From: Flavobacterium hungaricum
GTDB taxonomy: Bacteria; Bacteroidota; Bacteroidia; Flavobacteriales; Flavobacteriaceae
Assembly: GCF_015182285.1 (NCBI RefSeq)
Contig: NZ_PRDM01000002.1
Span: 620,001 to 684,000 of the forward strand
DNA length: 64,000 nt
Reading direction: 5' to 3'
In this document: piece by piece, positions 1-64,000 of the stretch
How positions within the stretch are numbered: position 1 is the stretch's first letter
Layout of the letters: every line of letters starts with the position of its first letter
Notes under the pieces: generated by a model
Database searches by the model: none
The model's input: the letters and a program-made list of their open reading frames with translations, nothing else
Told to the model about the DNA's origin: nothing
Translations under genes and position numbers: made by a program

Positions 1-514
1 TTTTGTTCGAATTCTCAGCTCCAGCTCCCAGGAAAATATAAGCAGGAGCAAAAGGTTTAGAGATTGCTACATCTCGGTTGGGATAATTGTAACCGTTTGT
101 AAACTGCGTGTTGAAATTAAGCTTTGCAGAGTAAAACCAATTTGAAATAGTATCTCTTCTATAGCCGTATGTTGAGTTAAACTGCACTGCATCGTCTGTT
201 TTTCTTAATTCGATTCCGTCTTGTTTATTTAAACCATATTTAACAATAAGTTCGTTTGCCCACTTATTGTTCTCTTTCAAGTAAGTTCTGTTAAACTCGC
301 CCTTAAACAAACCCGAAATAGAACTTGTTCCCCCGGCACTCCAATTGACAAAAGCAATTTCGGAAATATCAAAACCAAGCTGATTCTTTTTTAACCAGTT
401 AGAAGGCGCTTTAGGCACTTGATTAGGACTCAAAGTAGTTTGTATAATCTGGGCAAAGTTATTAGAAGTACACAAAAGCAGTAATAGCAAAAGGGTAGAA
501 CGCAATAAATTCAT
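1..514 (-). CDS. DUF3078 domain protein, C-terminus cut by window edge
   Basis: An open frame runs from an ATG at 514 down to position 1 without a stop, so about 171 N-terminal residues are visible. It begins with a signal peptide (MNLLRST, a leucine run, then CTSNNFAQ), followed by a sequence rich in aromatic and alternating residues that resembles a flavobacterial outer-membrane beta-barrel of the DUF3078 family (for example NWSAGGTSS and GFDISEIAF). The family has no defined biochemical role, and an outer-membrane or periplasmic location is inferred. The gene lies 35 nt downstream of dxs on the same strand and is probably cotranscribed with it. DUF3078 genes next to dxs are common in Flavobacterium. 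Confidence 0.8.
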   Translation of the reverse strand, partial: MNLLRSTLLLLLLLCTSNNFAQIIQTTLSPNQVPKAPSNWLKKNQLGFDISEIAFVNWSAGGTSSISGLFKGEFNRTYLKENNKWANELIVKYGLNKQDGIELRKTDDAVQFNSTYGYRRDTISNWFYSAKLNFNTQFTNGYNYPNRDVAISKPFAPAYIFLGAGAENSNK

Positions 515-549
515 TATGGTAATTTTAATATTTTGGTGGTGCAAAATAC

Positions 550-2337
550 TTATTTTGCACCGTTAGAAAAAAGATTTATTAAACTTTTAACGTCAATTTT
601 ACACAATTGTTGTAATTGTTCTACAGTTCCCTGTTCAATAAAATGATCGGGAATACCTAGATTTTTGATGTTATTTTTATAATTAGAAGCAGCAGCAAAT
701 TCTAAAACAGCACTGCCAAAACCCCCGTTCACAACACCGTCTTCTATGGTAATAATGGTATCAAATTTTGAAAATATTTCATGTAATGTTTTGATATCTA
801 GTGGTTTGATAAAAGAAAAGTCATAATGCGCTATGGTTTCAGAATTTAGACATTCCTGAAGAGCCAAAATTACATTATTACCGATTGTTCCTGTTGATAA
901 AACAGCCGTTTTAGTGCCGTTTTTTAAGCAGTCTGCCTTGCCGATTTCAATGGGTTGGTAGTGTCCGAAATTTTTTACTTCCCAATCAGGAATAACGCCT
1001 CTTCCTCTCGGGTAACGAATCGCGATCGGATGATTTAATCCAGTTTGTACGGTATACAAAATGTTTTGCAGCGCAATTTCATTAATCGGCGCATAGATTA
1101 TCATGTTCGGAATTAATCTCAAATATGCAATGTCAAAAACACCGTGATGTGTGGCACCGTCTTCGCCGACTAATCCCGCGCGGTCTAAGCAAAAGACAAC
1201 AGGAAGATCTTGCAGTGCGACATCATGAATGACCTGATCATAAGCACGCTGTAAAAAAGTAGAATAGATATTGCAATACACAATCATACCCTGTGTTGCC
1301 ATTCCGGCAGCAAGTGTTACTGCATGCTGTTCTGCAATACCCACATCAAAAGCGCGATCTGGAATTTCGTCCATCATAAATTTCAACGAACTTCCAGAAG
1401 GCATCGCAGGCGTGATTCCGATAATTTTTTGATTCTTTTTGGCTAAATCTAAAATGGTCAAGCCAAAAACATCCTGATATTTTGGAGGAAGGTTTTCTTC
1501 TGATTTTAAATGAATTTCTCCCGTCGAAGCATCAAATTTTCCCGGCGCATGATATTTTACCTGATTCTCTTCGGCTTGCTGCAGTCCTTTGCCTTTGGTA
1601 GTTACAATATGAAGGAATTTTGGGCCTTTTATCTTTTTTAATCGATTTAATTCTTTGAGTAAAGTCGGAAAATCATGTCCGTCAATTGGTCCAGAATAAT
1701 CAAAATTCAACGATTTTATAATATTATTCTGTTTTGGATTTTTGCCGTTTTTTACCGCAGTAAGATACTTTTTCAACGCGCCGACACTTGGGTCAATTCC
1801 GATCGCATTATCATTCAAAATAACCAAAATATTAGCATCGGTAACTCCAGCATGATTTAAGCCTTCAAAAGCCATTCCGCTGGCAATAGAAGCATCGCCG
1901 ATAACTGCAATATGTTCTTTGTTTAAATCTCCTTTTAACTTAGAAGCAATCGCCATTCCTAAAGCTGCCGAAATAGAAGTCGACGAATGCCCGACACCAA
2001 AAGTATCGTAAATGCTTTCGCTTCTTTTTGGGAAACCCGAAATGCCTCCTAATTGTCTGTTGGTATGAAAATTTTCGCGTCTTTCGGTCAGGATTTTATG
2101 TCCGTAAGCTTGGTGCCCAACATCCCAAACCAATAAATCTTCGGGAGTATTAAAAACATAATGCAATGCAATGGTAAGTTCTACAACGCCTAAGCTCGCG
2201 CCCAGATGGCCTTCTTTTACAGAAACAATGTCAATAATAAAATCACGTAATTCCTGAGCAGCTTGCGGCAGCTGTGCCTCAGAAAGTAAACGTAAATCGG
2301 CAGGATTTTTTATGTTCGAGAGTAAATTGCTTTTCAT
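550..2337 (-). CDS. dxs: 1-deoxy-D-xylulose-5-phosphate synthase
   Basis: Dxs condenses pyruvate and glyceraldehyde 3-phosphate to deoxyxylulose phosphate, the first step of the MEP isoprenoid pathway, using thiamine diphosphate in the cytosol. The 595-residue product is slightly shorter than the roughly 620 of E. coli. Visible family features are DVGHQAYGHK (residues 72-81), the thiamine-diphosphate motif beginning GDASIASGMAFEGLNHAG at 147 and closing with NDN at about 175, the DRAGLVGEDGATHHG segment of the pyrimidine domain, and the catalytic-glutamate segment IAEQHAVTLAAGMA. The motif reads GDA where many homologues have GDG; the metal-binding Asp is kept. A TAnnTTTG promoter lies just upstream of the start. 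Confidence 0.97.
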   Translation of the reverse strand: MKSNLLSNIKNPADLRLLSEAQLPQAAQELRDFIIDIVSVKEGHLGASLGVVELTIALHYVFNTPEDLLVWDVGHQAYGHKILTERRENFHTNRQLGGISGFPKRSESIYDTFGVGHSSTSISAALGMAIASKLKGDLNKEHIAVIGDASIASGMAFEGLNHAGVTDANILVILNDNAIGIDPSVGALKKYLTAVKNGKNPKQNNIIKSLNFDYSGPIDGHDFPTLLKELNRLKKIKGPKFLHIVTTKGKGLQQAEENQVKYHAPGKFDASTGEIHLKSEENLPPKYQDVFGLTILDLAKKNQKIIGITPAMPSGSSLKFMMDEIPDRAFDVGIAEQHAVTLAAGMATQGMIVYCNIYSTFLQRAYDQVIHDVALQDLPVVFCLDRAGLVGEDGATHHGVFDIAYLRLIPNMIIYAPINEIALQNILYTVQTGLNHPIAIRYPRGRGVIPDWEVKNFGHYQPIEIGKADCLKNGTKTAVLSTGTIGNNVILALQECLNSETIAHYDFSFIKPLDIKTLHEIFSKFDTIITIEDGVVNGGFGSAVLEFAAASNYKNNIKNLGIPDHFIEQGTVEQLQQLCKIDVKSLINLFSNGAK

Positions 2338-2351
2338 TGTACGGAAAAAAG

Positions 2352-2359
2352 CAAATTTA
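2352..2359 (-). promoter_or_regulatory. probable dxs promoter (-7 element)
   Basis: On the minus strand the sequence TAAATTTG fits the Bacteroidota -7 consensus TAnnTTTG and lies about 15 nt upstream of the dxs start, in the gap behind the TonB-domain gene. No convincing TTG -33 element is seen, so this is a moderate call. Confidence 0.45.
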
Positions 2360-2390
2360 CGGTTTTAAATTTAATTTCTTTTACGGCCTG

Positions 2391-3056
2391 TTATTTCAAT
2401 AAAATAGGAACAGAATACTGCATCCTGATTTTTTTTCCATTTGCTTCTCCAGGCAGCCATTTAGGGCAAAGATTCAAAACCCTGATAATTTCTTTTTCTA
2501 GAGGTTCTTCAACTGCTGGAGAACATTCAAGAAACGATACAGCGCCATTTTTTTCTACGGCAAAGGCAAGTGTAAAATTGAGTTTCCAATAATATACGCC
2601 TTCTGGTTTTTTATATTCCTTCATAAAAAAGGTATGAAATTGGTCTATGCCTCCTGGAAATTCAGCGTTTTTAGGAGTTTCACTCACTTTATTAGAAGAA
2701 ATCTGCTCTTTGTTTTTTGAGGATAATGTTTTAGGAGAAACGGTTATTGAATCTGATTTTATTTTCTTGTTTGGCTTTTTTTCTAATAGCACAGTCTCGT
2801 TTGATTCTTTTGTTGATCGACTCGGAGAAGCATTATTGGAGCTGTTTTCACTTTTAGAAATTTTACTTTCGCTGACATTGGTCACCGAAGTATCAGCTGT
2901 TTTTACAACATCGACATCGCTATTCTTTTTGCTGTCGTCTTTACCGTTACAGCCACAGAAAATCAATCCTGTCACAATTGGCAACAGGATAAAAAACATT
3001 TTACTGCAGTTTCCAAGATAAGTTTTGATCAAGGCTGTTTTGCATTGTTTTTTCAT
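2391..3056 (-). CDS. lipoprotein with TonB C-terminal domain
   Basis: The 221-residue protein starts with a hydrophobic segment ending in FCGC (lipid-anchor candidate C36). A Ser/Lys/Asn-rich linker follows (about residues 40-130), then a C-terminal domain (about 135-221) with the signature FPGGIDQFHTFF...VEKNGAVSF...RVLNLCPKWLPGEANGKK. That signature is the Bacteroidota type of TonB C-terminal domain, which in true TonB contacts outer-membrane receptors. Whether this protein energises a receptor is unknown, because no ExbB/ExbD genes are nearby. Its ATG overlaps the TGA of the upstream paralogue (ATGA), which implies translational coupling. It is the last of three paralogues in one operon and lacks the N-terminal cysteine domain of the other two. 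Confidence 0.8.
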   Translation of the reverse strand: MKKQCKTALIKTYLGNCSKMFFILLPIVTGLIFCGCNGKDDSKKNSDVDVVKTADTSVTNVSESKISKSENSSNNASPSRSTKESNETVLLEKKPNKKIKSDSITVSPKTLSSKNKEQISSNKVSETPKNAEFPGGIDQFHTFFMKEYKKPEGVYYWKLNFTLAFAVEKNGAVSFLECSPAVEEPLEKEIIRVLNLCPKWLPGEANGKKIRMQYSVPILLK

Positions 3057-3937
3057 GTTTGAATAGCTATTGGTAAGCTGTATTTAGTTTTTGTTTTTTT
3101 TCCATTTTGTTCGCCAGGAATCCATTTAGGCGATAAACTTAAAACACGGATTATTTCCTCTTTTATCTTTAAATCAACCTCTCTTGGAAACTGAAATGAA
3201 GACAGCGATCCGTCTCTTTCGATTACAAAACTAACGACAATCCTGGTTTTTGGAATTTCTACATCTTCTGGAAATTTAAATTCGTTACTAAAAAAATGAT
3301 AAAAACCAGCAATTCCGCCTTCGAAATAAGGACTTGTTTCAATTGCTGCGCCTGTGTAATAGACGGTTTCATCTTCTTTTATATCATCTTGCACAGCTTT
3401 TTCAAGTGATTGACTGTTGTCGTTCGAAGTGATTGCTGAGCAATCTTTAGCTTTTGATTCTGCAAATTTTATGTGATTATCTTTTGATTTTTTGGTTGTA
3501 TTTTTTTGAACGGAATCATTTAATTTAGGAGTAGTTTCGGTTGTAAAAGAGTTTATTTTGACAACAGTATCTTTTATAATTTCAATCTTATTAATTTTTC
3601 TTTTGTTACCGTTTTTATCTGCGCAGCTAAACAAAGTAGTTCCCATTGCAATAAATAATGCCAGTAAAAATATTTTATGATAATGGGTCTGCGAATATAA
3701 AACGTGATTTGGAATTTGAATGGTAAGAAGTTCTACTTGAGAACTTTTAAACCTTCCGCAAATCTGCTCATTTCTATGTTCAGCAAAATAAGACTGCATT
3801 TCCTCAGGAAGCATTGAAGTAAAATCAACAACCGTTTTAGAACAACTCATACAGAAACGACCCTTTTCATTTGGAGTCATTTCGTCCCAGTTTTCATGAC
3901 AAGGTTCTGGAATGGTGATTTTGTATTTATTTTCCAT
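3053..3937 (-). CDS. cysteine-cluster / TM / TonB C-terminal domain protein
   Basis: This 294-residue protein has three parts. Residues 1-65 form a small cysteine-bearing domain: ITIPEPCHENW, then GRFCMSCSKTVVDF, then ICGRF, giving four cysteines that could bind metal. Residues 80-103 form one hydrophobic segment ending TTLFSC. After an Asn/Lys/Ser-rich linker, residues about 205-294 form a TonB C-terminal domain (FEGGIAGFYHFF...ERDGSL...SPKWIPGEQNGKK). Related architectures recur in Bacteroidota but have no assigned function. The start is chosen because it matches the upstream paralogue exactly (MENK-KITIPEPCHE). It lies 4 nt behind that paralogue, so the genes form an operon. Confidence 0.78.
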   Translation of the reverse strand: MENKYKITIPEPCHENWDEMTPNEKGRFCMSCSKTVVDFTSMLPEEMQSYFAEHRNEQICGRFKSSQVELLTIQIPNHVLYSQTHYHKIFLLALFIAMGTTLFSCADKNGNKRKINKIEIIKDTVVKINSFTTETTPKLNDSVQKNTTKKSKDNHIKFAESKAKDCSAITSNDNSQSLEKAVQDDIKEDETVYYTGAAIETSPYFEGGIAGFYHFFSNEFKFPEDVEIPKTRIVVSFVIERDGSLSSFQFPREVDLKIKEEIIRVLSLSPKWIPGEQNGKKTKTKYSLPIAIQT

Positions 3938-3941
3938 TACT

Positions 3942-5186
3942 TTACTGTTTAAATGAAATCGGCAAACTCATATTTGATCTCACAACGCGATTGTTTATTT
4001 TTCCAGGAATCCATTTTGGATACATTTTTAAAACCCTTACAGCTTCTTCTCCAGTTCCTGGTCCTGCATCTCTTAAGATTTTGAAAGTACTCAATGTTCC
4101 ATCTTTCTCTACTACAAAAGTTAAGTATATTTTTCCTGTACCGTTGATATTTTTCGGAATACTATAATTGGCATTCACAAAAGAATAAAATTTATTCATT
4201 CCGCCCTGAGGATTTGGCATTTCATCGAGAGAAAATGTATTAAAAAGACCGTCATAGTCAATAGGAATATCTTCTGAATTTTTACCTATGTCAACAGGAG
4301 CTATTTCTCCAACTGCCATTGAGTGATAATCTTCAGAGTTTTTTTTAAGTGTAATTGGTAAAGTATAAGAAGATCGAACAATACGGCCTTTTAATTTTCC
4401 AGGAATCCAATTCGGAGCTTTTTTCAAAACATTGATCGCTTTTTCGCCTATATCTTTTGGTGTATTTTTGACAATATTGAAATTACTCAAACTGCCATCT
4501 TCTTCTATAACAAATAAGATAGCTATTTCTCCTCGAAATTTTTCTGTTTTGTTTTGCGCAGCATATTCTTTATTAAAAAAATCAAAGAAACTTTTCATAC
4601 CGTTTTTAGGAACTGGTAAAACATCTAAATCAGATGCACTGTATATTGTGTGATATTGAAACGTTCCTCTTTCATCAAATGGAAGAGGCATTATTAATTT
4701 TCCCACAATTTTGATTTCGTCGTCTTCAGTTTCAGTTTTAGTTTTTCGTTTTTTAGATTCGAATTCATGTCCATAACACCAAGAAACAGGTTCATTATCG
4801 TCTTCATTTTGCGAAGCATTATCAACAATTTCGATTTTATCTATTTTATTTTTGTTGCCGTCTTTATCGGCACAGCTAAACAAAGTGGTTCCCATTGATA
4901 CAAACAATGCTAATACAAACATTTTGTAATAATTGGTCTGCGAATACAAAACACGACTCGGAATCTGTATTGTAATCGTGTCTAACTGTGATTTTCTGAA
5001 TCTTCCGCAAACACTTTCATTTTGATTTTGGATGAAAAAATGCTGAATTTCCTCTGGCATCATAGCCGTAAAATCTACAACGGTTTTAGTACAACTCAAA
5101 CAAAAACGGCCATTTTCGTTTGGCGTCATTTTGTTCCAGTCTTCGTGACAAGGCTCTGGAATGGTGATTTTGCACTTGTTTTCCAT
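3942..5186 (-). CDS. cysteine-cluster / TM protein with two TonB C-terminal domains
   Basis: The frame is open from 5228, but the start is placed at 5186 because from there the protein begins MENKCKITIPEPCHEDW, matching its downstream paralogue; the 14 extra residues look like untranslated leader. The 414-residue product has the same N-terminal cysteine domain (EPCHE, GRFCLSC, VCGRF) and a hydrophobic segment ending TTLFSC. It then carries two successive TonB C-terminal-like domains, each with an aromatic FxxF...Y opening, VEEDGSL or VEKDGTL, and PNWIPGKLKG or PKWIPGKINN. The tandem domain suggests internal duplication. It is the first gene of the three-gene paralogue operon. Function is unknown beyond likely envelope location. 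Confidence 0.78.
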   Translation of the reverse strand: MENKCKITIPEPCHEDWNKMTPNENGRFCLSCTKTVVDFTAMMPEEIQHFFIQNQNESVCGRFRKSQLDTITIQIPSRVLYSQTNYYKMFVLALFVSMGTTLFSCADKDGNKNKIDKIEIVDNASQNEDDNEPVSWCYGHEFESKKRKTKTETEDDEIKIVGKLIMPLPFDERGTFQYHTIYSASDLDVLPVPKNGMKSFFDFFNKEYAAQNKTEKFRGEIAILFVIEEDGSLSNFNIVKNTPKDIGEKAINVLKKAPNWIPGKLKGRIVRSSYTLPITLKKNSEDYHSMAVGEIAPVDIGKNSEDIPIDYDGLFNTFSLDEMPNPQGGMNKFYSFVNANYSIPKNINGTGKIYLTFVVEKDGTLSTFKILRDAGPGTGEEAVRVLKMYPKWIPGKINNRVVRSNMSLPISFKQ

Positions 5187-5319
5187 AGAAAGAATTTTGA
5201 AATAAATGTAATAAAAAATAGATAGCAAAACAGCACATTATAGCCACCCGGTTTTGAATACTCAATTTATGCTCGTGAACTAATTATTTTTATTATTTCG
5301 AAAAACTATCTCAAAAATG

Positions 5320-5327
5320 TATTTTTG
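5320..5327 (+). promoter_or_regulatory. probable tadA promoter (-7 element)
   Basis: TATTTTTG fits the TAnnTTTG consensus and sits only 5 nt before the tadA ATG, so the message would be nearly leaderless. The -33 element is weak (an imperfect TTTC about 20 nt upstream). Confidence 0.45.
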
Positions 5328-5332
5328 CAGTT

Positions 5333-5776
5333 ATGATAAATCCTTTCACCGACGAGTATTTTATGAAAAAGGCTTTGCAGGAAGCTGAAATGGCTTTTGA
5401 AAAAGGCGAGATCCCTGTTGGAGCCATAATTGTGGTTGCAGATAAGGTTATTGCACGAACGCATAATTTAACCGAATTGTTGAATGATGTTACCGCTCAC
5501 GCCGAAATGCAGGCCATTACTTCGGCAGCAAATTTCCTTGGCGGAAAATATTTGAAAGACTGCACACTTTATGTTACTCTGGAACCTTGCCAGATGTGCG
5601 CCGGCGCTTTGTATTGGAGTCAGATCTCTAAAATTGTTTTTGGCGCGCGAGACGAACAAAGAGGATTTTTATCAATGGGAACCAAACTGCATCCTAAAAC
5701 TACTGTTGTTTCTGGCATTATGGCAAATGAAGCGGCCGATTTAATGAAGCGATTTTTTCTGGAAAAACGTAAGTAA
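5333..5776 (+). CDS. tadA: tRNA adenosine(34) deaminase
   Basis: TadA deaminates A34 to inosine in the tRNA-Arg(ACG) anticodon, allowing wobble decoding. The 147-residue protein has the full cytidine-deaminase-fold zinc site: H56-A-E58 (HAEMQ, with Glu58 the proton shuttle) and P-C86-x-x-C89 (EPCQMCAGAL). The N-terminal MKKALQEAEMAFEKGEIPVGAIIV is characteristic of TadA rather than of guanine deaminases. Length is normal for the family. It is followed after 13 nt by a SUKH-like gene and may share a message with it. Confidence 0.95.
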   Translation: MINPFTDEYFMKKALQEAEMAFEKGEIPVGAIIVVADKVIARTHNLTELLNDVTAHAEMQAITSAANFLGGKYLKDCTLYVTLEPCQMCAGALYWSQISKIVFGARDEQRGFLSMGTKLHPKTTVVSGIMANEAADLMKRFFLEKRK

Positions 5777-5789
5777 ACATAAGACTATT

Positions 5790-6422
5790 ATGACCGATTT
5801 TTCAATAATAAAAAATGTATTCCACATCAGAGAATCCGATGGTTTTTCAGATGATGAGATTCAGGTTGTTAAAGATATTTTTGGACAGCTTCCGGAGGTT
5901 TTTGTGGATTATTATAATCAATTGGGAAAAATTCAAAGTTTGAATCATACGCAGGATTCGTTGATTGTTCCAGAACGTTTTCAATATTTTACACACAACG
6001 ACTATCTGATATTTTATATTGAAAACCAGAGAGCCTGCGTTTGGGGAATTCATAAAGATGATTTATCAAATCCGAATCCGCCGGTTTATATGAGTTATGA
6101 TGAAAAAGAATGGAATCTGGAAACAGAAACTTTGTCGGATTTTTTTACTGCAATGGCATTTCTTCAGGCTGGTTTTGCTTTAGATTTTACCTGTGATACT
6201 TTTTATGAATTAGAAACGGAGGATTTAGATTTTATTACTCAAAAATTTTCAAACAAAGGCGTTTCATTTCGACAATGGGCAGCAGGAATTCAATTTTATG
6301 GAAACAATGATGATGATGTTATTGTAATCATGAGTAACAATCAGCTTTATTATGCATCAAATACAGAGCAGCATTTTATTGAAATGGATGAAATTTTGTC
6401 AAAACTCGGAACAAAATTTTAA
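5790..6422 (+). CDS. SUKH (SMI1/KNR4)-like protein
   Basis: The 210-residue acidic protein has no signal peptide. Its features fit the SUKH superfamily: an N-terminal LPEVFVDYYNQLGK helix segment, then DYLIFYIENQRACVWGI, the typical strand with ENQ...W, followed by a Pro-rich turn (NPNPPVYM) and a DFFTAMAFLQA helix. SUKH proteins are often immunity proteins against nuclease toxins, but many are solitary housekeeping or unknown proteins. No toxin gene is adjacent here, so an immunity role is not claimed. It lies close behind tadA on the same strand. Confidence 0.6.
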   Translation: MTDFSIIKNVFHIRESDGFSDDEIQVVKDIFGQLPEVFVDYYNQLGKIQSLNHTQDSLIVPERFQYFTHNDYLIFYIENQRACVWGIHKDDLSNPNPPVYMSYDEKEWNLETETLSDFFTAMAFLQAGFALDFTCDTFYELETEDLDFITQKFSNKGVSFRQWAAGIQFYGNNDDDVIVIMSNNQLYYASNTEQHFIEMDEILSKLGTKF

Positions 6423-6440
6423 AATTTCTTATGTAAATAA

Positions 6441-6532
6441 GCGGCTAGCCCAGATGGAAGCGGCATCCTTTTTCCTGCTCCTTTAGCAGGGAAAAGATAG
6501 AGCGGACAGCTGGAATATGCTCCTTATTAACC
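6441..6532 (+). ncRNA. Flavo-1-like structured RNA element, copy 1
   Basis: This element shares its boundaries with copies at 15161-15240 and 36905-37051. The common frame is GCTAGCCCAGAT..AGCGG, a variable hairpin, then AGCGGACAGCTGGA. The hairpin arms here are CCTGCT and AGCAGG extended by T-run/A-run pairing, and CCAG/CTGG can close the base. Compared with copy 2, two stem positions change on both arms (T-A to G-C and C-G to T-A), which supports a conserved structure. From memory it resembles the Flavo-1 motif of Flavobacteria, whose function is unknown. Strand is assigned by this orientation of the motif. Confidence 0.55.
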
Positions 6533-6700
6533 CTCAGTGCCTTCTAAACTTCAACAAAAGTTAAATAATCATTATTAGCGAATTTTCTTCTTAAAGGGAT
6601 TGCAAAATATTATACTTTTATCTTGATTTAATTTGTATTTTGTTATAAAGCTTTAATAGCAAATCATTTCCATTTTGTTAACCCTTAACTCTAAGTAAAA

Positions 6701-9700
6701 TTGAAAGCAAAAGGTTTAGTTCTCGTATTTTGTGTGTTTTTTATTTTTCAATCCTGTGGTCGAAAATCAAATTTTAATTCTGATTTTTCTTTATTTAAAG
6801 ATTATATCGTGAGTTTTACAGGCGGAATCGTTTCTGCTCAATCCGATATTAGAGTTGTTTTAGCCTTTGATAAAAAAGAATGGAAAGTCAATCAGGAATT
6901 AGATCGTGATTTGTTTGATATTTCTCCAAGTGTTGACGGAAAAGTGGTCGCTCTTTCTGGAAATACAATTGCTTTTATTCCAGAAAAGAAACTGAAAGCG
7001 GGTACAGAATATCAAGTGACTTTGCACTTAGAAAAGCTCATTACACTGCCAAAAGAGAAAGAAAAAGACCTTTCAGAATTTAATTTTACGGTTAAAACAA
7101 TCAAACAGGATTTTGTAATTAATACTGGCGATATCCAATCTTACAGCAAAGAGTATCAGTATCTAAACTGCGTTTTAAAAACGGCTGATGAAATGGATCT
7201 TGAAACGGCGATCAAGTTGGTAAGCGCGCAGCAGAAAGGAAAAGATCTTAAAATCAAATTTGAAAAAAAATCAGGGACAGCCAAAGAATTCAATTTCATC
7301 ATAGACAGTATTCAGCGTTTTGAAGAAGTTTCAAATGTAGAAATTAACTACGATGGAAGCGATGCCGATATTGACCAGAAAGGCGAACAAGATTACGCCG
7401 TTTCGAGTATTAATGAATTTAAAGTGGTTAAGGTTGAAATTCCAGACGGAAACAATCAATCTGTTTCGATTAACTTTTCTGAACCTTTAGAAAAAGGACA
7501 GGATTTTGCTGGTCTGGTTTCTATTCAAAATACAAACAATCTTAAATTTTCTACCCAAGGAAATTTACTAAAAGTATATTTTACAAGCCAAGCCGCTGTT
7601 CAAAAAGCACCAGAACCTGTAGAAGTTGTGGTTGAAGAAGAAGAAACTACAGACGGAATAGTTGCAATAGATTCTGCAGCAGCAGTGATTGACACTGCAG
7701 CAACGGCACCAATAGAAGAAGAAGTTGTTGAAGTAGTTCCAGACGAAGAGCCGGAAACAGCGCCAGCTTTGAGCGGAGAATTACTGCTGGAAGTTTTTCA
7801 GGGAATTGAAAGCCAGTACGGCAAAAAAATGGACAATAATTATTCTGAAAAAATCACTTTTGACCAAATAAAACCAAGTATACGTTTTATTAAAAACGGA
7901 ACTATTCTGCCGAGTTCGAATAATTTAAAATTAAATTTTGAGGCTGTAAGTCTAAGTGCTGTTGATGTAAAAGTCTATAAGATTTACAAAAACAATATTC
8001 TGCAGTTTCTTCAGTATAACGAATTAAATGGTGCGCAGAATCTTAAAAAAGTAGCGCAGCCAATTGCCAAGACAACGCTCAATTTAAAAGAAAGCAACTT
8101 AATAAATCCGACAAAATGGAACACTTTTGCTTTGGATTTATCTAAAATAATTACTCCAGAACCGGGCGCTATATACCGCGTAGAATTAGAGTACAAAAAG
8201 AAATACTCGATGTATAAATGCGAAACAACAGACGAAAGTGATACTGAAACAGAAGAAGAAGAGGCTGACGAAAATGATGTTAACTACAGTGGCAATTCTT
8301 ATGACGATTATTATTATGATGATTACGAATGGAGAGAAAGCCAGGATCCGTGTTCAAGTTCTTATTATTACAATGCTAAAATAGGAACCAACATTTTAGC
8401 ATCAGATTTGGGGGTAATTGCCAAAAGGGGTGAAAATAAATCGTACTTGTTTGCGGTAAATAATATTGTTACAACAGAGCCTGTTTCTAATGCAAGAGTA
8501 GATTTATACAGTTATCAGCAGCAGAAGCTGGCAACTGCAGCAACAAGCAGTGAAGGAATTGCTTCTTTTCAATTGGATAAGTTTGCTTATTTTGCCATAG
8601 TTTCATTAGGGAATCAATCGACGTATGTAAAACTCGACGACGGACTTTCACTGTCAGTAAGTAATTTTGATGTTGCCGGAGAAACTCTTCAAAAGGGGTT
8701 AAAAGGATTTATTTACGGAGAGCGCGGCGTTTGGCGGCCAGGAGACAATCTGTATTTATCTTTTATATTGAATGATGCGGCCAATAAACTCCCGACATCA
8801 CATCCGATTAAATTTAGACTGAATGATCCAAGCGGTAAAACAATCTATCAAACCGTTCAAAAAACAAACGATTTAAATCATTATTCTTTTATTGTCCCAA
8901 CAAGCCAAGATGCGCCTACAGGAAACTGGGAAGCCATGGTGAGCGTTGGAGGCGCTAAGTTTTACAAAAGCATTAAAATAGAAACGATAAAACCGAATCG
9001 TTTAAAAATTAAAAATAATTTTTCTAGAAAAACACTTTCAGCATCTTATCCAAACGCAAGTAATCTAGAAGTAACCTGGTTGCATGGAGCAATTGCAAAG
9101 AATTTGAATGTAGAAATGCAGGCCAAGTTTACACAGCAGAAAACGACTTTTAAGGGGTACGAAAATCATAATTTTGATGATTTGGTACGACAATTTGGTT
9201 CTGAGGAAATTAATATTTTCTCAGGAAAATTAAATGAAAACGGAAGAGTTTCTGTTCCGATTGATCCTAAATTACAAGGGCAGGCACCGGGAATGCTTCG
9301 TGCATCTTTCATTACAAAAGTATACGAAGAAGGCGGTGATTTTAGCACCGATGTAATTTCTACAACCTATTCGCCATACAAAACCTATGTAGGAATCAAG
9401 GCGCCTATTCCTAATAAATACGGCATGCTGGAGACTAGAACTGCAAATCGTTTTGAGGTAGTTACAGTTGATGAAAACGGAAGGCCAAAAGCGGTTAGGA
9501 ATCTTGAAGTAAGAATTTATAAAATTGACTGGAGATGGTGGTGGGATTCTTCAATTAATAATCTGTCTAATTACAATTCGTCCAATTCAACAACATCGTA
9601 TAAATCTGCCACAGTCGATACCGATTCCAGCGGAAAAGGAAGTTTTCAATTTACGTTAACCGATGAAGAGTGGGGACGTTATTTAATTCGTGTTGAAGAC

Positions 9701-12385
9701 GGTACAGGAGGTCACGCAACTGCTTTAACAACTAATATTGATTGGCCGATCTGGTCAGGAAAAACACGTAACAGAGACGCATCTACGGCGAATATGCTGG
9801 TGTTTTCTACCGATAAGAAAAATTACGAAGTTGGAGAAAAAGCACAGATTTCGTTTCCGTCAAGCGAAGGCGGACGCGCTTTAATTTCTGTAGAAAACGG
9901 ATCAAAAGTAGTGCAGACCGTTTGGGCTAAAACGCAGAAAGGCGAAACAAAAGTAGAGATCCCGATTACGGGCGCTATGGCTCCAAATGTGTATTTCAAC
10001 ATTACACTTTTACAGCCTCACGCGACGACCAAAAACGATTCTCCAATAAGAATGTACGGAATCGTTCCTATCGAGGTTGTGGATAAAAATACGATTCTGG
10101 AACCCAAACTAAACATGCCGGATGTACTGCGTCCAGAACAGCCGTTTACTGTAAAAGTAAGTGAGAACAAAGGCAGACAAATGACTTATACTATTGCGGT
10201 TGTAGACGAAGGTTTGCTAGATTTAACCCGTTTTAAAACACCAAATGCGTGGGACAACTTCTATGTTCGTGAAGCTTTGGGAGTAAAAACCTGGGATATT
10301 TACGATGATGTAATTGGAGCTTACGGCGGAAAAATAAATCAGATTTTCAGTATTGGAGGAGATCAGGATTTAGGTGGCGGAAAAGCCAAAAAAGCGAATC
10401 GTTTTAAGCCTGTGGTGTTGTATTACGGTCCATTTAAATTGGATAAAGGCGAAACCAAATCACATCAGTTAAAACTGCCAAAATACATTGGTTCGGTTAG
10501 AACTATGGTTGTGGCGGGTGATGCCAATACAAATGCATACGGAAGTGCAGAAAAAGCCACACAAGTTAAGAGTCCGCTGATGGTCTTGGCTTCACTGCCG
10601 AGAAAAATTTCGCCGTCAGAAAAAGTGACGCTGCCGGTAACGGTTTTTGCGACAGAAAATAAAATCAAAAACGTTTCGATTCAGATAAAAACCAGCAACG
10701 GATTAAAAGTTGCAGGAAGCGCAGTTCAAAGATTACGTTTTGCGCAGCCAGACGAAAAAATGGCCTATTTTAATTTAGTAGTCGGTGCTGCAACTGGAAT
10801 TGCAAAAGTGCAGGTAATCGCAACCTCTGGAAGCGAGAAATCGGTTTATGATGTTGAAATTGATATGACCAATCCAAACCCGGTTACGAGTACTTTTACA
10901 GATGTTGTTTTAGCACCAAACAGTAGTAAAACAATTTCTTGGCAAACCTTTGGAATTGCCGGAAGCAACAAAGCAAGATTGGAAGTTTCGTCAATGCCGA
11001 CCATCAATTTGAATGGAAGATTACAGTTTTTAATTCAGTATCCGCACGGTTGTGTAGAACAGACGACATCATCGGTTTTCCCGCAATTATTTTTGAATGA
11101 TGTGGCTGATATCGATTCTAACAGACGTTCTATTATTCAGAAAAATATTGGGGCAGGAATTGCACGATTAGGAAGTTTTCAATTGGCAAACGGCGGCTTA
11201 CCGTATTGGCAGGGAAATGCCATTGCAGACGATTGGGGAACTTCGTATGCGGGGCATTTCTTAATAGAAGCAGAGAAAAAGGGATATGTACTGCCAATTA
11301 ATTTTAAATCAAAATGGCTTTCTTATCAGCAAAAAGAAGCGAAGCAATGGCGATTTGATCCGAAATACGGTAATGATTTAGCACAGGCGTACAGGTTATA
11401 CACGCTGGCATTAGCAGGAAGTGCAGATTTATCTTCGATGAACAGGCTTAGAGAAACCAAAGGTATTTCTAACGAAAGCAAGCTCCGCTTGGCGGCCTCT
11501 TATGTTCTGGCGGGACAAAAATCTGCGGGACAAAGTTTGTTCTTAAATACCAATATTGATGGAAGTTCTGATGGTTACAGTTATTACTATTATGGTTCGA
11601 CCGAAAGAAATAGAGCAATGGCATTAGAAACCATGCTTTTATTAGATCAAAAACAAAAAGCATTCGTAACAGCAGCCAAATTAGCCAAAGAAATGGCAGC
11701 CAATCAATGGATGAGTACTCAAACTACGGCTTATTGCTTATATGCGATGTCAAAATTTGCAGCTTCGAATGGTCCAAAAGGAATCAATATTCAGTTTAGC
11801 AAAAACGGAAAAGCAGAAACGATTAATACAACAAAAACGGTCGCAGACAGGAGTTTGTCTGTTCAGTCAGGATCTAACAGCATTACTTTAAAAAACAATA
11901 AAAATAACACTGTTTATGTTCGTGTATTGAATACAGGGATATTGCCAATCGGTCAAGAAAATACGACTCAAAGTGATGTTGCAGCTTCTATTGTTTTCAA
12001 AAACAGAAAAGGAAGTGTTATTGATGTTTCTAGAATCAATCAGGGAACTGAGTTTGTTGCCGAAGTAACCGTTAAAAACCAAAGAGGAGAAAGCGTTCAA
12101 AACGTTGCCTTGTCGCAAATTCTTCCTTCAGGATTTGAAATTGTAAACACACGTTTTACAGATTATGGAGATGCGGTAAATAACGTTGCCGATTACATTG
12201 ATATTCGTGACGACAGGACAAATTTCTATTTTGGGATGAAAGCCAGAGAGACAAAAGTCTTTAGGATTTTGCTAAACGCATCGTATTTAGGAAACTACTA
12301 TTTACCTGGCTTACAATGCGAAGCGATGTACGATAATACATTCTTAGCCAGAACAAAAGGATTCTGGGTTGAGGTTGTAAAATAA
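6701..12385 (+). CDS. bacterial alpha-2-macroglobulin lipoprotein
   Basis: The 1894-residue protein is a bacterial alpha-2-macroglobulin of the large MG-domain type. These proteins trap foreign proteases through an internal thioester. The N-terminus is a lipoprotein signal (VFCVFFIFQSC, lipid Cys about residue 20). The thioester motif is intact at C1451-V-E-Q (YPHGCVEQTTSS), followed by the helical thioester domain (ARLGSFQLANGGLPYWQG). Macroglobulin beta-domains and the YGERGVWRPGDNLYLSF bait-flanking segment precede it. Two acidic inserts, residues about 303-355 and 507-550, look disordered. The start is TTG at 6701 because no in-frame ATG precedes the signal peptide. The next gene encodes PBP1C, the conserved partner of this family. 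Confidence 0.92.
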   Translation: MKAKGLVLVFCVFFIFQSCGRKSNFNSDFSLFKDYIVSFTGGIVSAQSDIRVVLAFDKKEWKVNQELDRDLFDISPSVDGKVVALSGNTIAFIPEKKLKAGTEYQVTLHLEKLITLPKEKEKDLSEFNFTVKTIKQDFVINTGDIQSYSKEYQYLNCVLKTADEMDLETAIKLVSAQQKGKDLKIKFEKKSGTAKEFNFIIDSIQRFEEVSNVEINYDGSDADIDQKGEQDYAVSSINEFKVVKVEIPDGNNQSVSINFSEPLEKGQDFAGLVSIQNTNNLKFSTQGNLLKVYFTSQAAVQKAPEPVEVVVEEEETTDGIVAIDSAAAVIDTAATAPIEEEVVEVVPDEEPETAPALSGELLLEVFQGIESQYGKKMDNNYSEKITFDQIKPSIRFIKNGTILPSSNNLKLNFEAVSLSAVDVKVYKIYKNNILQFLQYNELNGAQNLKKVAQPIAKTTLNLKESNLINPTKWNTFALDLSKIITPEPGAIYRVELEYKKKYSMYKCETTDESDTETEEEEADENDVNYSGNSYDDYYYDDYEWRESQDPCSSSYYYNAKIGTNILASDLGVIAKRGENKSYLFAVNNIVTTEPVSNARVDLYSYQQQKLATAATSSEGIASFQLDKFAYFAIVSLGNQSTYVKLDDGLSLSVSNFDVAGETLQKGLKGFIYGERGVWRPGDNLYLSFILNDAANKLPTSHPIKFRLNDPSGKTIYQTVQKTNDLNHYSFIVPTSQDAPTGNWEAMVSVGGAKFYKSIKIETIKPNRLKIKNNFSRKTLSASYPNASNLEVTWLHGAIAKNLNVEMQAKFTQQKTTFKGYENHNFDDLVRQFGSEEINIFSGKLNENGRVSVPIDPKLQGQAPGMLRASFITKVYEEGGDFSTDVISTTYSPYKTYVGIKAPIPNKYGMLETRTANRFEVVTVDENGRPKAVRNLEVRIYKIDWRWWWDSSINNLSNYNSSNSTTSYKSATVDTDSSGKGSFQFTLTDEEWGRYLIRVEDGTGGHATALTTNIDWPIWSGKTRNRDASTANMLVFSTDKKNYEVGEKAQISFPSSEGGRALISVENGSKVVQTVWAKTQKGETKVEIPITGAMAPNVYFNITLLQPHATTKNDSPIRMYGIVPIEVVDKNTILEPKLNMPDVLRPEQPFTVKVSENKGRQMTYTIAVVDEGLLDLTRFKTPNAWDNFYVREALGVKTWDIYDDVIGAYGGKINQIFSIGGDQDLGGGKAKKANRFKPVVLYYGPFKLDKGETKSHQLKLPKYIGSVRTMVVAGDANTNAYGSAEKATQVKSPLMVLASLPRKISPSEKVTLPVTVFATENKIKNVSIQIKTSNGLKVAGSAVQRLRFAQPDEKMAYFNLVVGAATGIAKVQVIATSGSEKSVYDVEIDMTNPNPVTSTFTDVVLAPNSSKTISWQTFGIAGSNKARLEVSSMPTINLNGRLQFLIQYPHGCVEQTTSSVFPQLFLNDVADIDSNRRSIIQKNIGAGIARLGSFQLANGGLPYWQGNAIADDWGTSYAGHFLIEAEKKGYVLPINFKSKWLSYQQKEAKQWRFDPKYGNDLAQAYRLYTLALAGSADLSSMNRLRETKGISNESKLRLAASYVLAGQKSAGQSLFLNTNIDGSSDGYSYYYYGSTERNRAMALETMLLLDQKQKAFVTAAKLAKEMAANQWMSTQTTAYCLYAMSKFAASNGPKGINIQFSKNGKAETINTTKTVADRSLSVQSGSNSITLKNNKNNTVYVRVLNTGILPIGQENTTQSDVAASIVFKNRKGSVIDVSRINQGTEFVAEVTVKNQRGESVQNVALSQILPSGFEIVNTRFTDYGDAVNNVADYIDIRDDRTNFYFGMKARETKVFRILLNASYLGNYYLPGLQCEAMYDNTFLARTKGFWVEVVK

Positions 12386-12391
12386 ATTGTT

Positions 12392-12456
12392 AGCCGCAGA
12401 TTATACGGATTAAAAATGATTTTGAAAATCTGTGCTAATTTGTGTAATCTGTGGCT
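12392..12456. repeat. dispersed intergenic hairpin repeat (CAGATTA...TAATCTG type)
   Basis: AGCCGCAGATTATACGGATT pairs imperfectly with AATTTGTGTAATCTGTGGCT across a short loop, giving a long stem with G-U pairs. This type of element is common between genes in Flavobacterium. Its right end supplies the false GTG start of the pbpC open frame. Confidence 0.65.
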
Positions 12457-12482
12457 GAAAAACTTTGTGTTAAAATATTTCC

Positions 12483-12600
12483 CGCAGATTTTGCAGATCA
12501 AGCAGATAAAATAAATCTGCCAAATCTGCTGAATCTGCGAGCAAAAAAGCTTAGCGAACTTCGCGTTTACTTAGTGACTTTGCGGTTAAAATCATCAATA
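12483..12600. repeat. GCAGAT inverted repeat followed by CTTTGCG-type repeat
   Basis: At 12483-12539, three GCAGAT blocks spaced 8-9 nt apart are mirrored by three ATCTGC blocks, forming a perfect-looking modular hairpin. From about 12546 to 12595 a second repeat type follows (CTTAGCGAACTTCGCG...ACTTTGCGGTTAAA), which resembles the repeat at 29028-29080. Both lie between the A2M and pbpC genes, and the pbpC start is at 12601. Confidence 0.65.
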
Positions 12601-14976
12601 TTGAAAAGTAAATTAAAAGCGTTTTTCCAACGCATTATAACTTGGATAAAAAGAAATAAAATAAAATCAGCAATTGCATTTATGCTCTTGCTGATTTATT
12701 ATTTTTCTTTGTCAAGACCTTTATTCCAAGAACCCTATTCAACAGTAATCGAAAGTAAAGAAGGAGAATTACTTGGTGCTAAAATTGCCCGAGACGGACA
12801 ATGGCGTTTTCCAGAGCAGGACAGTGTTACGGACAAATTCAAAAAATGTATTGTTTATTTTGAAGACGAATATTTCTACAAACATCCGGGCTTTAATCCT
12901 GGGGCAATGATTAACGCTTTTAGACAAAATCAAAAAGCAGGTAGAGTGGTTCGAGGCGGAAGTACGTTAACACAGCAGGTTATTCGGTTATCAAGAAAAG
13001 GCAAAAAACGAACCTACTTTGAAAAAATCATTGAAATCATTCTGTCTACACGTTTGGAATTAGGATATTCAAAAAACGAAATACTTGAATTGTATGCTTC
13101 TCACGCACCTTTTGGAGGTAATGTTGTAGGGCTGGAAATGGCATCTTGGCGTTATTTCGGCGTGCAGTCCCATCAGCTTTCTTGGGCAGAAAATGCAGTT
13201 CTGGCCGTTTTACCCAATGCGCCAAGTTTGATTTATCCTGGAAAAAATCAAATAAAACTATTAAATAAGCGAAACCGGCTTTTGCTAAAATTGCATCAGG
13301 AAGGAATAATCGACAAACAGACTTATGAACTTTCTATAGAAGAACCATTACCTCAAAAACCATATGATCTGCCGCAGATTGCACCGCATTTATTACAGAG
13401 AGCCGCTAAAAATGAAGAAGGAACCCGAGTAAAAACAACAATTGATTATGCTTTGCAGAATAGAGTAAATCAAATTGCGAGGTATTATTACAACCAATAC
13501 AAGCAGAACGAAGTGCATAATCTGGCAATTTTAGTAATAGATGTCCAGAATAGAAATGTGATGAGTTATGTTGGGAATGCTCCGACAGATAAAGACCATC
13601 AAAAAGATGTTGACATTATTGATGCACCCAGAAGTACCGGAAGTATTTTAAAGCCCCTTTTGTATGGCGCAATGCTTGATGACGGTGAGTTGCTGCCTAA
13701 TACTTTAATTGCTGATGTCCCAACGCAAATTTCGGGTTATACGCCTCAGAATTTCAACCTTACTTTTGATGGTGCAGTGCCGGCGCATCGTGCTTTATCG
13801 CGTTCGTTGAATATTCCGGCGGTATTGATGCTTCAGGATTTTGGCGTCAATAAATTTTACGAAGAACTCCAAAAGTTTAAACTAAAAAACATTAACAAAA
13901 CACCCGATCATTATGGATTGTCGCTTATTTTGGGCGGTGCCGAAAGTAATTTATGGGATTTATGCAGAACCTACGCTAATTTATCTTCGACATTAAATTA
14001 CTACTCTAAACATCAGGATAAATATCGGACAAATGAGTTTACAGAATTAAATTATAAGAACGATTTTAAGCCTGATTTTGGTTCAGAAACCAATCAGAAG
14101 AATATTTTGGGAGCGGGATCAATTTGGCTGACGTACAATGCTATGGAAGAGGTAAACAGGCCGGAGGGAGACGAAGCCTGGAAGTTTTATGACAGTTCTT
14201 TAAAAATTGCATGGAAAACCGGTACCAGTTTCGGAAATCGCGATGCTTGGGCAATAGGAACAAATTCCAGATATGTAGTCGGAATCTGGGTCGGAAATGC
14301 AACAGGTGAGGGAAGACCTACTTTAACCGGAGTTACCAGCGCAGCGCCAATTTTATTCGACGTTTTTAATTTACTGCCGAGACAAAGATGGTTTGATACG
14401 CCTTATAAAGATCTGGCAGAAGTTGAAGTTTGCCGTTTAAGCGGTTACTTAGCAAAAGACAATTGTCCGAAAATTAAACAATGGGTTTCTAAAAAAGGGA
14501 AATCGACAAAAGTTTGTCCGTATCACAAAACGATTCATTTAGATCAAACACAACAATTTCAGGTAAACAGCAGCTGTGAAAATGTCGAAAATATAGTGGC
14601 TAAAAATTGGTTTATTCTGCCTCCGGTAATGGCTTGGTATTACAAAAGCCAGCATATTGAATATCTGCCTTTACCTCCGTTTAAAGAGGGGTGCGAAGGA
14701 ACGCAAGCCACCACAATGGATTTTATTTACCCAAAAGCAAACAGCAAAATTTATTTGACTAAAAACTTCAACAGTGAAGTACAGCCGGTAATATTGAAAG
14801 TTGCTTATGCAGAACGTGATAAAGAACTATTTTGGTATGTTGATGATGTGTATAAAGCCACCACCAAAACGTTTCATGAACTGCCCATTACGCCAACAGC
14901 AGGAATACATTATATTACAGTTGTAGATGCTTCTGGGAATGAAATTAGAAGAAGAATTGAGATTGTGAGGGAATAA
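12601..14976 (+). CDS. pbpC: penicillin-binding protein 1C
   Basis: PBP1C is a bifunctional peptidoglycan glycosyltransferase/transpeptidase anchored in the inner membrane. The frame is open from 12451, but its first 50 codons lie in intergenic repeats, so TTG at 12601 (791 residues) is the preferred start. Order of features: a basic segment and one TM helix (AIAFMLLLIYYFSL), the GT51 domain (EDEYFYKHPGF, RGGSTLTQQVIRLSRKGKKRTYFEKI), then the transpeptidase with SILK (SxxK), SRSLN (SxN) and KTGTSFGNRDAW (KTG), and a C-terminal BiPBP_C-type domain after a cysteine-bearing linker. It sits directly behind the alpha-2-macroglobulin, matching the known A2M/PBP1C pairing in bacteria. Confidence 0.93.
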   Translation: MKSKLKAFFQRIITWIKRNKIKSAIAFMLLLIYYFSLSRPLFQEPYSTVIESKEGELLGAKIARDGQWRFPEQDSVTDKFKKCIVYFEDEYFYKHPGFNPGAMINAFRQNQKAGRVVRGGSTLTQQVIRLSRKGKKRTYFEKIIEIILSTRLELGYSKNEILELYASHAPFGGNVVGLEMASWRYFGVQSHQLSWAENAVLAVLPNAPSLIYPGKNQIKLLNKRNRLLLKLHQEGIIDKQTYELSIEEPLPQKPYDLPQIAPHLLQRAAKNEEGTRVKTTIDYALQNRVNQIARYYYNQYKQNEVHNLAILVIDVQNRNVMSYVGNAPTDKDHQKDVDIIDAPRSTGSILKPLLYGAMLDDGELLPNTLIADVPTQISGYTPQNFNLTFDGAVPAHRALSRSLNIPAVLMLQDFGVNKFYEELQKFKLKNINKTPDHYGLSLILGGAESNLWDLCRTYANLSSTLNYYSKHQDKYRTNEFTELNYKNDFKPDFGSETNQKNILGAGSIWLTYNAMEEVNRPEGDEAWKFYDSSLKIAWKTGTSFGNRDAWAIGTNSRYVVGIWVGNATGEGRPTLTGVTSAAPILFDVFNLLPRQRWFDTPYKDLAEVEVCRLSGYLAKDNCPKIKQWVSKKGKSTKVCPYHKTIHLDQTQQFQVNSSCENVENIVAKNWFILPPVMAWYYKSQHIEYLPLPPFKEGCEGTQATTMDFIYPKANSKIYLTKNFNSEVQPVILKVAYAERDKELFWYVDDVYKATTKTFHELPITPTAGIHYITVVDASGNEIRRRIEIVRE

Positions 14977-14984
14977 ATTTTTTT

Positions 14985-15031
14985 GAAATTCCAAATTGCA
15001 ATTCCAAATTCCAAATTCCAAATTCCAAAAA
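14985..15031. repeat. short tandem ATTCCAA repeat
   Basis: Six or so head-to-tail units of ATTCCAAA/ATTCCAA follow the pbpC stop. The same word forms the arms of the gldJ terminator near 49.86 kb. It is probably a decayed terminator-type repeat; no T-run hairpin is evident here. Confidence 0.55.
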
Positions 15032-15160
15032 TTGGTTAGTTTCTTATTTTTTGTCTGGCTGATCGGAGTCGAAGCCCTTTGACAAAGATGTCGCATGGTC
15101 TTGTGATTTCTCCTTTCGGTCGAAATGGTAAAATAAAAAAAAACTTATTGTGAAAACGAG

Positions 15161-15240
15161 TGCCTAGCCCAGATAGGAGCGGTATCCTTTTTCTGGCTTC
15201 TTTAGCCAGGAAAAGATACAAGCGGATAGCTGGAAATTGC
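15161..15240 (+). ncRNA. Flavo-1-like structured RNA element, copy 2
   Basis: The frame TGCCTAGCCCAGAT..GAGCGG and AGCGGATAGCTGGA is the same as in the copy at 6441-6532. The hairpin arms are CTGGCT and AGCCAG, a compensated change relative to CCTGCT/AGCAGG in copy 1. The region between pbpC and rng (14977-15345) holds only this element, the ATTCCAA repeats and the rng terminator. Confidence 0.55.
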
Positions 15241-15309
15241 TTCTAAATAAAATAAATTACAAGTTTAAAATTCCAAACGAGATTGCTGCGTTCCTCACAA
15301 TAATGCATA

Positions 15310-15342
15310 AAAAAACCGCCCCGATGCATCGGGGCGGTTTTT
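15310..15342 (-). terminator. rng terminator
   Basis: A perfect GC-rich stem (CCGCCCCGATGCATCGGGGCGG) is flanked by A and T runs just after the rng stop on the minus strand. The run on the minus side reads TTTTTTT. It could also stop transcription arriving from the plus strand. Confidence 0.9.
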
Positions 15343-15345
15343 AAT

Positions 15346-16890
15346 TTATTCTGAAATAACATTTCCTTTTTTGTCATAGAAATGGTATTCTAAGTACGTG
15401 TAAGCGTCACGAGGTATGATTTTCACCCATTTCTTATGTTCAAAAAACCATTTTGAACGTAATGATGGAAAACCTTTGCTGAGGTATGCAGCCACAAACG
15501 GATGTGTGTTTAGGACAACCTTATTGTGGGTTTTTAAAATTCTTTCTAAATCAGAGGTGATTTTGTCGATAATTAAAATTGGCGCTTCAATTTCGCCATT
15601 AACTTTATTAGGATCTTCCTCTCTGGTTTTGATATTAACTTCTGGTCTTACGCGCTGTCTGGTAATCTGGACTAAACCAAATTTACTTGGCGGTAATATT
15701 TTATGCTTTGCTTTATCGTCGCTCATTTCTTCTCGCAAGAAGTCGAACAAAACTTTCCTGTTTTCAGGATTAGACATATCGATAAAATCAACTACGATTA
15801 TTCCGCCCATATCTCGCAGACGAAGTTGTCTTGCGATTTCTGCAGCGGCAATCATATTTACTTCCATGGCGGTGTCTTCTTGATTGGTTGCCTTATTCGA
15901 ACGGTTGCCGCTGTTTACGTCTATAACGTGCAGGGCTTCTGTATGTTCGATGATAAGGTAAGCACCTTTGCTCATAGAAACAGTTCTTCCAAAAGAAGTT
16001 TTGATTTGTCTCTCTATATTGTATTTCTCAAAAATGGGAGTGTCATTTGATTGATAAAACTTTACAATCGATTGTTTTGAAGGTGCAATTTCTTGCAGAT
16101 ATTCCTTCGTTTGGTGGAACAACTCTTCATCATCTATTTGTATACCGCTAAAGGTATCATTAAAAACATCTCTTAATATCGAAGAAGCTCTGTTGAGCTC
16201 TCCTAATACTTTCGACGGATGATGAGCAGTTGGTAATTTTTTACACATTGCAGTCCATCTGCCTAGCAGGTTCTGCAAATCTTTTTCTAATTCGGCTACG
16301 TTTTTGCCTTCGGCTACTGTACGAACAATAACACCAAATCCTTTAGGTTTGATCGATAGAACAAGTTTTTTTAGACGATCCTTTTCTTTTTTGTCTTCTA
16401 TTTTCTGAGAAATAGAAACACGATCAGAAAAAGGAACTAGAACGATAAATCTTCCGGCAAGAGAAAGCTCAGCACTTATTCTTGGGCCTTTGGTAGATAT
16501 AGGTTCTTTAACTACTTGAACTAAAACAGATTGATTGGCACTTAAAATATCAGTAATGATGCCATCTTTGTCAATCTCTTTTTCAAACTGAAAGGTTTTT
16601 AGGGAGAAATCTTTTATTTTACCTGCGCTTACAAGTTTTATGAATTTCAGTTGAGAAGCTAAGTTTGGTCCTAAATCGTGATAATGTAAAAAAGCATCTT
16701 TTTCGAAGCCTACATTTACAAAAGCGGCATTTAGTCCGGCAACTGGTTTTCTGATTTTGGCAATAAAAATATCACCAACCTGAAAGTTGCTTTTCTCTTC
16801 TTCTTTGTGTAATTCAATTAGTTTTCCATCTTTTAATAAGGCAAAATCTACGGCTTCAGAACTAGATCTAATGATTAATTCTTTATTCAC
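15346..16890 (-). CDS. rng: ribonuclease E/G family endoribonuclease
   Basis: This 514-residue enzyme cleaves single-stranded RNA 5' to structured regions in rRNA maturation and mRNA decay. An S1-like domain covers about residues 36-125 (VGDIFIAKIRKPVAGLNAAFVNVG). The two catalytic aspartates that bind magnesium are D324 in DVNSGN and D368 in VVDFIDM, matching D303 and D346 of E. coli RNase E. The zinc-link CPxC motif of RNase E is not present: the corresponding stretch reads TREEDPNKVNGEIEAP. I believe this is usual in Bacteroidota. There is no long C-terminal scaffold, so the protein is RNase G-like. It lies downstream of hup and the COX24-like gene. Confidence 0.93.
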   Translation of the reverse strand: MNKELIIRSSSEAVDFALLKDGKLIELHKEEEKSNFQVGDIFIAKIRKPVAGLNAAFVNVGFEKDAFLHYHDLGPNLASQLKFIKLVSAGKIKDFSLKTFQFEKEIDKDGIITDILSANQSVLVQVVKEPISTKGPRISAELSLAGRFIVLVPFSDRVSISQKIEDKKEKDRLKKLVLSIKPKGFGVIVRTVAEGKNVAELEKDLQNLLGRWTAMCKKLPTAHHPSKVLGELNRASSILRDVFNDTFSGIQIDDEELFHQTKEYLQEIAPSKQSIVKFYQSNDTPIFEKYNIERQIKTSFGRTVSMSKGAYLIIEHTEALHVIDVNSGNRSNKATNQEDTAMEVNMIAAAEIARQLRLRDMGGIIVVDFIDMSNPENRKVLFDFLREEMSDDKAKHKILPPSKFGLVQITRQRVRPEVNIKTREEDPNKVNGEIEAPILIIDKITSDLERILKTHNKVVLNTHPFVAAYLSKGFPSLRSKWFFEHKKWVKIIPRDAYTYLEYHFYDKKGNVISE

Positions 16891-16952
16891 ACTGTAAATT
16901 TTTATCTGTTTTTTTCAGAAAATAGAGGGAAGAGAGAAGAGTATAGATAATG

Positions 16953-16987
16953 AAATCTAAAATCTTAAGTCTAAAATCTAAAATCTT
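16953..16987. repeat. short direct repeats (CTAAAATC)
   Basis: Three to four units of TCTAAAATCTTA/TCTAAAATC lie in the 263-nt gap between rng and the COX24-like gene. Nothing else is recognisable in that gap apart from the terminator at its right end. Confidence 0.5.
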
Positions 16988-17137
16988 ATTCTACAGATGG
17001 ATTAAACAATATTTTAAACAGGTATTATACCCGGGGAAAACTAGCTGGCAGTTTGCAGCTCTAAGTAATCAGCAGACTGAATGCTAAAAACTGATGACTG
17101 AATACTAATTTTCAATTTCAATGAACTTTTAAAAAGA

Positions 17138-17165
17138 AAAAAGTAGTTTAAAACTACTTTTTCTT
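17138..17165 (-). terminator. terminator overlapping the stop codon of the COX24-like gene
   Basis: AAAAAGTAGTTTTAAACTACTTTTT on the minus strand forms a stem followed by a T-rich tail. The TAG stop of the small gene lies inside the stem, so coding and termination signals overlap. Confidence 0.75.
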
Positions 17166-17246
17166 TTTGTGGCGGTTAGCTCTCGCTCTTTTTTTACGTT
17201 TGTGAGTAGCTACCTTATGTCTCTTTCTTTTTTTACCACTTGGCAT
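17154..17246 (-). CDS. 30-residue COX24/AURKAIP1-domain (mS38/bS22-like) basic protein
   Basis: An ATG at 17246 opens a 30-codon frame reading MPSGKKRKRHKVATHKRK then KRARANRHKKKK and TAG. Over half the residues are Lys or Arg. The sequence corresponds to the short proteins conserved across Bacteroidota that are annotated with the COX24 C-terminal (AURKAIP1) domain, the family of mitochondrial ribosomal protein mS38 and bacterial bS22. A ribosome-associated role on the small subunit is therefore likely but inferred. It lies between hup (27 nt upstream) and rng, and probably shares the hup message up to the terminator that overlaps its stop codon. Confidence 0.82.
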   Translation of the reverse strand: MPSGKKRKRHKVATHKRKKRARANRHKKKK

Positions 17247-17273
17247 ATTGTGTCAGATTTATGTTAATTAATA

Positions 17274-17564
17274 TTATTTTGCTTCGTTGTTTGTTTTAAC
17301 GCCTTCTACAAATACTTTTGCAGGTTTAAATGCAGGAATGTTGTGTGCAGGAATTTTAATAGTTGTGTTTTTTGAAATGTTTCTTCCTGTTTTTTCAGCT
17401 CTAGTTTTTACGATGAAACTTCCGAAACCTCTTAGGTAAACATTGTCCCCAGTTTCTAATGAAATTTTAACTTCTTCCATAAAAGACTCTACTGTTGCTT
17501 GAACATCTCCTTTTTCAAGACCTAATTTCTCTGAAATTTTCGCTACGATATCTGCTTTCGTCAT
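17274..17564 (-). CDS. hup: HU-family DNA-binding protein
   Basis: HU is a dimeric nucleoid protein that bends DNA. The 96-residue product starting MTKADIVAKISEKLGLEKGDV has the normal family length, with the beta-arm signature GFGSFIVKTRAEKTGRNISKNTTIKIPAHNIPAFKP. The open frame extends to 17615, but that extension overlaps the -7 element at 17613-17620, so ATG 17564 is the true start. It is transcribed away from mutY and leads a likely hup/COX24-like message. Confidence 0.95.
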   Translation of the reverse strand: MTKADIVAKISEKLGLEKGDVQATVESFMEEVKISLETGDNVYLRGFGSFIVKTRAEKTGRNISKNTTIKIPAHNIPAFKPAKVFVEGVKTNNEAK

Positions 17565-17612
17565 TTTCTTTCCAATTTTATTTATAAATGGTGTACTATT
17601 TTTTTGAGTTTG

Positions 17613-17644
17613 CAAATATAGGAATTAAAAAAATAATTAATCAA
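17613..17644 (-). promoter_or_regulatory. hup promoter
   Basis: On the minus strand TATATTTG (17620-17613) matches TAnnTTTG, and TTG lies at 17644-17642 with a 21-nt spacer. Transcription would start near 17607, about 43 nt before the hup ATG, which rules out the longer ORF start. Confidence 0.75.
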
Positions 17645-17677
17645 GCTAATTCGTTAAATTTTAATTACATAAACATT

Positions 17678-17685
17678 TACTTTTG
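17678..17685 (+). promoter_or_regulatory. probable mutY promoter (-7 element)
   Basis: TACTTTTG fits TAnnTTTG and ends 18 nt before the mutY ATG. The -33 element is not clear. It is divergent from the hup promoter 60 nt away. Confidence 0.5.
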
Positions 17686-17703
17686 TAATCTAAGTATTTT
17701 ACG

Positions 17704-18750
17704 ATGGAATTTTCTAACATATTGATAAAATGGTATTTACAGAATAAGCGCGACTTACCTTGGCGAAAAACCACTAATCCGTACCAAATTTGGCTCTCAG
17801 AAATTATGCTGCAGCAGACTCGAGTAGCGCAGGGAATGCCTTACTTTTTCGAATTTACAAAGGAATTTCCTACAGTGAAACATTTGGCTGATGCATCTGA
17901 AGAAAAGGTTTTAAAGCTGTGGCAGGGATTAGGATACTACTCCCGGGCGCGAAATCTTCATAAAACGGCTCAGTTTATTGCTTACGAATTAAATGGTTTG
18001 TTTCCAGATTCTTATAAAGAGCTTTTAAAACTCAAAGGTGTTGGGGAATATACTGCGGCTGCAATTGCTTCTTTTTCTTATAATGAAGCGGTGCCGGTTG
18101 TAGACGGAAATGTGTTTAGGGTTTTGTCCCGATATTTTGATGTTGAAACCGATATTGCGCTTCCTGCTGCTAAAAAAGAATTTTCTTCTTTGGCACAAGA
18201 GTTAATGCCGTCTGATAATCCAGCTGTTTTTAATCAGGCAATAATGGAGTTTGGTGCTTTGCAGTGTGTTCCTAAAAATCCAGATTGTACAATTTGTGTT
18301 TTTAATGACAGCTGTGCGGCTCTTCAAAAGAAAAAAGTGAACCAGCTGCCTTTTAAATCCAAAAAAGTAAAAGTGACCAATCGGTTTTTTAATTATTTAA
18401 TATTAGAAGATGTTTTAGGGAACACTTTAATTGAGAAAAGAACAACGAAAGGGATTTGGTATAATTTGTATGAATTCCCATTGCTGGAAACCGATCATAT
18501 TTCCGATTTCGATTTTGTTGCCAGTAAGATAAAAGAAGATTTTTTTCCGCAATATACTATAATAGGTATAGAAGAATGTTCAGGAACTGCTGTCAAGCAT
18601 AAATTATCGCACCAGCATCTTCATATTCAGTTTTGGAAAATCAAGATAAAAGAAATAATTAAAGACGGGATAGATGCTGAAAAATTAAAGACCTTTCCTT
18701 TTCCAATAGTGATTTATAATTTTATAGAAAATATGGAAGTTAAATTATAA
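17704..18750 (+). CDS. mutY: A/G-specific adenine glycosylase
   Basis: MutY removes adenine mispaired with 8-oxoguanine or guanine, preventing G:C to T:A changes. In the 348-residue protein the catalytic Glu is E33 (WLSEIMLQQTR) and the helix-hairpin-helix is LKGVGEYTAAAIASF, followed by catalytic D134 in VVDGNVFRV. The 4Fe-4S cluster loop has C188-x6-C195-x2-C198-x5-C204. A C-terminal NUDIX-like 8-oxoG recognition domain follows (about 225-348, KRTTKGIWYNLYEFPLLE). The order mutY, ssb, gldE, gldD matches F. johnsoniae synteny. The 282 nt between mutY and ssb hold no other recognisable feature. Confidence 0.96.
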   Translation: MEFSNILIKWYLQNKRDLPWRKTTNPYQIWLSEIMLQQTRVAQGMPYFFEFTKEFPTVKHLADASEEKVLKLWQGLGYYSRARNLHKTAQFIAYELNGLFPDSYKELLKLKGVGEYTAAAIASFSYNEAVPVVDGNVFRVLSRYFDVETDIALPAAKKEFSSLAQELMPSDNPAVFNQAIMEFGALQCVPKNPDCTICVFNDSCAALQKKKVNQLPFKSKKVKVTNRFFNYLILEDVLGNTLIEKRTTKGIWYNLYEFPLLETDHISDFDFVASKIKEDFFPQYTIIGIEECSGTAVKHKLSHQHLHIQFWKIKIKEIIKDGIDAEKLKTFPFPIVIYNFIENMEVKL

Positions 18751-19003
18751 GGATGCTAATTTGAGCGATTGGAGTACACTGAGCTATAATCATGCATTTT
18801 TCGAATATGTTTACCGCTTTTTTAAACGTTATGATTGAGGGTTTAAAAATAATCTTTGTATTTATAATTAGGATTAGAATTGGAGTAAAAGATCTGTTAA
18901 TCAATTATTAAGAATGGAAATTTAAGATTATATAAAAGCATCAGATTATAATAAATGGTTAATAATTTTATAGAAAAGCAAGAATTAAATTGCTAAAAAA
19001 ATG

Positions 19004-19011
19004 TATCTTTG
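19004..19011 (+). promoter_or_regulatory. ssb promoter (-7 element)
   Basis: TATCTTTG matches TAnnTTTG 21 nt before the ssb ATG at 19033. It overlaps a TTG at 19009 that would otherwise open a longer frame, so it decides the start. A good -33 element is not visible. Confidence 0.55.
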
Positions 19012-19032
19012 GTAGAAATACCACCAAAAACT

Positions 19033-19473
19033 ATGAACGGAACATTAAATAAAGTGATGCTAATCGGCCATTTAGGCGATGATGTCAAGATGCACTATTT
19101 TGATGGAGGCAATTGTATTGGACGTTTTCAGCTGGCTACAAATGAGGTTTATATAAACAAAACGACCAACGAAAAAATAACTTCAACAGAATGGCATAAT
19201 TTGGTCGTGCGTAATAAAGCGGCTGAGATCTGCGAAAAATACCTTTCAAAAGGAGATAAAATTTATGTTGAAGGACGTATAAAATCGCGTCAATGGCAGG
19301 CAGAAGACGGGACGACAAAATATACTACAGAAATTCAGGTGACAGAGTTTACTTTTCTGACAACTAAAAAAGAAACTGCAAATCATAAGCAGAATCAAGA
19401 GACTGAACCAGCAAAAAATACTAACTTTGATGCTGCAAACGAAGGGCTTCCAATAAATGATCTGCCTTTCTAA
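19033..19473 (+). CDS. ssb: single-stranded DNA-binding protein
   Basis: SSB coats single-stranded DNA in replication, recombination and repair. The 146-residue protein has the OB fold from residue 1 to about 105 (MNGTLNKVMLIGHLGDD, ATNEVY, TEWHNLVVRNKAAEICEKYL, KGDKIYVEGRIKSRQW). A Gln/Asn/Glu-rich linker follows, with a C-terminal tip NDLPF that resembles the acidic protein-interaction tip DIPF but has fewer acids before it. The upstream in-frame TTG at 19009 lies inside the promoter, so ATG 19033 is used. It is 25 nt upstream of gldE. Confidence 0.95.
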   Translation: MNGTLNKVMLIGHLGDDVKMHYFDGGNCIGRFQLATNEVYINKTTNEKITSTEWHNLVVRNKAAEICEKYLSKGDKIYVEGRIKSRQWQAEDGTTKYTTEIQVTEFTFLTTKKETANHKQNQETEPAKNTNFDAANEGLPINDLPF

Positions 19474-19498
19474 ATATGTTTAATTAATCTTTTTTGAT

Positions 19499-20794
19499 TT
19501 GGACTCGGAGCCCAGTTTATTTTTAACTTCAGATTTTGACAGCAATTTAATAATTGGAACTGTCGCAATATTTATTCTGCTGTTTTTATCAGCTATAGTT
19601 TCAGGTGCCGAAGTGGCACTTTTTTCTTTGTCTCAAAAAGAAATTGATGAAACAATTCAGGGCAATCTGGCAAAAGGTAAAATCATTTCAAATCTTCTTG
19701 ACAGGCCCAAAAAACTGCTGGCTACATTATTGGTCGCGAATAATTTTTTTAATATTGGCGTGATCATCTTATTTGATTTTATAGGACAGAATATTTTTTC
19801 TAGTGTTAATTCGCTGCTCTTTAAGTTTGTCTTAGAGGTTGTTTTGGTAACTTTTTTGATTCTTTTGTTTGGAGAAGTGCTTCCCAAAGTTTATGCCAGC
19901 AGAAACAGCATTTTATTTGCCCAGCGTGTTGCTTATCCAATTGCTTTTTTAGATAAATTGCTTTCGCCTATAAGCTTGCCAATGCGCAGCGTTACCTTAT
20001 ATTTGCAGCGTAAACTTGGAAGACAGAAAAATAATTTCTCTATAAATCAACTTTCGCAAGCTTTAGAATTAACAGATTCTGAGGGGACTTCGACAGAAGA
20101 ACAAAAGATTTTAGAAGGAATTGTTTCCTTTGGTAATACCGATACGAAGCAGGTGATGAGTCCGAGAATTGATATTTTTGCTTTAGAAATATCCGAACCT
20201 TTTTCGGTTATCTATCCTAAAATAATTGATAAAGGATTTTCTAGAATTCCCGTTTATAGAGATAATATCGATCAAATTGAAGGCGTCTTGTTTGTAAAAG
20301 ACCTGCTTCCTCATATTGACAAAGAAGATTTTGACTGGTCGTCTATTATAAGAGAGGCGTTTTTTGTTCCAGAGAACAAAAAGCTGGATAACTTACTGAA
20401 GGACTTTCAGAGTTTAAAAAGCCACTTAGCGATAGTGGTTGACGAGTATGGAGGCACTTCTGGACTGGTTTCTTTAGAAGATGTCATAGAAGAAATTGTC
20501 GGTGATATTAGTGATGAATTTGATGATGAGAACGTAAATTATTCTCAGATAGACGATAAAAATTTCCTTTTTGAAGGGAAAATTAATTTAAAAGACTTTT
20601 ATCGAATTGTAGATGTTGACGAAGAAGTTTTTGAATCGCATAAAGGAGAAGCCGAAACGCTTGCAGGATTTATTCTGGAGATTTTAGGAAACTTTCCGAA
20701 AAAAGATCAAAAAGTTTCTTTTGAAAATTGTGTATTCACAATAGAAACAGTTGATAAAAAAAGGGTTAAACAAATAAAAGTTACATTAGAATAA
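19499..20794 (+). CDS. gldE: gliding motility-associated protein GldE (CorC/HlyC-like)
   Basis: GldE is a membrane protein related to CorC/HlyC transporters and linked to gliding motility in F. johnsoniae. The 431-residue protein has about four hydrophobic helices in an N-terminal DUF21 region (residues 15-170, with LSAIVSGAEVALFSLSQKEID). A CBS pair follows (about 205-330, with TKQVMSPRIDIFALE and DEYGGTSGLVSLEDVIEEIVG), then a C-terminal CorC_HlyC transporter-associated domain. TTG at 19499 is the only plausible start before the first helix. It is 25 nt behind ssb and 2 nt before gldD, so the genes are probably cotranscribed. Confidence 0.92.
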   Translation: MDSEPSLFLTSDFDSNLIIGTVAIFILLFLSAIVSGAEVALFSLSQKEIDETIQGNLAKGKIISNLLDRPKKLLATLLVANNFFNIGVIILFDFIGQNIFSSVNSLLFKFVLEVVLVTFLILLFGEVLPKVYASRNSILFAQRVAYPIAFLDKLLSPISLPMRSVTLYLQRKLGRQKNNFSINQLSQALELTDSEGTSTEEQKILEGIVSFGNTDTKQVMSPRIDIFALEISEPFSVIYPKIIDKGFSRIPVYRDNIDQIEGVLFVKDLLPHIDKEDFDWSSIIREAFFVPENKKLDNLLKDFQSLKSHLAIVVDEYGGTSGLVSLEDVIEEIVGDISDEFDDENVNYSQIDDKNFLFEGKINLKDFYRIVDVDEEVFESHKGEAETLAGFILEILGNFPKKDQKVSFENCVFTIETVDKKRVKQIKVTLE

Positions 20795-20796
20795 AA

Positions 20797-21357
20797 ATGC
20801 TGAAAAAAATAATTTTTGCGTCAACGATGATTTTGGCGATCATGATGGTAAGCTGTAAAAATGATGTGGTGCCAAAACCAGTTAGCTTTTTGCGTCTGGA
20901 CTATCCAGAAGCTGCGTATATGAATTTTGAAAACAGCTGTCCGTTTGCTTTCGAAATGAATGAAGATGCGATTATTAAGGGTGAAAAAGAATGCGGTTTT
21001 ACGATTACGTATCCTAAAATGAAAGCAACGATTTATTTGACCTATAAACCTGTAAATGGCAATATTGATAAACTTTTAAGAGACGCTCAAAAACTGACTT
21101 ACGAACACGTAATTAAAGCAGATGATATTTTGGAGCAACCTTACATTAATCCTTCAAAAAAAGTATACGGAATGTTTTATCAAGTTGATGGAAATGCAGC
21201 GACAAACTCTCAATTTTACGTTACAGACAGTACTAGGCATTTTTTAACAGGTTCTGTTTATTTTTATGCAAAACCTAACTTCGATTCGATTATGCCTGCA
21301 GCAAGTTATATTAAAAACGATATGCAGCGTTTGATGGAAACGTTGAAGTGGAAATAG
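20797..21357 (+). CDS. gldD: gliding motility lipoprotein GldD
   Basis: GldD is an essential gliding lipoprotein of Flavobacterium. The 186-residue protein has a lipoprotein signal ending MMVSC (C20), followed by PKPVSFLRLDYPEAAY, NSCPFAFEMN, and GSVYFYAKPNFDSIMPAASYI near the C-terminus, all typical of GldD. Its exact role is unknown; mutants are non-motile and defective in surface digestion, which ties it to the type IX secretion machinery. Spacing of 2 nt from gldE implies tight cotranscription. The 154 nt after it hold no evident terminator, and the next gene is convergent. Confidence 0.94.
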   Translation: MLKKIIFASTMILAIMMVSCKNDVVPKPVSFLRLDYPEAAYMNFENSCPFAFEMNEDAIIKGEKECGFTITYPKMKATIYLTYKPVNGNIDKLLRDAQKLTYEHVIKADDILEQPYINPSKKVYGMFYQVDGNAATNSQFYVTDSTRHFLTGSVYFYAKPNFDSIMPAASYIKNDMQRLMETLKWK

Positions 21358-21511
21358 AGAAATAAATCCATATTTTGTTCTGTAGTGTGCTAAAAAGATA
21401 AAGGGCTTTTTTGAAAATACTTGATAAGCAGAATTTAGATGCCTGTTATGTGTCCAAAAGCTTTATCAACGATTAGTTTAAGATTTGTATTATATAAAAA
21501 ACTGCGCAAAG

Positions 21512-22090
21512 TCAGAGATGTTTACGCAGCTTTTCATTGGAACTCTTCGGAGAGCTGGGCTCAATTATTAAGATTTTTTGTTCTAAAAAACTTAAAATTT
21601 TTTCAACTTCTATTAGAAATTTTTTATCAATTGTAAAATCTGTTTTAGAATGATTATTCCATATGAAATTATTATTATAAATTTCTAAAAAAATCTCTAA
21701 CGATGCATTCTCTAAGTACTCATTATTAATATATAATAAGTCACTATAAAATTCAATAAGAATTGATAAATTATGCCATATTTGAATATTTTTTTCGTTA
21801 AGTTCTTTTTCATTTTTTAATTTACTTAAGATATCGAAATCAATTATTTTAACATTACTTATGTCTTTAAAAGAATTAACCCAATCATTCAATTCACTCA
21901 TATTTATCTCATTATTGACATAATTTTTTAAAGTGATAAAATCAGGAAATATAAGAATTCTATCATTTTTATCTCTAAGAATAAATTCTTCATCTGTTTC
22001 TAAATAGGCACCCCAAACTAAAAAGTAACTTTCCTTTTTATAAAGTACTTTAAATAAATATTTGCGAAATTTTTCTGAAATATCTTCCAT
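21512..22090 (-). CDS. orphan protein behind a duplicated terminator (cassette A)
   Basis: This 192-residue acidic cytosolic protein (from MEDISEKFRKYL) is not recognised. It is very rich in Asn, Lys, Ile and Leu, has no signal peptide, and includes YFLVWGAYLETDEEFILRD and a long helical middle (NEKNIQIWHNLSILIEFYSDL). The open frame extends to 22165, but the extra residues (MHKRDACASLG...) come from a palindromic repeat, so the start is at 22090. It sits directly behind copy A of the duplicated 3' end of the metal-domain gene. Size, composition and position resemble orphan immunity genes of polymorphic toxins, but no toxin is nearby and this remains a guess. Confidence 0.65.
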   Translation of the reverse strand: MEDISEKFRKYLFKVLYKKESYFLVWGAYLETDEEFILRDKNDRILIFPDFITLKNYVNNEINMSELNDWVNSFKDISNVKIIDFDILSKLKNEKELNEKNIQIWHNLSILIEFYSDLLYINNEYLENASLEIFLEIYNNNFIWNNHSKTDFTIDKKFLIEVEKILSFLEQKILIIEPSSPKSSNEKLRKHL

Positions 22091-22141
22091 GATTATCTTC
22101 CTTCTTACATCTCTGAACCATTTTTTAACTTTACCCAAACT

Positions 22142-22168
22142 AGCGCAAGCATCTCGCTTGTGCATTCA
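22142..22168. repeat. palindromic repeat (RDACASL type), copy A
   Basis: GCGCAAGCATCTCGCTTGTGC pairs its ends (GCGCAAGC with GCTTGTGC). Read on the minus strand it encodes a false N-terminus. A related copy lies at 22748-22776, between the matching terminator and the matching orphan gene. Confidence 0.7.
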
Positions 22169-22170
22169 GG

Positions 22171-22324
22171 CAGTTTCTTAACAAATATAAATTAAAAAGG
22201 CGTTCAAATTTGAACGCCTTTTTAATATCTAAATTTGAAAACTTAAGACTTAAAATTTGAAACTTTATAAGTTTTTCCGTCTCCAGTTTCCTGAACGACT
22301 TTAGTCAAAGATTCTGGATTTTTA
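22171..22324 (-). repeat. direct repeat copy A: duplicated 3' end plus terminator of the metal-domain gene
   Basis: About 153 nt are nearly identical to 22779-22932. I count two substitutions and one single-base indel, about 98% identity, at an offset of about 608 nt. The copy contains the last 25 codons of the downstream-strand gene at 22852-23229, its stop and its terminator. Confidence 0.9.
22194..22223 (-). terminator. terminator, duplicated copy A
   Basis: AAAAAGGCGTTCAAATTTGAACGCCTTTTT is a perfect stem with flanking A and T runs, identical to the terminator at 22802-22831. Confidence 0.9.
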
Positions 22325-22353
22325 AATTTGTTAAACCATTTTAAATTATTCAT
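22243..22353 (-). pseudogene. 3' remnant of the heavy-metal-domain gene, refused to a new ATG
   Basis: The last 25 residues of the intact neighbour (NPESLTKVVQETGDG, then KTYKVSNFKS and stop) are repeated here in frame. Upstream similarity stops abruptly, and 11 unrelated codons from an ATG at 22353 (MNNLKWFNKFK) lead into the remnant, giving a 36-codon open frame. It lacks the signal peptide and the metal-binding loop, so it cannot be a functional metal carrier. Whether the small frame is translated is unknown. Confidence 0.75.
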
Positions 22354-22459
22354 TTGGATAGAATTTTACTATGATATTGTTCCAAGTGCAAAATTATGAG
22401 GCGTTTATATGGCTGGTGCTATTAGGTTTTATTTTTTTTAAAGACTCGTAACTTCACTT

Positions 22460-22720
22460 TTATTTTTCATTAAAGTTTAAATAATCTTCCTCATTTTTTA
22501 ATGCTCGAGGTAAAAATTCATTTGCTGCAGAAAGAATATGTTTCCACTCATCAACATTCATTAAAACATCAGTTTTAGACGTATAAAATTTGAAAACTAA
22601 TTCTTTCTCTTCCGAAATTCCAATTTCTAAAAAGGGTTTTTGACCATCTTTTAAGAAAACTTCCAAATAGGGATAATCAAAATTTATATCCCCTACTTCG
22701 TCAATTCTTATGTTTATCAT
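22460..22720 (-). CDS. small orphan protein behind the metal-domain gene (cassette B)
   Basis: The 86-residue acidic protein starts MINIRIDEVGDINFDYPYLEV and continues with FLEIGISEEKELVFKFYTS, then VDEWKHILSAANEFLPRAL. It looks like a compact alpha/beta cytosolic protein with no signal or membrane segment. The frame is open to 22792, but that extension reads ARARRSRWLG from a palindromic repeat, so ATG 22720 is chosen. I do not recognise a named family. As with cassette A, an orphan immunity-type protein is possible but unproven. It is enclosed between the two direct repeats at 22171-22324 and 22779-22932. Confidence 0.65.
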   Translation of the reverse strand: MINIRIDEVGDINFDYPYLEVFLKDGQKPFLEIGISEEKELVFKFYTSKTDVLMNVDEWKHILSAANEFLPRALKNEEDYLNFNEK

Positions 22721-22747
22721 AAATATATTATTATGAAAAGCCCCAAG

Positions 22748-22776
22748 CCAGCGAGAGCGTCTCGCTCGTGCATTAA
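22748..22776. repeat. palindromic repeat (RDACASL type), copy B
   Basis: CCAGCGAGAGCGTCTCGCTCGTGC is related to copy A at 22142-22168 and contains AGCGAGAGCGTCTCGCT, which is self-complementary. It lies between the intact terminator and the cassette B gene. Confidence 0.7.
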
Positions 22777-22778
22777 AG

Positions 22779-22932
22779 CAGTTTCTTAACAAATATAAAT
22801 TAAAAAGGCGTTCAAATTTGAACGCCTTTTTAATATCTTAATTTGAAAAACTTAAGACTTAAAATTTGAAACTTTATAAGTTTTTCCGTCTCCAGTTTCC
22901 TGAACGACTTTAGTTAAAGATTCTGGATTTTG
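22779..22932 (-). repeat. direct repeat copy B (intact 3' end of the metal-domain gene)
   Basis: This is the parental copy of the repeat at 22171-22324. It runs from just outside the palindromic repeat through the terminator and into the last 25 codons of the metal-domain gene. Confidence 0.9.
22802..22831 (-). terminator. terminator of the metal-domain lipoprotein gene
   Basis: A perfect AAAAAGGCGTTC/GAACGCCTTTTT stem begins about 20 nt after the stop codon. Confidence 0.92.
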
Positions 22933-23229
22933 AACCGTTTTATCAAAGCTTACAGTGGCAGTTTTTTTGTCAAAATCTACGGTTGCTTTTTCAACTCCAT
23001 CAAGATTTGCTAATTCTTCTTCTATAGTTTTTGCACATCCAACAGCACAAGTCATTCCGTCTATTGTGAAACTTGCAGTTTGTAGATTTTCTGCAGCAAT
23101 TGCTTTGTGTTCTTTAGCGGTATTTTTTTCTGCATTTACAACTTGCAGGCTTTTATCTTCTTCTTTTTTACAGCTGGTAAGGGTTAGACCAACGATTGTT
23201 GCGGCAATTAAAATTTTTGAAATCTTCAT
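22852..23229 (-). CDS. heavy-metal-associated (HMA) domain lipoprotein
   Basis: The 125-residue protein has a lipoprotein signal ending LTLTSC (C20), a short charged linker, and an HMA domain from about residue 51. The metal loop is GMTCAVGCA with C61 and C65. This is a CxxxC variant of the usual MxCxxC copper loop, with one extra residue. A role as a periplasmic or envelope metal (probably copper) binding protein is inferred; no copper ATPase or efflux gene is adjacent. Its 3' end and terminator were duplicated downstream. Confidence 0.85.
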   Translation of the reverse strand: MKISKILIAATIVGLTLTSCKKEEDKSLQVVNAEKNTAKEHKAIAAENLQTASFTIDGMTCAVGCAKTIEEELANLDGVEKATVDFDKKTATVSFDKTVQNPESLTKVVQETGDGKTYKVSNFKS

Positions 23230-23264
23230 TATATATAGATTTAAATGACTAAATAACTTTTGTG

Positions 23265-23272
23265 CAAAATTA
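23265..23272 (-). promoter_or_regulatory. probable promoter of the HMA lipoprotein gene (-7 element)
   Basis: On the minus strand TAATTTTG fits TAnnTTTG, about 35 nt before the start codon. No clear TTG at -33. Confidence 0.45.
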
Positions 23273-23330
23273 ATAAAAACCGAGAGGTCAGTCCATAAAA
23301 TTATTACAAATTTGCAGTAAAAGACGATTT

Positions 23331-24197
23331 ATGGAAACAAAACAGTTAAAGTGGATTTATTTAACTATTCTTTCTCTTATTTGGGGGAGTTCTTTTATTT
23401 TAATAAAAAAAGGATTGATCGGCTTAACGGCGATTCAGGTTGGGTCGTTTAGAATCATTTTTGCAGCCTTGTTTCTGTTACTTATAGGTTTTAAAAGTCT
23501 TAAAAAAATCTCCCGCCGACAGTGGAAGTTTGTTGCTGTAACTTCTCTATTTGGAACTTTTATGCCGGCTTATCTTTTTGCCATTGCCGAAACGCAGGTT
23601 GACAGCTCTATTGTGGCTATTTTAAATTCACTGACACCTTTAAATACTTTAGTTTTGGGAACTGTAGCTTTTGGGATTCAGTTTCAAAAACGACAGATTT
23701 TGGGTGTTTTTGTTGGACTTGTGGGGTGTTTGCTTTTGGTTTTAAGCGGTGATGCTGCGGGGGGAGGTCAAAATTACCTTTATGTTTCGCTGGTTGTTAT
23801 CGCTACGCTTAGTTATGCTATAAATGTGAATTTAATTAAGAAATATTTACACGATTTAAATTCGCTGAGTATTACAACGGGAAATTTTACCGTATTGTTG
23901 CTGCCAGCACTTTTAATATTGAGCACAACAGATATCAGTCAGAAAATACATCTTGAAACGGCGCAAACCTCCATCTTCTTCGTGATGATTTTAGGTGTCT
24001 TAGGAACTGGAATTGCCAACATAGTTTTCTTTAGATTAATTCAAATGTCGTCTCCAGTATTTGCAACTTCAGTAACGTATTTGATTCCGATCGTCGCTTT
24101 TTTCTGGGGATTATTAGATAACGAAATGCTGACTCCGATTCAGTTTTTCGGTGCATTTATTATTTTAATTGGCGTTTATTTGTCGGCTAAGAAGTGA
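23331..24197 (+). CDS. EamA/DMT-family transporter
   Basis: The 288-residue integral membrane protein has about ten hydrophobic helices arranged as two EamA repeats (residues about 8-137 and 150-287). Characteristic segments are WIYLTILSLIWGSSFILIKKGL at the N-terminus (helix 1) and PVFATSVTYLIPIVAFFWG in the second repeat, closing with FGAFIILIGVYLSAKK. DMT proteins export small metabolites such as amino acids; the substrate here cannot be told. It is a single-gene unit, divergent from the HMA gene. A long C-less repeat tract follows its stop. Confidence 0.9.
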   Translation: METKQLKWIYLTILSLIWGSSFILIKKGLIGLTAIQVGSFRIIFAALFLLLIGFKSLKKISRRQWKFVAVTSLFGTFMPAYLFAIAETQVDSSIVAILNSLTPLNTLVLGTVAFGIQFQKRQILGVFVGLVGCLLLVLSGDAAGGGQNYLYVSLVVIATLSYAINVNLIKKYLHDLNSLSITTGNFTVLLLPALLILSTTDISQKIHLETAQTSIFFVMILGVLGTGIANIVFFRLIQMSSPVFATSVTYLIPIVAFFWGLLDNEMLTPIQFFGAFIILIGVYLSAKK

Positions 24198-24199
24198 TA

Positions 24200-24374
24200 G
24201 GAGGTTAGTAGTTGTAAGTTAGTAGCTGGGAGTTAGTAGTTAGGAGTTAAGGGTTAAGGGTTAAGGGTTAAGGGTTATAAGTTAAGAGTTAGGGGTTAAA
24301 GGTTAAGAGTTAAGGGTTGAGGGTTAAGAGTTAAGAGTTAGGAGTTAGGAGTTAAGAGTTATAAGTTAAGAGTT
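24200..24374 (+). repeat. telomere-like degenerate heptamer tract with a G-quadruplex motif
   Basis: About 25 head-to-tail units of the form RRRGTTA (AGGGTTA, AGAGTTA, AGGAGTTA) run after the EamA stop. The strand carries almost no cytosine for about 170 nt. Four GGG runs separated by TTAA at 24251-24274 make a canonical intramolecular G-quadruplex motif. The rest of the 24198-24529 gap holds only the terminator below. Confidence 0.85.
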
Positions 24375-24411
24375 TGGCTTTACTTCGCTCGGTCTGATAA
24401 AATGATTTCAT

Positions 24412-24450
24412 AAAAAAAGCTTTGTCAAAGTTTTAAACTTTGACAAAGCC
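24412..24450 (-). terminator. terminator of the M16 peptidase operon
   Basis: A long stem, GCTTTGTCAAAGTTT paired with AAACTTTGACAAAGC, is followed on the minus strand by a run of seven T. A related hairpin occurs at 30478-30521. Confidence 0.85.
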
Positions 24451-24529
24451 CTTAAAAAATCTTAAAACCTAAGTAACTTAGTAGCTCAAACCTTTGTTCC
24501 TTTGAGCCTTTTGCAGCGTTGAATCTCTA

Positions 24530-26578
24530 CTACAAGAAATCTTTTTCAGAAACTCCTTCGTTAATTTTAATGTCGGCCATTTTGATGTCCAATTCAAAAC
24601 CAATATTCTGAACTAAGTTAAAAGGCACTTTTACACCTTTTACTTCTCTGTAATCATTAAAGTTAGTGATTTGAGTTACTGATTTTCCGGCTTGTTCACG
24701 AAGTTTAGATTCGGCTGTTTTTAAGCCTGATTTAATATCGTAATAATAAGTAGTTTTGCCGTCTTTAATAACATAAGCATCACTTCCGTTAATAGGTTCA
24801 ATTCCTTCAACTTTTAAATCAGTTCTTTTTACAAGCTGTAATTCTTCAAAAGGAGCGGCGTTTGCTTTCATTTCAACTAAATCCTCGCCTTCCAGGTTTT
24901 TTCTCTGACCTTGCTGTTCGATGTAAGCACCTTTTTCGTTTACAACCTGCTTCATTAAATTCATTGTTCCCATTGATAAGGAAACCATCATTTTTCCTTT
25001 AGAATCTAATTTTGATATAAAAGTAAGCGGAGTCGGGGCTTGCGGGATTGTTGTAGAGCCATTCATAAAAAGAGTTTTTACACTTGTAACCGCTTTTTCG
25101 CCGCCAATTGCTTTAATATAATCTTCAAAAACAGTTTTGGCAGAAATGTCTTTTGGAGCTTCTTTTTTAACAGCAGGTTTTTCAACCGGATTTCCGTATT
25201 TATCAAAATAAGAAATCGGAATTTGCAGTTTTTCCAGACCTGTCAGTACATCAGAACCTTTTCCGACAATAACAATGCGCATATTATCTAATAAAAAATA
25301 TTTGTTAGCCACACGATAGATATCGTCTGCCGTTACATTATTAATGGTCTGAATGTATTTTTCATAGAAATCTGCGGGAAGTTTTTCTGTTTCAATGTTT
25401 AAAGCATAACGTGCAACAGCCTGTGGTTTTTCGACCTGCATTACAAATCTTCCAATATAACCTGCTTTTACGTTTCTTAAAACCTCTGGATCCACTCTTT
25501 CGGTTCTGATTCTTTTAATTTCTTTAATAAATTGAACTACTGCGCTATCGGTAACGGTGTTTCTAACAGCAGACGAAGCTTTAAATTTACTTACATATTT
25601 ACTGCTTCCAATGTTCGAACTTGCGCCGTAAGTCCACGCATGCTGTTCGCGTAAATTCATATTTAAGTAACTATTGAAATCGCCTCCTAAAATTTGATTG
25701 GCAATTACAGCAGGAAAGAAATCTGGATCGCTCATTCTTAAATTTACGGTATTAATAAGCGAAATTTCAGATTGTACCGCATTTGGAACATCTACAAAAT
25801 CAATTTGAAGTTTGGAAACATTTACAGGATCTGGATAACTGTTTTTTGGTGCAGTTTGTTTTTTCCAGCCTCCAAACAATTTCTCTACAGACGATTTTGT
25901 TTCTTTAAATTTTACATCACCAATTACTACTAAATAAGCGTTTTCTGGAACAAAGTAAGTATTGTAATTGTTCTGAACGTCTGTAAGAGTTACGTTTTTT
26001 ACGGTTTGCTCAGAAAGATATTCGCCGCTTGGATGATTTTTTCCAAAAGCCAGAACGTCTACAACACGATTGGCAATTGCAGGAACGCTTTTCTCGTCTG
26101 CTTTAAGACCTTCAAGAAGTTTAGCTTTTTCTTTATCAAATTCGGATTGAGTAAAATTCGGCTGTAATGCTCCTTCGGCCAAAAGTTCTAATACTCTTCC
26201 TGAATATTTAGACAAAGAACTTGCATAAGCGCCTTGAGAATTAAAGTTGATATTGGCTCCGTAGAAATCAATTTCTTCATTAAAAGCTTCTTTGGTAGTT
26301 TTTTTGGTTCCGTTTCCGATCAAACTGCTTGTTAGTTCATCTACGCCCTTTTTGTTTCCTTCAATAAATGGCGCATTATCAAGAGTAAGGTTAAAACTTA
26401 CTCGAGGCAGTTTGTGATTTTCAACCACTAAAACCTTCATTCCGTTTGCCAAGACAAAAGTCTGCGGTTTTTTGATGTTGACTACTGGCGAACTGCCTGG
26501 CTTTGGTTGTGGACGATCTTGTGCTTGCATAATTCCAGATAGGAATAAAAGGATTAAAAATGTATGTATTTTTTTCAT
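24530..26578 (-). CDS. M16-family peptidase subunit without the zinc motif, with C-terminal lipoprotein-like domain
   Basis: The 682-residue secreted protein has a signal peptide (LILLFLSGIMQAQ) and two M16 half-domains to about residue 460. The HxxEH zinc motif is absent: the expected place reads APFIEGNKKGVDELTSSLIG. It retains the substrate-binding Arg/Tyr segment LREQHAWTYGASS in its second half. Residues about 485-682 form an added domain (KAIGGEKAVTSVKTLFMNG, later YYYDIKSGLK) resembling outer-membrane lipoprotein-carrier folds. It lies 13 nt behind the zinc-bearing M16 gene, so the two probably form a heterodimer. Confidence 0.88.
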   Translation of the reverse strand: MKKIHTFLILLFLSGIMQAQDRPQPKPGSSPVVNIKKPQTFVLANGMKVLVVENHKLPRVSFNLTLDNAPFIEGNKKGVDELTSSLIGNGTKKTTKEAFNEEIDFYGANINFNSQGAYASSLSKYSGRVLELLAEGALQPNFTQSEFDKEKAKLLEGLKADEKSVPAIANRVVDVLAFGKNHPSGEYLSEQTVKNVTLTDVQNNYNTYFVPENAYLVVIGDVKFKETKSSVEKLFGGWKKQTAPKNSYPDPVNVSKLQIDFVDVPNAVQSEISLINTVNLRMSDPDFFPAVIANQILGGDFNSYLNMNLREQHAWTYGASSNIGSSKYVSKFKASSAVRNTVTDSAVVQFIKEIKRIRTERVDPEVLRNVKAGYIGRFVMQVEKPQAVARYALNIETEKLPADFYEKYIQTINNVTADDIYRVANKYFLLDNMRIVIVGKGSDVLTGLEKLQIPISYFDKYGNPVEKPAVKKEAPKDISAKTVFEDYIKAIGGEKAVTSVKTLFMNGSTTIPQAPTPLTFISKLDSKGKMMVSLSMGTMNLMKQVVNEKGAYIEQQGQRKNLEGEDLVEMKANAAPFEELQLVKRTDLKVEGIEPINGSDAYVIKDGKTTYYYDIKSGLKTAESKLREQAGKSVTQITNFNDYREVKGVKVPFNLVQNIGFELDIKMADIKINEGVSEKDFL

Positions 26579-26591
26579 GATTCGAGGCTTC

Positions 26592-27914
26592 TTAATTTTG
26601 CGATTTTGTTGAAGGGATATAATCTAAAACCAAACGTTGATTAGGGTTTAGATACTTTTTGGCTACTTCTCTAATTTCTTCTCTTGTAATAGAATGGTAA
26701 ATATCAATTTCGGTATTGATTAGATTGACATCTCCATACAATAAATAATAAGAAGCCAGATTTTCGGCAATTCCTTCTACGCTTGCATTGGCATTCACGT
26801 AATTATTATCGAATTTATTTTGTAGTTTTTCGTAGTCTTTCTCAGAAATCAAATCAGTTTGGATTTTTACGATTTCTTCGTCCATTTCTTTTAGAATATC
26901 GGCCGTTGTGTTTGGTGCCATTGGCAGACCGTACAAAATATACATTCCGTAGTCTTCCTGACTAAAACCTACAGCTCCGATCTGCAGCGCCATTTTTTTG
27001 TCGTCAACTATTTTTTTGTACAATTTGGAACTTTTTCCATCACTTAAATAAGAAGAGATCAAATCTAAAACTCTTGCGTCTCTCGTTTTCATCGAAGGTG
27101 TTCTGTAAGAAGCAACCACCATTGGAATCTGAATGTTCGGATCTTCGTAAGTTGCTTTTATAGTTTGAGTAATAGGTTGTTCTGTATAAGTCTGTTTTTT
27201 AACCTCTTCGCCTCTTGGAATTGAGCCAAAGTATTTCTGAATCCATTCTTTTGTTTTGGTTTTTTCAAAATCCCCGGCTACAACCAAAACGGCATTATTT
27301 GGCGTATAGAATTTTTTATTAAAAGCCTGAAATTCCTCCAGAGTTGCCGCATCTAGATCTTTCATAGAGCCTATAGTCGTCCAGCGATACGGGTGATTTT
27401 TGAACATGTTTTTCTTTACCTCCGGAAGAATATTTCCGTATGGCTGATTGTCGTAACGCATTCTTTTCTCTTCCTTAACTACTTCATTTTGGGTTTCAAC
27501 ACCAATTTTATTGATAATTGGATGCATTAATCTTTCAGATTCCATCCACAAACCAAGCTCTAAGCTGTTTGACGGAAAAACTTCGTAGTAATAAGTTCTG
27601 TCATCGTTAGTGTTAGCATTGTTTACGCCTCCATTTGCGGTAACAATTTTCATCCATTCGCCTCGTTTGATATTTTGAGTTCCTTCAAATAATAAATGTT
27701 CAAAAAAGTGAGCAAATCCTGTTCGGTCAGGGCGTTCGTCTTTTGATCCAACATGATACATTACAGAAGTGATAACAACAGGTGCAGAAGGATCGTTATG
27801 CAGGATAACATGAAGACCGTTGTCTAAATTGTATTCTTCAAAAGCTACTTTTTGAGCATGAGCCACTCCGCCGAGCATTAATGCAGCACTTAACATCATT
27901 ATTGATTTTTTCAT
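26592..27914 (-). CDS. M16-family zinc metallopeptidase (catalytic subunit)
   Basis: The 440-residue protein has a signal peptide cut after VAHA and a complete inverted zinc motif H69-F-F-E72-H73 (HFFEHLLFEGT). A distal glutamate lies at about 147 (QNEVVKEEKRMR). M16 enzymes degrade peptides in the periplasm. In its second half the position of the Arg/Tyr pair reads KIVDDKKMALQIGAVG, so that pair is missing here and is found in the downstream partner. It is the first gene of a two-gene operon with a TAnnTTTG promoter at 27980-27987. Confidence 0.92.
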   Translation of the reverse strand: MKKSIMMLSAALMLGGVAHAQKVAFEEYNLDNGLHVILHNDPSAPVVITSVMYHVGSKDERPDRTGFAHFFEHLLFEGTQNIKRGEWMKIVTANGGVNNANTNDDRTYYYEVFPSNSLELGLWMESERLMHPIINKIGVETQNEVVKEEKRMRYDNQPYGNILPEVKKNMFKNHPYRWTTIGSMKDLDAATLEEFQAFNKKFYTPNNAVLVVAGDFEKTKTKEWIQKYFGSIPRGEEVKKQTYTEQPITQTIKATYEDPNIQIPMVVASYRTPSMKTRDARVLDLISSYLSDGKSSKLYKKIVDDKKMALQIGAVGFSQEDYGMYILYGLPMAPNTTADILKEMDEEIVKIQTDLISEKDYEKLQNKFDNNYVNANASVEGIAENLASYYLLYGDVNLINTEIDIYHSITREEIREVAKKYLNPNQRLVLDYIPSTKSQN

Positions 27915-27979
27915 AAAGATTAATAATTTTATATACCTATTATAATGTGTAGGTAGACAATAGTTGATTATAGTTACAT

Positions 27980-27987
27980 CAAAAATA
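27980..27987 (-). promoter_or_regulatory. probable M16 operon promoter (-7 element)
   Basis: TATTTTTG on the minus strand fits TAnnTTTG, 65 nt upstream of the first M16 gene. A TTG at 28005-28003 is only 15 nt away, which is short. The remaining gap to rplU is AT-rich with no other feature except the rplU promoter. Confidence 0.45.
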
Positions 27988-28130
27988 GTTTATTTTAATT
28001 ATCAATCGATGATTTGTTTGTAATAGAATGTTATTTTAACAATCTTTTACTTAGAAAGTATTTCGATTTTTGTTTTAAAGTCATTGAAAAACAGCATATT
28101 TAATGATAAAAATATTTTTAATCGTATAGA

Positions 28131-28160
28131 TTGCACAATAAATTTTTAATTGTATATTTG
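28131..28160 (+). promoter_or_regulatory. rplU-rpmA promoter
   Basis: TTG at 28131-28133 and TATATTTG at 28153-28160 are separated by 19 nt, an ideal flavobacterial promoter. The leader to the rplU ATG is about 24 nt. Confidence 0.85.
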
Positions 28161-28190
28161 CAACCTTAAAAATCAATAAATCAATTTGGT

Positions 28191-28628
28191 ATGTATGCAA
28201 TCGTAGAGATAGCAGGGCAACAATTTAAAGTAAGCAAAGACTTAAAGGTTTATGTTAACCGTTTGGCTAACGAAGAAGGTTCAAAAATTTCTTTTGACAA
28301 AGTTCTTTTATTAGACGATAACGGAAGCGTAACTTTAGGCGCCCCAGCTATAGAAGGTGCTTCAGTAGAAGCTAAAGTGTTACAACACTTAAAAGGTGAT
28401 AAAGTTATCGTTTTCAAAAAGAAAAGAAGAAAAGGATACAAAAAAAGAAATGGTCACAGACAATATCTTACACAAATTGTAATTGAAGGTATTACTGCAG
28501 CAGGAGGAACTAAAAAAGCAGCAGCTAAAAAAGCAGTTGTAGCAGAAGAAGCTCCAGCTACTGAAGAAGCTCCAAAGGCTAAAAAAGCAGCAGCTCCAAA
28601 AGCAAAAAAAGAGACTACTAAAGAATAA
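28191..28628 (+). CDS. rplU: 50S ribosomal protein bL21 with Ala/Lys-rich tail
   Basis: bL21 is a large-subunit protein that binds 23S rRNA. Residues 1-102 are the normal protein, with MYAIVEIAGQQFKVSKDLKVYV at the start and KKRRKGYKKRNGHRQ in the RNA-binding part. Residues about 103-145 are an extra low-complexity tail of Ala, Lys, Glu and Pro (KKAAAKKAVVAEEAPATEE). Most bL21 proteins are near 103 residues, so the tail is an extension. It is cotranscribed with rpmA, 24 nt downstream, from a strong promoter. Confidence 0.97.
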   Translation: MYAIVEIAGQQFKVSKDLKVYVNRLANEEGSKISFDKVLLLDDNGSVTLGAPAIEGASVEAKVLQHLKGDKVIVFKKKRRKGYKKRNGHRQYLTQIVIEGITAAGGTKKAAAKKAVVAEEAPATEEAPKAKKAAAPKAKKETTKE

Positions 28629-28652
28629 TAACAATATTTAAACTTATACGTC

Positions 28653-28913
28653 ATGGCTCACAAGAAAGGTGTCGGTAGTTCGAAGAATGGTAGAGAATCA
28701 GAATCAAAACGTTTAGGCGTTAAGATTTTTGGTGGTCAAGCTGCTATTGCTGGAAACATCATCGTTAGACAAAGAGGTTCAAAACATAATCCAGGTGAAA
28801 ACGTTTACATTAGTAAAGATCACACTCTTCATGCAAGAGTTGCTGGAGTTGTTAAGTTCCAAAAGAAAAGAGATAACAAATCTTATGTATCTATTATTCC
28901 TTTCGAGGCTTAA
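28653..28913 (+). CDS. rpmA: 50S ribosomal protein bL27
   Basis: bL27 lies at the peptidyl-transferase centre and its N-terminal tail reaches the tRNA ends. The 86-residue product has the family sequence [20 protein letters not shown], then [22 protein letters not shown] and [17 protein letters not shown]. There is no cleavable N-terminal pre-sequence of the Firmicutes type. It follows rplU in the usual order and is closed by a strong terminator. Confidence 0.98.
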
Positions 28914-28936
28914 TATTCATAAAGATTACTTTTTAC

Positions 28937-28966
28937 AAAACCCGTTCAGAAATGAACGGGTTTTTT
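28937..28966 (+). terminator. rplU-rpmA terminator
   Basis: ACCCGTTC and GAACGGGT form a perfect stem followed by six T, 24 nt after the rpmA stop. Confidence 0.92.
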
Positions 28967-29027
28967 GTTTCGTTCTTTTAAAGACTTTACGCTAATAAAT
29001 ACTATAAATATTGGTTAGAAGCAGAAA

Positions 29028-29080
29028 CCGCAAAGCTTTGTGAACTTTGTGTAATTCTTAGCGTACTTTGCGTTAAAATA
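29028..29080. repeat. dispersed CTTTGCG-type intergenic repeat
   Basis: CCGCAAAGCTTTGTGAACTTTGTG...CTTAGCGTACTTTGCGTTAAAA is the same repeat type as the one next to pbpC near 12546-12595. Its ends (CGCAAAG and CTTTGCG) are complementary. Nothing else is seen in the 219-nt gap. Confidence 0.6.
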
Positions 29081-29185
29081 ATCAGCCTGTAAAAATATTT
29101 TCCCGCAAGATTTAATCTTATTTCCTTTAAAACTTATATTTGTCTTAAAGGATTTTAATCCTTGATTATTTTAAAAATTTAAAAG

Positions 29186-30475
29186 TTGAGGAAAATAATA
29201 ATAGTTATACTGCTGATGGGTTTCAGTATGTATGGTAAAACAAGTTCAGATAGTATCAACAGTCATTTGGTTTTGCTTAGTACAGAACAGAAAAATGTTT
29301 TGTATGAACTAGCTGTTCTGAAAAAGAATGGTGTAAATACGGCCAATTTTTGGCTGCAACATAAAAGCCAATTTCCTCAATTAGACGATAATCTTAGAGA
29401 TGAATTAGCATTGCAGGTTTTTGCAAATTCAGAAATCCAGTATACTGCACCAAAAAATTCTCCAGTTCAGTTTTGGATGCAGACCCAGCTGCTTACGAAT
29501 TGGATGTTTTATTTATCGGCCTTTATTGCCATTTGCGCTATTATTGCATTATTCAAAAAGTATTGGAACCTGCTGATAGATTTTTTGATTAAACATCTAG
29601 CCCCTTTATTCCGGTTTTTATTTTCTCCTGTTTTGCTGACGTATGAATTATTAGTAATAAGTATTGTTTGTATATTTTACGGCTGTAAAATTGAAGAATT
29701 TGTACTTCGTACAGTCATTGTGCATGTAGGTTTATGTTTGTTGTGGAGTCAGTCTACGGCAATTTTTGCCCAAGAATACCTGCTGAAAAGATACGTTTTT
29801 AAAATTGAGAATAACTTTTGGGACGCTGATCCTTGGCAAGCTGTAAAAACGATTTGTCTTCCTGCTTTGGCGCTTACCCTGGCTCTTTTGTATGTGTTGT
29901 GCAATGTTCCTCAGGATATTTTTTATAATTATGAAATAGTTTTATCAGGAATTGCGGCAATTTATGCTTTGCCTTTCTGGCGATTTTTAGAGAAATATTT
30001 ATATCCTGTTTTGTTTCCTTTTACAAGTGATCGCAGAGACAGAAGTATTAATTCTCTTGGCGGATGCACGGTTATAGCCATTGTTATCACAGTAGTGCTT
30101 ATTTTGCAGTGTAATCCTCTTTTTTATAATAGTATTGCGGCTTTGATAAGTTTGCTGACATTATCTTTTTTAATTCTTTCTTTAAAATCGAATTACAGGA
30201 TTCATTTTGGAAATTATTATTACCTGCAGTTTGTAACCATTATTTTTTTGACGGCAGTTTTTGTATTTGGGTTTTACTTCCGTTTAAACGAAATTATATG
30301 GTTTTCATTAATCGGAACAAGTGTTTACCTTGTGATCAAATACTTTGAAATTCTAAGCTTTTTTTCTGATTGGAGACGAAGTGTCTGGGCATGGAAATTA
30401 CTTGGTGTCGCAGTCTTATTGTGGCTGCTGGCAAAAGGAATTTTATATGTTTCTAAAATTGTATTTATAAAGTAA
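29186..30475 (+). CDS. multi-pass membrane protein of unknown function
   Basis: The 429-residue protein is not recognised. It begins with a signal-like segment (MRKIIIVILLMGFSMYG), has a roughly 90-residue extracytoplasmic N-terminal region (LLSTEQKNVLYELAVLKKNG, FWLQHKSQFPQLDD), and then about ten hydrophobic helices from residue 105 to the end. A central cytosolic-type loop reads FTSDRRDRSINSLGG. No transporter or enzyme motif is apparent. TTG at 29186 is the only start that includes the N-terminal hydrophobic segment. It is a lone gene between two terminators, convergent with the AsmA-like gene. Confidence 0.75.
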   Translation: MRKIIIVILLMGFSMYGKTSSDSINSHLVLLSTEQKNVLYELAVLKKNGVNTANFWLQHKSQFPQLDDNLRDELALQVFANSEIQYTAPKNSPVQFWMQTQLLTNWMFYLSAFIAICAIIALFKKYWNLLIDFLIKHLAPLFRFLFSPVLLTYELLVISIVCIFYGCKIEEFVLRTVIVHVGLCLLWSQSTAIFAQEYLLKRYVFKIENNFWDADPWQAVKTICLPALALTLALLYVLCNVPQDIFYNYEIVLSGIAAIYALPFWRFLEKYLYPVLFPFTSDRRDRSINSLGGCTVIAIVITVVLILQCNPLFYNSIAALISLLTLSFLILSLKSNYRIHFGNYYYLQFVTIIFLTAVFVFGFYFRLNEIIWFSLIGTSVYLVIKYFEILSFFSDWRRSVWAWKLLGVAVLLWLLAKGILYVSKIVFIK

Positions 30476-30477
30476 TG

Positions 30478-30521
30478 AAAAAACCTTTGCTAAAGTTTAA
30501 AACTTTGACAAAGGTTTTTTT
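30478..30521. terminator. bidirectional terminator between convergent genes
   Basis: AACCTTTG-TAAAGTTT pairs with AAACTTTGACAAAGGTT, with A-run and T-run flanks on both sides. It serves the membrane-protein gene (plus) and the AsmA-like gene (minus). Confidence 0.85.
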
Positions 30522-30551
30522 ATTCATTGGAGTTTAAACGATTCTGTGTTT

Positions 30552-33260
30552 TTACGGCTCTTCCGTTTTGCTTCCAACTTTTATTTTCGGATTATCTTGC
30601 GTACCGGTTATAGTCATAGGAATTCCGAATATTCCTAAAGGAGGAAGTCCCAAACGCATTTTTAAGTTTAGTTTTCCATCTAGACTGGTTGTGCCTTCAA
30701 TTCGAGGTCTAAAGCCTGCAAACTTAAATTTAAATCGGTCTATGGTCATAATGTTGTTCTTAACTGTAGTGGTTATGTCTACTTTAGAAACATCTGGGTT
30801 CTTCATTGATTCTGAACCAGTTTTTTTGCTTACAGCTCCAAACATTTTTAAACCTCTAACTTTTACATCTTTTACAGAAAGCGTTCCTCCGCCGGTAAGA
30901 GAAGGATAAACGGGATTCATATTGCCATTTAATCTGCCTCTTAATTGATAGTTAAGTGAAACAATTCCCTGTGCTTTCTGGGCAGCACTTGCCATTTTTT
31001 TGAATACATCAATTTCATTGTACGCTCTCTTAATATCAAAATCAGATGCTTTAATCGTGTAATCAAAATTAGCATTCTGAGTGTCAACAGCCTGATAACT
31101 TCCGTTCATGGCAACATGGCAGCCAATTAAGTTAAAGCCGGTTTGCTGCATCATCAGTTTACCGTTGTTCATATTTAGGTTTCCTCCTGCATTCTCAAGT
31201 GTCAATTTATCAAAATAAACTTTCTGTGCATTCGCGATAAGCTCCAGATCAAAATTCTTGGGAATTATAATCACTCCAGATTGGTTACTTTCATTCTTTG
31301 CTTCGTGAGTTTTTGGAGTATTATTAAACATAAATTCGTCTACATTAATATATTTCGAAGAAACAGTAAACGAGCCTTTTAAAACTCCGTTTTTTCTAGT
31401 AGCATAATTTATTGCATTTTGTAGATAGCCGTTCATTTTAAAATCCGATTGTCCGTAGGATGCAAGGAAATTGTTAAACAGGATTTTGTCTTGATTGATT
31501 GTAAAAAGACCGTCTCTTATAATAAACTTTTGAGGCAGAAATTCTGAGGCTATCCCAATATTTCTGATTTCTAGAGTTCCTTTGTTGTTTAATTTTTCAT
31601 AATTTCCTTTTATGGCATCACTTTGTTTTCCTTTTAAGGCCAGATCTGCTTTTATAAAACCATCTAAATCCAATCCTTTATAAGAGAAAACTTTGTATAT
31701 TTTTTTTACATCAAGTTCACCTTTTGCGGTAACATCATAATTTAAATCGTCAAAATTGTGCAACAATGCCTGAACAAAGACAGGGTTTCCTTCAAAGGTT
31801 AATTGAGCAGGTTTAAGGTTGATTTTTAAATCTTGAAATGTTCCTTTTTTGTCCTCTATTGTAGTTTTAAATTCAATATTGGTAATAGGGTTAGGATAAT
31901 AACTCGTTTGTACAAAGCCTTTTTTAAGATCTATTGTACCGTTTGCAATCGGAAAAAGTTTATTTTTTCGGTCAAATTTACCTTTTGCCTGAACATCTCC
32001 AGTCAAAATCCCTCTTAAGGTCAAACCAGGAACTCCCAGTCCTTTGTTTAGTTTTTCAAGATCAATTTTAGCTTTAAAGGCGGCGTCTACAGTTGGCGCA
32101 TTCAATCCTTCTAAATAAAATTTCGATTTTAAATAATCGTCGCCTACATTTAAAGATAGATTTGCAGCGTCTACAATTAGTAGATTTGGCTTTAAGGAAG
32201 GGACTTTGGTTTTAATTTCAAAATTTAAATCTGAAACTGGAAAATCACTATTGTCATAATTTATAAAACCATCTTCTATTTTTAAATCAAAGTTTAAATC
32301 TGGTGCGATGTTTTGTGATGCAATGTATTTCCCCTTCAATGTTAGAAGCAGATTGGTATTTCCTTTCAGTTCGGTTTTAGAGAGCCAGGTAATGTATTTT
32401 GGCGGGAAAGCTGTAAATACATCATACAACTCGCTGTCGTCAGATTTAATAACAAAATCCATGTTATAACCATCTTTTAAGAAATCAAATTTTCCTTTAA
32501 AATCAACAGACAGCTGATTGATTTTTAAATTGTTCTGCTGAAAAAAGAATGACAAAGAGTTTACGTTGACCTGAGTAATCAGATCAGCATCTACTTTTTT
32601 ATTCATTAAATAAGGTTCGTTATCGTAGATAATATTCAGCTTCTCTATTTTTGCTCTTGAATGAAGATCAAATACAGCTTTGCTTAAATCTCCTTTTCCT
32701 AAATAATCAAAGCCAATCGCGTCAAAATGTACTTTTGTTGATTGGTCGTCATAAATAATTTTACTATTTAAGATTTGTATTCTTTCGAGTGTTATCGCCG
32801 TGTCAGTGCTGTCTTTAGGCTTAGTGTCTTTCGCTGTAGATTTGTAAATATTGTAGTTTGCCTCTCCGTTTGGACTTACTTTTACATTGATAAAAGCATC
32901 GGATAAATAGATCTGATCAATTTTTGCTGATTCACTAAAAATTAAACTTACCACATCAATACCAAAAGAAACTTCTTTTGCGGTGATAAATTTTTCATTC
33001 TTATACGGCGCTGAACCATTTAAGTGCAGATCGGTCAAGGTTAATGTCAGGGACGGAAAATGGTGAAAAAACGAAACAGAAACATCCGAATAATTAAGTT
33101 CGGCACTTAAACTTTCGTTGGCTGTTTTCTTAATTTTTTCTTTAATCTGATCTGCAAAAATAATAGGTGTTACAAATAGTAATGCTAAGATTACGGCAAG
33201 TGTAATTACGGTATATTTAGCTGTTTTTAATAAGAACGGTTTTGATGTAATTTTAGACAT
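30552..33260 (-). CDS. AsmA-family envelope protein
   Basis: The 902-residue protein has an N-terminal membrane helix (YTVITLAVILALLFVTPIIF) followed by a long, repetitive beta-rich extracytoplasmic region. The opening SLSAELNYSDVSVSFFHHFPSLTLTLTDLHL is the AsmA N-terminal signature. The C-terminal GTTSLDGKLNLKMRLGLPP...PMTITGTQDNPKIKVG is the AsmA-like C-terminal region. Family members such as TamB, YhdP and AsmA are bridge-like proteins implicated in moving phospholipids to the outer membrane. That role is inferred here. It is a single-gene unit. Confidence 0.88.
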   Translation of the reverse strand: MSKITSKPFLLKTAKYTVITLAVILALLFVTPIIFADQIKEKIKKTANESLSAELNYSDVSVSFFHHFPSLTLTLTDLHLNGSAPYKNEKFITAKEVSFGIDVVSLIFSESAKIDQIYLSDAFINVKVSPNGEANYNIYKSTAKDTKPKDSTDTAITLERIQILNSKIIYDDQSTKVHFDAIGFDYLGKGDLSKAVFDLHSRAKIEKLNIIYDNEPYLMNKKVDADLITQVNVNSLSFFFQQNNLKINQLSVDFKGKFDFLKDGYNMDFVIKSDDSELYDVFTAFPPKYITWLSKTELKGNTNLLLTLKGKYIASQNIAPDLNFDLKIEDGFINYDNSDFPVSDLNFEIKTKVPSLKPNLLIVDAANLSLNVGDDYLKSKFYLEGLNAPTVDAAFKAKIDLEKLNKGLGVPGLTLRGILTGDVQAKGKFDRKNKLFPIANGTIDLKKGFVQTSYYPNPITNIEFKTTIEDKKGTFQDLKINLKPAQLTFEGNPVFVQALLHNFDDLNYDVTAKGELDVKKIYKVFSYKGLDLDGFIKADLALKGKQSDAIKGNYEKLNNKGTLEIRNIGIASEFLPQKFIIRDGLFTINQDKILFNNFLASYGQSDFKMNGYLQNAINYATRKNGVLKGSFTVSSKYINVDEFMFNNTPKTHEAKNESNQSGVIIIPKNFDLELIANAQKVYFDKLTLENAGGNLNMNNGKLMMQQTGFNLIGCHVAMNGSYQAVDTQNANFDYTIKASDFDIKRAYNEIDVFKKMASAAQKAQGIVSLNYQLRGRLNGNMNPVYPSLTGGGTLSVKDVKVRGLKMFGAVSKKTGSESMKNPDVSKVDITTTVKNNIMTIDRFKFKFAGFRPRIEGTTSLDGKLNLKMRLGLPPLGIFGIPMTITGTQDNPKIKVGSKTEEP

Positions 33261-33335
33261 ATAGGCTTAGATGCGGTATTTTAATTGATCGTGGGGTGGG
33301 GGTAATGGGGGTAATGAAAATAAAAAAACATTAGA

Positions 33336-33917
33336 TTATCCGTGAACGGTTTCATTTTTACCATAATTGGTAATGATAGAACCTTCGTATTCAATCCATT
33401 CTTTCCAGCGTTTGTCAATATCAATATTGTCTTGATATTTTCTGGCAAATCCTAAAAAAGTGGTGTAATGCCCCGCTTCAGAAATCATTAAATCACGATA
33501 GAATTTGGCTAATTCTTCATCTTTAATATTTTCAGAAAGGACTTTAAAGCGTTCACAGCTTCTTGCTTCGATCATTGCCGAAAATAATAAACGGTCACAA
33601 AGTGCATCTCTGCGGCTTCCATCTTTCTTCATAAACTTAAAAAGTTCATTTACATAATGATCTTTTCGCTCACGTCCTAAAGTAAGTCCTCGTTTCTTAA
33701 TTACTTCATGCACCATTTGCAAGTGTTCCAGCTCTTCTCTGGCGATCACTAGCATTTCGGTTACAAGTTCTTCTAATTCAGAATTGTATGTAACAATACT
33801 GATCGCGTTAGAAGCAGCTTTTTGTTCGCACCAAGCATGATCCGTTAAAATTTCTTCAATATTTGACTCAACGATATTGACCCAGCGCGGGTCTGTAGCT
33901 AATTTTAATCCTAACAT
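33336..33917 (-). CDS. miaE: tRNA-(ms2io6A)-hydroxylase-like protein
   Basis: MiaE hydroxylates the isopentenyl group of ms2i6A37 in tRNA using a ferritin-like diiron centre. The 193-residue all-helical protein carries the expected ligands: an early Glu in the DHAWCEQKAAS helix, E-x-x-H in REELEHLQMVHE, Glu in IEARSCERFKVL, and E-x-x-H in SEAGHYTTFLGFAR. Length fits the family. The actual substrate in Flavobacterium is assumed from family knowledge. A TAnnTTTG element lies 24 nt upstream. Confidence 0.9.
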   Translation of the reverse strand: MLGLKLATDPRWVNIVESNIEEILTDHAWCEQKAASNAISIVTYNSELEELVTEMLVIAREELEHLQMVHEVIKKRGLTLGRERKDHYVNELFKFMKKDGSRRDALCDRLLFSAMIEARSCERFKVLSENIKDEELAKFYRDLMISEAGHYTTFLGFARKYQDNIDIDKRWKEWIEYEGSIITNYGKNETVHG

Positions 33918-33940
33918 AATGCAGCGGAGATTTATTGCTG

Positions 33941-33948
33941 CAAAATTA
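33941..33948 (-). promoter_or_regulatory. probable miaE promoter (-7 element)
   Basis: TAATTTTG on the minus strand fits TAnnTTTG. A TTTTG at 33968-33964 gives only a 15-nt spacer, so the -33 element is doubtful. Confidence 0.45.
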
Positions 33949-34016
33949 GTGTTTTTTTACGACCAAAAGTCAGTAAAAATGGTGCAAAAACGTTCGGAAA
34001 TGTATTATTTTGTAAA

Positions 34017-35276
34017 ATGAAACCAATTAAAATGGAACAGCCCAAAAAACTCTTAATTATTGGCTTTGTCTGGCCAGAACCAAACTCATCTGCTGCGGGG
34101 AGCAGAATGATGCAGTTGATTTCTATCTTTCAGGAGCATAGCTTCGAAATAACCTTTGCAAGTCCAGCATTGGATAGCAATTTTATGGTAGATTTAAGTC
34201 AGTTTGGCGTTCATAAAAAGGCGATCGAATTAAACAGTCCTACTTTTGATATTTTTATAAAAGAGCTCAATCCAGCTGTTGTTTTGTTTGATCGTTTTAT
34301 GATTGAAGAACAGTTTGGATGGCGCGTTTCAGAAAACTGCCCCAATGCCATTCGTATTTTAGATACAGAAGATCTGCATTGTTTAAGAACCGCAAGGCAA
34401 AAGGCTTTTAAAGAAAAAAGAACTTTTGAGCTCACAGATCTGCTTTCAGAAGAAGTTGCAAAACGTGAAATTGCCAGTATCTTAAGATGCGATTTAAGTT
34501 ATATTATTTCTGAAGTTGAAATAGAAATCTTAAAAAACGTTTTTAAAATCGATTCCAGTTTGCTGCAATATCTGCCATTTTTGGTTGATGAAATGAATGA
34601 GGAAGATTTAAGAAAACTTCCTTCTTTTAACGAAAGAAATAATTTTATTTTCATCGGAAACTTTCTCCACGAACCCAATTGGAATACCGTTCAATATTTA
34701 AATGAAGAAATCTGGCCTGCAATCAGGGCGCAATTTCCAGAAGCGGTTTTAGAAGTTTACGGGGCATATCCGTCTCAAAAAGCATTACAGCTGCATCAGC
34801 CTAAAAACGGCTTTTTGATTAAAGGAAGGGCAGAGGATGCTAATGAAGTAGTGAAAAAAGCAAGAGTTGTTTTGGCTCCCATTCGTTTTGGTGCCGGTTT
34901 AAAAGGAAAATTATTAGAAGCCATGCAATGCGGCACCCCAAGTGCAACCACAACTATTGGTTCTGAGGCAATGCATCCTAATCTGCCTTGGAATGGTTTT
35001 GTTGAAAATGATCCGCATGAATTTGCAAAAAAAGCAATTGAGCTTTATCAAAATGAAAATCTTTGGAAGAATTCTCAAAAAAGCGGTATTGCGATTATAA
35101 ATCAATGTTATCAAAAAAATAAATATGCAGTTGAATTAATTGAAGCGATAAACAACCTGCTTCAAAATTCAGAAACGCATCGCCTCCATAATTTCATGGG
35201 AAGTCTGCTGCAGCATCATACTTTAAAAAGTACCAAATACATGTCTAAATGGATAGAAGCCAAGAATAAAAATTAA
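34017..35276 (+). CDS. GT4-like glycosyltransferase
   Basis: The 419-residue cytosolic protein has a GT-B type glycosyltransferase architecture. The N-terminal half starts KKLLIIGFVWPEPNSSAAGSR, the glycine/serine-rich opening of nucleotide-sugar transferases. The C-terminal half has FIGNFLHEPNWNTVQYL and then APIRFGAGLKGKLLEAMQCGTP, where the GxKGKxxEAM pattern binds the sugar-nucleotide. Acceptor and sugar are unknown. ATG 34017 is used; ATG 34032 (MEQPKK) is an equally plausible start. The 3' end overlaps the convergent AraC gene by 4 nt. Confidence 0.82.
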   Translation: MKPIKMEQPKKLLIIGFVWPEPNSSAAGSRMMQLISIFQEHSFEITFASPALDSNFMVDLSQFGVHKKAIELNSPTFDIFIKELNPAVVLFDRFMIEEQFGWRVSENCPNAIRILDTEDLHCLRTARQKAFKEKRTFELTDLLSEEVAKREIASILRCDLSYIISEVEIEILKNVFKIDSSLLQYLPFLVDEMNEEDLRKLPSFNERNNFIFIGNFLHEPNWNTVQYLNEEIWPAIRAQFPEAVLEVYGAYPSQKALQLHQPKNGFLIKGRAEDANEVVKKARVVLAPIRFGAGLKGKLLEAMQCGTPSATTTIGSEAMHPNLPWNGFVENDPHEFAKKAIELYQNENLWKNSQKSGIAIINQCYQKNKYAVELIEAINNLLQNSETHRLHNFMGSLLQHHTLKSTKYMSKWIEAKNKN

Positions 35277-36151
35277 ACGTCCATTTTGCCAAAACCTACT
35301 GTTTCACGATAAATTTGAGGCGAAACATCGGCATTGGTTTTAAAGAAACGGCTGAAATAATGTTCGTCGTCATAACCCAATTCGTATGCGATTTCTTTAA
35401 CCGTTTTATTGGTTAAGTACAATTCTCTTTTGGCTTCAATAATTATTCGTTCCGAAATTAAATCGGTCAAAGTTTTATTGAAATAATTCTTAGATAATTT
35501 AGCCAGAGCTTTTGGAGAAATATTCAGTAAATCGGCATAATTTCCAGCCGAATGTTTGGTTTTGAAATTCAATTCGATCGCAACCTTCAGATTTTGAAGT
35601 ATAAAAGGTTCTTTAGAATCTGGAACCGATTTCATTTCTTCTAATTGTTCTGTCTTTAACCTTGAGGCGGTTATTAGAAAAATCTTCAAATAAGAAATCA
35701 ACAATTCGTATTGCGCCAATTCTGCATTTTGAATTTCGGCTTTCATTTGCTCAATAACCATTTTAAAAGTCAGTGCAGCCTGATCTGTAATCGTAACATA
35801 TGGCGGCTGATAAATATTATTGAATAAAACACCATTGCAGGAAACCTCTTTCTGGTGCATATGGATACAATAAAAATCGGGATGAAAGTGAATCGCAATT
35901 CCTTCAATTGGTTCATTCACACAAAGCATAAAAGGCTGGTAAGGAGAAAAGGCGAGAAGTGAGTTTTCTTCAAATTGATGTTCTGCAAAATCGGCTTTAA
36001 CCTTGCCTTTTCCTTTGGTTACCCAAATTAAAGAATAATAATTATTGCGCTGCAAATGATCAAAATAGCTGTTATCATCAAAAGAAAGTATTTTGAACGC
36101 CAGATTGCCGGTCTGCGGGTTTATTAAAGTAGAAACATTTTGAGAACTCAT
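35273..36151 (-). CDS. AraC-family transcriptional regulator
   Basis: The 292-residue protein has an N-terminal cupin-like effector domain (about residues 15-110, with WVTKGKGKVKADF and HFHPDFYCIH). It has a C-terminal AraC double helix-turn-helix (about 190-285), where NKTVKEIAYELGYDDEHYFSRFFK is split as the classical second HTH. The ligand is unknown. The AhpD-like gene lies immediately upstream on the same strand, and AraC regulators with a cupin domain often control such neighbours. A hairpin with terminator character lies in the 97-nt gap between the two genes. Confidence 0.9.
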   Translation of the reverse strand: MSSQNVSTLINPQTGNLAFKILSFDDNSYFDHLQRNNYYSLIWVTKGKGKVKADFAEHQFEENSLLAFSPYQPFMLCVNEPIEGIAIHFHPDFYCIHMHQKEVSCNGVLFNNIYQPPYVTITDQAALTFKMVIEQMKAEIQNAELAQYELLISYLKIFLITASRLKTEQLEEMKSVPDSKEPFILQNLKVAIELNFKTKHSAGNYADLLNISPKALAKLSKNYFNKTLTDLISERIIIEAKRELYLTNKTVKEIAYELGYDDEHYFSRFFKTNADVSPQIYRETVGFGKMDV

Positions 36152-36173
36152 GATCTAGTGGTTTTTGGAAATA

Positions 36174-36209
36174 TAAAGATAGCTCCGAAATAAATTCACA
36201 GCTATCTTT
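36174..36209 (-). terminator. hairpin between the AhpD-like and araC-type genes
   Basis: AAAGATAGCT and AGCTATCTTT form a 10-bp stem followed on the minus strand by a short T-rich stretch. It probably ends the AhpD-like transcript and lies in the leader of the AraC-type gene. Confidence 0.6.
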
Positions 36210-36248
36210 ATACATTGTTTTTTGTTATTGCGACAGTAAAATATCGAA

Positions 36249-36779
36249 TTATACTGTTGGAAAATCAATTTCAGTATTTGCAAGATTGTTGGAATAGTTT
36301 GTTAAAACATTCAAAGCTGTATGCGCAACAGTTTCGGCAATTTCGGCATCAGAAACTCCTGCGTTTTTAGCTTTATTTACATCTTCGTCGTTTACTAAAC
36401 CATTTTTGCTGATTAAAGTTTTTGCCAATTGTAAAACAGCCTCTGTTTTAGCGTCAGTTGAGTTTCCTGTTCGCGCGGCTTTTAAAACTTCTGGATCTGC
36501 TTTTACCAATTTTTCTCCGATAAAAGTATGAGCTGCTAAACAGTAATCACAAGAGTTGCTTTCTGAAACTGCCAAAGCAATTAATTCCCCTGTTTTTGCA
36601 CTCAATTTTCCGTGGCTCAAAGCGCCGCTTAAGTTTAAATATCCTTCAAGAACCGCAGGAGAATTTCCCATTGTTCTCATCATGTTAGGTACAGAACCTA
36701 ATTTTGCTTGTACAGCGTTGAATAAGTCTTTAGTTTTTCCTGTTACTTCTTCTGGGTTTAATGCTGTTAATCGTGTCAT
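36249..36779 (-). CDS. AhpD-like / carboxymuconolactone decarboxylase-family protein
   Basis: The 176-residue protein has the alkylhydroperoxidase AhpD core with the redox motif CDYC-x3-H (SNSCDYCLAAHTFIGEK), preceded by GKLSAKTGELIALAVSES. Proteins of this family act as peroxidase-linked thiol reductants or decarboxylases. The CxxC plus His arrangement favours a redox role in peroxide detoxification. No AhpC gene is nearby. It is probably controlled by the adjacent AraC-type regulator, but no operator could be identified. Confidence 0.88.
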   Translation of the reverse strand: MTRLTALNPEEVTGKTKDLFNAVQAKLGSVPNMMRTMGNSPAVLEGYLNLSGALSHGKLSAKTGELIALAVSESNSCDYCLAAHTFIGEKLVKADPEVLKAARTGNSTDAKTEAVLQLAKTLISKNGLVNDEDVNKAKNAGVSDAEIAETVAHTALNVLTNYSNNLANTEIDFPTV

Positions 36780-36904
36780 TTTATTTAATTTTTAAAGTTG
36801 TTATTTGTTATTGTCTTTTGACATTACAAAGTTGCGACGATTACAGATTTTAGAACATAGAGGATTTACGCTATGTGATGGATAATTTTCCCTCTTGTTT
36901 TTTT

Positions 36905-37051
36905 CAGCAGCTAATCCAGCTTTCCGCTCCAAGTCCTCACTCAAAAGCCTGATTTTTCTAAGCCATAAAACGAGCTTCCGTTGGTCGCTGTTTTCTGGCA
37001 AGAAAATCAGGCTTTTCAGCTCCGGGCTTTCCGCTGCAATCTGGGCTAGGA
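36905..37051 (-). ncRNA. Flavo-1-like structured RNA element, copy 3 (long hairpin)
   Basis: On the minus strand the element begins CCTAGCCCAGAT..CAGCGGAAAGC and ends GGAGCGGAAAGCTGGATTAGC, matching the frame of the copies at 6441 and 15161. The central hairpin is longer: AAAAGCCTGATTTTC pairs with GAAAAATCAGGCTTTT, with an inner GCCA/TGGC and GAAAAC/GTTTT extension. Open frames of 95 codons (minus) and 68 codons (plus) across it are judged spurious. Confidence 0.55.
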
Positions 37052-37139
37052 CATTCGTTTTCATAATATGGTTAGCGGGAATCGACATTTCGGAGGAATG
37101 AAATGTTTATAGAAATAATAATATATGGCAATTCAAAAG

Positions 37140-37191
37140 AGCTCCAGCGGAGCGACATATTTTTAATTAGATGTACCGCTCCGCTGGAGCT
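37140..37191. repeat. inverted repeat of the AGCTCCAGCGGAGCG type
   Basis: AGCTCCAGCGGAGCGACAT is mirrored by ATGTACCGCTCCGCTGGAGCT around a 12-nt AT-rich loop. The element looks like a short non-autonomous repeat of Bacteroidota genomes. Confidence 0.75.
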
Positions 37192-37205
37192 ATTTTAAAA
37201 TGAAA

Positions 37206-37376
37206 TTAATTGTTCTATAAATATTTCGTCCCGCTGGGACTTATCGAAAAAAAATATTAGGCATCTTAATTAAATGTTCTATAAACATTTCGTCCCGCTG
37301 GGACATATCGAAAAAAATATTAGGCATCTTAATTAATTGTTCTATAAACATTTCGTTCCGCTGGGACTTATCGGGA
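37206..37376. repeat. three tandem REP-like units
   Basis: Three head-to-tail units of about 60-63 nt each contain TTCTATAAAYATTTCG, the hairpin GTCCCGCTGGGAC (or a one-base variant) and TATCGAAAAAAATATTAGGC. A partial inverted copy (GAAATGTTTATAGAA) lies near 37100. The whole 36780-37493 stretch holds no credible protein gene. Confidence 0.8.
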
Positions 37377-37380
37377 ACAA

Positions 37381-37414
37381 AAAAGAGGTTGTCTTTTTGT
37401 AGACAACCTCTTTT
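37381..37414 (-). terminator. M1 peptidase gene terminator
   Basis: AAAAGAGGTTGTC and GACAACCTCTTTT form a perfect 13-bp stem, 80 nt after the stop of the M1 gene on the minus strand, with a T-run following. Confidence 0.85.
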
Positions 37415-37493
37415 AAAAATTATATTTTAAAAATAGTAGAGATAGTTTTAGTTACCGCTTACTGCTGAATACTAAAAAACTGAACACTGAACA

Positions 37494-39341
37494 CTATTTC
37501 AAAACACCTTCAACAGCTTGAATAGTAGTAGCATGATAACCCGATTTTGCTTTTTCAAAAACTTGTTTTGCCCACACTTTGCCTTCTGGAGTTTTAACCA
37601 TTTCTTTATACAGCATCATTACAGATCCAGTTCTGCTGATTCCAATCAAAAATTGTTCAATAGACGGATAAGCAGGTTTGTATTGGTGAATTAATGCCTG
37701 AACAAACCATTGACGTTTGATTATGAAATTACCTCCTTTTGTAAAGTTGAACTCTTTATCAATTGCTTCCATTTCTTTTACAGTGATATCAGCTGGAAGA
37801 TGGTCAATAAAGTGTTGTTTTTCGGCAGTTGTTGTGATTTTTTTACTTAAACCTGCAACGCCTGTTTCTCTCCAGCTTTTTTGAATGGCATCAATTGCGT
37901 CAAAATCTGCAGAACTTACCGGAAGTATATTTGCCGGAATTCCCGGTTTGTAAATCCAGTCTTCTAATTTTATTTTATCGGCTAAAGCTTTGTCGCCTTT
38001 GATTAGATTTTCATTTAGATACTTTACAAAATCTTCTGTTGTAATGGATTGAAAAGCGTGTGAATCAAAATAGTTTTTGATAAACGGATCAAATTTCTCG
38101 CGCCCGACAGCATTTTCAATAACTCTTAAAAAAGCATATCCTTTTACATACGGAATTTGGCTGATTCCATCATCTGGATTTCTATTCGTAAGGCTTACTT
38201 TTAATCTTGTATCAGGATTTGTATTCCCGTATTCAGCTACGTTATCGGTTAATTCTTTGTTTGTGATAACATTTTGCATTTCAAATTCTTTCTTTCCAAA
38301 GATTGCTTCGCCGATTCTGTGTTCCACATAAGTGGTAAAACCTTCGTTTAACCAAATATCATCCCAAGTTGCATTGGTAACTAAGTTACCGCTCCAGCTG
38401 TGACCTAATTCGTGAGCCAATAAACTCGTTAACGAACGATCTCCTGCAATTACGCCTGGAGTTAAGAAAGTCAAGTTTGGATTTTCCATTCCGCCGTAAG
38501 GAAAGCTTGGAGGTAAAACCAAAACGTCATAACGTCCCCAACGGTAAGGTCCGTATAATTTTTCTGCTGCAACAACCATTTTTCCTAGTTCGGCAAATTC
38601 CCAAGCCGATTTTTTTAGCATTGATGGTTCTGCGTAAACTCCTGTTCTGTTGTCAATCGCTTGAAATTCGATGTCTCCAACAGCAATTGCCATTAAATAA
38701 GACGGAATGGCTTTGTCTTGTTTGAAAGTGTAAACACCTGTATCATTTTTTTTCTGCGGATTTACAGCACTCATTACCGCTAACAAATCTTTAGGAACTG
38801 TAACTTTTGCATTATAAGTAAAACGAACTCCTGGCGAATCCTGACACGGAATCCAAGTTCTGGACCAAACACTTTCTCCTTGAGAAAACACAAATGGTTT
38901 CTTTTTGTCAGCAGTTTGTTCTGGCTTTAACCATTGCAACGCCACAGCATCTTTTGTAGTGCTGTAGTAAATGTTTACTTTGGTAGTATTGGGTTCAATT
39001 GTAATATGAAGTGGTTTCCCATGAAATTCAGTGTCTTTTCCCAGTTCAAATTTTGTTTCTTTTTCCTCGTCGCCTAAAGTAACTTTTGTGATTTCTAACG
39101 TGTTTTCGTCGAAGATGATTTCATTTCCTTTGCTAACATTGTCAATTAACCAAGAAGCTTTTCCTGAAATGGTCTGCGTATCAAAATCTACTTTAATGTC
39201 TAAATCAAGATGTTTTACAACGGCTAGTTCTGGTTTAGAATAGCTGTGTTCGTCTGCAACGACAGTGTTTTTTTCAGTTTGTTCTTTTTTCTGGCAGGCA
39301 ATTGCTGTCAGGAATAAAGTGACGAGGATTAGTTTCTTCAT
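37494..39341 (-). CDS. M1-family aminopeptidase lipoprotein (LTA4 hydrolase type)
   Basis: The 615-residue protein has a lipoprotein signal ending AIAC (C16). It contains the gluzincin zinc motif H310-E311-x-x-H314 with third ligand E333 (HELGHSWSG, then WLNEGFTTYVEHR). The exopeptidase motif is GGMEN at 283-287. The N-terminal beta-sandwich and the helical C-terminal domain (residues about 470-615) match the leukotriene A4 hydrolase/aminopeptidase B branch. It probably trims N-terminal residues of peptides in the envelope. It is a single-gene unit with its own terminator. Confidence 0.92.
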   Translation of the reverse strand: MKKLILVTLFLTAIACQKKEQTEKNTVVADEHSYSKPELAVVKHLDLDIKVDFDTQTISGKASWLIDNVSKGNEIIFDENTLEITKVTLGDEEKETKFELGKDTEFHGKPLHITIEPNTTKVNIYYSTTKDAVALQWLKPEQTADKKKPFVFSQGESVWSRTWIPCQDSPGVRFTYNAKVTVPKDLLAVMSAVNPQKKNDTGVYTFKQDKAIPSYLMAIAVGDIEFQAIDNRTGVYAEPSMLKKSAWEFAELGKMVVAAEKLYGPYRWGRYDVLVLPPSFPYGGMENPNLTFLTPGVIAGDRSLTSLLAHELGHSWSGNLVTNATWDDIWLNEGFTTYVEHRIGEAIFGKKEFEMQNVITNKELTDNVAEYGNTNPDTRLKVSLTNRNPDDGISQIPYVKGYAFLRVIENAVGREKFDPFIKNYFDSHAFQSITTEDFVKYLNENLIKGDKALADKIKLEDWIYKPGIPANILPVSSADFDAIDAIQKSWRETGVAGLSKKITTTAEKQHFIDHLPADITVKEMEAIDKEFNFTKGGNFIIKRQWFVQALIHQYKPAYPSIEQFLIGISRTGSVMMLYKEMVKTPEGKVWAKQVFEKAKSGYHATTIQAVEGVLK

Positions 39342-39377
39342 TTTATGAGGTTTTGAAATTGAGAAGGAAAATTAAAC

Positions 39378-39416
39378 AAAAAATCCCGTCCCGAAAAACT
39401 TCGGGACGGGATTTTA
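39378..39416 (-). terminator. pdhA-pdhC terminator
   Basis: AATCCCGTCCCGAA and TTCGGGACGGGATT form a 14-bp GC-rich stem followed by T on the minus strand, 50 nt after the pdhC stop. Confidence 0.9.
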
Positions 39417-39431
39417 TTATGAATAACCTTC

Positions 39432-39447
39432 TCCCGAAGTTTCGGGA
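39432..39447. repeat. short palindrome TCCCGAAGTTTCGGGA
   Basis: Near-perfect 16-nt palindrome between the pdhC stop and its terminator. It belongs to the same word family as 40833-40848 and 42222-42235. Confidence 0.65.
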
Positions 39448-39467
39448 CGCTCAGGTTGACAAGTCAA

Positions 39468-41135
39468 TTATGCCAACATTGTAACTGGGCTTTCGATGTA
39501 TTGTTTTAATGTTTGCAAGAACTGAGCTCCAGTTGCACCGTCAATTGTTCTGTGGTCGCAAGCTAATGATAACATCATCGTGTTTCCAACAACAATTTGT
39601 CCGTTTTTAACAACAGGTTTCTCAACAATTGCACCAACAGAAAGGATTGCAGAGTTTGGCTGATTGATAATTGAATTAAATTCAGTAATACCAAACATTC
39701 CAAGGTTAGATACTGTAAAAGTACTTCCTTCCATTTCTTGTGGTCCTAATTTTTTGTTTTTAGCTCTTCCTGCAAGATCTCTTACGCTTCCTCCAATTTG
39801 AGATAAGCTCATAGCATCTGTAAATTTCAATACAGGAACTACTAATCCGTCTTCAACAGCAACAGCAACCCCAATATTTACGTGGTGATTGATGATGATA
39901 GCATCTTCTTTCCACTGAGAATTGATTTTTGGGTGTTTTTTCAATGCTAAAGCACAAGCTTTGATTACCATATCGTTGAAAGATACTTTTGTATCTGGAA
40001 CGCTATTGATAGCAGCTCTTGCCTGCATTGCTTCGTCCATGCTTACTTCGATCACTAAGTTGTAGTGAGGCGCAGTAAATAATGATTCAGCAAGACGCTT
40101 AGCGATAATTTTACGCATTTGAGAGTTTTTGATCTCTTCTGTGTAAACTTCTCCAGCAGGAACAAATACTTTTGGAGCAGCAGCTTTTGTCTCTTCCGCT
40201 TTTGCAGCAGGTGCAGCAGTATTTGACGATGAAGCAGCTTGTGTAGATGGAGTAAAGTTTTCGATATCGCTTTTTACGATACGTCCGTTTTCTCCAGAAC
40301 CTTTAACCTGAGATAATTGAATTCCTTTATCAGAAGCAATTTTCTTAGCTAATGGCGAAGCCAAAACTCTTCCGTTAGAAGAATCAGCAGTAGTTTCTAC
40401 AGCTTTTTCAGCAGCAGGTGCAGCTTTTGTTTCTTCAGCAGGAGCGCTTACAGGTGCAGCACCTCCGGCAGTATAGTTTTCTGCAATTCCAGAAATGTCA
40501 GTTCCTGCAGGTCCGATGATCGCTAATAAGCTGTCAACAGGAGCAGTGTTTCCTTCTTGAATTCCAATGTATAATAATGTTCCAGCATTGAATGACTCAA
40601 ACTCCATAGTCGCTTTGTCTGTTTCAATTTCTGCTAAAATATCTCCTTCAGCCACAGCATCGCCAACTTTTTTCAACCAAGTTGCTACTGTACCTTCTGT
40701 CATTGTATCACTCAAACGTGGCATAGTTACAACTACAACACCTTTTGGTAATTCAGTAGCTGCTTTTGCAGGAGCAGCAGTTTCAGTTTTTGCTTCTGCA
40801 GCAGGAGCATCTTCTTTAGCTTCTGCTTTTGGTCCCGAAGCTTCGGGATCAGCAGCAGGAGCGTCACCACCAGCAAGAAGAGCAGAAATATCTTCACCTT
40901 CTTTACCAATGATTGCTAATAATGAATCAACTGGAGCAGTTTCTCCAGCCTGAATTCCGATATGTAAAAGAGTTCCTTCGTTAAAAGATTCAAACTCCAT
41001 TGTTGCTTTGTCTGTTTCAATTTCAGCAAGGATATCTCCTTCGCTGATTTTGTCGCCTACTTTTTTTAACCAAGTCGCTACAGTTCCTTCCGTCATAGTA
41101 TCGCTCAAACGGGGCATTGTTACTTTAATCGCCAT
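39468..41135 (-). CDS. pdhC: pyruvate dehydrogenase E2, dihydrolipoamide acetyltransferase
   Basis: E2 is the core of the pyruvate dehydrogenase complex and transfers acetyl groups from lipoate to CoA. The 555-residue protein has two lipoyl domains with lipoylated Lys at K43 and K174 (both in ETDKATMEFES), joined by Ala/Pro/Glu linkers. A peripheral-subunit binding domain follows at about 259-297 (VLASPLAKKIASDKGI). The catalytic domain runs from about 335 to the end with the DHRTIDG active site (H528). Residues DPEASGP (96-102) in the first linker are encoded by a palindromic repeat. It lies 4 nt downstream of pdhA in one operon. Confidence 0.96.
   Translation of the reverse strand: MAIKVTMPRLSDTMTEGTVATWLKKVGDKISEGDILAEIETDKATMEFESFNEGTLLHIGIQAGETAPVDSLLAIIGKEGEDISALLAGGDAPAADPEASGPKAEAKEDAPAAEAKTETAAPAKAATELPKGVVVVTMPRLSDTMTEGTVATWLKKVGDAVAEGDILAEIETDKATMEFESFNAGTLLYIGIQEGNTAPVDSLLAIIGPAGTDISGIAENYTAGGAAPVSAPAEETKAAPAAEKAVETTADSSNGRVLASPLAKKIASDKGIQLSQVKGSGENGRIVKSDIENFTPSTQAASSSNTAAPAAKAEETKAAAPKVFVPAGEVYTEEIKNSQMRKIIAKRLAESLFTAPHYNLVIEVSMDEAMQARAAINSVPDTKVSFNDMVIKACALALKKHPKINSQWKEDAIIINHHVNIGVAVAVEDGLVVPVLKFTDAMSLSQIGGSVRDLAGRAKNKKLGPQEMEGSTFTVSNLGMFGITEFNSIINQPNSAILSVGAIVEKPVVKNGQIVVGNTMMLSLACDHRTIDGATGAQFLQTLKQYIESPVTMLA
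40833..40848. repeat. perfect palindrome TCCCGAAGCTTCGGGA inside pdhC
   Basis: A perfect 16-nt palindrome lies in the coding sequence of the first E2 linker, where it reads in frame as part of DPEASGP. Similar palindromes flank the operon. Confidence 0.8.
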
Positions 41136-41139
41136 GATG

Positions 41140-42138
41140 TTATAATTTATGAGGTGTAAATGGATAGTCTTCTTGTGCGTATACTACATCGTATAATTGT
41201 TGCAAGTCTGGGTATGGAGATTCTTCGGCGAATTTCTGACATTCTTCTACTAAATCTTTAACTCTTTGGTCAATTACTTCAATTTCTTCTTCTGTAGCAT
41301 ATTTTTGATCCATAATTACATCAAGAACCTGAGTAATTGGGTCAATTTTTTTGTACTCTTCTACCTCTTCTTTAGAACGGTATAATTGAGCATCAGACAT
41401 TGAGTGTCCTCTGTAACGGTACGTTTTCATTTCAAGAAAAGTTGGTCCGTCTCCACGTCGCGCTCTTTCGATAGCTTCGTGCATTGCTTCGGCAACTTTC
41501 ACAGGATTCATTCCGTCAACTGGTCCGCAAGGCATTTCGTATCCTAAACCAAGTTTCCAGATATCAGTGTGGTTTGCAGTTCTTTCTACAGAAGTTCCCA
41601 TTGCGTATCCGTTGTTTTCAACGATAAACACAACTGGTAATTTCCACAACATAGCCATATTAAAAGCTTCGTGAAGAGAACCTTGTCTAGCAGCACCATC
41701 ACCAAAGTAAGTCATAGTAACACCTCCAGTATTGAAATACTTGTCAGCAAAAGCCAAACCAGCTCCTACAGGAATTTGACCTCCTACGATTCCGTGTCCT
41801 CCGTAAAAACGGTGTTCTTTAGAGAAAATGTGCATAGAACCTCCCATACCTTTAGAAGTTCCTGTTGCTTTTCCTAAAAGTTCAGCCATTACGTTTCTAG
41901 GATCAACTCCCATACCAATTGGCTGTACGTGGTTTCTGTAAGCAGTAATCATTTTGTCTTTGGTCAAGTCCATAGCGTGCAGTGCACCAGCTAATACAGC
42001 TTCTTGACCATTATATAGGTGTAGAAAACCTCTAACTTTTTGTTGAATGTATAATGCTGCAAGTTTGTCTTCAAACTTTCTCCAAAGCAGCATGTCCTCA
42101 TACCACTTTAAATATACCTCTTTTGTAACTTCTTTCAT
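41140..42138 (-). CDS. pdhA: pyruvate dehydrogenase E1 alpha subunit
   Basis: E1 alpha with E1 beta decarboxylates pyruvate using thiamine diphosphate. The 332-residue protein has the thiamine-diphosphate motif GDGAARQGSLHEAFNMA...NNGYAMGT and the phosphorylation-loop-like segment TYRYRGHSMSDAQLYRSK. The open frame extends to 42252, but that region carries the promoter at 42239-42246 and translates into an unrelated Cys-rich peptide, so ATG 42138 (MKEVTKEVYLKWYEDM) is the start. The operon continues with pdhC, 4 nt away. No E1 beta or E3 gene is in this window. Confidence 0.96.
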   Translation of the reverse strand: MKEVTKEVYLKWYEDMLLWRKFEDKLAALYIQQKVRGFLHLYNGQEAVLAGALHAMDLTKDKMITAYRNHVQPIGMGVDPRNVMAELLGKATGTSKGMGGSMHIFSKEHRFYGGHGIVGGQIPVGAGLAFADKYFNTGGVTMTYFGDGAARQGSLHEAFNMAMLWKLPVVFIVENNGYAMGTSVERTANHTDIWKLGLGYEMPCGPVDGMNPVKVAEAMHEAIERARRGDGPTFLEMKTYRYRGHSMSDAQLYRSKEEVEEYKKIDPITQVLDVIMDQKYATEEEIEVIDQRVKDLVEECQKFAEESPYPDLQQLYDVVYAQEDYPFTPHKL

Positions 42139-42221
42139 CTGAATTCTTTCTTTTGCTAAAGTTGTTTGTGTTATCGATATTGTGCCTGTAACGCAAAATA
42201 GTTTCCTCCCACAAATTTGCG

Positions 42222-42246
42222 CCCGAAAGCTCGGGATGCAAAAATA
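42222..42246 (-). promoter_or_regulatory. pdhA-pdhC promoter and leader hairpin
   Basis: TATTTTTG at 42246-42239 on the minus strand fits TAnnTTTG; the -33 element is weak. Just downstream, CCCGAGCTTTCGGG (42235-42222) can form a hairpin at the very start of a leader of roughly 95 nt. Confidence 0.5.
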
Positions 42247-42294
42247 AGACATTACATTTAAGAACTAAAATTTAAAAGGTACTTTTTGCTTTTT

Positions 42295-42777
42295 TTACAA
42301 GAACTTTTTGTCAAACATCAACGGAAGTAGATTTTTTAGAGATTCGGATTTGTAAATCTCTCCTATTTCTCCCATAAAATAAATTTCGATTGGGCTTTCT
42401 TGTTTGATTTCATATTCTGCAATAGATTGGCGGCAAGAACCGCAAGGTGGAATTGGCGCTTGGGTCTGATTGTTGTCTGAAGCAGCTGTAATAGCCATTT
42501 TTAAAATTTTTGCTTCTGGATATGCGCTTCCGGCATAAAAAATGGCTGTTCGTTCTGCACAAAGCCCAGAAGGGTAAGCGGCGTTTTCCTGATTGGAGCC
42601 TGTTATTATTTTTCCGTTATCTAAAAGTAAAGCGGCACCGACTCTAAAATGCGAATAGGGAGCGTAGGCTTTTTTTCTAATTTCAACAGCTTGATTCATT
42701 AAGTTTTGAATGTCTTCTGGAAGTTCTTTTAAATTGTCAAATATTGTAAATGATGTTGTTACGTTTATTTCTTTCAT
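42295..42777 (-). CDS. cdd: cytidine deaminase
   Basis: Cdd converts cytidine and deoxycytidine to uridine and deoxyuridine in pyrimidine salvage. The 160-residue protein is of the homotetrameric type, with zinc ligands C73 (with the proton shuttle E75 in CAERTAIF) and C112/C115 (PCGSCRQ). The substrate-binding region YSHFRVGAALLLDNG and the segment GSNQENAAYPSGL are typical. It lies between porV and pdhA on the same strand. Confidence 0.95.
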   Translation of the reverse strand: MKEINVTTSFTIFDNLKELPEDIQNLMNQAVEIRKKAYAPYSHFRVGAALLLDNGKIITGSNQENAAYPSGLCAERTAIFYAGSAYPEAKILKMAITAASDNNQTQAPIPPCGSCRQSIAEYEIKQESPIEIYFMGEIGEIYKSESLKNLLPLMFDKKFL

Positions 42778-42797
42778 TCGGATATATGGGAAAAAAA

Positions 42798-42828
42798 ATC
42801 CAAATTCCTGAAATGCCGGAATTTGGAT
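42798..42828 (-). terminator. porV terminator
   Basis: ATCCAAATTCC and GGAATTTGGAT form an 11-bp stem followed by an A/T run on the minus strand, 28 nt after the porV stop. Confidence 0.85.
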
Positions 42829-42855
42829 TGTATGTTTTTATTTCTGTTTTACTCT

Positions 42856-44061
42856 TTAATAAGTTTCGTATTTGTCTCCAAAGTTAAACGTTAATGAGAA
42901 ACGAAGTGTATTTTCTAACGGATTTTTAACTTTAGATGCCGAGAATAAGTACGAAACATCAATTTTCATGATGCTGTATTTAAAACCTGCTCCTAAAGAA
43001 AAGAATTGTTTGGCACCTTTTTCAGGACTTTCGTGGTAATATCCTAAACGCATAGCAAAAGCATCCTGATACGTATATTCTCCAGCAACGCTATAAGTGA
43101 TTTCTTTCATCTCTTCGCTGAATCCGCCTGGAGCATCACCAAATGATTTAAAAATTCCAGATACCCATCCAATTTTTTTGTAATCATTATACGCGATATT
43201 ATTTGCTTCGCTTTGCGAAATATCTCCAACGTCGTCATAGTCACCGTCTCCATTCGAATCAAAAGGAGTTCCCGCGCCGGGAGGTGTCGGAACCATTAGT
43301 TTTGTAAGTTCGGCACTTATGGCTACTTTATTGTAGTCGTCTAAAATAAAATCAAAGCCAGCTCCGATTCTTAAATTTGCAGGCAGGAAATTAGAGCTTA
43401 AGTCGTCGTTATCATAACTTATTTTTGGTCCCATATTCTGCAGATTAATTCCGGCTCTCCATCTTCCGTTAAAATCAGAATATGCTATTTCTTCCGATTG
43501 ATAAAAGGCGGCAATATCTACAGCAAAAGAACTTGCAGCTTTGGCATCTACATTTTCTGAAGCTACTTTTAAGTTAGAATTGATGAATCTCGCTGCTACT
43601 GCCATCGAGAATTCTTCACTTAATTTTAATGAATAAGATCCGTCTAAGGCAAATTCGTTTGGCGTTACTTCTCTTACAGGTTCTGTTGGGTCGCCTGTTT
43701 GTCTCAGTTCAATTCCTCCAAATCCAAAATAACGGAAACTTCCTGCAAAAGCACTTCGGTCGTTAATTTTGTTGTAATAGGTTAATTGTCCCAATGAAAT
43801 ATCATTGGCTAAATCTGTTAAATAAGGAGTGTAACTTATAGAAAGACCTTGGGCTTCTTCTGCAAAAGCATATTTTGCAGGATTCCATTGCTGTGAATAA
43901 GCGTCGGTAGAAGTGGCTACACCCTGATCCCCTAAACCTGCCGCTCTAGCATCTGCTGCGACTAATAAAAAAGGGACTCCTGTAGTGATTGGTTTTGATT
44001 CCTGCGCTTGGGAATTATAAAATACAAAAAAACAAAGTAATAAAAGTGATATTTTTTTCAT
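42856..44061 (-). CDS. porV: type IX secretion outer-membrane protein PorV
   Basis: PorV (LptO) is the outer-membrane barrel that collects type IX cargo from the SprA translocon and delivers it to PorU. The 401-residue protein has a signal peptide ending NSQAQ. It then has the PorV opening GVPFLLVAADARAAGLGD and STDAYSQQWNPAKYAF, and FadL-like beta strands to the end (NTLRFSLTFNFGDKYETY). It follows porU by 39 nt on the same strand but also has its own promoter inside the porU end. Confidence 0.95.
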   Translation of the reverse strand: MKKISLLLLCFFVFYNSQAQESKPITTGVPFLLVAADARAAGLGDQGVATSTDAYSQQWNPAKYAFAEEAQGLSISYTPYLTDLANDISLGQLTYYNKINDRSAFAGSFRYFGFGGIELRQTGDPTEPVREVTPNEFALDGSYSLKLSEEFSMAVAARFINSNLKVASENVDAKAASSFAVDIAAFYQSEEIAYSDFNGRWRAGINLQNMGPKISYDNDDLSSNFLPANLRIGAGFDFILDDYNKVAISAELTKLMVPTPPGAGTPFDSNGDGDYDDVGDISQSEANNIAYNDYKKIGWVSGIFKSFGDAPGGFSEEMKEITYSVAGEYTYQDAFAMRLGYYHESPEKGAKQFFSLGAGFKYSIMKIDVSYLFSASKVKNPLENTLRFSLTFNFGDKYETY

Positions 44062-44085
44062 TTATGGGACTGGTAAGTTTAGATG

Positions 44086-44114
44086 CAAATATATATAATA
44101 TTATAAAATGACAA
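44086..44114 (-). promoter_or_regulatory. internal porV promoter
   Basis: TATATTTG (44093-44086) and TTG (44114-44112) on the minus strand are separated by 18 nt, a good flavobacterial promoter. The TTG lies in the last codons of porU, so porV can be expressed apart from porU. Confidence 0.7.
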
Positions 44115-47100
44115 GCTTTTCGTATTTTTCTGCTTTTTTATTTGTTAAATTTGATTTAACAGTAAGTTTGTAAATATACACTCCTTTTCCGATTTTGTCA
44201 CCAAAATCGTCTTTTCCGTCCCAAGTTATTTCTCTCGATAAAAAACCTTCTGTAGTAACAATCTGGTTTTTGGTCCAGACCACTTTTCCGGTAATCGTCA
44301 TTACTTGTACCTGTACGTCTAGGGGTTCGTAAGGTCTGTTATGCGAAAACCAAAATTGCGTATAGGTAGAAAATGGATTAGGATAATTAAGAACGTGCGA
44401 TAATGTTAATGAATCATCTCCGACAACAGTAAACTGAATTTCACTAGTTACAGGATTGTTGTAAACATCCCAGGCAGTAAAACTTATCGTATGCAGTCCG
44501 GGAGCTAAATTTCTAAATGGAAAACGTAAATTTCCGTTCGTATAATCATCTAATTTTGTTTGATAATAATCATTCAAAATATAAGGGTTACTCACATCTC
44601 CGTCTAAAACTGCAATGATGTCGTGCCCGATACCGCTTGCTGTATTGATTCCGTTTTCGTCTTCCAGAAAGGCCAAAAGAAATGGGGATTCGTTTGTAAT
44701 TCCTCCAGAAACAAAAGTTTCGTCATTCATATATAACTTAACTTTCGGACTTATATTGTCCTGAGGTGCATTTTCATTTATTCCTCCAATTTTTATAGCA
44801 GTATTATAGCCATTTTGGTTTTCTAAGGCTTGATTTTTCTTGGCATAAAAACTTATTCGGCCATTATCAACAGGAATCCTAATGTCTCTCGGAACCACAA
44901 AACTAAATTCAAATTGGCCGTTGTTTACCGATGCATTTCCTCTAAAAATGGTTTCTCCTAAAGTTTTAAACGGCATCGACGGACTGTAGCCATCATTGTT
45001 TAAAGTTGCAGAGGTAATCATTTTATCAAAAATGGCTGTGGCTAATTCTCCATTGTAGCTGGTTAACAGATTATTGTTTTCGTCTGTAATTTCGCCGGAG
45101 ATTTTGATTTTTGCCAGAGATTTAAAATCGGGGAGAGGCTGGCTTACCAAAATATCATTAACTTTTGTAAGGTTGATTCTGGGTTTTGGTATTGCAAGCA
45201 TCAAAGCTGGATCGCCGATATAAAAAATGACATTGCTCGAAGAGCTCGGGTTTTCATTTTTAGAAATTCTAAGCGTTTCTGCGATAGTGTTGTATTGGTT
45301 TGAACCGTAAGACAATAAATTTTTGCTCAAACTATCATTGAAGTTTTCGGCATTAAACTGACCAATTGAGCGTATCGTTGTTAACATTGAGATGGCGCCT
45401 CCTTTAGGATTCCAATATGTGTATTCTCCTGCCGTTGGTCTGGTAGGGTCATCAAAACGAGAGAATTCGCAGGTAATTGTAATAAATAAAGGGTATTTGT
45501 ATTGGTTGTTTAAATTTTGCCCGTCTGATTTTTCCCAAATTCTTTCGCTGGCCAATCCGTCTTCGCCGCCGTGTCCTAAATAATTAAAGACCAATGCACC
45601 TTTCTCGAATGCATCAAAAAAGTCTGTTCTCGCTTTCGGATATCGAGAGCCTCCAGCAGAAGCTTCTTGGGTATAAGAGTCTAAAAGTATTTTCTCTATA
45701 TTAAAGAAAGGTTTTTCGGTGGCAATAACATCGGCAAGATTATTTTGACGTGCCTGTAGTGAAGCGTCCGAACTTTGATCGGAGTCATCGCTTACCAATA
45801 CAAAATTATTACGCCAGTTTCCGTAGGACTTCGTGTCGTGATATTCTAAAACTTTATTGACCATTTCAGAGGCTTGAGCGTTATCTGAAACCAGCATTCG
45901 TCCTACGGCAATATCAATGCCACCAAAAAACGAAATGATATTTCCTTCGTCGGCATCCATTAGTGCGTAAAAATCATCAGAAGCAAAAGAAGATTCGCCG
46001 GTGGTGTTGCTGTTTAAGGAATGATATATAGGTACAATATTGGTGTTGTTCGAGATTCGGTCTTTGTAATCGTAAGAAGCATCTCCAAATAAATTAACGT
46101 ATCGAATTCTTTTTTCTGGTGATGAAGCGTTCTCATATATATAACGAATGCAGTTGCGAATTGCGGCTATATCCTGTTTTCCTGAAGAGAATTCCTGAAA
46201 GATATTTTCGAGCGTAATTACTTTGACATTTAAATTCGAGTAATTTCTATGGAAAACGGCCAGTTTCTCTGCTTGAGAAGTCAATGATTTTGGACTTATG
46301 ATGATATAGTCTAAATCCTGAAAGCTGTTTTGATTGTTTTTTAATAAAGTGCCCTTTAGATTTTGATTGGCTATTTTGGGCTGATTGTCTTTTAATGGGG
46401 TGTAATAATCCGATGGCTCAACAGCGATGTATTTTCGAACTTCGCCAAGTGCAGCTTTGAAGGTTATAGTGTTCTGATTTGTGTTTTCTATTTTGGTTAT
46501 ATTATATAGGTCTGTAATATCCCAAATCTGCGAAATGCTGGAGGCGTTTCCGATGGTATAATTTACTACTCCTATGCTGGATGCTGCAGCATCGTATCGA
46601 AATTTAAATTGTTTGCCTGTGCCAAGAAGTTTTCTTTTTGCAATAATGTTTATATAATCCAGATAGCCTTTGGAGCCTGGCACACCATTATTATTATAGG
46701 TAAGTTTAATTTTTGTGTTTTCTGTTCCGGTAAAAGTCGTGTTTGACTGAAGTTTACCATTATAATATTTGGTTTCAGAACTTGTTGGTAAAGCATTGAA
46801 ATTAATGGTTCCGATATTTTGTCCATTAGCGGCGATGCTGAATGAAGTAGGGGTATATGCGGCGGCGGCGGTATTTATTTCTATCTTAACAGGAACAGAT
46901 GCTTCAATATTAGGGAAAGAAAAACTAAATTCTTGTTCTTGATTAATGTCAAAAGATTCTCCAAGCCATTGTCTGCCTAAATGAGCAATATTGGTTTGGT
47001 CAATTTCGTGATACTGATAGTCATCAAACGTGTTGAGCTCTAATGTTGTGTTGGCTGAAGGCTGATTAAAGTTCGCAATTCGTTTTCCGTCACCTCCAGA

Positions 47101-47937
47101 AGCGGTGATATAATAATAGGATTTTGTGTCGTATAGATTGATGTTGGTCTGGCTTTCAGTGTTCCAATTTTCAATTCCTTCAGCATAAAAAAGGATGTAG
47201 TCTTCATTATTAAAGGTGCCGTCATTTTCTCCGATAATTTGAACAGCGTTTTCTGTTAAATCTTCGGGATAGTATGTGTCATTTGCTAATGGCAGCATTC
47301 TGCCCCCGTTTCCGTATATTTTTATTCTTCTTGGATCAACTTTAGATGGATCAAAACCAAGACTTTGCAGGAAAGATCTCGATATTTTATAAACTCCTGA
47401 TTTTTCGACATAAAAACGATACCAGTCACCCGATGCTAAAACAGAATTAGAGATTGCGGCGGTTTTTTGAAAACTTGTCGACCCGCTGGTTCTTGCTGTT
47501 AAATTATTTACAGAATAGGTAAAAGATTTAATTCTTTTAAAGTTGTTTCCTTCTTTGATTATGGGGTTAAGCAGTAGAAAAATTTGCCTTTGACCACGTG
47601 ATGAAGCAGTTTTTAGAGTTTCATCTGGCTTTTCAGGGATGCTTTTTTGGGACAAATCGCCAAGATCTGCGGCTGAGATCGATTCGTAAATTACATTAGA
47701 AATTTGCACTGACGCACCTCCGCTGGCGTTGGTTTGATCCAAATGGAGCATAAGGGTGATGCTTTTTTTGCTGGAATCAAAGCGGAAAGTATTTCCAGAA
47801 AAGTACGGAATTATCATTTTTGACTCGCCGAAATTCATCTCTTTTTTCTCTTTCCAATCTATTGTGAAGCTCCCATTTATCTGGGAAAAGGAGATAATGG
47901 GAAGTAGAAAAAAATATAGAATTAAAGCTTGTTTCAT
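44101..47937 (-). CDS. porU: type IX secretion signal peptidase PorU
   Basis: PorU is the cell-surface gingipain-family (C25) enzyme that removes the C-terminal secretion signal of type IX cargo and links it to the surface. The 1278-residue protein has a signal peptide (LPIISFSQ). An N-terminal region precedes the peptidase domain, where His789 (NYLGHGGEDG) and Cys823 (TITCEFSRF) form the catalytic dyad. The C-terminal part has an Ig-like domain and a gliding-type C-terminal domain (VLNYPNPFSTYTQF, WDGKDDFGDKIGKGVYIYKL). It is divergent from gldJ and upstream of porV, as in F. johnsoniae. Confidence 0.95.
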   Translation of the reverse strand: MKQALILYFFLLPIISFSQINGSFTIDWKEKKEMNFGESKMIIPYFSGNTFRFDSSKKSITLMLHLDQTNASGGASVQISNVIYESISAADLGDLSQKSIPEKPDETLKTASSRGQRQIFLLLNPIIKEGNNFKRIKSFTYSVNNLTARTSGSTSFQKTAAISNSVLASGDWYRFYVEKSGVYKISRSFLQSLGFDPSKVDPRRIKIYGNGGRMLPLANDTYYPEDLTENAVQIIGENDGTFNNEDYILFYAEGIENWNTESQTNINLYDTKSYYYITASGGDGKRIANFNQPSANTTLELNTFDDYQYHEIDQTNIAHLGRQWLGESFDINQEQEFSFSFPNIEASVPVKIEINTAAAAYTPTSFSIAANGQNIGTINFNALPTSSETKYYNGKLQSNTTFTGTENTKIKLTYNNNGVPGSKGYLDYINIIAKRKLLGTGKQFKFRYDAAASSIGVVNYTIGNASSISQIWDITDLYNITKIENTNQNTITFKAALGEVRKYIAVEPSDYYTPLKDNQPKIANQNLKGTLLKNNQNSFQDLDYIIISPKSLTSQAEKLAVFHRNYSNLNVKVITLENIFQEFSSGKQDIAAIRNCIRYIYENASSPEKRIRYVNLFGDASYDYKDRISNNTNIVPIYHSLNSNTTGESSFASDDFYALMDADEGNIISFFGGIDIAVGRMLVSDNAQASEMVNKVLEYHDTKSYGNWRNNFVLVSDDSDQSSDASLQARQNNLADVIATEKPFFNIEKILLDSYTQEASAGGSRYPKARTDFFDAFEKGALVFNYLGHGGEDGLASERIWEKSDGQNLNNQYKYPLFITITCEFSRFDDPTRPTAGEYTYWNPKGGAISMLTTIRSIGQFNAENFNDSLSKNLLSYGSNQYNTIAETLRISKNENPSSSSNVIFYIGDPALMLAIPKPRINLTKVNDILVSQPLPDFKSLAKIKISGEITDENNNLLTSYNGELATAIFDKMITSATLNNDGYSPSMPFKTLGETIFRGNASVNNGQFEFSFVVPRDIRIPVDNGRISFYAKKNQALENQNGYNTAIKIGGINENAPQDNISPKVKLYMNDETFVSGGITNESPFLLAFLEDENGINTASGIGHDIIAVLDGDVSNPYILNDYYQTKLDDYTNGNLRFPFRNLAPGLHTISFTAWDVYNNPVTSEIQFTVVGDDSLTLSHVLNYPNPFSTYTQFWFSHNRPYEPLDVQVQVMTITGKVVWTKNQIVTTEGFLSREITWDGKDDFGDKIGKGVYIYKLTVKSNLTNKKAEKYEKLVIL

Positions 47938-48020
47938 AGGTCAAAAAAAGTGGGTTTAAATTAAAAATAATTTAGAAAGTAAAAATATGGTATTTCATGT
48001 TATAGTAATAATAAAAAGTA

Positions 48021-48028
48021 TATTTTTG
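48021..48028 (+). promoter_or_regulatory. probable gldJ promoter (-7 element)
   Basis: TATTTTTG matches TAnnTTTG, which would give a leader of about 110 nt. The -33 element is poor. The 207-nt porU-gldJ gap holds no clear porU promoter. Confidence 0.45.
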
Positions 48029-48144
48029 CGTTCGTAACTATAGGTTATTTTCTGGTAAAAAACAGTGAAATAAAATTATTAGAACAGATGTTGCTAATTA
48101 AATGTTAATTATTATATTGCAGCACCTAAATTTATCACCTAAGA

Positions 48145-49836
48145 ATGAGTATGAAAGTAAACAAAATTGTAGTCTTGCAATTAATGATGTCAATGGTATT
48201 GATGTTGGGCACGGCTAGTTGTAGCAAAAAATCGAGTTCAAGCCACGCTTCTAGAGCAACAGGTTGGGATGTAGATAGTCAGAATGGAACTGCTGCTAGA
48301 AATGCAGGTAAAAAACAACAGGCAGGACCTGGTTTGGTTTTTGTTGAAGGAGGTACGTTTACAATGGGTAAAGTACAGGATGATGTTATGCACGATTGGA
48401 ATAACACACCGACTCAGCAACACGTTCAATCATTCTACATGGATGAAACCGAAGTTACAAATGGTATGTACTTAGAATACCTAGAGTGGTTAAAGAAAGT
48501 TTTCCCGCCGACAGAAGAAAATTACAAAAATATTTACGAAGGAGCATCTCCTGATACTTTAGTTTGGAGAAATCGTTTAGGATATAACGAAACGATGACT
48601 AATAACTATTTAAGACACCCATCTTATGCTAATTACCCTGTAGTTGGTGTGAACTGGATTCAAGCTGTTGAATTTAGTAAATGGAGAACAGACCGTGTAA
48701 ACGAAGCTGTTTTAGAAAAAAGCGGTTATCTTAAAAAAGGTGCTAAAACAAATGATGTAAGTGCAGAAAGTTTGTTTAATACGGAAGCTTACCTTGCTTC
48801 TCCATCTACTACTTATGGTGGAAATGAAGAATTGGTATTAAAGAAAAACCCTAGCGGAAGAAGACCAAAAGCTGGTAAAGACGGTGTAGTTCCAGAAGAA
48901 AAGAATGTTTACGCACAACGTTCTTCAGGAGTTATTCTTCCAGAATACAGACTTCCAACTGAAGCAGAATGGGAATACGCAGCAGCTGCTGATGTAGGAC
49001 AAAGAGAATATAACATCTATAAAGGACAAAAGAAATATCCTTGGTCTGGAGATTATACACGTTCTAGTAAACGTAAAAACAGAGGAGATCAATTGGCAAA
49101 CTTTAAACAAGGAAACGGTGATTACGGTGGAATTGCAGGTTGGTCAGATGACGGAGCAGATATTACAAATGCTGTGAAGAGCTACGCTCCAAACGATTTC
49201 GGTTTGTATGATATGGCCGGAAACGTTGCAGAATGGGTTGCCGATGTTTACAGACCTATTATTGATAATGAAGCAAATGATTTCAACTACTTTAGAGGTA
49301 ATCAATATGCTAAAAACAAAATTGGTAAAGACGGAAAACTTGAAATCGTTACGACTTCTAACATTAAATACGATACTTTAAGCAATGGTAAAGTTGTAGC
49401 AAGAAACCTTCCAGGAGAAATTGCTCAAGTACCAGTTGATGAGCAGGAAACTTATTTGAGACAAAATTTCAGTACAAGTGATAATATCAACTACAGAGAT
49501 GGTGATAAACAATCTTCTAGATATTTTGACTTTGGAGATTCTGAATCAGGACCAAAAGCGGATCAAACAATGTACAACTCTCCTAAACATAATGTAACAG
49601 TTGACAGTTTAGGAAAAATGACTAGAAAGTATGACAGCTCTAGTAAACGTACTACTTTAATCGATGATAAAGTAAGAGTTTATAAAGGAGGTTCTTGGAG
49701 AGATAGAGCATACTGGTTAGATCCAGCTCAAAGAAGATATTTCCCTCAAGATATGGCTACAGACTATTTAGGTTTTAGATGTGCAATGTCTAGAGTAGGT
49801 GCAAAAACTGAAAGAAGAAAATCACCAAGGAATTAA
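48145..49836 (+). CDS. gldJ: gliding motility lipoprotein GldJ
   Basis: GldJ is an outer-membrane-associated lipoprotein needed for gliding and for stability of GldK in the type IX motor complex. The 563-residue protein has a lipoprotein signal ending GTASC (C26) and a formylglycine-generating-enzyme (SUMF1)-like fold. Segments are FVEGGTFTMG, the DETEVTNGMYLEYLEWL helix, YRLPTEAEWEYAAAAD, DFGLYDMAGNVAEWVADVY, and the closing KGGSWRDRAYWLDPAQRR...GFRCAMSR. The FGE catalytic cysteine pair is not apparent, so it is probably structural. ATG 48145 or 48151 (MKVNK) could start translation. It is followed by a terminator and murF. Confidence 0.95.
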   Translation: MSMKVNKIVVLQLMMSMVLMLGTASCSKKSSSSHASRATGWDVDSQNGTAARNAGKKQQAGPGLVFVEGGTFTMGKVQDDVMHDWNNTPTQQHVQSFYMDETEVTNGMYLEYLEWLKKVFPPTEENYKNIYEGASPDTLVWRNRLGYNETMTNNYLRHPSYANYPVVGVNWIQAVEFSKWRTDRVNEAVLEKSGYLKKGAKTNDVSAESLFNTEAYLASPSTTYGGNEELVLKKNPSGRRPKAGKDGVVPEEKNVYAQRSSGVILPEYRLPTEAEWEYAAAADVGQREYNIYKGQKKYPWSGDYTRSSKRKNRGDQLANFKQGNGDYGGIAGWSDDGADITNAVKSYAPNDFGLYDMAGNVAEWVADVYRPIIDNEANDFNYFRGNQYAKNKIGKDGKLEIVTTSNIKYDTLSNGKVVARNLPGEIAQVPVDEQETYLRQNFSTSDNINYRDGDKQSSRYFDFGDSESGPKADQTMYNSPKHNVTVDSLGKMTRKYDSSSKRTTLIDDKVRVYKGGSWRDRAYWLDPAQRRYFPQDMATDYLGFRCAMSRVGAKTERRKSPRN

Positions 49837-49855
49837 GATTTAGAAATTCCAATAT

Positions 49856-49911
49856 AAAAAATTCCAAATTCCAAAAGCTGCATAATCAGTCTGGAATTTG
49901 GAATTTTTTTA
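49856..49911 (+). terminator. gldJ terminator
   Basis: AAATTCCAAATTCCA pairs with TGGAATTTGGAATTT across an 18-nt loop and is followed by a T-run. Confidence 0.8.
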
Positions 49912-49953
49912 TTCTTTTTTTTCTAATTTTATGATCTATTAAAATAAAATAAA

Positions 49954-51237
49954 ATGGATATTCAAGACATTCATAGCTTGTTTTTAGAATGCAGCTCTCT
50001 TTCAATTGATACTCGAAAAATTGAAAAAGATTCTATTTTTTTTGCTATTAAAGGCGATAATTTTGATGCCAATACTTTTGCAAAAGAAGCCCTGGATCTA
50101 GGAGCTCTATTTGTGATTATTGACAACGAAAACTATTATATAGACAATAGAACAATTTTGGTTCAGAACAGCTTAGAGACACTTCAGGAGCTGGCTAAAT
50201 TTCATCGTGCTTATTTAGGGCTTCCAATTGTGGCTTTAACAGGCAGTAATGGCAAAACCACTACTAAGGAACTTATTAATGCGGTGTTGTCAAAAAAGTT
50301 TATAACCAAAGCAACTATTGGAAATTTAAATAATCATATCGGTGTGCCATTAACTTTGCTTTCTTTTACCAAAGAAACTGAAATCGGTATTGTAGAAATG
50401 GGAGCCAATCATCAAAAAGAAATTGAATTTTTGTGTGAAATTGCACAACCTGACTTTGGTTACATTACTAATTTCGGGAAAGCACACTTAGAGGGATTTG
50501 GCGGTGTAGAAGGTGTGATTGCAGGTAAAAGTGAAATGTATCATTATTTGCGCGCCAAAGAAAAAATGGCTTTTGTGAATCTGGAAGATCCTATCCAAAT
50601 CGAAAAATCTAGTGGAATTAAAGCGTTTACTTTTGGTATAAAGCGCGATAATGCGGATCTTGATATTATTACTGTTCAAGCGAATCCTTTTGTAGAAATA
50701 GACTTTAAAGAGTTCTCAGTAAAATCGCATCTGATAGGTCTTTATAATGCTAATAATATCAATGCTGCAGCTGCTATTGGGCGTTATTTTGAAGTTAATG
50801 ATCTTGATATTAAAGAGGCTTTAGAAAACTATATTCCGGCCAATAACAGATCGCAGTTGATGCATAAAGGGTCTAACGAAATTATTTTAGATGCCTATAA
50901 TGCAAATCCAAGCAGTATGGCTGTGGCGATTACAAACTTTGTGCAGTTAGATAAAGAAAATAAAATTATGATTCTGGGCGATATGTTTGAACTGGGGGCG
51001 GAAAGTGCCCAGGAACATAAAGCGATAGTTGATTCTGTTTTGAAAGAGAGTAATGTTCGTTCTTATTTTGTTGGAAAAGCATTCTATGAAAATAAGATTT
51101 CAAGCAGTGAAATTCTATTTTTTGAAACTTTTGATTTCTTTAAAGATTTTCTGCAGACTGCAAAATTTGAAAACAATACAATTTTAATTAAAGGATCCAG
51201 AGGTATGGCCTTAGAAAGAGCCTTAGATTTTCTTTAA
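49954..51237 (+). CDS. murF: UDP-N-acetylmuramoyl-tripeptide--D-alanyl-D-alanine ligase
   Basis: MurF adds D-Ala-D-Ala to UDP-MurNAc-tripeptide, the last cytosolic step of peptidoglycan precursor synthesis. The 427-residue protein has the Mur-ligase three-domain arrangement. An N-terminal substrate domain (DTRKIEKDSIFFAIKGDNFD) leads to the ATP-binding P-loop GSNGKTTTKEL (97-107). NNHIGVPLTLL and MGANHQKEIEFLC follow in the central domain, and the C-terminal domain begins near ILDAYNANPSSM. The gldJ-murF order is conserved in Flavobacterium. Confidence 0.95.
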   Translation: MDIQDIHSLFLECSSLSIDTRKIEKDSIFFAIKGDNFDANTFAKEALDLGALFVIIDNENYYIDNRTILVQNSLETLQELAKFHRAYLGLPIVALTGSNGKTTTKELINAVLSKKFITKATIGNLNNHIGVPLTLLSFTKETEIGIVEMGANHQKEIEFLCEIAQPDFGYITNFGKAHLEGFGGVEGVIAGKSEMYHYLRAKEKMAFVNLEDPIQIEKSSGIKAFTFGIKRDNADLDIITVQANPFVEIDFKEFSVKSHLIGLYNANNINAAAAIGRYFEVNDLDIKEALENYIPANNRSQLMHKGSNEIILDAYNANPSSMAVAITNFVQLDKENKIMILGDMFELGAESAQEHKAIVDSVLKESNVRSYFVGKAFYENKISSSEILFFETFDFFKDFLQTAKFENNTILIKGSRGMALERALDFL

Positions 51238-51244
51238 AAAATAG

Positions 51245-51275
51245 CAAAAGCCATTCACAACGAATGGCTTTTGTT
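51245..51275. terminator. bidirectional terminator after murF
   Basis: CAAAAGCCATTC and GAATGGCTTTTG form a perfect stem with a T-run after it on the plus strand. The convergent regulator gene ends 2 nt away. Confidence 0.9.
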
Positions 51276-51276
51276 T

Positions 51277-54147
51277 TTAGATGCTCATCAAGAAGCCGAT
51301 TAGGTTTTCTTTTTTGTTTAAGCCCAGTTTTTTTCGTAAACGGTAACGTGCCAATTCGACACCGCCTGTAGAGATGTTCATGATTTCGGCAATTTCTTTA
51401 GTTGACATGTTCATTAATAAGTAAGTGGACAAATCAAGTTCTCGTGGTGAAATTGTAGGATATTTTTCTTTTAAACGCTTTAGGAATTCAAAGTGAACAT
51501 TTTTAATGTGTTTTTCCAAATCCTTCCAGCTTTTATCTGTATTTACTTCTTTGACGATACTTTTGTTTAATTTGCTGACTTGGAATTTTGTAGAATCATC
51601 CAAAGCTTCAATATCAATTTCTTTTAGTTTGTGTATAATGCCGTTTAGAACTTTGTTTTTCTTTACAACCTGAAGCGAGTTATTGACCAATTCTTTGTCT
51701 TTTGCTAAGATTTTGATTTGAAGTTTATCATTTTTAAGCTTTTCGATTTCTTTTTCCAGATCGTATTGGTCTTGTCTGATTTTAGATTCTTTTTCAAGAT
51801 AAAGTCTTCTTTGTTCGATCGTTTCGTAGTATTTGTTTTTTCGGATTTTCATCTGAATTCGATTCGATATGATGTAAATGGTGATGACGATTAATACAAA
51901 ATAAAGCATAAATGCCAGAAAATGGCGGTACCAAGGCGGCGAAACGGTAAAGACAATCGTGTAAGGCTCCGATTGAATTCCGTAGCTGTTGCGTACTTTA
52001 ACGTTCATTTTGTATTCGCCTTCTCGCAAGTTCGTGTACTCTTTTATCGAAATGTTGGACCAATTACTCCATGTGTCGTCAAAAGGTTCTAATTGATATG
52101 AAAATTCGACATTTTCTAAATTTTCATAGGTTGGAGAAGAGAACGTAAAACGAACATGATTGGCGCTGTATGGAATTCTTATGTTTTCGATTTTGGTTTG
52201 ATTGTTTCCTAAAGTGATAGTGTCTCCCGGAAAAGAAAAGGTTCTGATAAAGGCTTTCGGCTTTGTTACAAAGTTTTTTAGGATTTCAGAATCGTAATGT
52301 GCAAGGCCGTCTGTTAAGCCGATAAATATGTTTTTGGAGTCTATGGTATTTACAGATAGATAATTGTTTACAAGATTTCCTGTTAAGTTTGAGAATGGGG
52401 CAACAATATTAGTGTATCGGTTGTTTTGTTTCATTAAAACACCTAGAGATTCGTTAAATGCGTACCACAGATTAGACTGCGAATCTTCCTGTAAGGCGTT
52501 AATTGTTGGAATATTTTTGAATAATGTACTTAAGGCTTTGTCTTCATAGAATAAATCTTGTTCTTCTGAGTATTTGTAAAAATGATTATGAGTTTGGAAA
52601 TATATTTTACCGTCTATTTTTTGCAGACTTCCAATGTTGGTGTAGGCATTTGTTAAGCGATCTATTTTTTTAATTGTAGAAAATCTTTTTAAGTCTTCAC
52701 TAAGAGTCATTTTATAGATCGATTCATCTTTTTTCAGCCACAGATACAAATTGTCAAGTTCAAAGCTGTTAGAAGATTTGTCAAAGCCGGCCACTTGATT
52801 TTTAAAAGTCAGGCCATTTGCTGTTTTTTCAAATATGGCAAACCCATCATAGTTGGAGCCGATAAAAAATCTCGGATGATTTGGAATTTCCTTAAAACCA
52901 AAATAACCTTTAGTTTCGATAATTTTGGTTACTTTTCCACCATTAATTACCAATGCACCTCTGTTATTGGCGCAGATCAATTCGTTGTCAATAACTTGAA
53001 CATTCCAAGATTGTGCAGTAGTTCCCTCAACAAGTTTAAAAACGTCTTCTTTAAAACTGCTGTTCCAAGCATGGTAAAATACCCCTTGATTGGTTGCAAC
53101 GTACAGATTTCCGCCATAAACAACCGATGCGTAAACCGTACTAATATCATAACTAAAGCCGAAGTAAGTAAAAGGAGAACTTTCGTTTACAAAAGCAATT
53201 CCGTTATCCAGACCCAGCCATAAATTGTTTTTATTGTCTATGAAAGAAGTCAGAACAGTATTGTTCTGTAGCCCTTTTTTGCGATTGATGTGCTGAATTA
53301 TTTTGCCGTTAAAATCACAGATAATGATTCCGTCTAGTACAGAATTCAATACAATAAATTTATTGTTTATTATAACGCCTCCTAAGGAGTTGTTTTTAAG
53401 TAAAAAGCTGTTTGCTTCGGTATTCCACGGCTTAACAGTATTGTTTTCGTAAATAAACAAGCCTTTTTCAAGAGTAATGATTAGAGTTCTGTCTGACGCT
53501 AAAGCGTACATTCCCCAGATTTCAGTATTGTTCAGTGAAGTGGTGTTTGGCAGTGCGTATAATTTTCCATTTTTATACTCAACAATGCCTTTTTCGATGT
53601 CCTGCAAATACAGTTTTTGATTGACTACAAAAGAAAACTGAAATCTTTTGGGTGCTTTTATAATAGATAGTTTGCCATTTTTATAAATGTACGTCCTAGC
53701 AAAAGATTGAAAAATTATCTCATTCTTAAGAGCGTGTATTTTCCATATAAAATCTATGATTTTGATTTTGTTCTTATCTACAAGTTTAGCTAATGATGTA
53801 TAGGTTAATTTTCCTTTAGGATCCGGTTGAAAATAGCCGAATTCATTATAACCCCCTACATAAATTTTTCCTGAATCATCCGTTTTTAAACATCGTACAG
53901 AGGTTCTGTTGGGCAATGCGTATTTGCGCCAAGTAGAACCATCAAACTGTAGCAGACCATTGTTGTTTGCAAAATAGAGATTTCCGTTTCTGTCTTGTCC
54001 AATGTTCCAGTTTTGAGTACCGCCTTTATAATCATTTCGTCTGTAATTTCTGATATCAGGAAGTCCAATGTCTTTAACTTGTCCAAAAAATGTAATTGTG
54101 AATAATGTAAAAAAAGTAATATAAAAATATGATTTTATCAATTTCAT
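51277..54147 (-). CDS. membrane-spanning ligand sensor with LuxR-type HTH (PUL regulator)
   Basis: The 956-residue protein has an N-terminal signal/anchor (FYITFFTLFTITFFG) and a long periplasmic region of two-component-regulator propeller repeats (about 40-630, for example LLQFDGSTWRKY and NLWLGLDNGIAFV). A Y_Y_Y-type domain follows (FSYQLEPFDDTWSNWS). One TM helix (about 740-762) leads to a coiled coil, and a LuxR-type HTH ends the protein (about 895-956, PRELDLSTYLLMNMSTKEI). It has no histidine-kinase or receiver domain, so ligand binding must act on the HTH directly across the membrane. It is divergent from susC and probably controls the locus. Confidence 0.9.
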   Translation of the reverse strand: MKLIKSYFYITFFTLFTITFFGQVKDIGLPDIRNYRRNDYKGGTQNWNIGQDRNGNLYFANNNGLLQFDGSTWRKYALPNRTSVRCLKTDDSGKIYVGGYNEFGYFQPDPKGKLTYTSLAKLVDKNKIKIIDFIWKIHALKNEIIFQSFARTYIYKNGKLSIIKAPKRFQFSFVVNQKLYLQDIEKGIVEYKNGKLYALPNTTSLNNTEIWGMYALASDRTLIITLEKGLFIYENNTVKPWNTEANSFLLKNNSLGGVIINNKFIVLNSVLDGIIICDFNGKIIQHINRKKGLQNNTVLTSFIDNKNNLWLGLDNGIAFVNESSPFTYFGFSYDISTVYASVVYGGNLYVATNQGVFYHAWNSSFKEDVFKLVEGTTAQSWNVQVIDNELICANNRGALVINGGKVTKIIETKGYFGFKEIPNHPRFFIGSNYDGFAIFEKTANGLTFKNQVAGFDKSSNSFELDNLYLWLKKDESIYKMTLSEDLKRFSTIKKIDRLTNAYTNIGSLQKIDGKIYFQTHNHFYKYSEEQDLFYEDKALSTLFKNIPTINALQEDSQSNLWYAFNESLGVLMKQNNRYTNIVAPFSNLTGNLVNNYLSVNTIDSKNIFIGLTDGLAHYDSEILKNFVTKPKAFIRTFSFPGDTITLGNNQTKIENIRIPYSANHVRFTFSSPTYENLENVEFSYQLEPFDDTWSNWSNISIKEYTNLREGEYKMNVKVRNSYGIQSEPYTIVFTVSPPWYRHFLAFMLYFVLIVITIYIISNRIQMKIRKNKYYETIEQRRLYLEKESKIRQDQYDLEKEIEKLKNDKLQIKILAKDKELVNNSLQVVKKNKVLNGIIHKLKEIDIEALDDSTKFQVSKLNKSIVKEVNTDKSWKDLEKHIKNVHFEFLKRLKEKYPTISPRELDLSTYLLMNMSTKEIAEIMNISTGGVELARYRLRKKLGLNKKENLIGFLMSI

Positions 54148-54361
54148 AAAATTAATACGTTGGTTTTTTTTTTGAGATCTAATTTGTTTGTTTATAGTGG
54201 TTTAAGGTCTTAATTTGAATACTATCACGTTGTAGTTTGTCCTTTTTTTTATAAAAATAAGCATAATAATAGAAGTGTAGTGTTTATTTTTACAATTAAC
54301 ATTTCACTAACATCGTTAATTTTTATTATAAATTATTAAAAATCAAATATTTGTAAATATT

Positions 54362-54410
54362 TTGATGTGTTTTTGTAATGTAGTAAAATTTAACTTGATG
54401 TGTTTTTGTA
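54362..54410 (+). promoter_or_regulatory. candidate activator sites: two exact 16-nt direct repeats
   Basis: TTGATGTGTTTTTGTA occurs at 54362-54377 and again at 54395-54410, 33 nt apart (about three helical turns). The second copy ends 12 nt before the -33 element of the proposed susC promoter. The rest of the 345-nt regulator-susC gap is AT-rich without other recognisable features. Confidence 0.6.
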
Positions 54411-54421
54411 GGGAAATTTAA

Positions 54422-54453
54422 TTGCTGATAGTAAAATATTAACATTATTATTG
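54422..54453 (+). promoter_or_regulatory. proposed susC promoter
   Basis: TTG at 54422-54424 and TATTATTG at 54446-54453 are 21 nt apart. The -7 element deviates from TAnnTTTG at one position, which suits a promoter needing an activator. The leader would be about 33 nt. Confidence 0.5.
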
Positions 54454-54492
54454 CATCAAATTACTAATTAATTAACCAAAATTTTTAGAAAA

Positions 54493-57400
54493 ATGAAATT
54501 AACAAAATTACTTGTTTTTTGTATTTCATCTTTGTTATTCTCGGTTATAGCGGTGGCTCAGGATGTCACAGTAAACGGAGTGATAAATGATGAAAGTGGG
54601 ATGCCTGTTCCAGGCGCAACAGTTTTAGTAAAAGGTACTAATAAATCGACAGCGTCTGATTTTGATGGTAAGTTTCAAATTGCTGTACCTTCAAACGCAA
54701 CTTTAACAGTTACTTTTATCGGTTATACTACAGTAAACGAAGCTGTAAATGGGAGAACAAAAATTTCAATTCAGTTAAAACCTGAATCACAAGCTTTGAA
54801 TGAAGTTGTGGTAGTAGGATATGGTACTCAAAAAAAATCTGTGGTTACGGGAGCAATCTCTAGTGTAAAAGCGGCAGATCTTGAAAAAGTACCAAACGGA
54901 CGTGTTGAGCAGACTTTGCAAGGTAGAGTAGCAGGGGTTTCTGTTGCCGCTACTTCTGGACAGCCAGGTTCAGCTTCAAAAGTTCGTATTAGAGGTATAA
55001 CTACTTTTAGAGAAGGTGGTAACGATCCGCTATGGGTTGTTGACGGTATTGCTGTAGATGCTGGTGCGATCGGTTTTATTAATCAAAGTGATATTGAGTC
55101 TGTAGAGGTTCTTAAAGATGCTGCTTCTGCGGCTATCTACGGTACTCGTGCCGCTACTGGGGTTATTTTGGTTACGACTAAAAAAGGTAAATCTGGAAAA
55201 ATTTCTGTAAACTATACTGGTTTTGCAGGTATCTCTGGACCAGCTAAAAGATTAAACTTGTTGAATTCTCAGGAGTATGCAACAGCAATGAATGAGAAAT
55301 CTGTGAATGACGGCGGAGCAATAAAATATACTCCTACACAAATCAGCGCAATGGGTAAAGGTACAGACTGGCAGGATGCAATCTTCAATGATTCGGCTTT
55401 CAGATATACACACGAATTGAGCTTTAGCGGCGGGGGAGAAAAATCTACTTTTTATGCTTCTTTTGGTGTACAAGATCAGGAGGGTATTGTTACAACGGAT
55501 ATTTCAAATTACACAAAGAAAAATTTCCGTTTAAACTCTACTCATAAAATCTCTAATTATTTTACGTTTGGACAGACTTTTGGTTACACACACCAAAAAT
55601 CTAAAAGTTTAGGAAATACAAACAGTGAATTTGGAGGACCTTTAAGTTCTGCAATCAACTTAGATCCGCTTACTCCATTAGTGGTAACAGATCCAGCAGA
55701 AGCGAGCACAGGTTTTTATACAAACCCAAATGTGGTTAGAGATGCTAGCGGAAGACCTTACGGAATTTCTTCATTAGTGCAGCAAGAAATGACAAATCCT
55801 CTGGCGTATACCCAAACAAGATTAGGAGCATACAACTGGTCTGATGATTTTGTTGGTAATGCTTATTTAGAGGCTAATATTACAAGCCATTTAAAATTTA
55901 GAACTACACTTGGAGGTAAGTTAGCATATTGGGGAAGTGAAGCTTTTACACCTGTTTTCTTCTTAAATCCAAACATGAAAGCGGACAAAAATAACTTCAA
56001 CCAAAACAATGAAAAATCATTTGCTTGGACTCTTGAAAATATTTTGACTTACAGTAACAAATTTGGAAATCATAGTGTAAATGTTTTAGCAGGACAAGGT
56101 GCTTATGTTGAAAATATTGGTACAGTTGTTAATACTACAATGTTCGGACTTCCGATAACAAGTTACAAAGATGCTTCTTGGAACTTTAACATTCCTCAAA
56201 CGGACAGATCAACTAATACAGAGGATAAAACGCAGCACAAATTGGCTTCTTTGTTCTTACGTGGAAACTATGATTACATGGAGAAATATCTTTTCACTGG
56301 AATTATTCGTCGTGATGGATCAACACGTTTTGGTGAAAATAAAAAATGGGGAGTTTTCCCGTCATTCTCTTTAGGATGGGTAATTTCAAAAGAAGGTTTC
56401 TGGAAAGAAAACACTGCAGTTAACAGTTTGAAACTGCGCGGAGGTTATGGAGTTGTAGGGAATGACAATATCGATGACTTTAAATACAGAGGTTTAGTTG
56501 TTGGAGGATACAATTATTCAGTTGGAAATAATGGAGATATTACAACTGGTTATGGTAACTCAACTTTACCAAACGCAGATTTAGGATGGGAAGAAACATC
56601 ACAAACAACCGTTGGTCTTGATGCTAGACTTTTCAATGATTTTACTCTTGCTCTTGACTACTACAAGAAAAGAACTACTGGAATTTTAAGAAATGTTGTT
56701 ATTCCTGGATATGTTGGAGTTGTTGATGCACCTTCTGCAAATATCGCTGATATGGACAACAGTGGTTTTGAGATTGAAGTAGGCTACAAAAAAAGACTTG
56801 GAGATTTTAATTTAGGGGTTAATGCTAATATGGCTTACTTGAAAAATGAAATCACTTATGTAGGTTCGTCTACTAATTACATTGTTGGAGATGCTACTTT
56901 CCAATCTATGGGACCTGTTACAAGAACTCAGGTAGGGCATTCTTTCAATGAGTTTTATGGTTTCAAAACTGCTGGAATTTTCCAAAATGCAGCCGAAGTT
57001 GCAGCTTACAAAAATGCGGCAGGAAACTTAATCCAGCCAAATGCAAGACCTGGAGATTTCCGTTGGGTAGACGCAAATGGTGATGGCGCTATTTCAGATG
57101 ACGATAAACAATTTTTAGGAACTAATATCCCTAAATACACTTTTGGTCTTACGATCAACTTAGATTACAAAAACTTTGATTTTATGGCATTTGCTCAAGG
57201 AGCTGCAGGAAGTAAAATTTTCCAAGGTTTAAGAAGACTTGATGTATTAAATGCAAATTACCAAACAAGTGCTTTAGATCGCTGGCATGGAGAAGGAACA
57301 TCAAATGATTATCCTAGATTGACAAACAATGACCCGAACAAGAACTACACAAATATGTCTGATTTTTATCTTGAAAGCGGTAACTACGCACGTTTAAAAA

Positions 57401-57609
57401 TTGTTCAAATTGGTTATACACTGCCGGCAAGCTTATCATCAAAAATTGGTTCAGATAAAATTCGTTTTTACTTGACAGGAGAAAACTTAATCACTTTTAC
57501 CAAATACACAGGATACGATCCTGAAATTGGAGGTCAGGTTTTTGGTGTAGACAAAGGAGTTTATCCGCAAGCTAGATCTTTCTTGTTAGGAGCTAACATT
57601 CAATTTTAA
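54493..57609 (+). CDS. SusC/RagA-family TonB-dependent outer-membrane transporter
   Basis: The 1038-residue protein imports oligosaccharides across the outer membrane with its SusD partner. It has a signal peptide ending VIAVAQ and a CarboxypepD_reg-like domain (GMPVPGATVLVKGTNKS, residues about 28-95). The SusC signature LNEVVVVGYGTQKKS follows, then a plug domain (RVEQTLQGRVAGVSV, LWVVDGIAVD, VEVLKDAASAAIYGTRA) and a long beta-barrel ending with an aromatic residue (LLGANIQF). There is no STN domain, so it is not an anti-sigma signalling type. It is the first gene of the locus, 14 nt before the susD gene. Confidence 0.95.
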   Translation: MKLTKLLVFCISSLLFSVIAVAQDVTVNGVINDESGMPVPGATVLVKGTNKSTASDFDGKFQIAVPSNATLTVTFIGYTTVNEAVNGRTKISIQLKPESQALNEVVVVGYGTQKKSVVTGAISSVKAADLEKVPNGRVEQTLQGRVAGVSVAATSGQPGSASKVRIRGITTFREGGNDPLWVVDGIAVDAGAIGFINQSDIESVEVLKDAASAAIYGTRAATGVILVTTKKGKSGKISVNYTGFAGISGPAKRLNLLNSQEYATAMNEKSVNDGGAIKYTPTQISAMGKGTDWQDAIFNDSAFRYTHELSFSGGGEKSTFYASFGVQDQEGIVTTDISNYTKKNFRLNSTHKISNYFTFGQTFGYTHQKSKSLGNTNSEFGGPLSSAINLDPLTPLVVTDPAEASTGFYTNPNVVRDASGRPYGISSLVQQEMTNPLAYTQTRLGAYNWSDDFVGNAYLEANITSHLKFRTTLGGKLAYWGSEAFTPVFFLNPNMKADKNNFNQNNEKSFAWTLENILTYSNKFGNHSVNVLAGQGAYVENIGTVVNTTMFGLPITSYKDASWNFNIPQTDRSTNTEDKTQHKLASLFLRGNYDYMEKYLFTGIIRRDGSTRFGENKKWGVFPSFSLGWVISKEGFWKENTAVNSLKLRGGYGVVGNDNIDDFKYRGLVVGGYNYSVGNNGDITTGYGNSTLPNADLGWEETSQTTVGLDARLFNDFTLALDYYKKRTTGILRNVVIPGYVGVVDAPSANIADMDNSGFEIEVGYKKRLGDFNLGVNANMAYLKNEITYVGSSTNYIVGDATFQSMGPVTRTQVGHSFNEFYGFKTAGIFQNAAEVAAYKNAAGNLIQPNARPGDFRWVDANGDGAISDDDKQFLGTNIPKYTFGLTINLDYKNFDFMAFAQGAAGSKIFQGLRRLDVLNANYQTSALDRWHGEGTSNDYPRLTNNDPNKNYTNMSDFYLESGNYARLKIVQIGYTLPASLSSKIGSDKIRFYLTGENLITFTKYTGYDPEIGGQVFGVDKGVYPQARSFLLGANIQF

Positions 57610-57623
57610 TAAATTAAAGAATT

Positions 57624-59132
57624 ATGAAAACTACAAAATTTAAATATATATACGCAGCTGTGGCAGTGGCTATGATGGGATCTTGTTCTGAAGATTTCGT
57701 TACCATTAATCCAGAAGGAAAATTTGACTCGAGTACCTACTTTTCTAATGAGCAGCAGTGTTATGCAGCTTTAATTGGTACTTACGATCCGTTAAGAAAA
57801 AACACTGGAGGTTTTGAAAATTTAGTAGCAATGCTAAACGCAGGTTCTGATGATTTTTATGCTGGAGGCGGTAGTTCTACAGACGGAAATGGAATTCAAA
57901 ATTTCTCAACGCACTCGCTTACCTCAATTAGTATTCCAGGAAGTTTCTGGAACGATCACTATCAAGGTGTTGGAAGAGCAAACTTGCTGATCTCAAAAAT
58001 TCCTGCAGCGGCAATGAGTGATGCTGTAAAAGTTAGATTTACAGCTGAGGCTAAAACACTTCGTGCATTTTACTACTTCAACTTAGTAAGATTGTTCAAA
58101 AATATTCCTTTGGTATTAGATCCTTTAACAACTCAGACTATTTATACTCCTGAGCAGGTTACACCAGATGTGATTTATGCACAAATCGAAAAAGATTTAT
58201 TAGAAGCTATTCCAGCGCTTCCAAACACTGTTGACGCAGCAACTGAATCAGGAAGATTTAATAAAGGCGCTGCACAGGCATTACTTGGAAAAGTGTATTT
58301 GTTTGAAGGAAAAAATTCTCAGGCAGCAGCAGTTTTAGCTGAAGTAAATGGTACGCCGGGAGCAACTAACCAATACGGAAATAAATTGCTTACAAAATTT
58401 AGTGATCTATGGGTGACTTCTAACAAATTTAATGCAGAGTCTCTTATCGAAGTATCTCACAGTAGTGCTGGTAATACAGATTGGAGTTTCTGGGGACAAG
58501 GTAAAGATGAAGGAAACTCGCTAAACCAAATGGTTGGGCCAAGAGGATATTCTAGACCAACAGGTTCTGATGCGGCAGACCTTCCTTCAGGATGGGCTTT
58601 CAATCCGGTGACGCAAGGTTTATATGATGTCATGAAGAATGACCCAAGATTTGAAGCTACTATTTATGATTTAAAAGCTTTAAAAGCAGCTGGAAAAGCA
58701 GACTATATTCCAGCTTATCAGGATACAGGTTATTTCTTGAATAAATACCTTCCAAGACAGTCAGATGTACGTACAGGCGGTGGTAACCAAGAGTTGAACT
58801 ACAAACAAAACTCTTACATTATCAGACTGGCAGATACATATTTAATGGAAGCAGAAGCTTTAGGATCTGGTGCAAGAGCGCAAGCTTTACTAGATGCTGT
58901 TAGAGCTAGAGTTGGATTGACTCCTGTTCCTGTAACATTAGCGGCTATTAAGCTTGAAAGAAGAATGGAATTAGCTGGTGAAGGACACAGATTCTTTGAT
59001 TTAGTAAGATGGGGAGATGCTGCAACAGCATTGGCAGACAGAGGCTTTAATGCAGGTACAGATGAAATTTTCCCAATTCCTTACACAGAGTTGAATGGTA
59101 CTAAATTGAAACAAAATCCTAATTATCAATAA
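57624..59132 (+). CDS. SusD/RagB-family glycan-binding lipoprotein
   Basis: The 502-residue lipoprotein (lipid Cys C21 after AMMGS) is the surface lid of the SusC transporter and binds the glycan. The N-terminal STYFSNEQQCYAALIGTYD and the helical core with FTAEAKTLRAFYYFNLVRLFKNIPLVL are typical of the family. The C-terminus has ADTYLMEAEAL, LERRMELAGEGHRFFDLVRWG and the usual ending FPIPYTELN...QNPNY. It follows susC by 14 nt in the standard PUL order. Confidence 0.95.
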   Translation: MKTTKFKYIYAAVAVAMMGSCSEDFVTINPEGKFDSSTYFSNEQQCYAALIGTYDPLRKNTGGFENLVAMLNAGSDDFYAGGGSSTDGNGIQNFSTHSLTSISIPGSFWNDHYQGVGRANLLISKIPAAAMSDAVKVRFTAEAKTLRAFYYFNLVRLFKNIPLVLDPLTTQTIYTPEQVTPDVIYAQIEKDLLEAIPALPNTVDAATESGRFNKGAAQALLGKVYLFEGKNSQAAAVLAEVNGTPGATNQYGNKLLTKFSDLWVTSNKFNAESLIEVSHSSAGNTDWSFWGQGKDEGNSLNQMVGPRGYSRPTGSDAADLPSGWAFNPVTQGLYDVMKNDPRFEATIYDLKALKAAGKADYIPAYQDTGYFLNKYLPRQSDVRTGGGNQELNYKQNSYIIRLADTYLMEAEALGSGARAQALLDAVRARVGLTPVPVTLAAIKLERRMELAGEGHRFFDLVRWGDAATALADRGFNAGTDEIFPIPYTELNGTKLKQNPNYQ

Positions 59133-59204
59133 GAAAAATTAACTAATCTGAGCGATTAAGTTAATAAGAAAATAAAGAGTTAAGTTAAGTTTAAGTTTGG
59201 TTGT

Positions 59205-59242
59205 AAATAGCCCATAATCATTATGAGTATGGGCTATTTTTT
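59205..59242 (+). terminator. terminator/attenuator after susD
   Basis: AAATAGCCCATA and TATGGGCTATTT form a strong stem followed by TTTT. The GH30 genes downstream therefore either depend on read-through or have their own promoter, which is not obvious. Confidence 0.85.
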
Positions 59243-59318
59243 AAATCATCGAACGCGACATTTTTGATTATTGTCTGAGTAAAAGCTTCAATTTTAAATT
59301 TATAATAATGGGGAACGA

Positions 59319-60770
59319 ATGAAAAAAAACAGTTTAAAAGTTCTTTGTCTTTTGTTTGCTGCAACAGCATTTGCACAACAGCCAAAAGCAAAAGAGTTTA
59401 GAACCAATGGTAAAAAAATTACAGTTTATACAACTGCAGAAAACTCCAAGTTACGATTAACAACAACAGATCATTTAACGTTTTCTGAATCAAAACAGCC
59501 TTTAGAAACCGAAACTTCTGTTTTTGTACAGCCCTCAAAAAAGTTTCAGACTTTTATGGGAATTGGAGGTGCGATAACAGATGCAAGTGCCGAAATATTT
59601 GCTAAACTGTCAAAAGAAAAACAAACAGAATTTTTAAATGCTTACTACGATCAACAAAAAGGTATTGGCTATTCTTTGCTAAGAACAACGATTCAGAGTT
59701 CTGATTTTAGCAGTGGAAGCTATTCTTATATCGAAGAAGGAGATAAAGATTTAAAAACATTTTCTATTGATCATGACAGGCAGTATCGTATTCCGCTGCT
59801 AAAAAGAGCTATCCAGACTGCAGGAGGAAAACTGACTACTTATGTAGCGCCTTGGTCACCGAATGCTTTTATGAAAAGCAATAAAAATGTCCTGAAAGGA
59901 GGTACTTTACTTCCTGAATATTATCAGACATGGGCCAACTTTTACGTAAAATTTATTAAAGCTTACGAAAAAGAAGGAATCCCGATTTGGGGAACTTCAA
60001 CCCAAAACGAGCCAATGGCAGTGCAGACTTGGGAATCTTGTATTTATACTGCCGAAGCAGAAAGAGATTTTATTAAAAACTTTCTTGGACCAACGCTGAA
60101 AAAAGAAAACTTAGGGGACAAAAAAATCATTGTCTGGGATCATAATCGTGATTTGATGAATTACAGAGCCAATGTGATTTATTCTGATCCTGAAGCGTCA
60201 AAATATGTCTGGGGAATGGGATTTCATTGGTACGAAAACTGGTCTGGAGGAGCATCAATGTTTGACAATGTAGGCAAAGTAAACGAAGCGTATCCAAACA
60301 AAAAATTATTGTTTACAGAAGGCTGCGTAGAGAAATTTGATGCTGCAAAGTACCAATATTGGCCAAATGGCGAACGTTACGGAATCTCTATGATTAATGA
60401 TTTTAATAACGGAACAGTGGGCTGGACGGATTGGAATATTCTTCTGGATCAAAACGGAGGTCCAAATCATGTTGGTAATTTCTGCTTTGCACCAATTCAT
60501 GCCGATACCACGACAGGAGAATTAATCTATACACCTTCTTATTATTACATAGGACATTTTTCAAAATTCATTCGCTTAAATGCAGTCAGAGTTAGTACAG
60601 CAGTAAGCAGAAGCGCTTTGTTAAGTACTTCTTTCTTAAATACAGACGGTACTATGGCTACTGTTGTGATGAATCAATCGGGAAATGAACTGACTTATAA
60701 CTTGATAATAGGCGCTGCAAAAACGGTAGTTAAAATTCCAGCGCACGCGATACAAACTCTTGTGTACTAA
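59319..60770 (+). CDS. GH30 glycosidase, first copy (divergent active-site neighbours)
   Basis: The 483-residue protein has a signal peptide (LFAATAFAQ) and a GH30 (beta/alpha)8 barrel with a beta-side domain. The retaining catalytic pair is E231 (acid/base, TQNEP) and E334 (nucleophile, LFTEGC). It resembles the glucosylceramidase-type GH30 (DPEASKYVWGMGFHWYENW), acting on beta-linked glucosides. Two segments differ from the next copy: PWSPNAFMKSN against PWSPPAFMKDN, and WGTSTQNEP against WGLTIQNEP, so specificity may differ. It is a secreted, probably periplasmic enzyme, first of three GH30 genes. Confidence 0.9.
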   Translation: MKKNSLKVLCLLFAATAFAQQPKAKEFRTNGKKITVYTTAENSKLRLTTTDHLTFSESKQPLETETSVFVQPSKKFQTFMGIGGAITDASAEIFAKLSKEKQTEFLNAYYDQQKGIGYSLLRTTIQSSDFSSGSYSYIEEGDKDLKTFSIDHDRQYRIPLLKRAIQTAGGKLTTYVAPWSPNAFMKSNKNVLKGGTLLPEYYQTWANFYVKFIKAYEKEGIPIWGTSTQNEPMAVQTWESCIYTAEAERDFIKNFLGPTLKKENLGDKKIIVWDHNRDLMNYRANVIYSDPEASKYVWGMGFHWYENWSGGASMFDNVGKVNEAYPNKKLLFTEGCVEKFDAAKYQYWPNGERYGISMINDFNNGTVGWTDWNILLDQNGGPNHVGNFCFAPIHADTTTGELIYTPSYYYIGHFSKFIRLNAVRVSTAVSRSALLSTSFLNTDGTMATVVMNQSGNELTYNLIIGAAKTVVKIPAHAIQTLVY

Positions 60771-60785
60771 TTATTTTGTAGGTAG

Positions 60786-60834
60786 AGTAAAGACGAAGAC
60801 TAATTTGAGCATTCATTTTAGTTTTCGCTTTACT
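60786..60834 (+). terminator. imperfect hairpin between GH30 genes
   Basis: AGTAAAG-CGAA-ACTAA pairs with TTAGT-TTCG-TTTACT with two mismatches/bulges. T-rich sequence follows about 15 nt later. It may attenuate transcription or mark an mRNA processing point. Confidence 0.5.
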
Positions 60835-60863
60835 TTAAATTTTAAACGATTTTTTTAAGTAAT

Positions 60864-62330
60864 ATGAAGGCCACAAATAAAATTTTAGCAGCTTTAGTAG
60901 TATTAGCGCAATTAAGTTGTTATTCTCAAAAGAATACCGATAAAAAAGGTTCTCTATCAAAGTCAAAATCAAAAATACAGGTCTACACGACCGCCGAAAA
61001 TACTAATTTGAAATTGTCGTTATCAAATGATTTTATTTCAAATACCACTACACCACAAACAAAACCAACAGTTTCAATTTCTTTGAATACTGAAAAAACA
61101 GATCAGACTTTTTTAGGAATCGGCGGTGCTGTTACAGATGCAAGTTCCGAGGTTTTTGCTAAACTTTCTCCGAAAAAGCAAAAAGAATTTCTAACGGCCT
61201 ATTACGATAAAAATAAAGGAATCGGGTATTCTTTGGCAAGAACCAATATTCACAGCTGCGATTTTAGCAGCGGCAGCTATACTTATATTCAAGAAGGAGA
61301 TAAAGATTTAAAAACTTTCAATATAGATCACGATCGAAAATATCGTATCCCATTACTAAAAAAAGCAATTGAAACAGCCGGCGGGAAACTAACTTTATTT
61401 GTCAGTCCTTGGAGTCCCCCAGCTTTTATGAAAGACAATAATGATATTTTGCACGGCGGCGTTTTATTGCCTGAGTTTGCACAATCCTGGGCAGACTATT
61501 ATACCAAATTCATTAAAGCTTATGAGAAAGAAGGAATCCCGATTTGGGGTTTAACTATTCAGAATGAGCCAATGGCAAAACAACGCTGGGAATCTTGTAT
61601 TTACACTCCAGAAGCAGAACGTGATTTTCTTAAAAAATTTCTTGGGCCGACTTTAGAAAGAGAAGGACTCGGGGCTAAAAAGGTAATCATCTGGGATCAC
61701 AATCGCGGCGATATGCTGACCAAAAGAGCCAATCTGGTATTCTCAGATCCTGAGGTTTCAAAATACGCTTGGGGAATCGGATTTCATTGGTATGAAACAT
61801 GGAATGGCGGTACTCCAAAATTTGAATCGGTGGGAGAAGTGCATGCCGCTTTTCCAAACAAAAATCTCATTTTTACAGAAGGATGCATAGAAAAGTTTGA
61901 TCCTAAAAACTTTCAATTCTGGGGAAATGCAGAACGATACGGACTTAATATGATCAACGATTTTAATAACGGAACCGTTGGATGGACCGATTGGAATGTA
62001 CTTTTAGATCAAAACGGAGGGCCAAATCATGTAGGCAATTTTTGTTTTGCGCCCATTCATGCCGATACCGCCAAAGACGAATTAATCTATACGCCGATGT
62101 ATTATTATATAGGGCATTTTTCAAAGTTCATTCGTCCCAACGCCAAAAGAATCATTCAAAACATAAGCGATAAAAACTTAATAAGCACTTCTTTTAAAAA
62201 CACTGACGGCAAGATAGTAACTATTGTCATGAACCAATCAGATGCAGAAGTTGTTTATACTATCGCAAACCGCAATTTGCAGCATACCATAACAATTCCA
62301 AAGCATGCGATGCAGACCATTGTTTTCTAA
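60864..62330 (+). CDS. GH30 glycosidase, second copy (lipoprotein)
   Basis: The 488-residue protein has a lipoprotein signal ending AQLSC (C19), so it is membrane-anchored, unlike the first copy. The GH30 barrel is intact, with acid/base E235 (LTIQNEP) and nucleophile E339 (IFTEGC), plus GIGFHWYETW. It is clearly a paralogue of the gene before it (shared KKAIETAGGKL-type and YYYIGHFSKFIRPNAKR segments), suggesting tandem duplication. The best family match is beta-glucosidase/glucosylceramidase-like GH30. It is 16 nt upstream of the third GH30. Confidence 0.92.
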   Translation: MKATNKILAALVVLAQLSCYSQKNTDKKGSLSKSKSKIQVYTTAENTNLKLSLSNDFISNTTTPQTKPTVSISLNTEKTDQTFLGIGGAVTDASSEVFAKLSPKKQKEFLTAYYDKNKGIGYSLARTNIHSCDFSSGSYTYIQEGDKDLKTFNIDHDRKYRIPLLKKAIETAGGKLTLFVSPWSPPAFMKDNNDILHGGVLLPEFAQSWADYYTKFIKAYEKEGIPIWGLTIQNEPMAKQRWESCIYTPEAERDFLKKFLGPTLEREGLGAKKVIIWDHNRGDMLTKRANLVFSDPEVSKYAWGIGFHWYETWNGGTPKFESVGEVHAAFPNKNLIFTEGCIEKFDPKNFQFWGNAERYGLNMINDFNNGTVGWTDWNVLLDQNGGPNHVGNFCFAPIHADTAKDELIYTPMYYYIGHFSKFIRPNAKRIIQNISDKNLISTSFKNTDGKIVTIVMNQSDAEVVYTIANRNLQHTITIPKHAMQTIVF

Positions 62331-62346
62331 CTAAAAAACTATTCAA

Positions 62347-63804
62347 ATGAAATTCAATTTTAAAAACCACATAAAGACCTTATTCTTTGTTGCTGCAGTA
62401 TTTGCTCAGATCAAATGCTCCTCTTCAAATGATACAGTAGATCCAGGGCCGGTAACGCCGCCCGTTGTCATTACAAATGATATCGATGTCTGGATCACAA
62501 AAGGGGACCAAAGTGTTTTATTGGCCAAGCAATCTGGAATTTTAGGATTCAATAATACTGTAAATACCTATACCAATATAGAAGTAGATGCGGCTCAAAA
62601 ATACCAGACAATAGACGGTTTTGGGTATACGCTGACCAGCGGAAGTGTTGATGTAATTAATCAATTAAATGCTTCAAAAAAATCGGCTCTTTTACAAGAA
62701 TTATTTGGTTCTGCAGATAATTCTATCGGGGTAAGTTATTTAAGAATTAGTATTGGCGCATCAGATCTAAGCGCAGATACTTACACTTATGATGATGTTG
62801 CAACGGGCGAAACAGACTTGAATCTGACTAAATTTAGTTTAGAAAAAGACAAAAATTTAATTGCACTTTTAAAAGAAATTCTAGCAATCAATCCGAAGAT
62901 CTTAATTCTGGGGACTCCTTGGTCAGCACCGCTTTGGATGAAAGATCAAAACAGTTTTGTCGGCGGAAAATTAAACACACAATATTATGATGCTTACGCG
63001 AAATATTTTGTGAAATATATTCAGCAGATGAAAGCAGAAGGAATTACGATCGATGCTGTAACTCCTCAAAATGAGCCTTTGCATGACAAAAATAATCCCA
63101 GTATGTACATGTCGGCTTTAGAACAGACAAACTTTATTAAAAATAATTTAGGACCTGCTTTTAAAACTGCTGGCATTACCACAAAAATTATTGCGTACGA
63201 TCATAATTGTGATAAACCAGACTATCCCAAAGCGATCTTGGCCGACGCGGCCGCTTTTCCTTTTGTTGACGGTTCGGCTTTTCATTTGTATGCAGGAGAC
63301 ATCAGCGCGTTGTCAGATGTTTATAATGCCTATCCAACAAAAAACATTTATTTTACAGAACAATGGACTTCTTCGACAGGTGAGTTTGGAGGAGATTTAA
63401 AGTGGCATTTAAAAAATGTAATTGTTGGCGCAATGCGTAATTACAGTAAAAATGCTTTAGAATGGAATTTGGCCAATAACACTTCTTTTGGACCTCACAC
63501 ATCTGGCGGTTGTAATAGCTGTAAAGGCGCGTTAACAATAACTTCTGGTGACAATTTTCAACGCAATGTGGCTTATTACATCATCGCTCATGCTTCAAAA
63601 TTTGTTCCTGCGGGTTCTGTCAGAATCGGTAGTAATATAAGCGGGAATTTACAAAACGTGGCTTTCCTGACACCTACTGGATCAAAAGTTTTGATTGTAG
63701 AAAATGACGGATCGGCAGCAGAAACTTTCAATATTAAATTTAATGGTAAATGGGCAGCAGTTACGCTTGACGCAGGAGCTGTTGGAACTTTTATTTGGAA
63801 ATAA
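62347..63804 (+). CDS. GH30 glycosidase, third copy (subfamily 3-like, probable beta-1,6-glucanase)
   Basis: The 485-residue protein has an N-terminal signal and probable lipid Cys at 24 (FAQIKC) followed by a Ser/Pro spacer. It is only distantly related to the two preceding GH30 proteins. Catalytic residues are E243 (VTPQNEP) and E338 (YFTEQW), with YQTIDGFGYTLTSGS and GTPWSAPLWMKD. These resemble GH30 subfamily 3 endo-beta-1,6-glucanases of Bacteroides. On that basis the locus may target beta-1,6-glucan such as fungal cell-wall glucan or pustulan. This assignment is from memory of the family, not a search. Confidence 0.88.
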   Translation: MKFNFKNHIKTLFFVAAVFAQIKCSSSNDTVDPGPVTPPVVITNDIDVWITKGDQSVLLAKQSGILGFNNTVNTYTNIEVDAAQKYQTIDGFGYTLTSGSVDVINQLNASKKSALLQELFGSADNSIGVSYLRISIGASDLSADTYTYDDVATGETDLNLTKFSLEKDKNLIALLKEILAINPKILILGTPWSAPLWMKDQNSFVGGKLNTQYYDAYAKYFVKYIQQMKAEGITIDAVTPQNEPLHDKNNPSMYMSALEQTNFIKNNLGPAFKTAGITTKIIAYDHNCDKPDYPKAILADAAAFPFVDGSAFHLYAGDISALSDVYNAYPTKNIYFTEQWTSSTGEFGGDLKWHLKNVIVGAMRNYSKNALEWNLANNTSFGPHTSGGCNSCKGALTITSGDNFQRNVAYYIIAHASKFVPAGSVRIGSNISGNLQNVAFLTPTGSKVLIVENDGSAAETFNIKFNGKWAAVTLDAGAVGTFIWK

Positions 63805-64000
63805 AGCAGGATAGAAATAAACTAATTTTCGGATGCTAAAAATCCTAATAAAGTAATTTTTGATAAAGGAAATTGCAACCTTAATTAATTAGAATTTTTT
63901 GACACAAAAAGAGCATTTCTATTAAAAAATCAGAAAGTTAATTAACATAACTTTTAACTAAGTTTTTTTCTTTAAGCCTTTGGAAACACTAGCTTTACAG
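63805..64000. other. AT-rich region after the third GH30; no gene seen
   Basis: No credible start or frame is visible on either strand in the last 196 nt. A minus-strand gene could end just inside the right edge (a frame closing with TAG near 63958), but only about 13 codons would be visible, so it is not called. The glycan locus may continue beyond the window. Confidence 0.4.

What the first reader, a model, noticed from the sequence alone, without database searches (positions are those of the whole stretch)
21512..22932. Orphan-gene cassettes captured behind duplicated 3' ends of a metal-domain gene
The last 25 codons, stop and terminator of the HMA lipoprotein gene (22779-22932) are repeated about 608 nt downstream (22171-22324) with roughly 98% identity. 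Behind each copy lie a palindromic repeat and then a different, unrelated orphan gene (86 and 192 residues). The arrangement [3' end, terminator, palindrome, orphan gene] twice suggests that foreign DNA carrying the flank and a new orphan gene recombined into the flank and displaced the older one. Orphan immunity genes of polymorphic toxins are known to accumulate that way. An alternative is insertion of a small element that rebuilds the gene end. The 3' end of this gene may be a landing pad for variable small genes.
Basis: partly seen in the sequence, partly recalled or inferred. Interest (0 to 1): 0.68.

Follow-up and report, generated by a model that had tools for sequence, protein, structure and literature searches.

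The report
Docking site for spare antidote genes
A bacterium has collected two spare genes that look like antidotes against rivals' toxins at the tail end of an unrelated gene, and related species keep different genes, sometimes a whole toxin locus, at the same spot, so it looks like a natural docking site for such genes.

Summary
The repeat is real: 22171-22324 and 22779-22932 align with 150 identities, 3 mismatches, 2 gaps. Behind each copy lie a terminator, a promoter-like TATATTTG, a REP palindrome and a different small gene.

Both genes belong to families found beside Rhs toxins: orf86 relatives in 7 of 8 loci; orf192's one convincing relative among 398 genus genomes starts 2 nt behind an Rhs gene. 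The neighbouring toxin ends are not found in this genome. They are probable orphan immunity genes.

The site is variable: of 87 HMA|gldD gaps, 42 are <=100 bp and 34 >330 bp, with many different cargoes; two species carry an Rhs locus there. A convergent control gap is 35-64 bp in all 24 resolved of 30.

The HMA-coding scar occurs only here (43 gaps tested); G305 has a shorter lead scar. Homology breaks in or after a REP in several gaps. Best reading: capture by homology-anchored illegitimate recombination. Immunity arrays made that way are known; the unrelated anchor gene and the REP-promoter lead are new.

The parts
22852..23229 (-). HMA-domain lipoprotein gene, the conserved gene whose 3' end is duplicated (anchor)
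   Evidence: Pfam HMA 4.4e-15; beside gldD/EamA in relatives
22799..22834 (-). terminator hairpin, unit A
   Evidence: perfect palindrome, z -8.3
22790..22797 (-). TATATTTG, promoter-like -7 element (Bacteroidetes consensus TAnnTTTG, recalled), unit A
   Evidence: T[AT]TATATTTGT within 110 nt of the HMA stop in 8 of 87 gaps, all 8 over 330 bp
22741..22771 (-). REP palindrome with GGGG tail, unit A
   Evidence: core is one of 21 genome copies; homology between units ends at its tail
22460..22720 (-). orf86, probable orphan Rhs immunity gene
   Evidence: relatives beside Rhs genes or toxin ends in 7 of 8 loci; toxin end not found here; GC 0.268
22243..22353 (-). fused remnant (scar): 11 foreign codons joined to the last 25 codons and stop of the HMA gene
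22191..22226 (-). terminator hairpin, unit B
   Evidence: z -8.6
22182..22189 (-). TATATTTG, promoter-like element, unit B
22134..22163 (-). REP palindrome with GGG tail, unit B
21512..22090 (-). orf192, probable orphan Rhs immunity gene
   Evidence: 35% identical over 174 aa to a gene 2 nt behind an Rhs gene in another species; toxin end not found here; GC 0.223
20797..21357 (+). gldD, convergent conserved border of the landing site
   Evidence: Pfam/NCBIfam GldD

Best explanation
The gap between the convergent genes HMA and gldD is a permissive landing site for Rhs polymorphic-toxin loci, their immunity genes and other small cargo. In this genome it holds two unrelated orphan immunity genes. 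The likely last step: incoming DNA carrying HMA 3' end-terminator-promoter-REP-orf86 paired with the resident HMA gene (homologous anchor), and its other end was joined illegitimately into the resident HMA tail. That pushed the older unit (25 HMA codons-terminator-promoter-REP-orf192) towards gldD and left the scar. Each immunity gene so has its own terminator/promoter lead. The products would neutralise Rhs toxins of neighbouring competitors. Shown: the repeat, the changing content, the Rhs linkage of both gene families elsewhere, no match to the neighbouring toxin ends in this genome. Inferred: immunity function, direction of the event, promoter activity.
For: Repeat with one clean end inside HMA. 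Copies closer to each other (74 of 75) than to any other species compared (at most 70 of 75), so donor and recipient were close kin. Both gene families lie beside Rhs toxins elsewhere. Toxin ends not found in G000 (E<=0.1) but found in the control genomes. An Rhs locus lies in this gap in two relatives, each with a different last gene; RHS_repeat is over Pfam's cut-off in part 1 of both and in part 2 of L137 at genome level, below it for both part-2 proteins scanned as such. Gap length and content vary while HMA-EamA stays at 99-109 bp in 87 of 88 loci (G006 counted twice, L099 dropped by the filter) and a convergent control gap at 35-64 bp in 24 of 30, 6 unresolved. The 15 gaps labelled orphan need 15 changes on the tree, at least 8 forced by starred branches. 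Low GC of both genes. A second lead in L091. The same kind of event is proposed for immunity arrays in PMC5361080 (section 13 read).
Against: A copy of HMA coding sequence is unique among 43 gaps tested. No second strain of this species was available. The orf86 relative in Chitinophaga (L143) has no Rhs gene in the ORFs read within about 8 kb. orf192's link rests on one relative. No fold match for orf86; no usable model for orf192. The REPs of the two units differ far more than the DNA before them, which one recent duplication does not explain by itself. Much of the cargo in other gaps is not immunity-like: 11 VOC, 2 Crp/SMR, 2 XRE (names by eye) and 12 with mere filler. In the 20 genomes present in both the test and the control set, 7 gaps against 0 exceed 150 bp, but 4 of the 7 are filler without a gene of note (my cross-table).
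Confidence: 0.62

Rival explanations
1. The REP, not the HMA homology, is the working site: RAYT cleavage or hairpin-induced breakage at REPs lets cassettes be cut and joined, and the HMA repeat is a by-product.
For: Homology stops at the REP tail between the two window units and between L091, L138 and L139, which share an orphan gene plus REP and then carry three different genes; in L138 and L116 a REP half stands 83 nt behind the HMA stop and other DNA follows. REP half-sites: 9 in 57,352 gap bases, shuffled mean 1.0, maximum 4 of 50 shuffles (two of the nine are in L102, one of them poor). A Y1 (RAYT-like) transposase gene flanked by these REPs is in the genome.
Against: REPs commonly sit behind genes (recalled), so a homology break there may only mark the end of a gene unit. 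L017 and L118 changed content without a REP. Few and related cases.
Confidence: 0.2
2. Plain tandem duplication of one HMA-tail/immunity unit, followed by replacement or divergence of one immunity gene.
For: Both units have the same order and near-identical lead DNA.
Against: The repeat finder shows no repeat between orf86 and orf192, and their relatives lie in different lineages beside different Rhs toxin ends; 11 foreign codons are joined to the scar; the REPs are far more diverged than the leads.
Confidence: 0.1
3. A rAID-like system: a tyrosine recombinase inserts immunity cassettes at conserved intergenic motifs.
For: Co-oriented short low-GC orphan genes with conserved intergenic motifs, as in rAID (definition seen in passages of PMC12247911).
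Against: No recombinase family among 10 neighbouring proteins scanned nor among the 5 at the locus; only two genes.
Confidence: 0.05
4. A small mobile element inserted and rebuilt the gene end.
For: Insertion leaves an intact gene 3' end, as some integrative elements do (recalled).
Against: No integrase or transposase family among the neighbouring proteins scanned; cargo is a single gene; the joint 22336-22460 has no convincing match elsewhere in the genome or in the fetched loci (best E 0.03 and 0.008).
Confidence: 0.06

Closest known systems
Orphan immunity arrays made by homology-facilitated illegitimate recombination, Vibrio cholerae T6SS (PMC5361080; passages and section 13 read)
   Same: A conserved upstream stretch anchors incoming DNA, the other end joins illegitimately, and the older immunity gene is pushed downstream; a displaced gene's 3' end can stay behind
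   Different: There the anchor is the upstream region of the effector-immunity module; here it is the tail of an unrelated HMA gene, no effector is present, and a REP and promoter-like element lie in each unit
Rhs orphan immunity genes, Serratia Db10 (PMC10539506; passages read)
   Same: Orphan genes related to immunity genes behind Rhs toxins; protection was shown there
   Different: There they lie behind an intact rhs gene and its own immunity gene; here no Rhs gene is in the gap, though two relatives have one there
rAID acquired interbacterial defence of Bacteroidales (PMC12247911; passages read)
   Same: Co-oriented short low-GC orphan immunity genes with conserved intergenic motifs
   Different: No tyrosine recombinase found; two genes only; the motif is a terminator, promoter-like element and REP
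REP/RAYT repeats (PMC3733652; passages read)
   Same: Short palindromes in several copies, some beside a Y1 transposase gene
   Different: Here some sit at borders where immunity-gene content changes

Membership tests
Orphan Rhs immunity gene | family found directly behind Rhs toxin genes | tested here: met
   orf86: 7 of 8 loci beside Rhs frames or Rhs toxin ends, read by eye, 8-9 nt behind in L147/L148 (Pfam run on the L148 Rhs only); orf192: one relative, 2 nt behind
Orphan Rhs immunity gene | cognate toxin absent from the genome | tested here: met
   relatives' toxin ends: 0 matches in G000 at E<=0.1, control genome found each time. G000 does have two RHS-repeat matches elsewhere; a cognate toxin of other sequence cannot be excluded
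Orphan Rhs immunity gene | protects against the toxin | not testable with these tools
   needs bench work
Orphan Rhs immunity gene | match to a described immunity family or fold | tested here: not met
   nothing over a cut-off in Pfam, NCBIfam, PHROGs or PADLOC; best PDB sequence E 0.11 and 0.072; no Foldseek match at E<=0.001 for orf86; orf192 model unusable
rAID | tyrosine recombinase gene with the array | tested here: not met
   none among the 15 proteins scanned
rAID | co-oriented short genes with conserved intergenic motifs and low GC | tested here: met
   the 86-codon gene is slightly under the 100-300 codons named in PMC12247911
REP/RAYT | palindrome in many copies, copies beside a Y1 transposase gene | tested here: met
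   21 copies, 0 in control; L057:4440-4988 Y1_Tnp 2.8e-8 with copies on both sides
REP/RAYT | GTAG or CGTC tag at one end | not tested
   the repeat ends were printed but no tag was assigned

The most novel reading that the evidence does not exclude
A recombinase-free capture platform: the unit [end of a conserved gene, terminator, promoter, REP hairpin] is kept in several species of the genus, and single immunity genes are swapped in behind it by cutting and joining at the REP, perhaps with the RAYT transposase, so that each captured gene arrives with its own promoter. Duplication of the platform, as here, turns one slot into two.
Probability: 0.18. Interest if true: 0.8.

Novelty: new variant of a known kind. 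Interest (0 to 1): 0.52.

Why it matters
It ties a REP/promoter lead at the end of an ordinary gene to the turnover of antidote genes in conflict between bacteria. A full-text search of the held library for Flavobacterium + orphan immunity + Rhs gave 0 papers; a broader one (Flavobacterium, Rhs, polymorphic toxin, immunity) listed 11, of which I opened none, so a description may exist. The site gives a defined place to measure how fast such genes come and go, and a concrete test of whether REPs take part in gene exchange.

Tried and rejected
Old ordinary duplication with the same genes in all relatives: rejected. Scars in other species: HMA and gldD ends against the gap in 43 gaps gave only chance 13-17 nt matches outside the window (for L029 only 1500 bp and no gldD). 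On rechecking I compared leads too: L091 has a second half-terminator plus TATATTTGTT; other matches (L002, L118, L139, L092 in themselves; L024, L026, L096, L113, L118, L122, L139 to the window lead) lack TATATTTGT at the match and look like terminators, filler repeats or AT-rich DNA. Shared cassette-tail motif behind orf86, L013 and L016 (integron-like idea): 16, 187 and 277 of 500 shuffles as good, dropped. Fold of orf86: model pLDDT 80.8, no PDB match with E<=0.001. orf192 model pLDDT 45, not searched. Weak AcrIIA13 match of orf86 (E 0.11) taken as chance. Rhs part 2 of L136 against G000: no match, without a positive control in that call. orf192/G185 alignment in 279 family-level genomes: only itself.

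Full report
Observation. Read in the direction of the HMA gene, the order is: HMA gene, terminator, TATATTTG, REP palindrome, orf86, 11 foreign codons joined to the last 25 HMA codons and stop, terminator, TATATTTG, REP, orf192, and then gldD on the other strand. The HMA part of the second copy is 74 of 75 nt identical to the first; the best other species has 70 of 75. Past the terminator and promoter-like element the identity falls from 151 of 153 to 28 of 36 in the REP (my count; Fisher p 3e-5) and ends at its tail.

What the two genes are. Neither matches a described family over its cut-off, nor a known fold. orf86 has 8 relatives in the genome collection, 54-71% identical. I read their surroundings by eye: in L147 and L148 they start 8-9 nt behind an Rhs reading frame with one and the same toxin end; in L142 and L146 they lie behind a stand-alone piece of that toxin end; in L144, L145 and L149 they lie in strings of small genes behind Rhs-like frames; in L143 (Chitinophaga) no Rhs gene is near. 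Pfam was run on the L148 Rhs only (DUF6443, RHS_repeat). orf192 has one convincing relative in 398 genomes of the genus (35% over 174 aa, E 1.8e-29; 13 other genomes match at E 3e-4 to 0.01); it starts 2 nt behind a 1503-aa gene with an RHS repeat, followed by a string of Rhs ends and small genes. In 279 family-level genomes only orf192 itself was found. The toxin ends beside these relatives give no match in this genome, while the control genomes gave them. RHS repeats as such are common: 16 of 16 genomes tested, this one included. So both are probable orphan Rhs immunity genes; protection itself is not shown.

What the place is. Of 87 gaps (one genome per species, the best HMA matches among the 398 genomes and the 150), 42 are <=100 bp with little but a terminator, 11 are 101-330 bp and 34 longer; the 43 over 150 bp fall into 15 groups by DNA similarity. 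One of them (L029) has no gldD in reach. Names of cargo are by eye unless a Pfam call is given: 15 gaps with small genes mostly of unknown kind, 11 with a VOC-like gene, two with Crp plus SMR genes, two with an XRE regulator, and in G006 and G206 an Rhs locus with OmpH-like and lipoprotein genes, two Rhs frames, and a different last gene in each. Of the small genes scanned, one matched DUF7336 and one RDD over the cut-off; one was barstar-like below it (E 0.006). On a quick tree the 15 orphan gaps need 15 changes (shuffled mean 14.2, so not clustered; starred branches alone force 8). Controls: HMA-EamA 99-109 bp in 87 of 88 loci, G006 counted twice; the convergent murF gap 35-64 bp in the 24 of 30 genomes where it could be read. 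In the 20 genomes present in both sets, 7 against 0 gaps exceed 150 bp (my cross-table; Fisher p 0.008), but 4 of the 7 hold filler only. I tested one convergent control pair; L139 shows that another convergent gap can also gain genes.

The lead. The string T[A/T]TATATTTGT within 110 nt of the HMA stop occurs in 8 of 87 gaps, all over 330 bp, none of the 42 empty ones. For the looser TAnnTTTG in the first 140 nt it is 10 of 34 long gaps against 2 of 42 empty; shuffled long gaps give a mean of 3.7 and a maximum of 9 in 200. That this is the Bacteroidetes -7 element is recalled, not tested. In the window, L138 and L116 a REP or its first half stands 83-84 nt behind the HMA stop; in L138 and L116 only the half is there and other DNA follows. 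L091, L138 and L139 share an orphan gene plus REP (80-93%), homology stops at the REP tail, and three different genes follow. In L091 a half terminator plus TATATTTGTT, about 44 nt, 91% identical to the window's lead, stands again in front of the second gene: a second, shorter scar of the same lead. The REP family has 21 copies in this genome, some flanking a Y1 transposase gene.

Mechanism. One homologous end in HMA and one ragged joint fit homology-facilitated illegitimate recombination, proposed for immunity arrays of V. cholerae (PMC5361080, section 13 read in full). There the anchor is the upstream region of the effector-immunity module; here it is an unrelated gene's tail. The strong REP divergence between units and the breaks at REPs elsewhere leave room for a REP-based exchange, which I rate at about one in five. 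A rAID system in the strict sense is not met: no recombinase among the 15 proteins scanned.

Limits. One genome per species and no second strain of this one; related species are not independent; the HMA-coding scar is unique among the gaps tested; immunity function and promoter activity are inferences.

Noticed in passing
L136:1477-12569, L137:1556-12828: Two-frame Rhs loci with OmpH/Skp-like and lipoprotein genes (names by eye) and different toxin ends and last genes, between HMA and gldD in two related species.
   Followed up: partly
L005, L010, L137:12942-13346, L052, L055, L056: A family of small XRE-like regulators (MSTxxKPxHIGRKISRIRELKDMKQEALAQALG...) recurs beside REPs in this genome and as cargo in the HMA|gldD gap of relatives.
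   Followed up: no
L057:4274-5308: Y1 (RAYT-like) transposase gene with REP copies on both sides; possible source of the REP family.
   Followed up: partly
window 24190-24385: Array of 7-nt repeats (GTTAAGG/GTTAGGA type) between EamA and an M16 peptidase gene.
   Followed up: no
L139:8745-10308 (reverse complement of the locus): The convergent gap between the RNase E/G-like gene and a penicillin-binding-protein-like gene holds two extra, similar-looking genes in G365; in G216 (L138) it is about 115 bp. Possibly another variable gap.
   Followed up: no
L026, L096-L098, L105, L113, L117, L121, L122, L125, L126: A VOC/glyoxalase-like gene (by eye) recurs in the HMA|gldD gap of 11 loci, scattered on the tree.
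   Followed up: no
L091:619-662 of the gap (HMA orientation): A second half-terminator plus TATATTTGTT in front of the RDD-family gene: a shorter scar of the same lead as in the window.
   Followed up: partly
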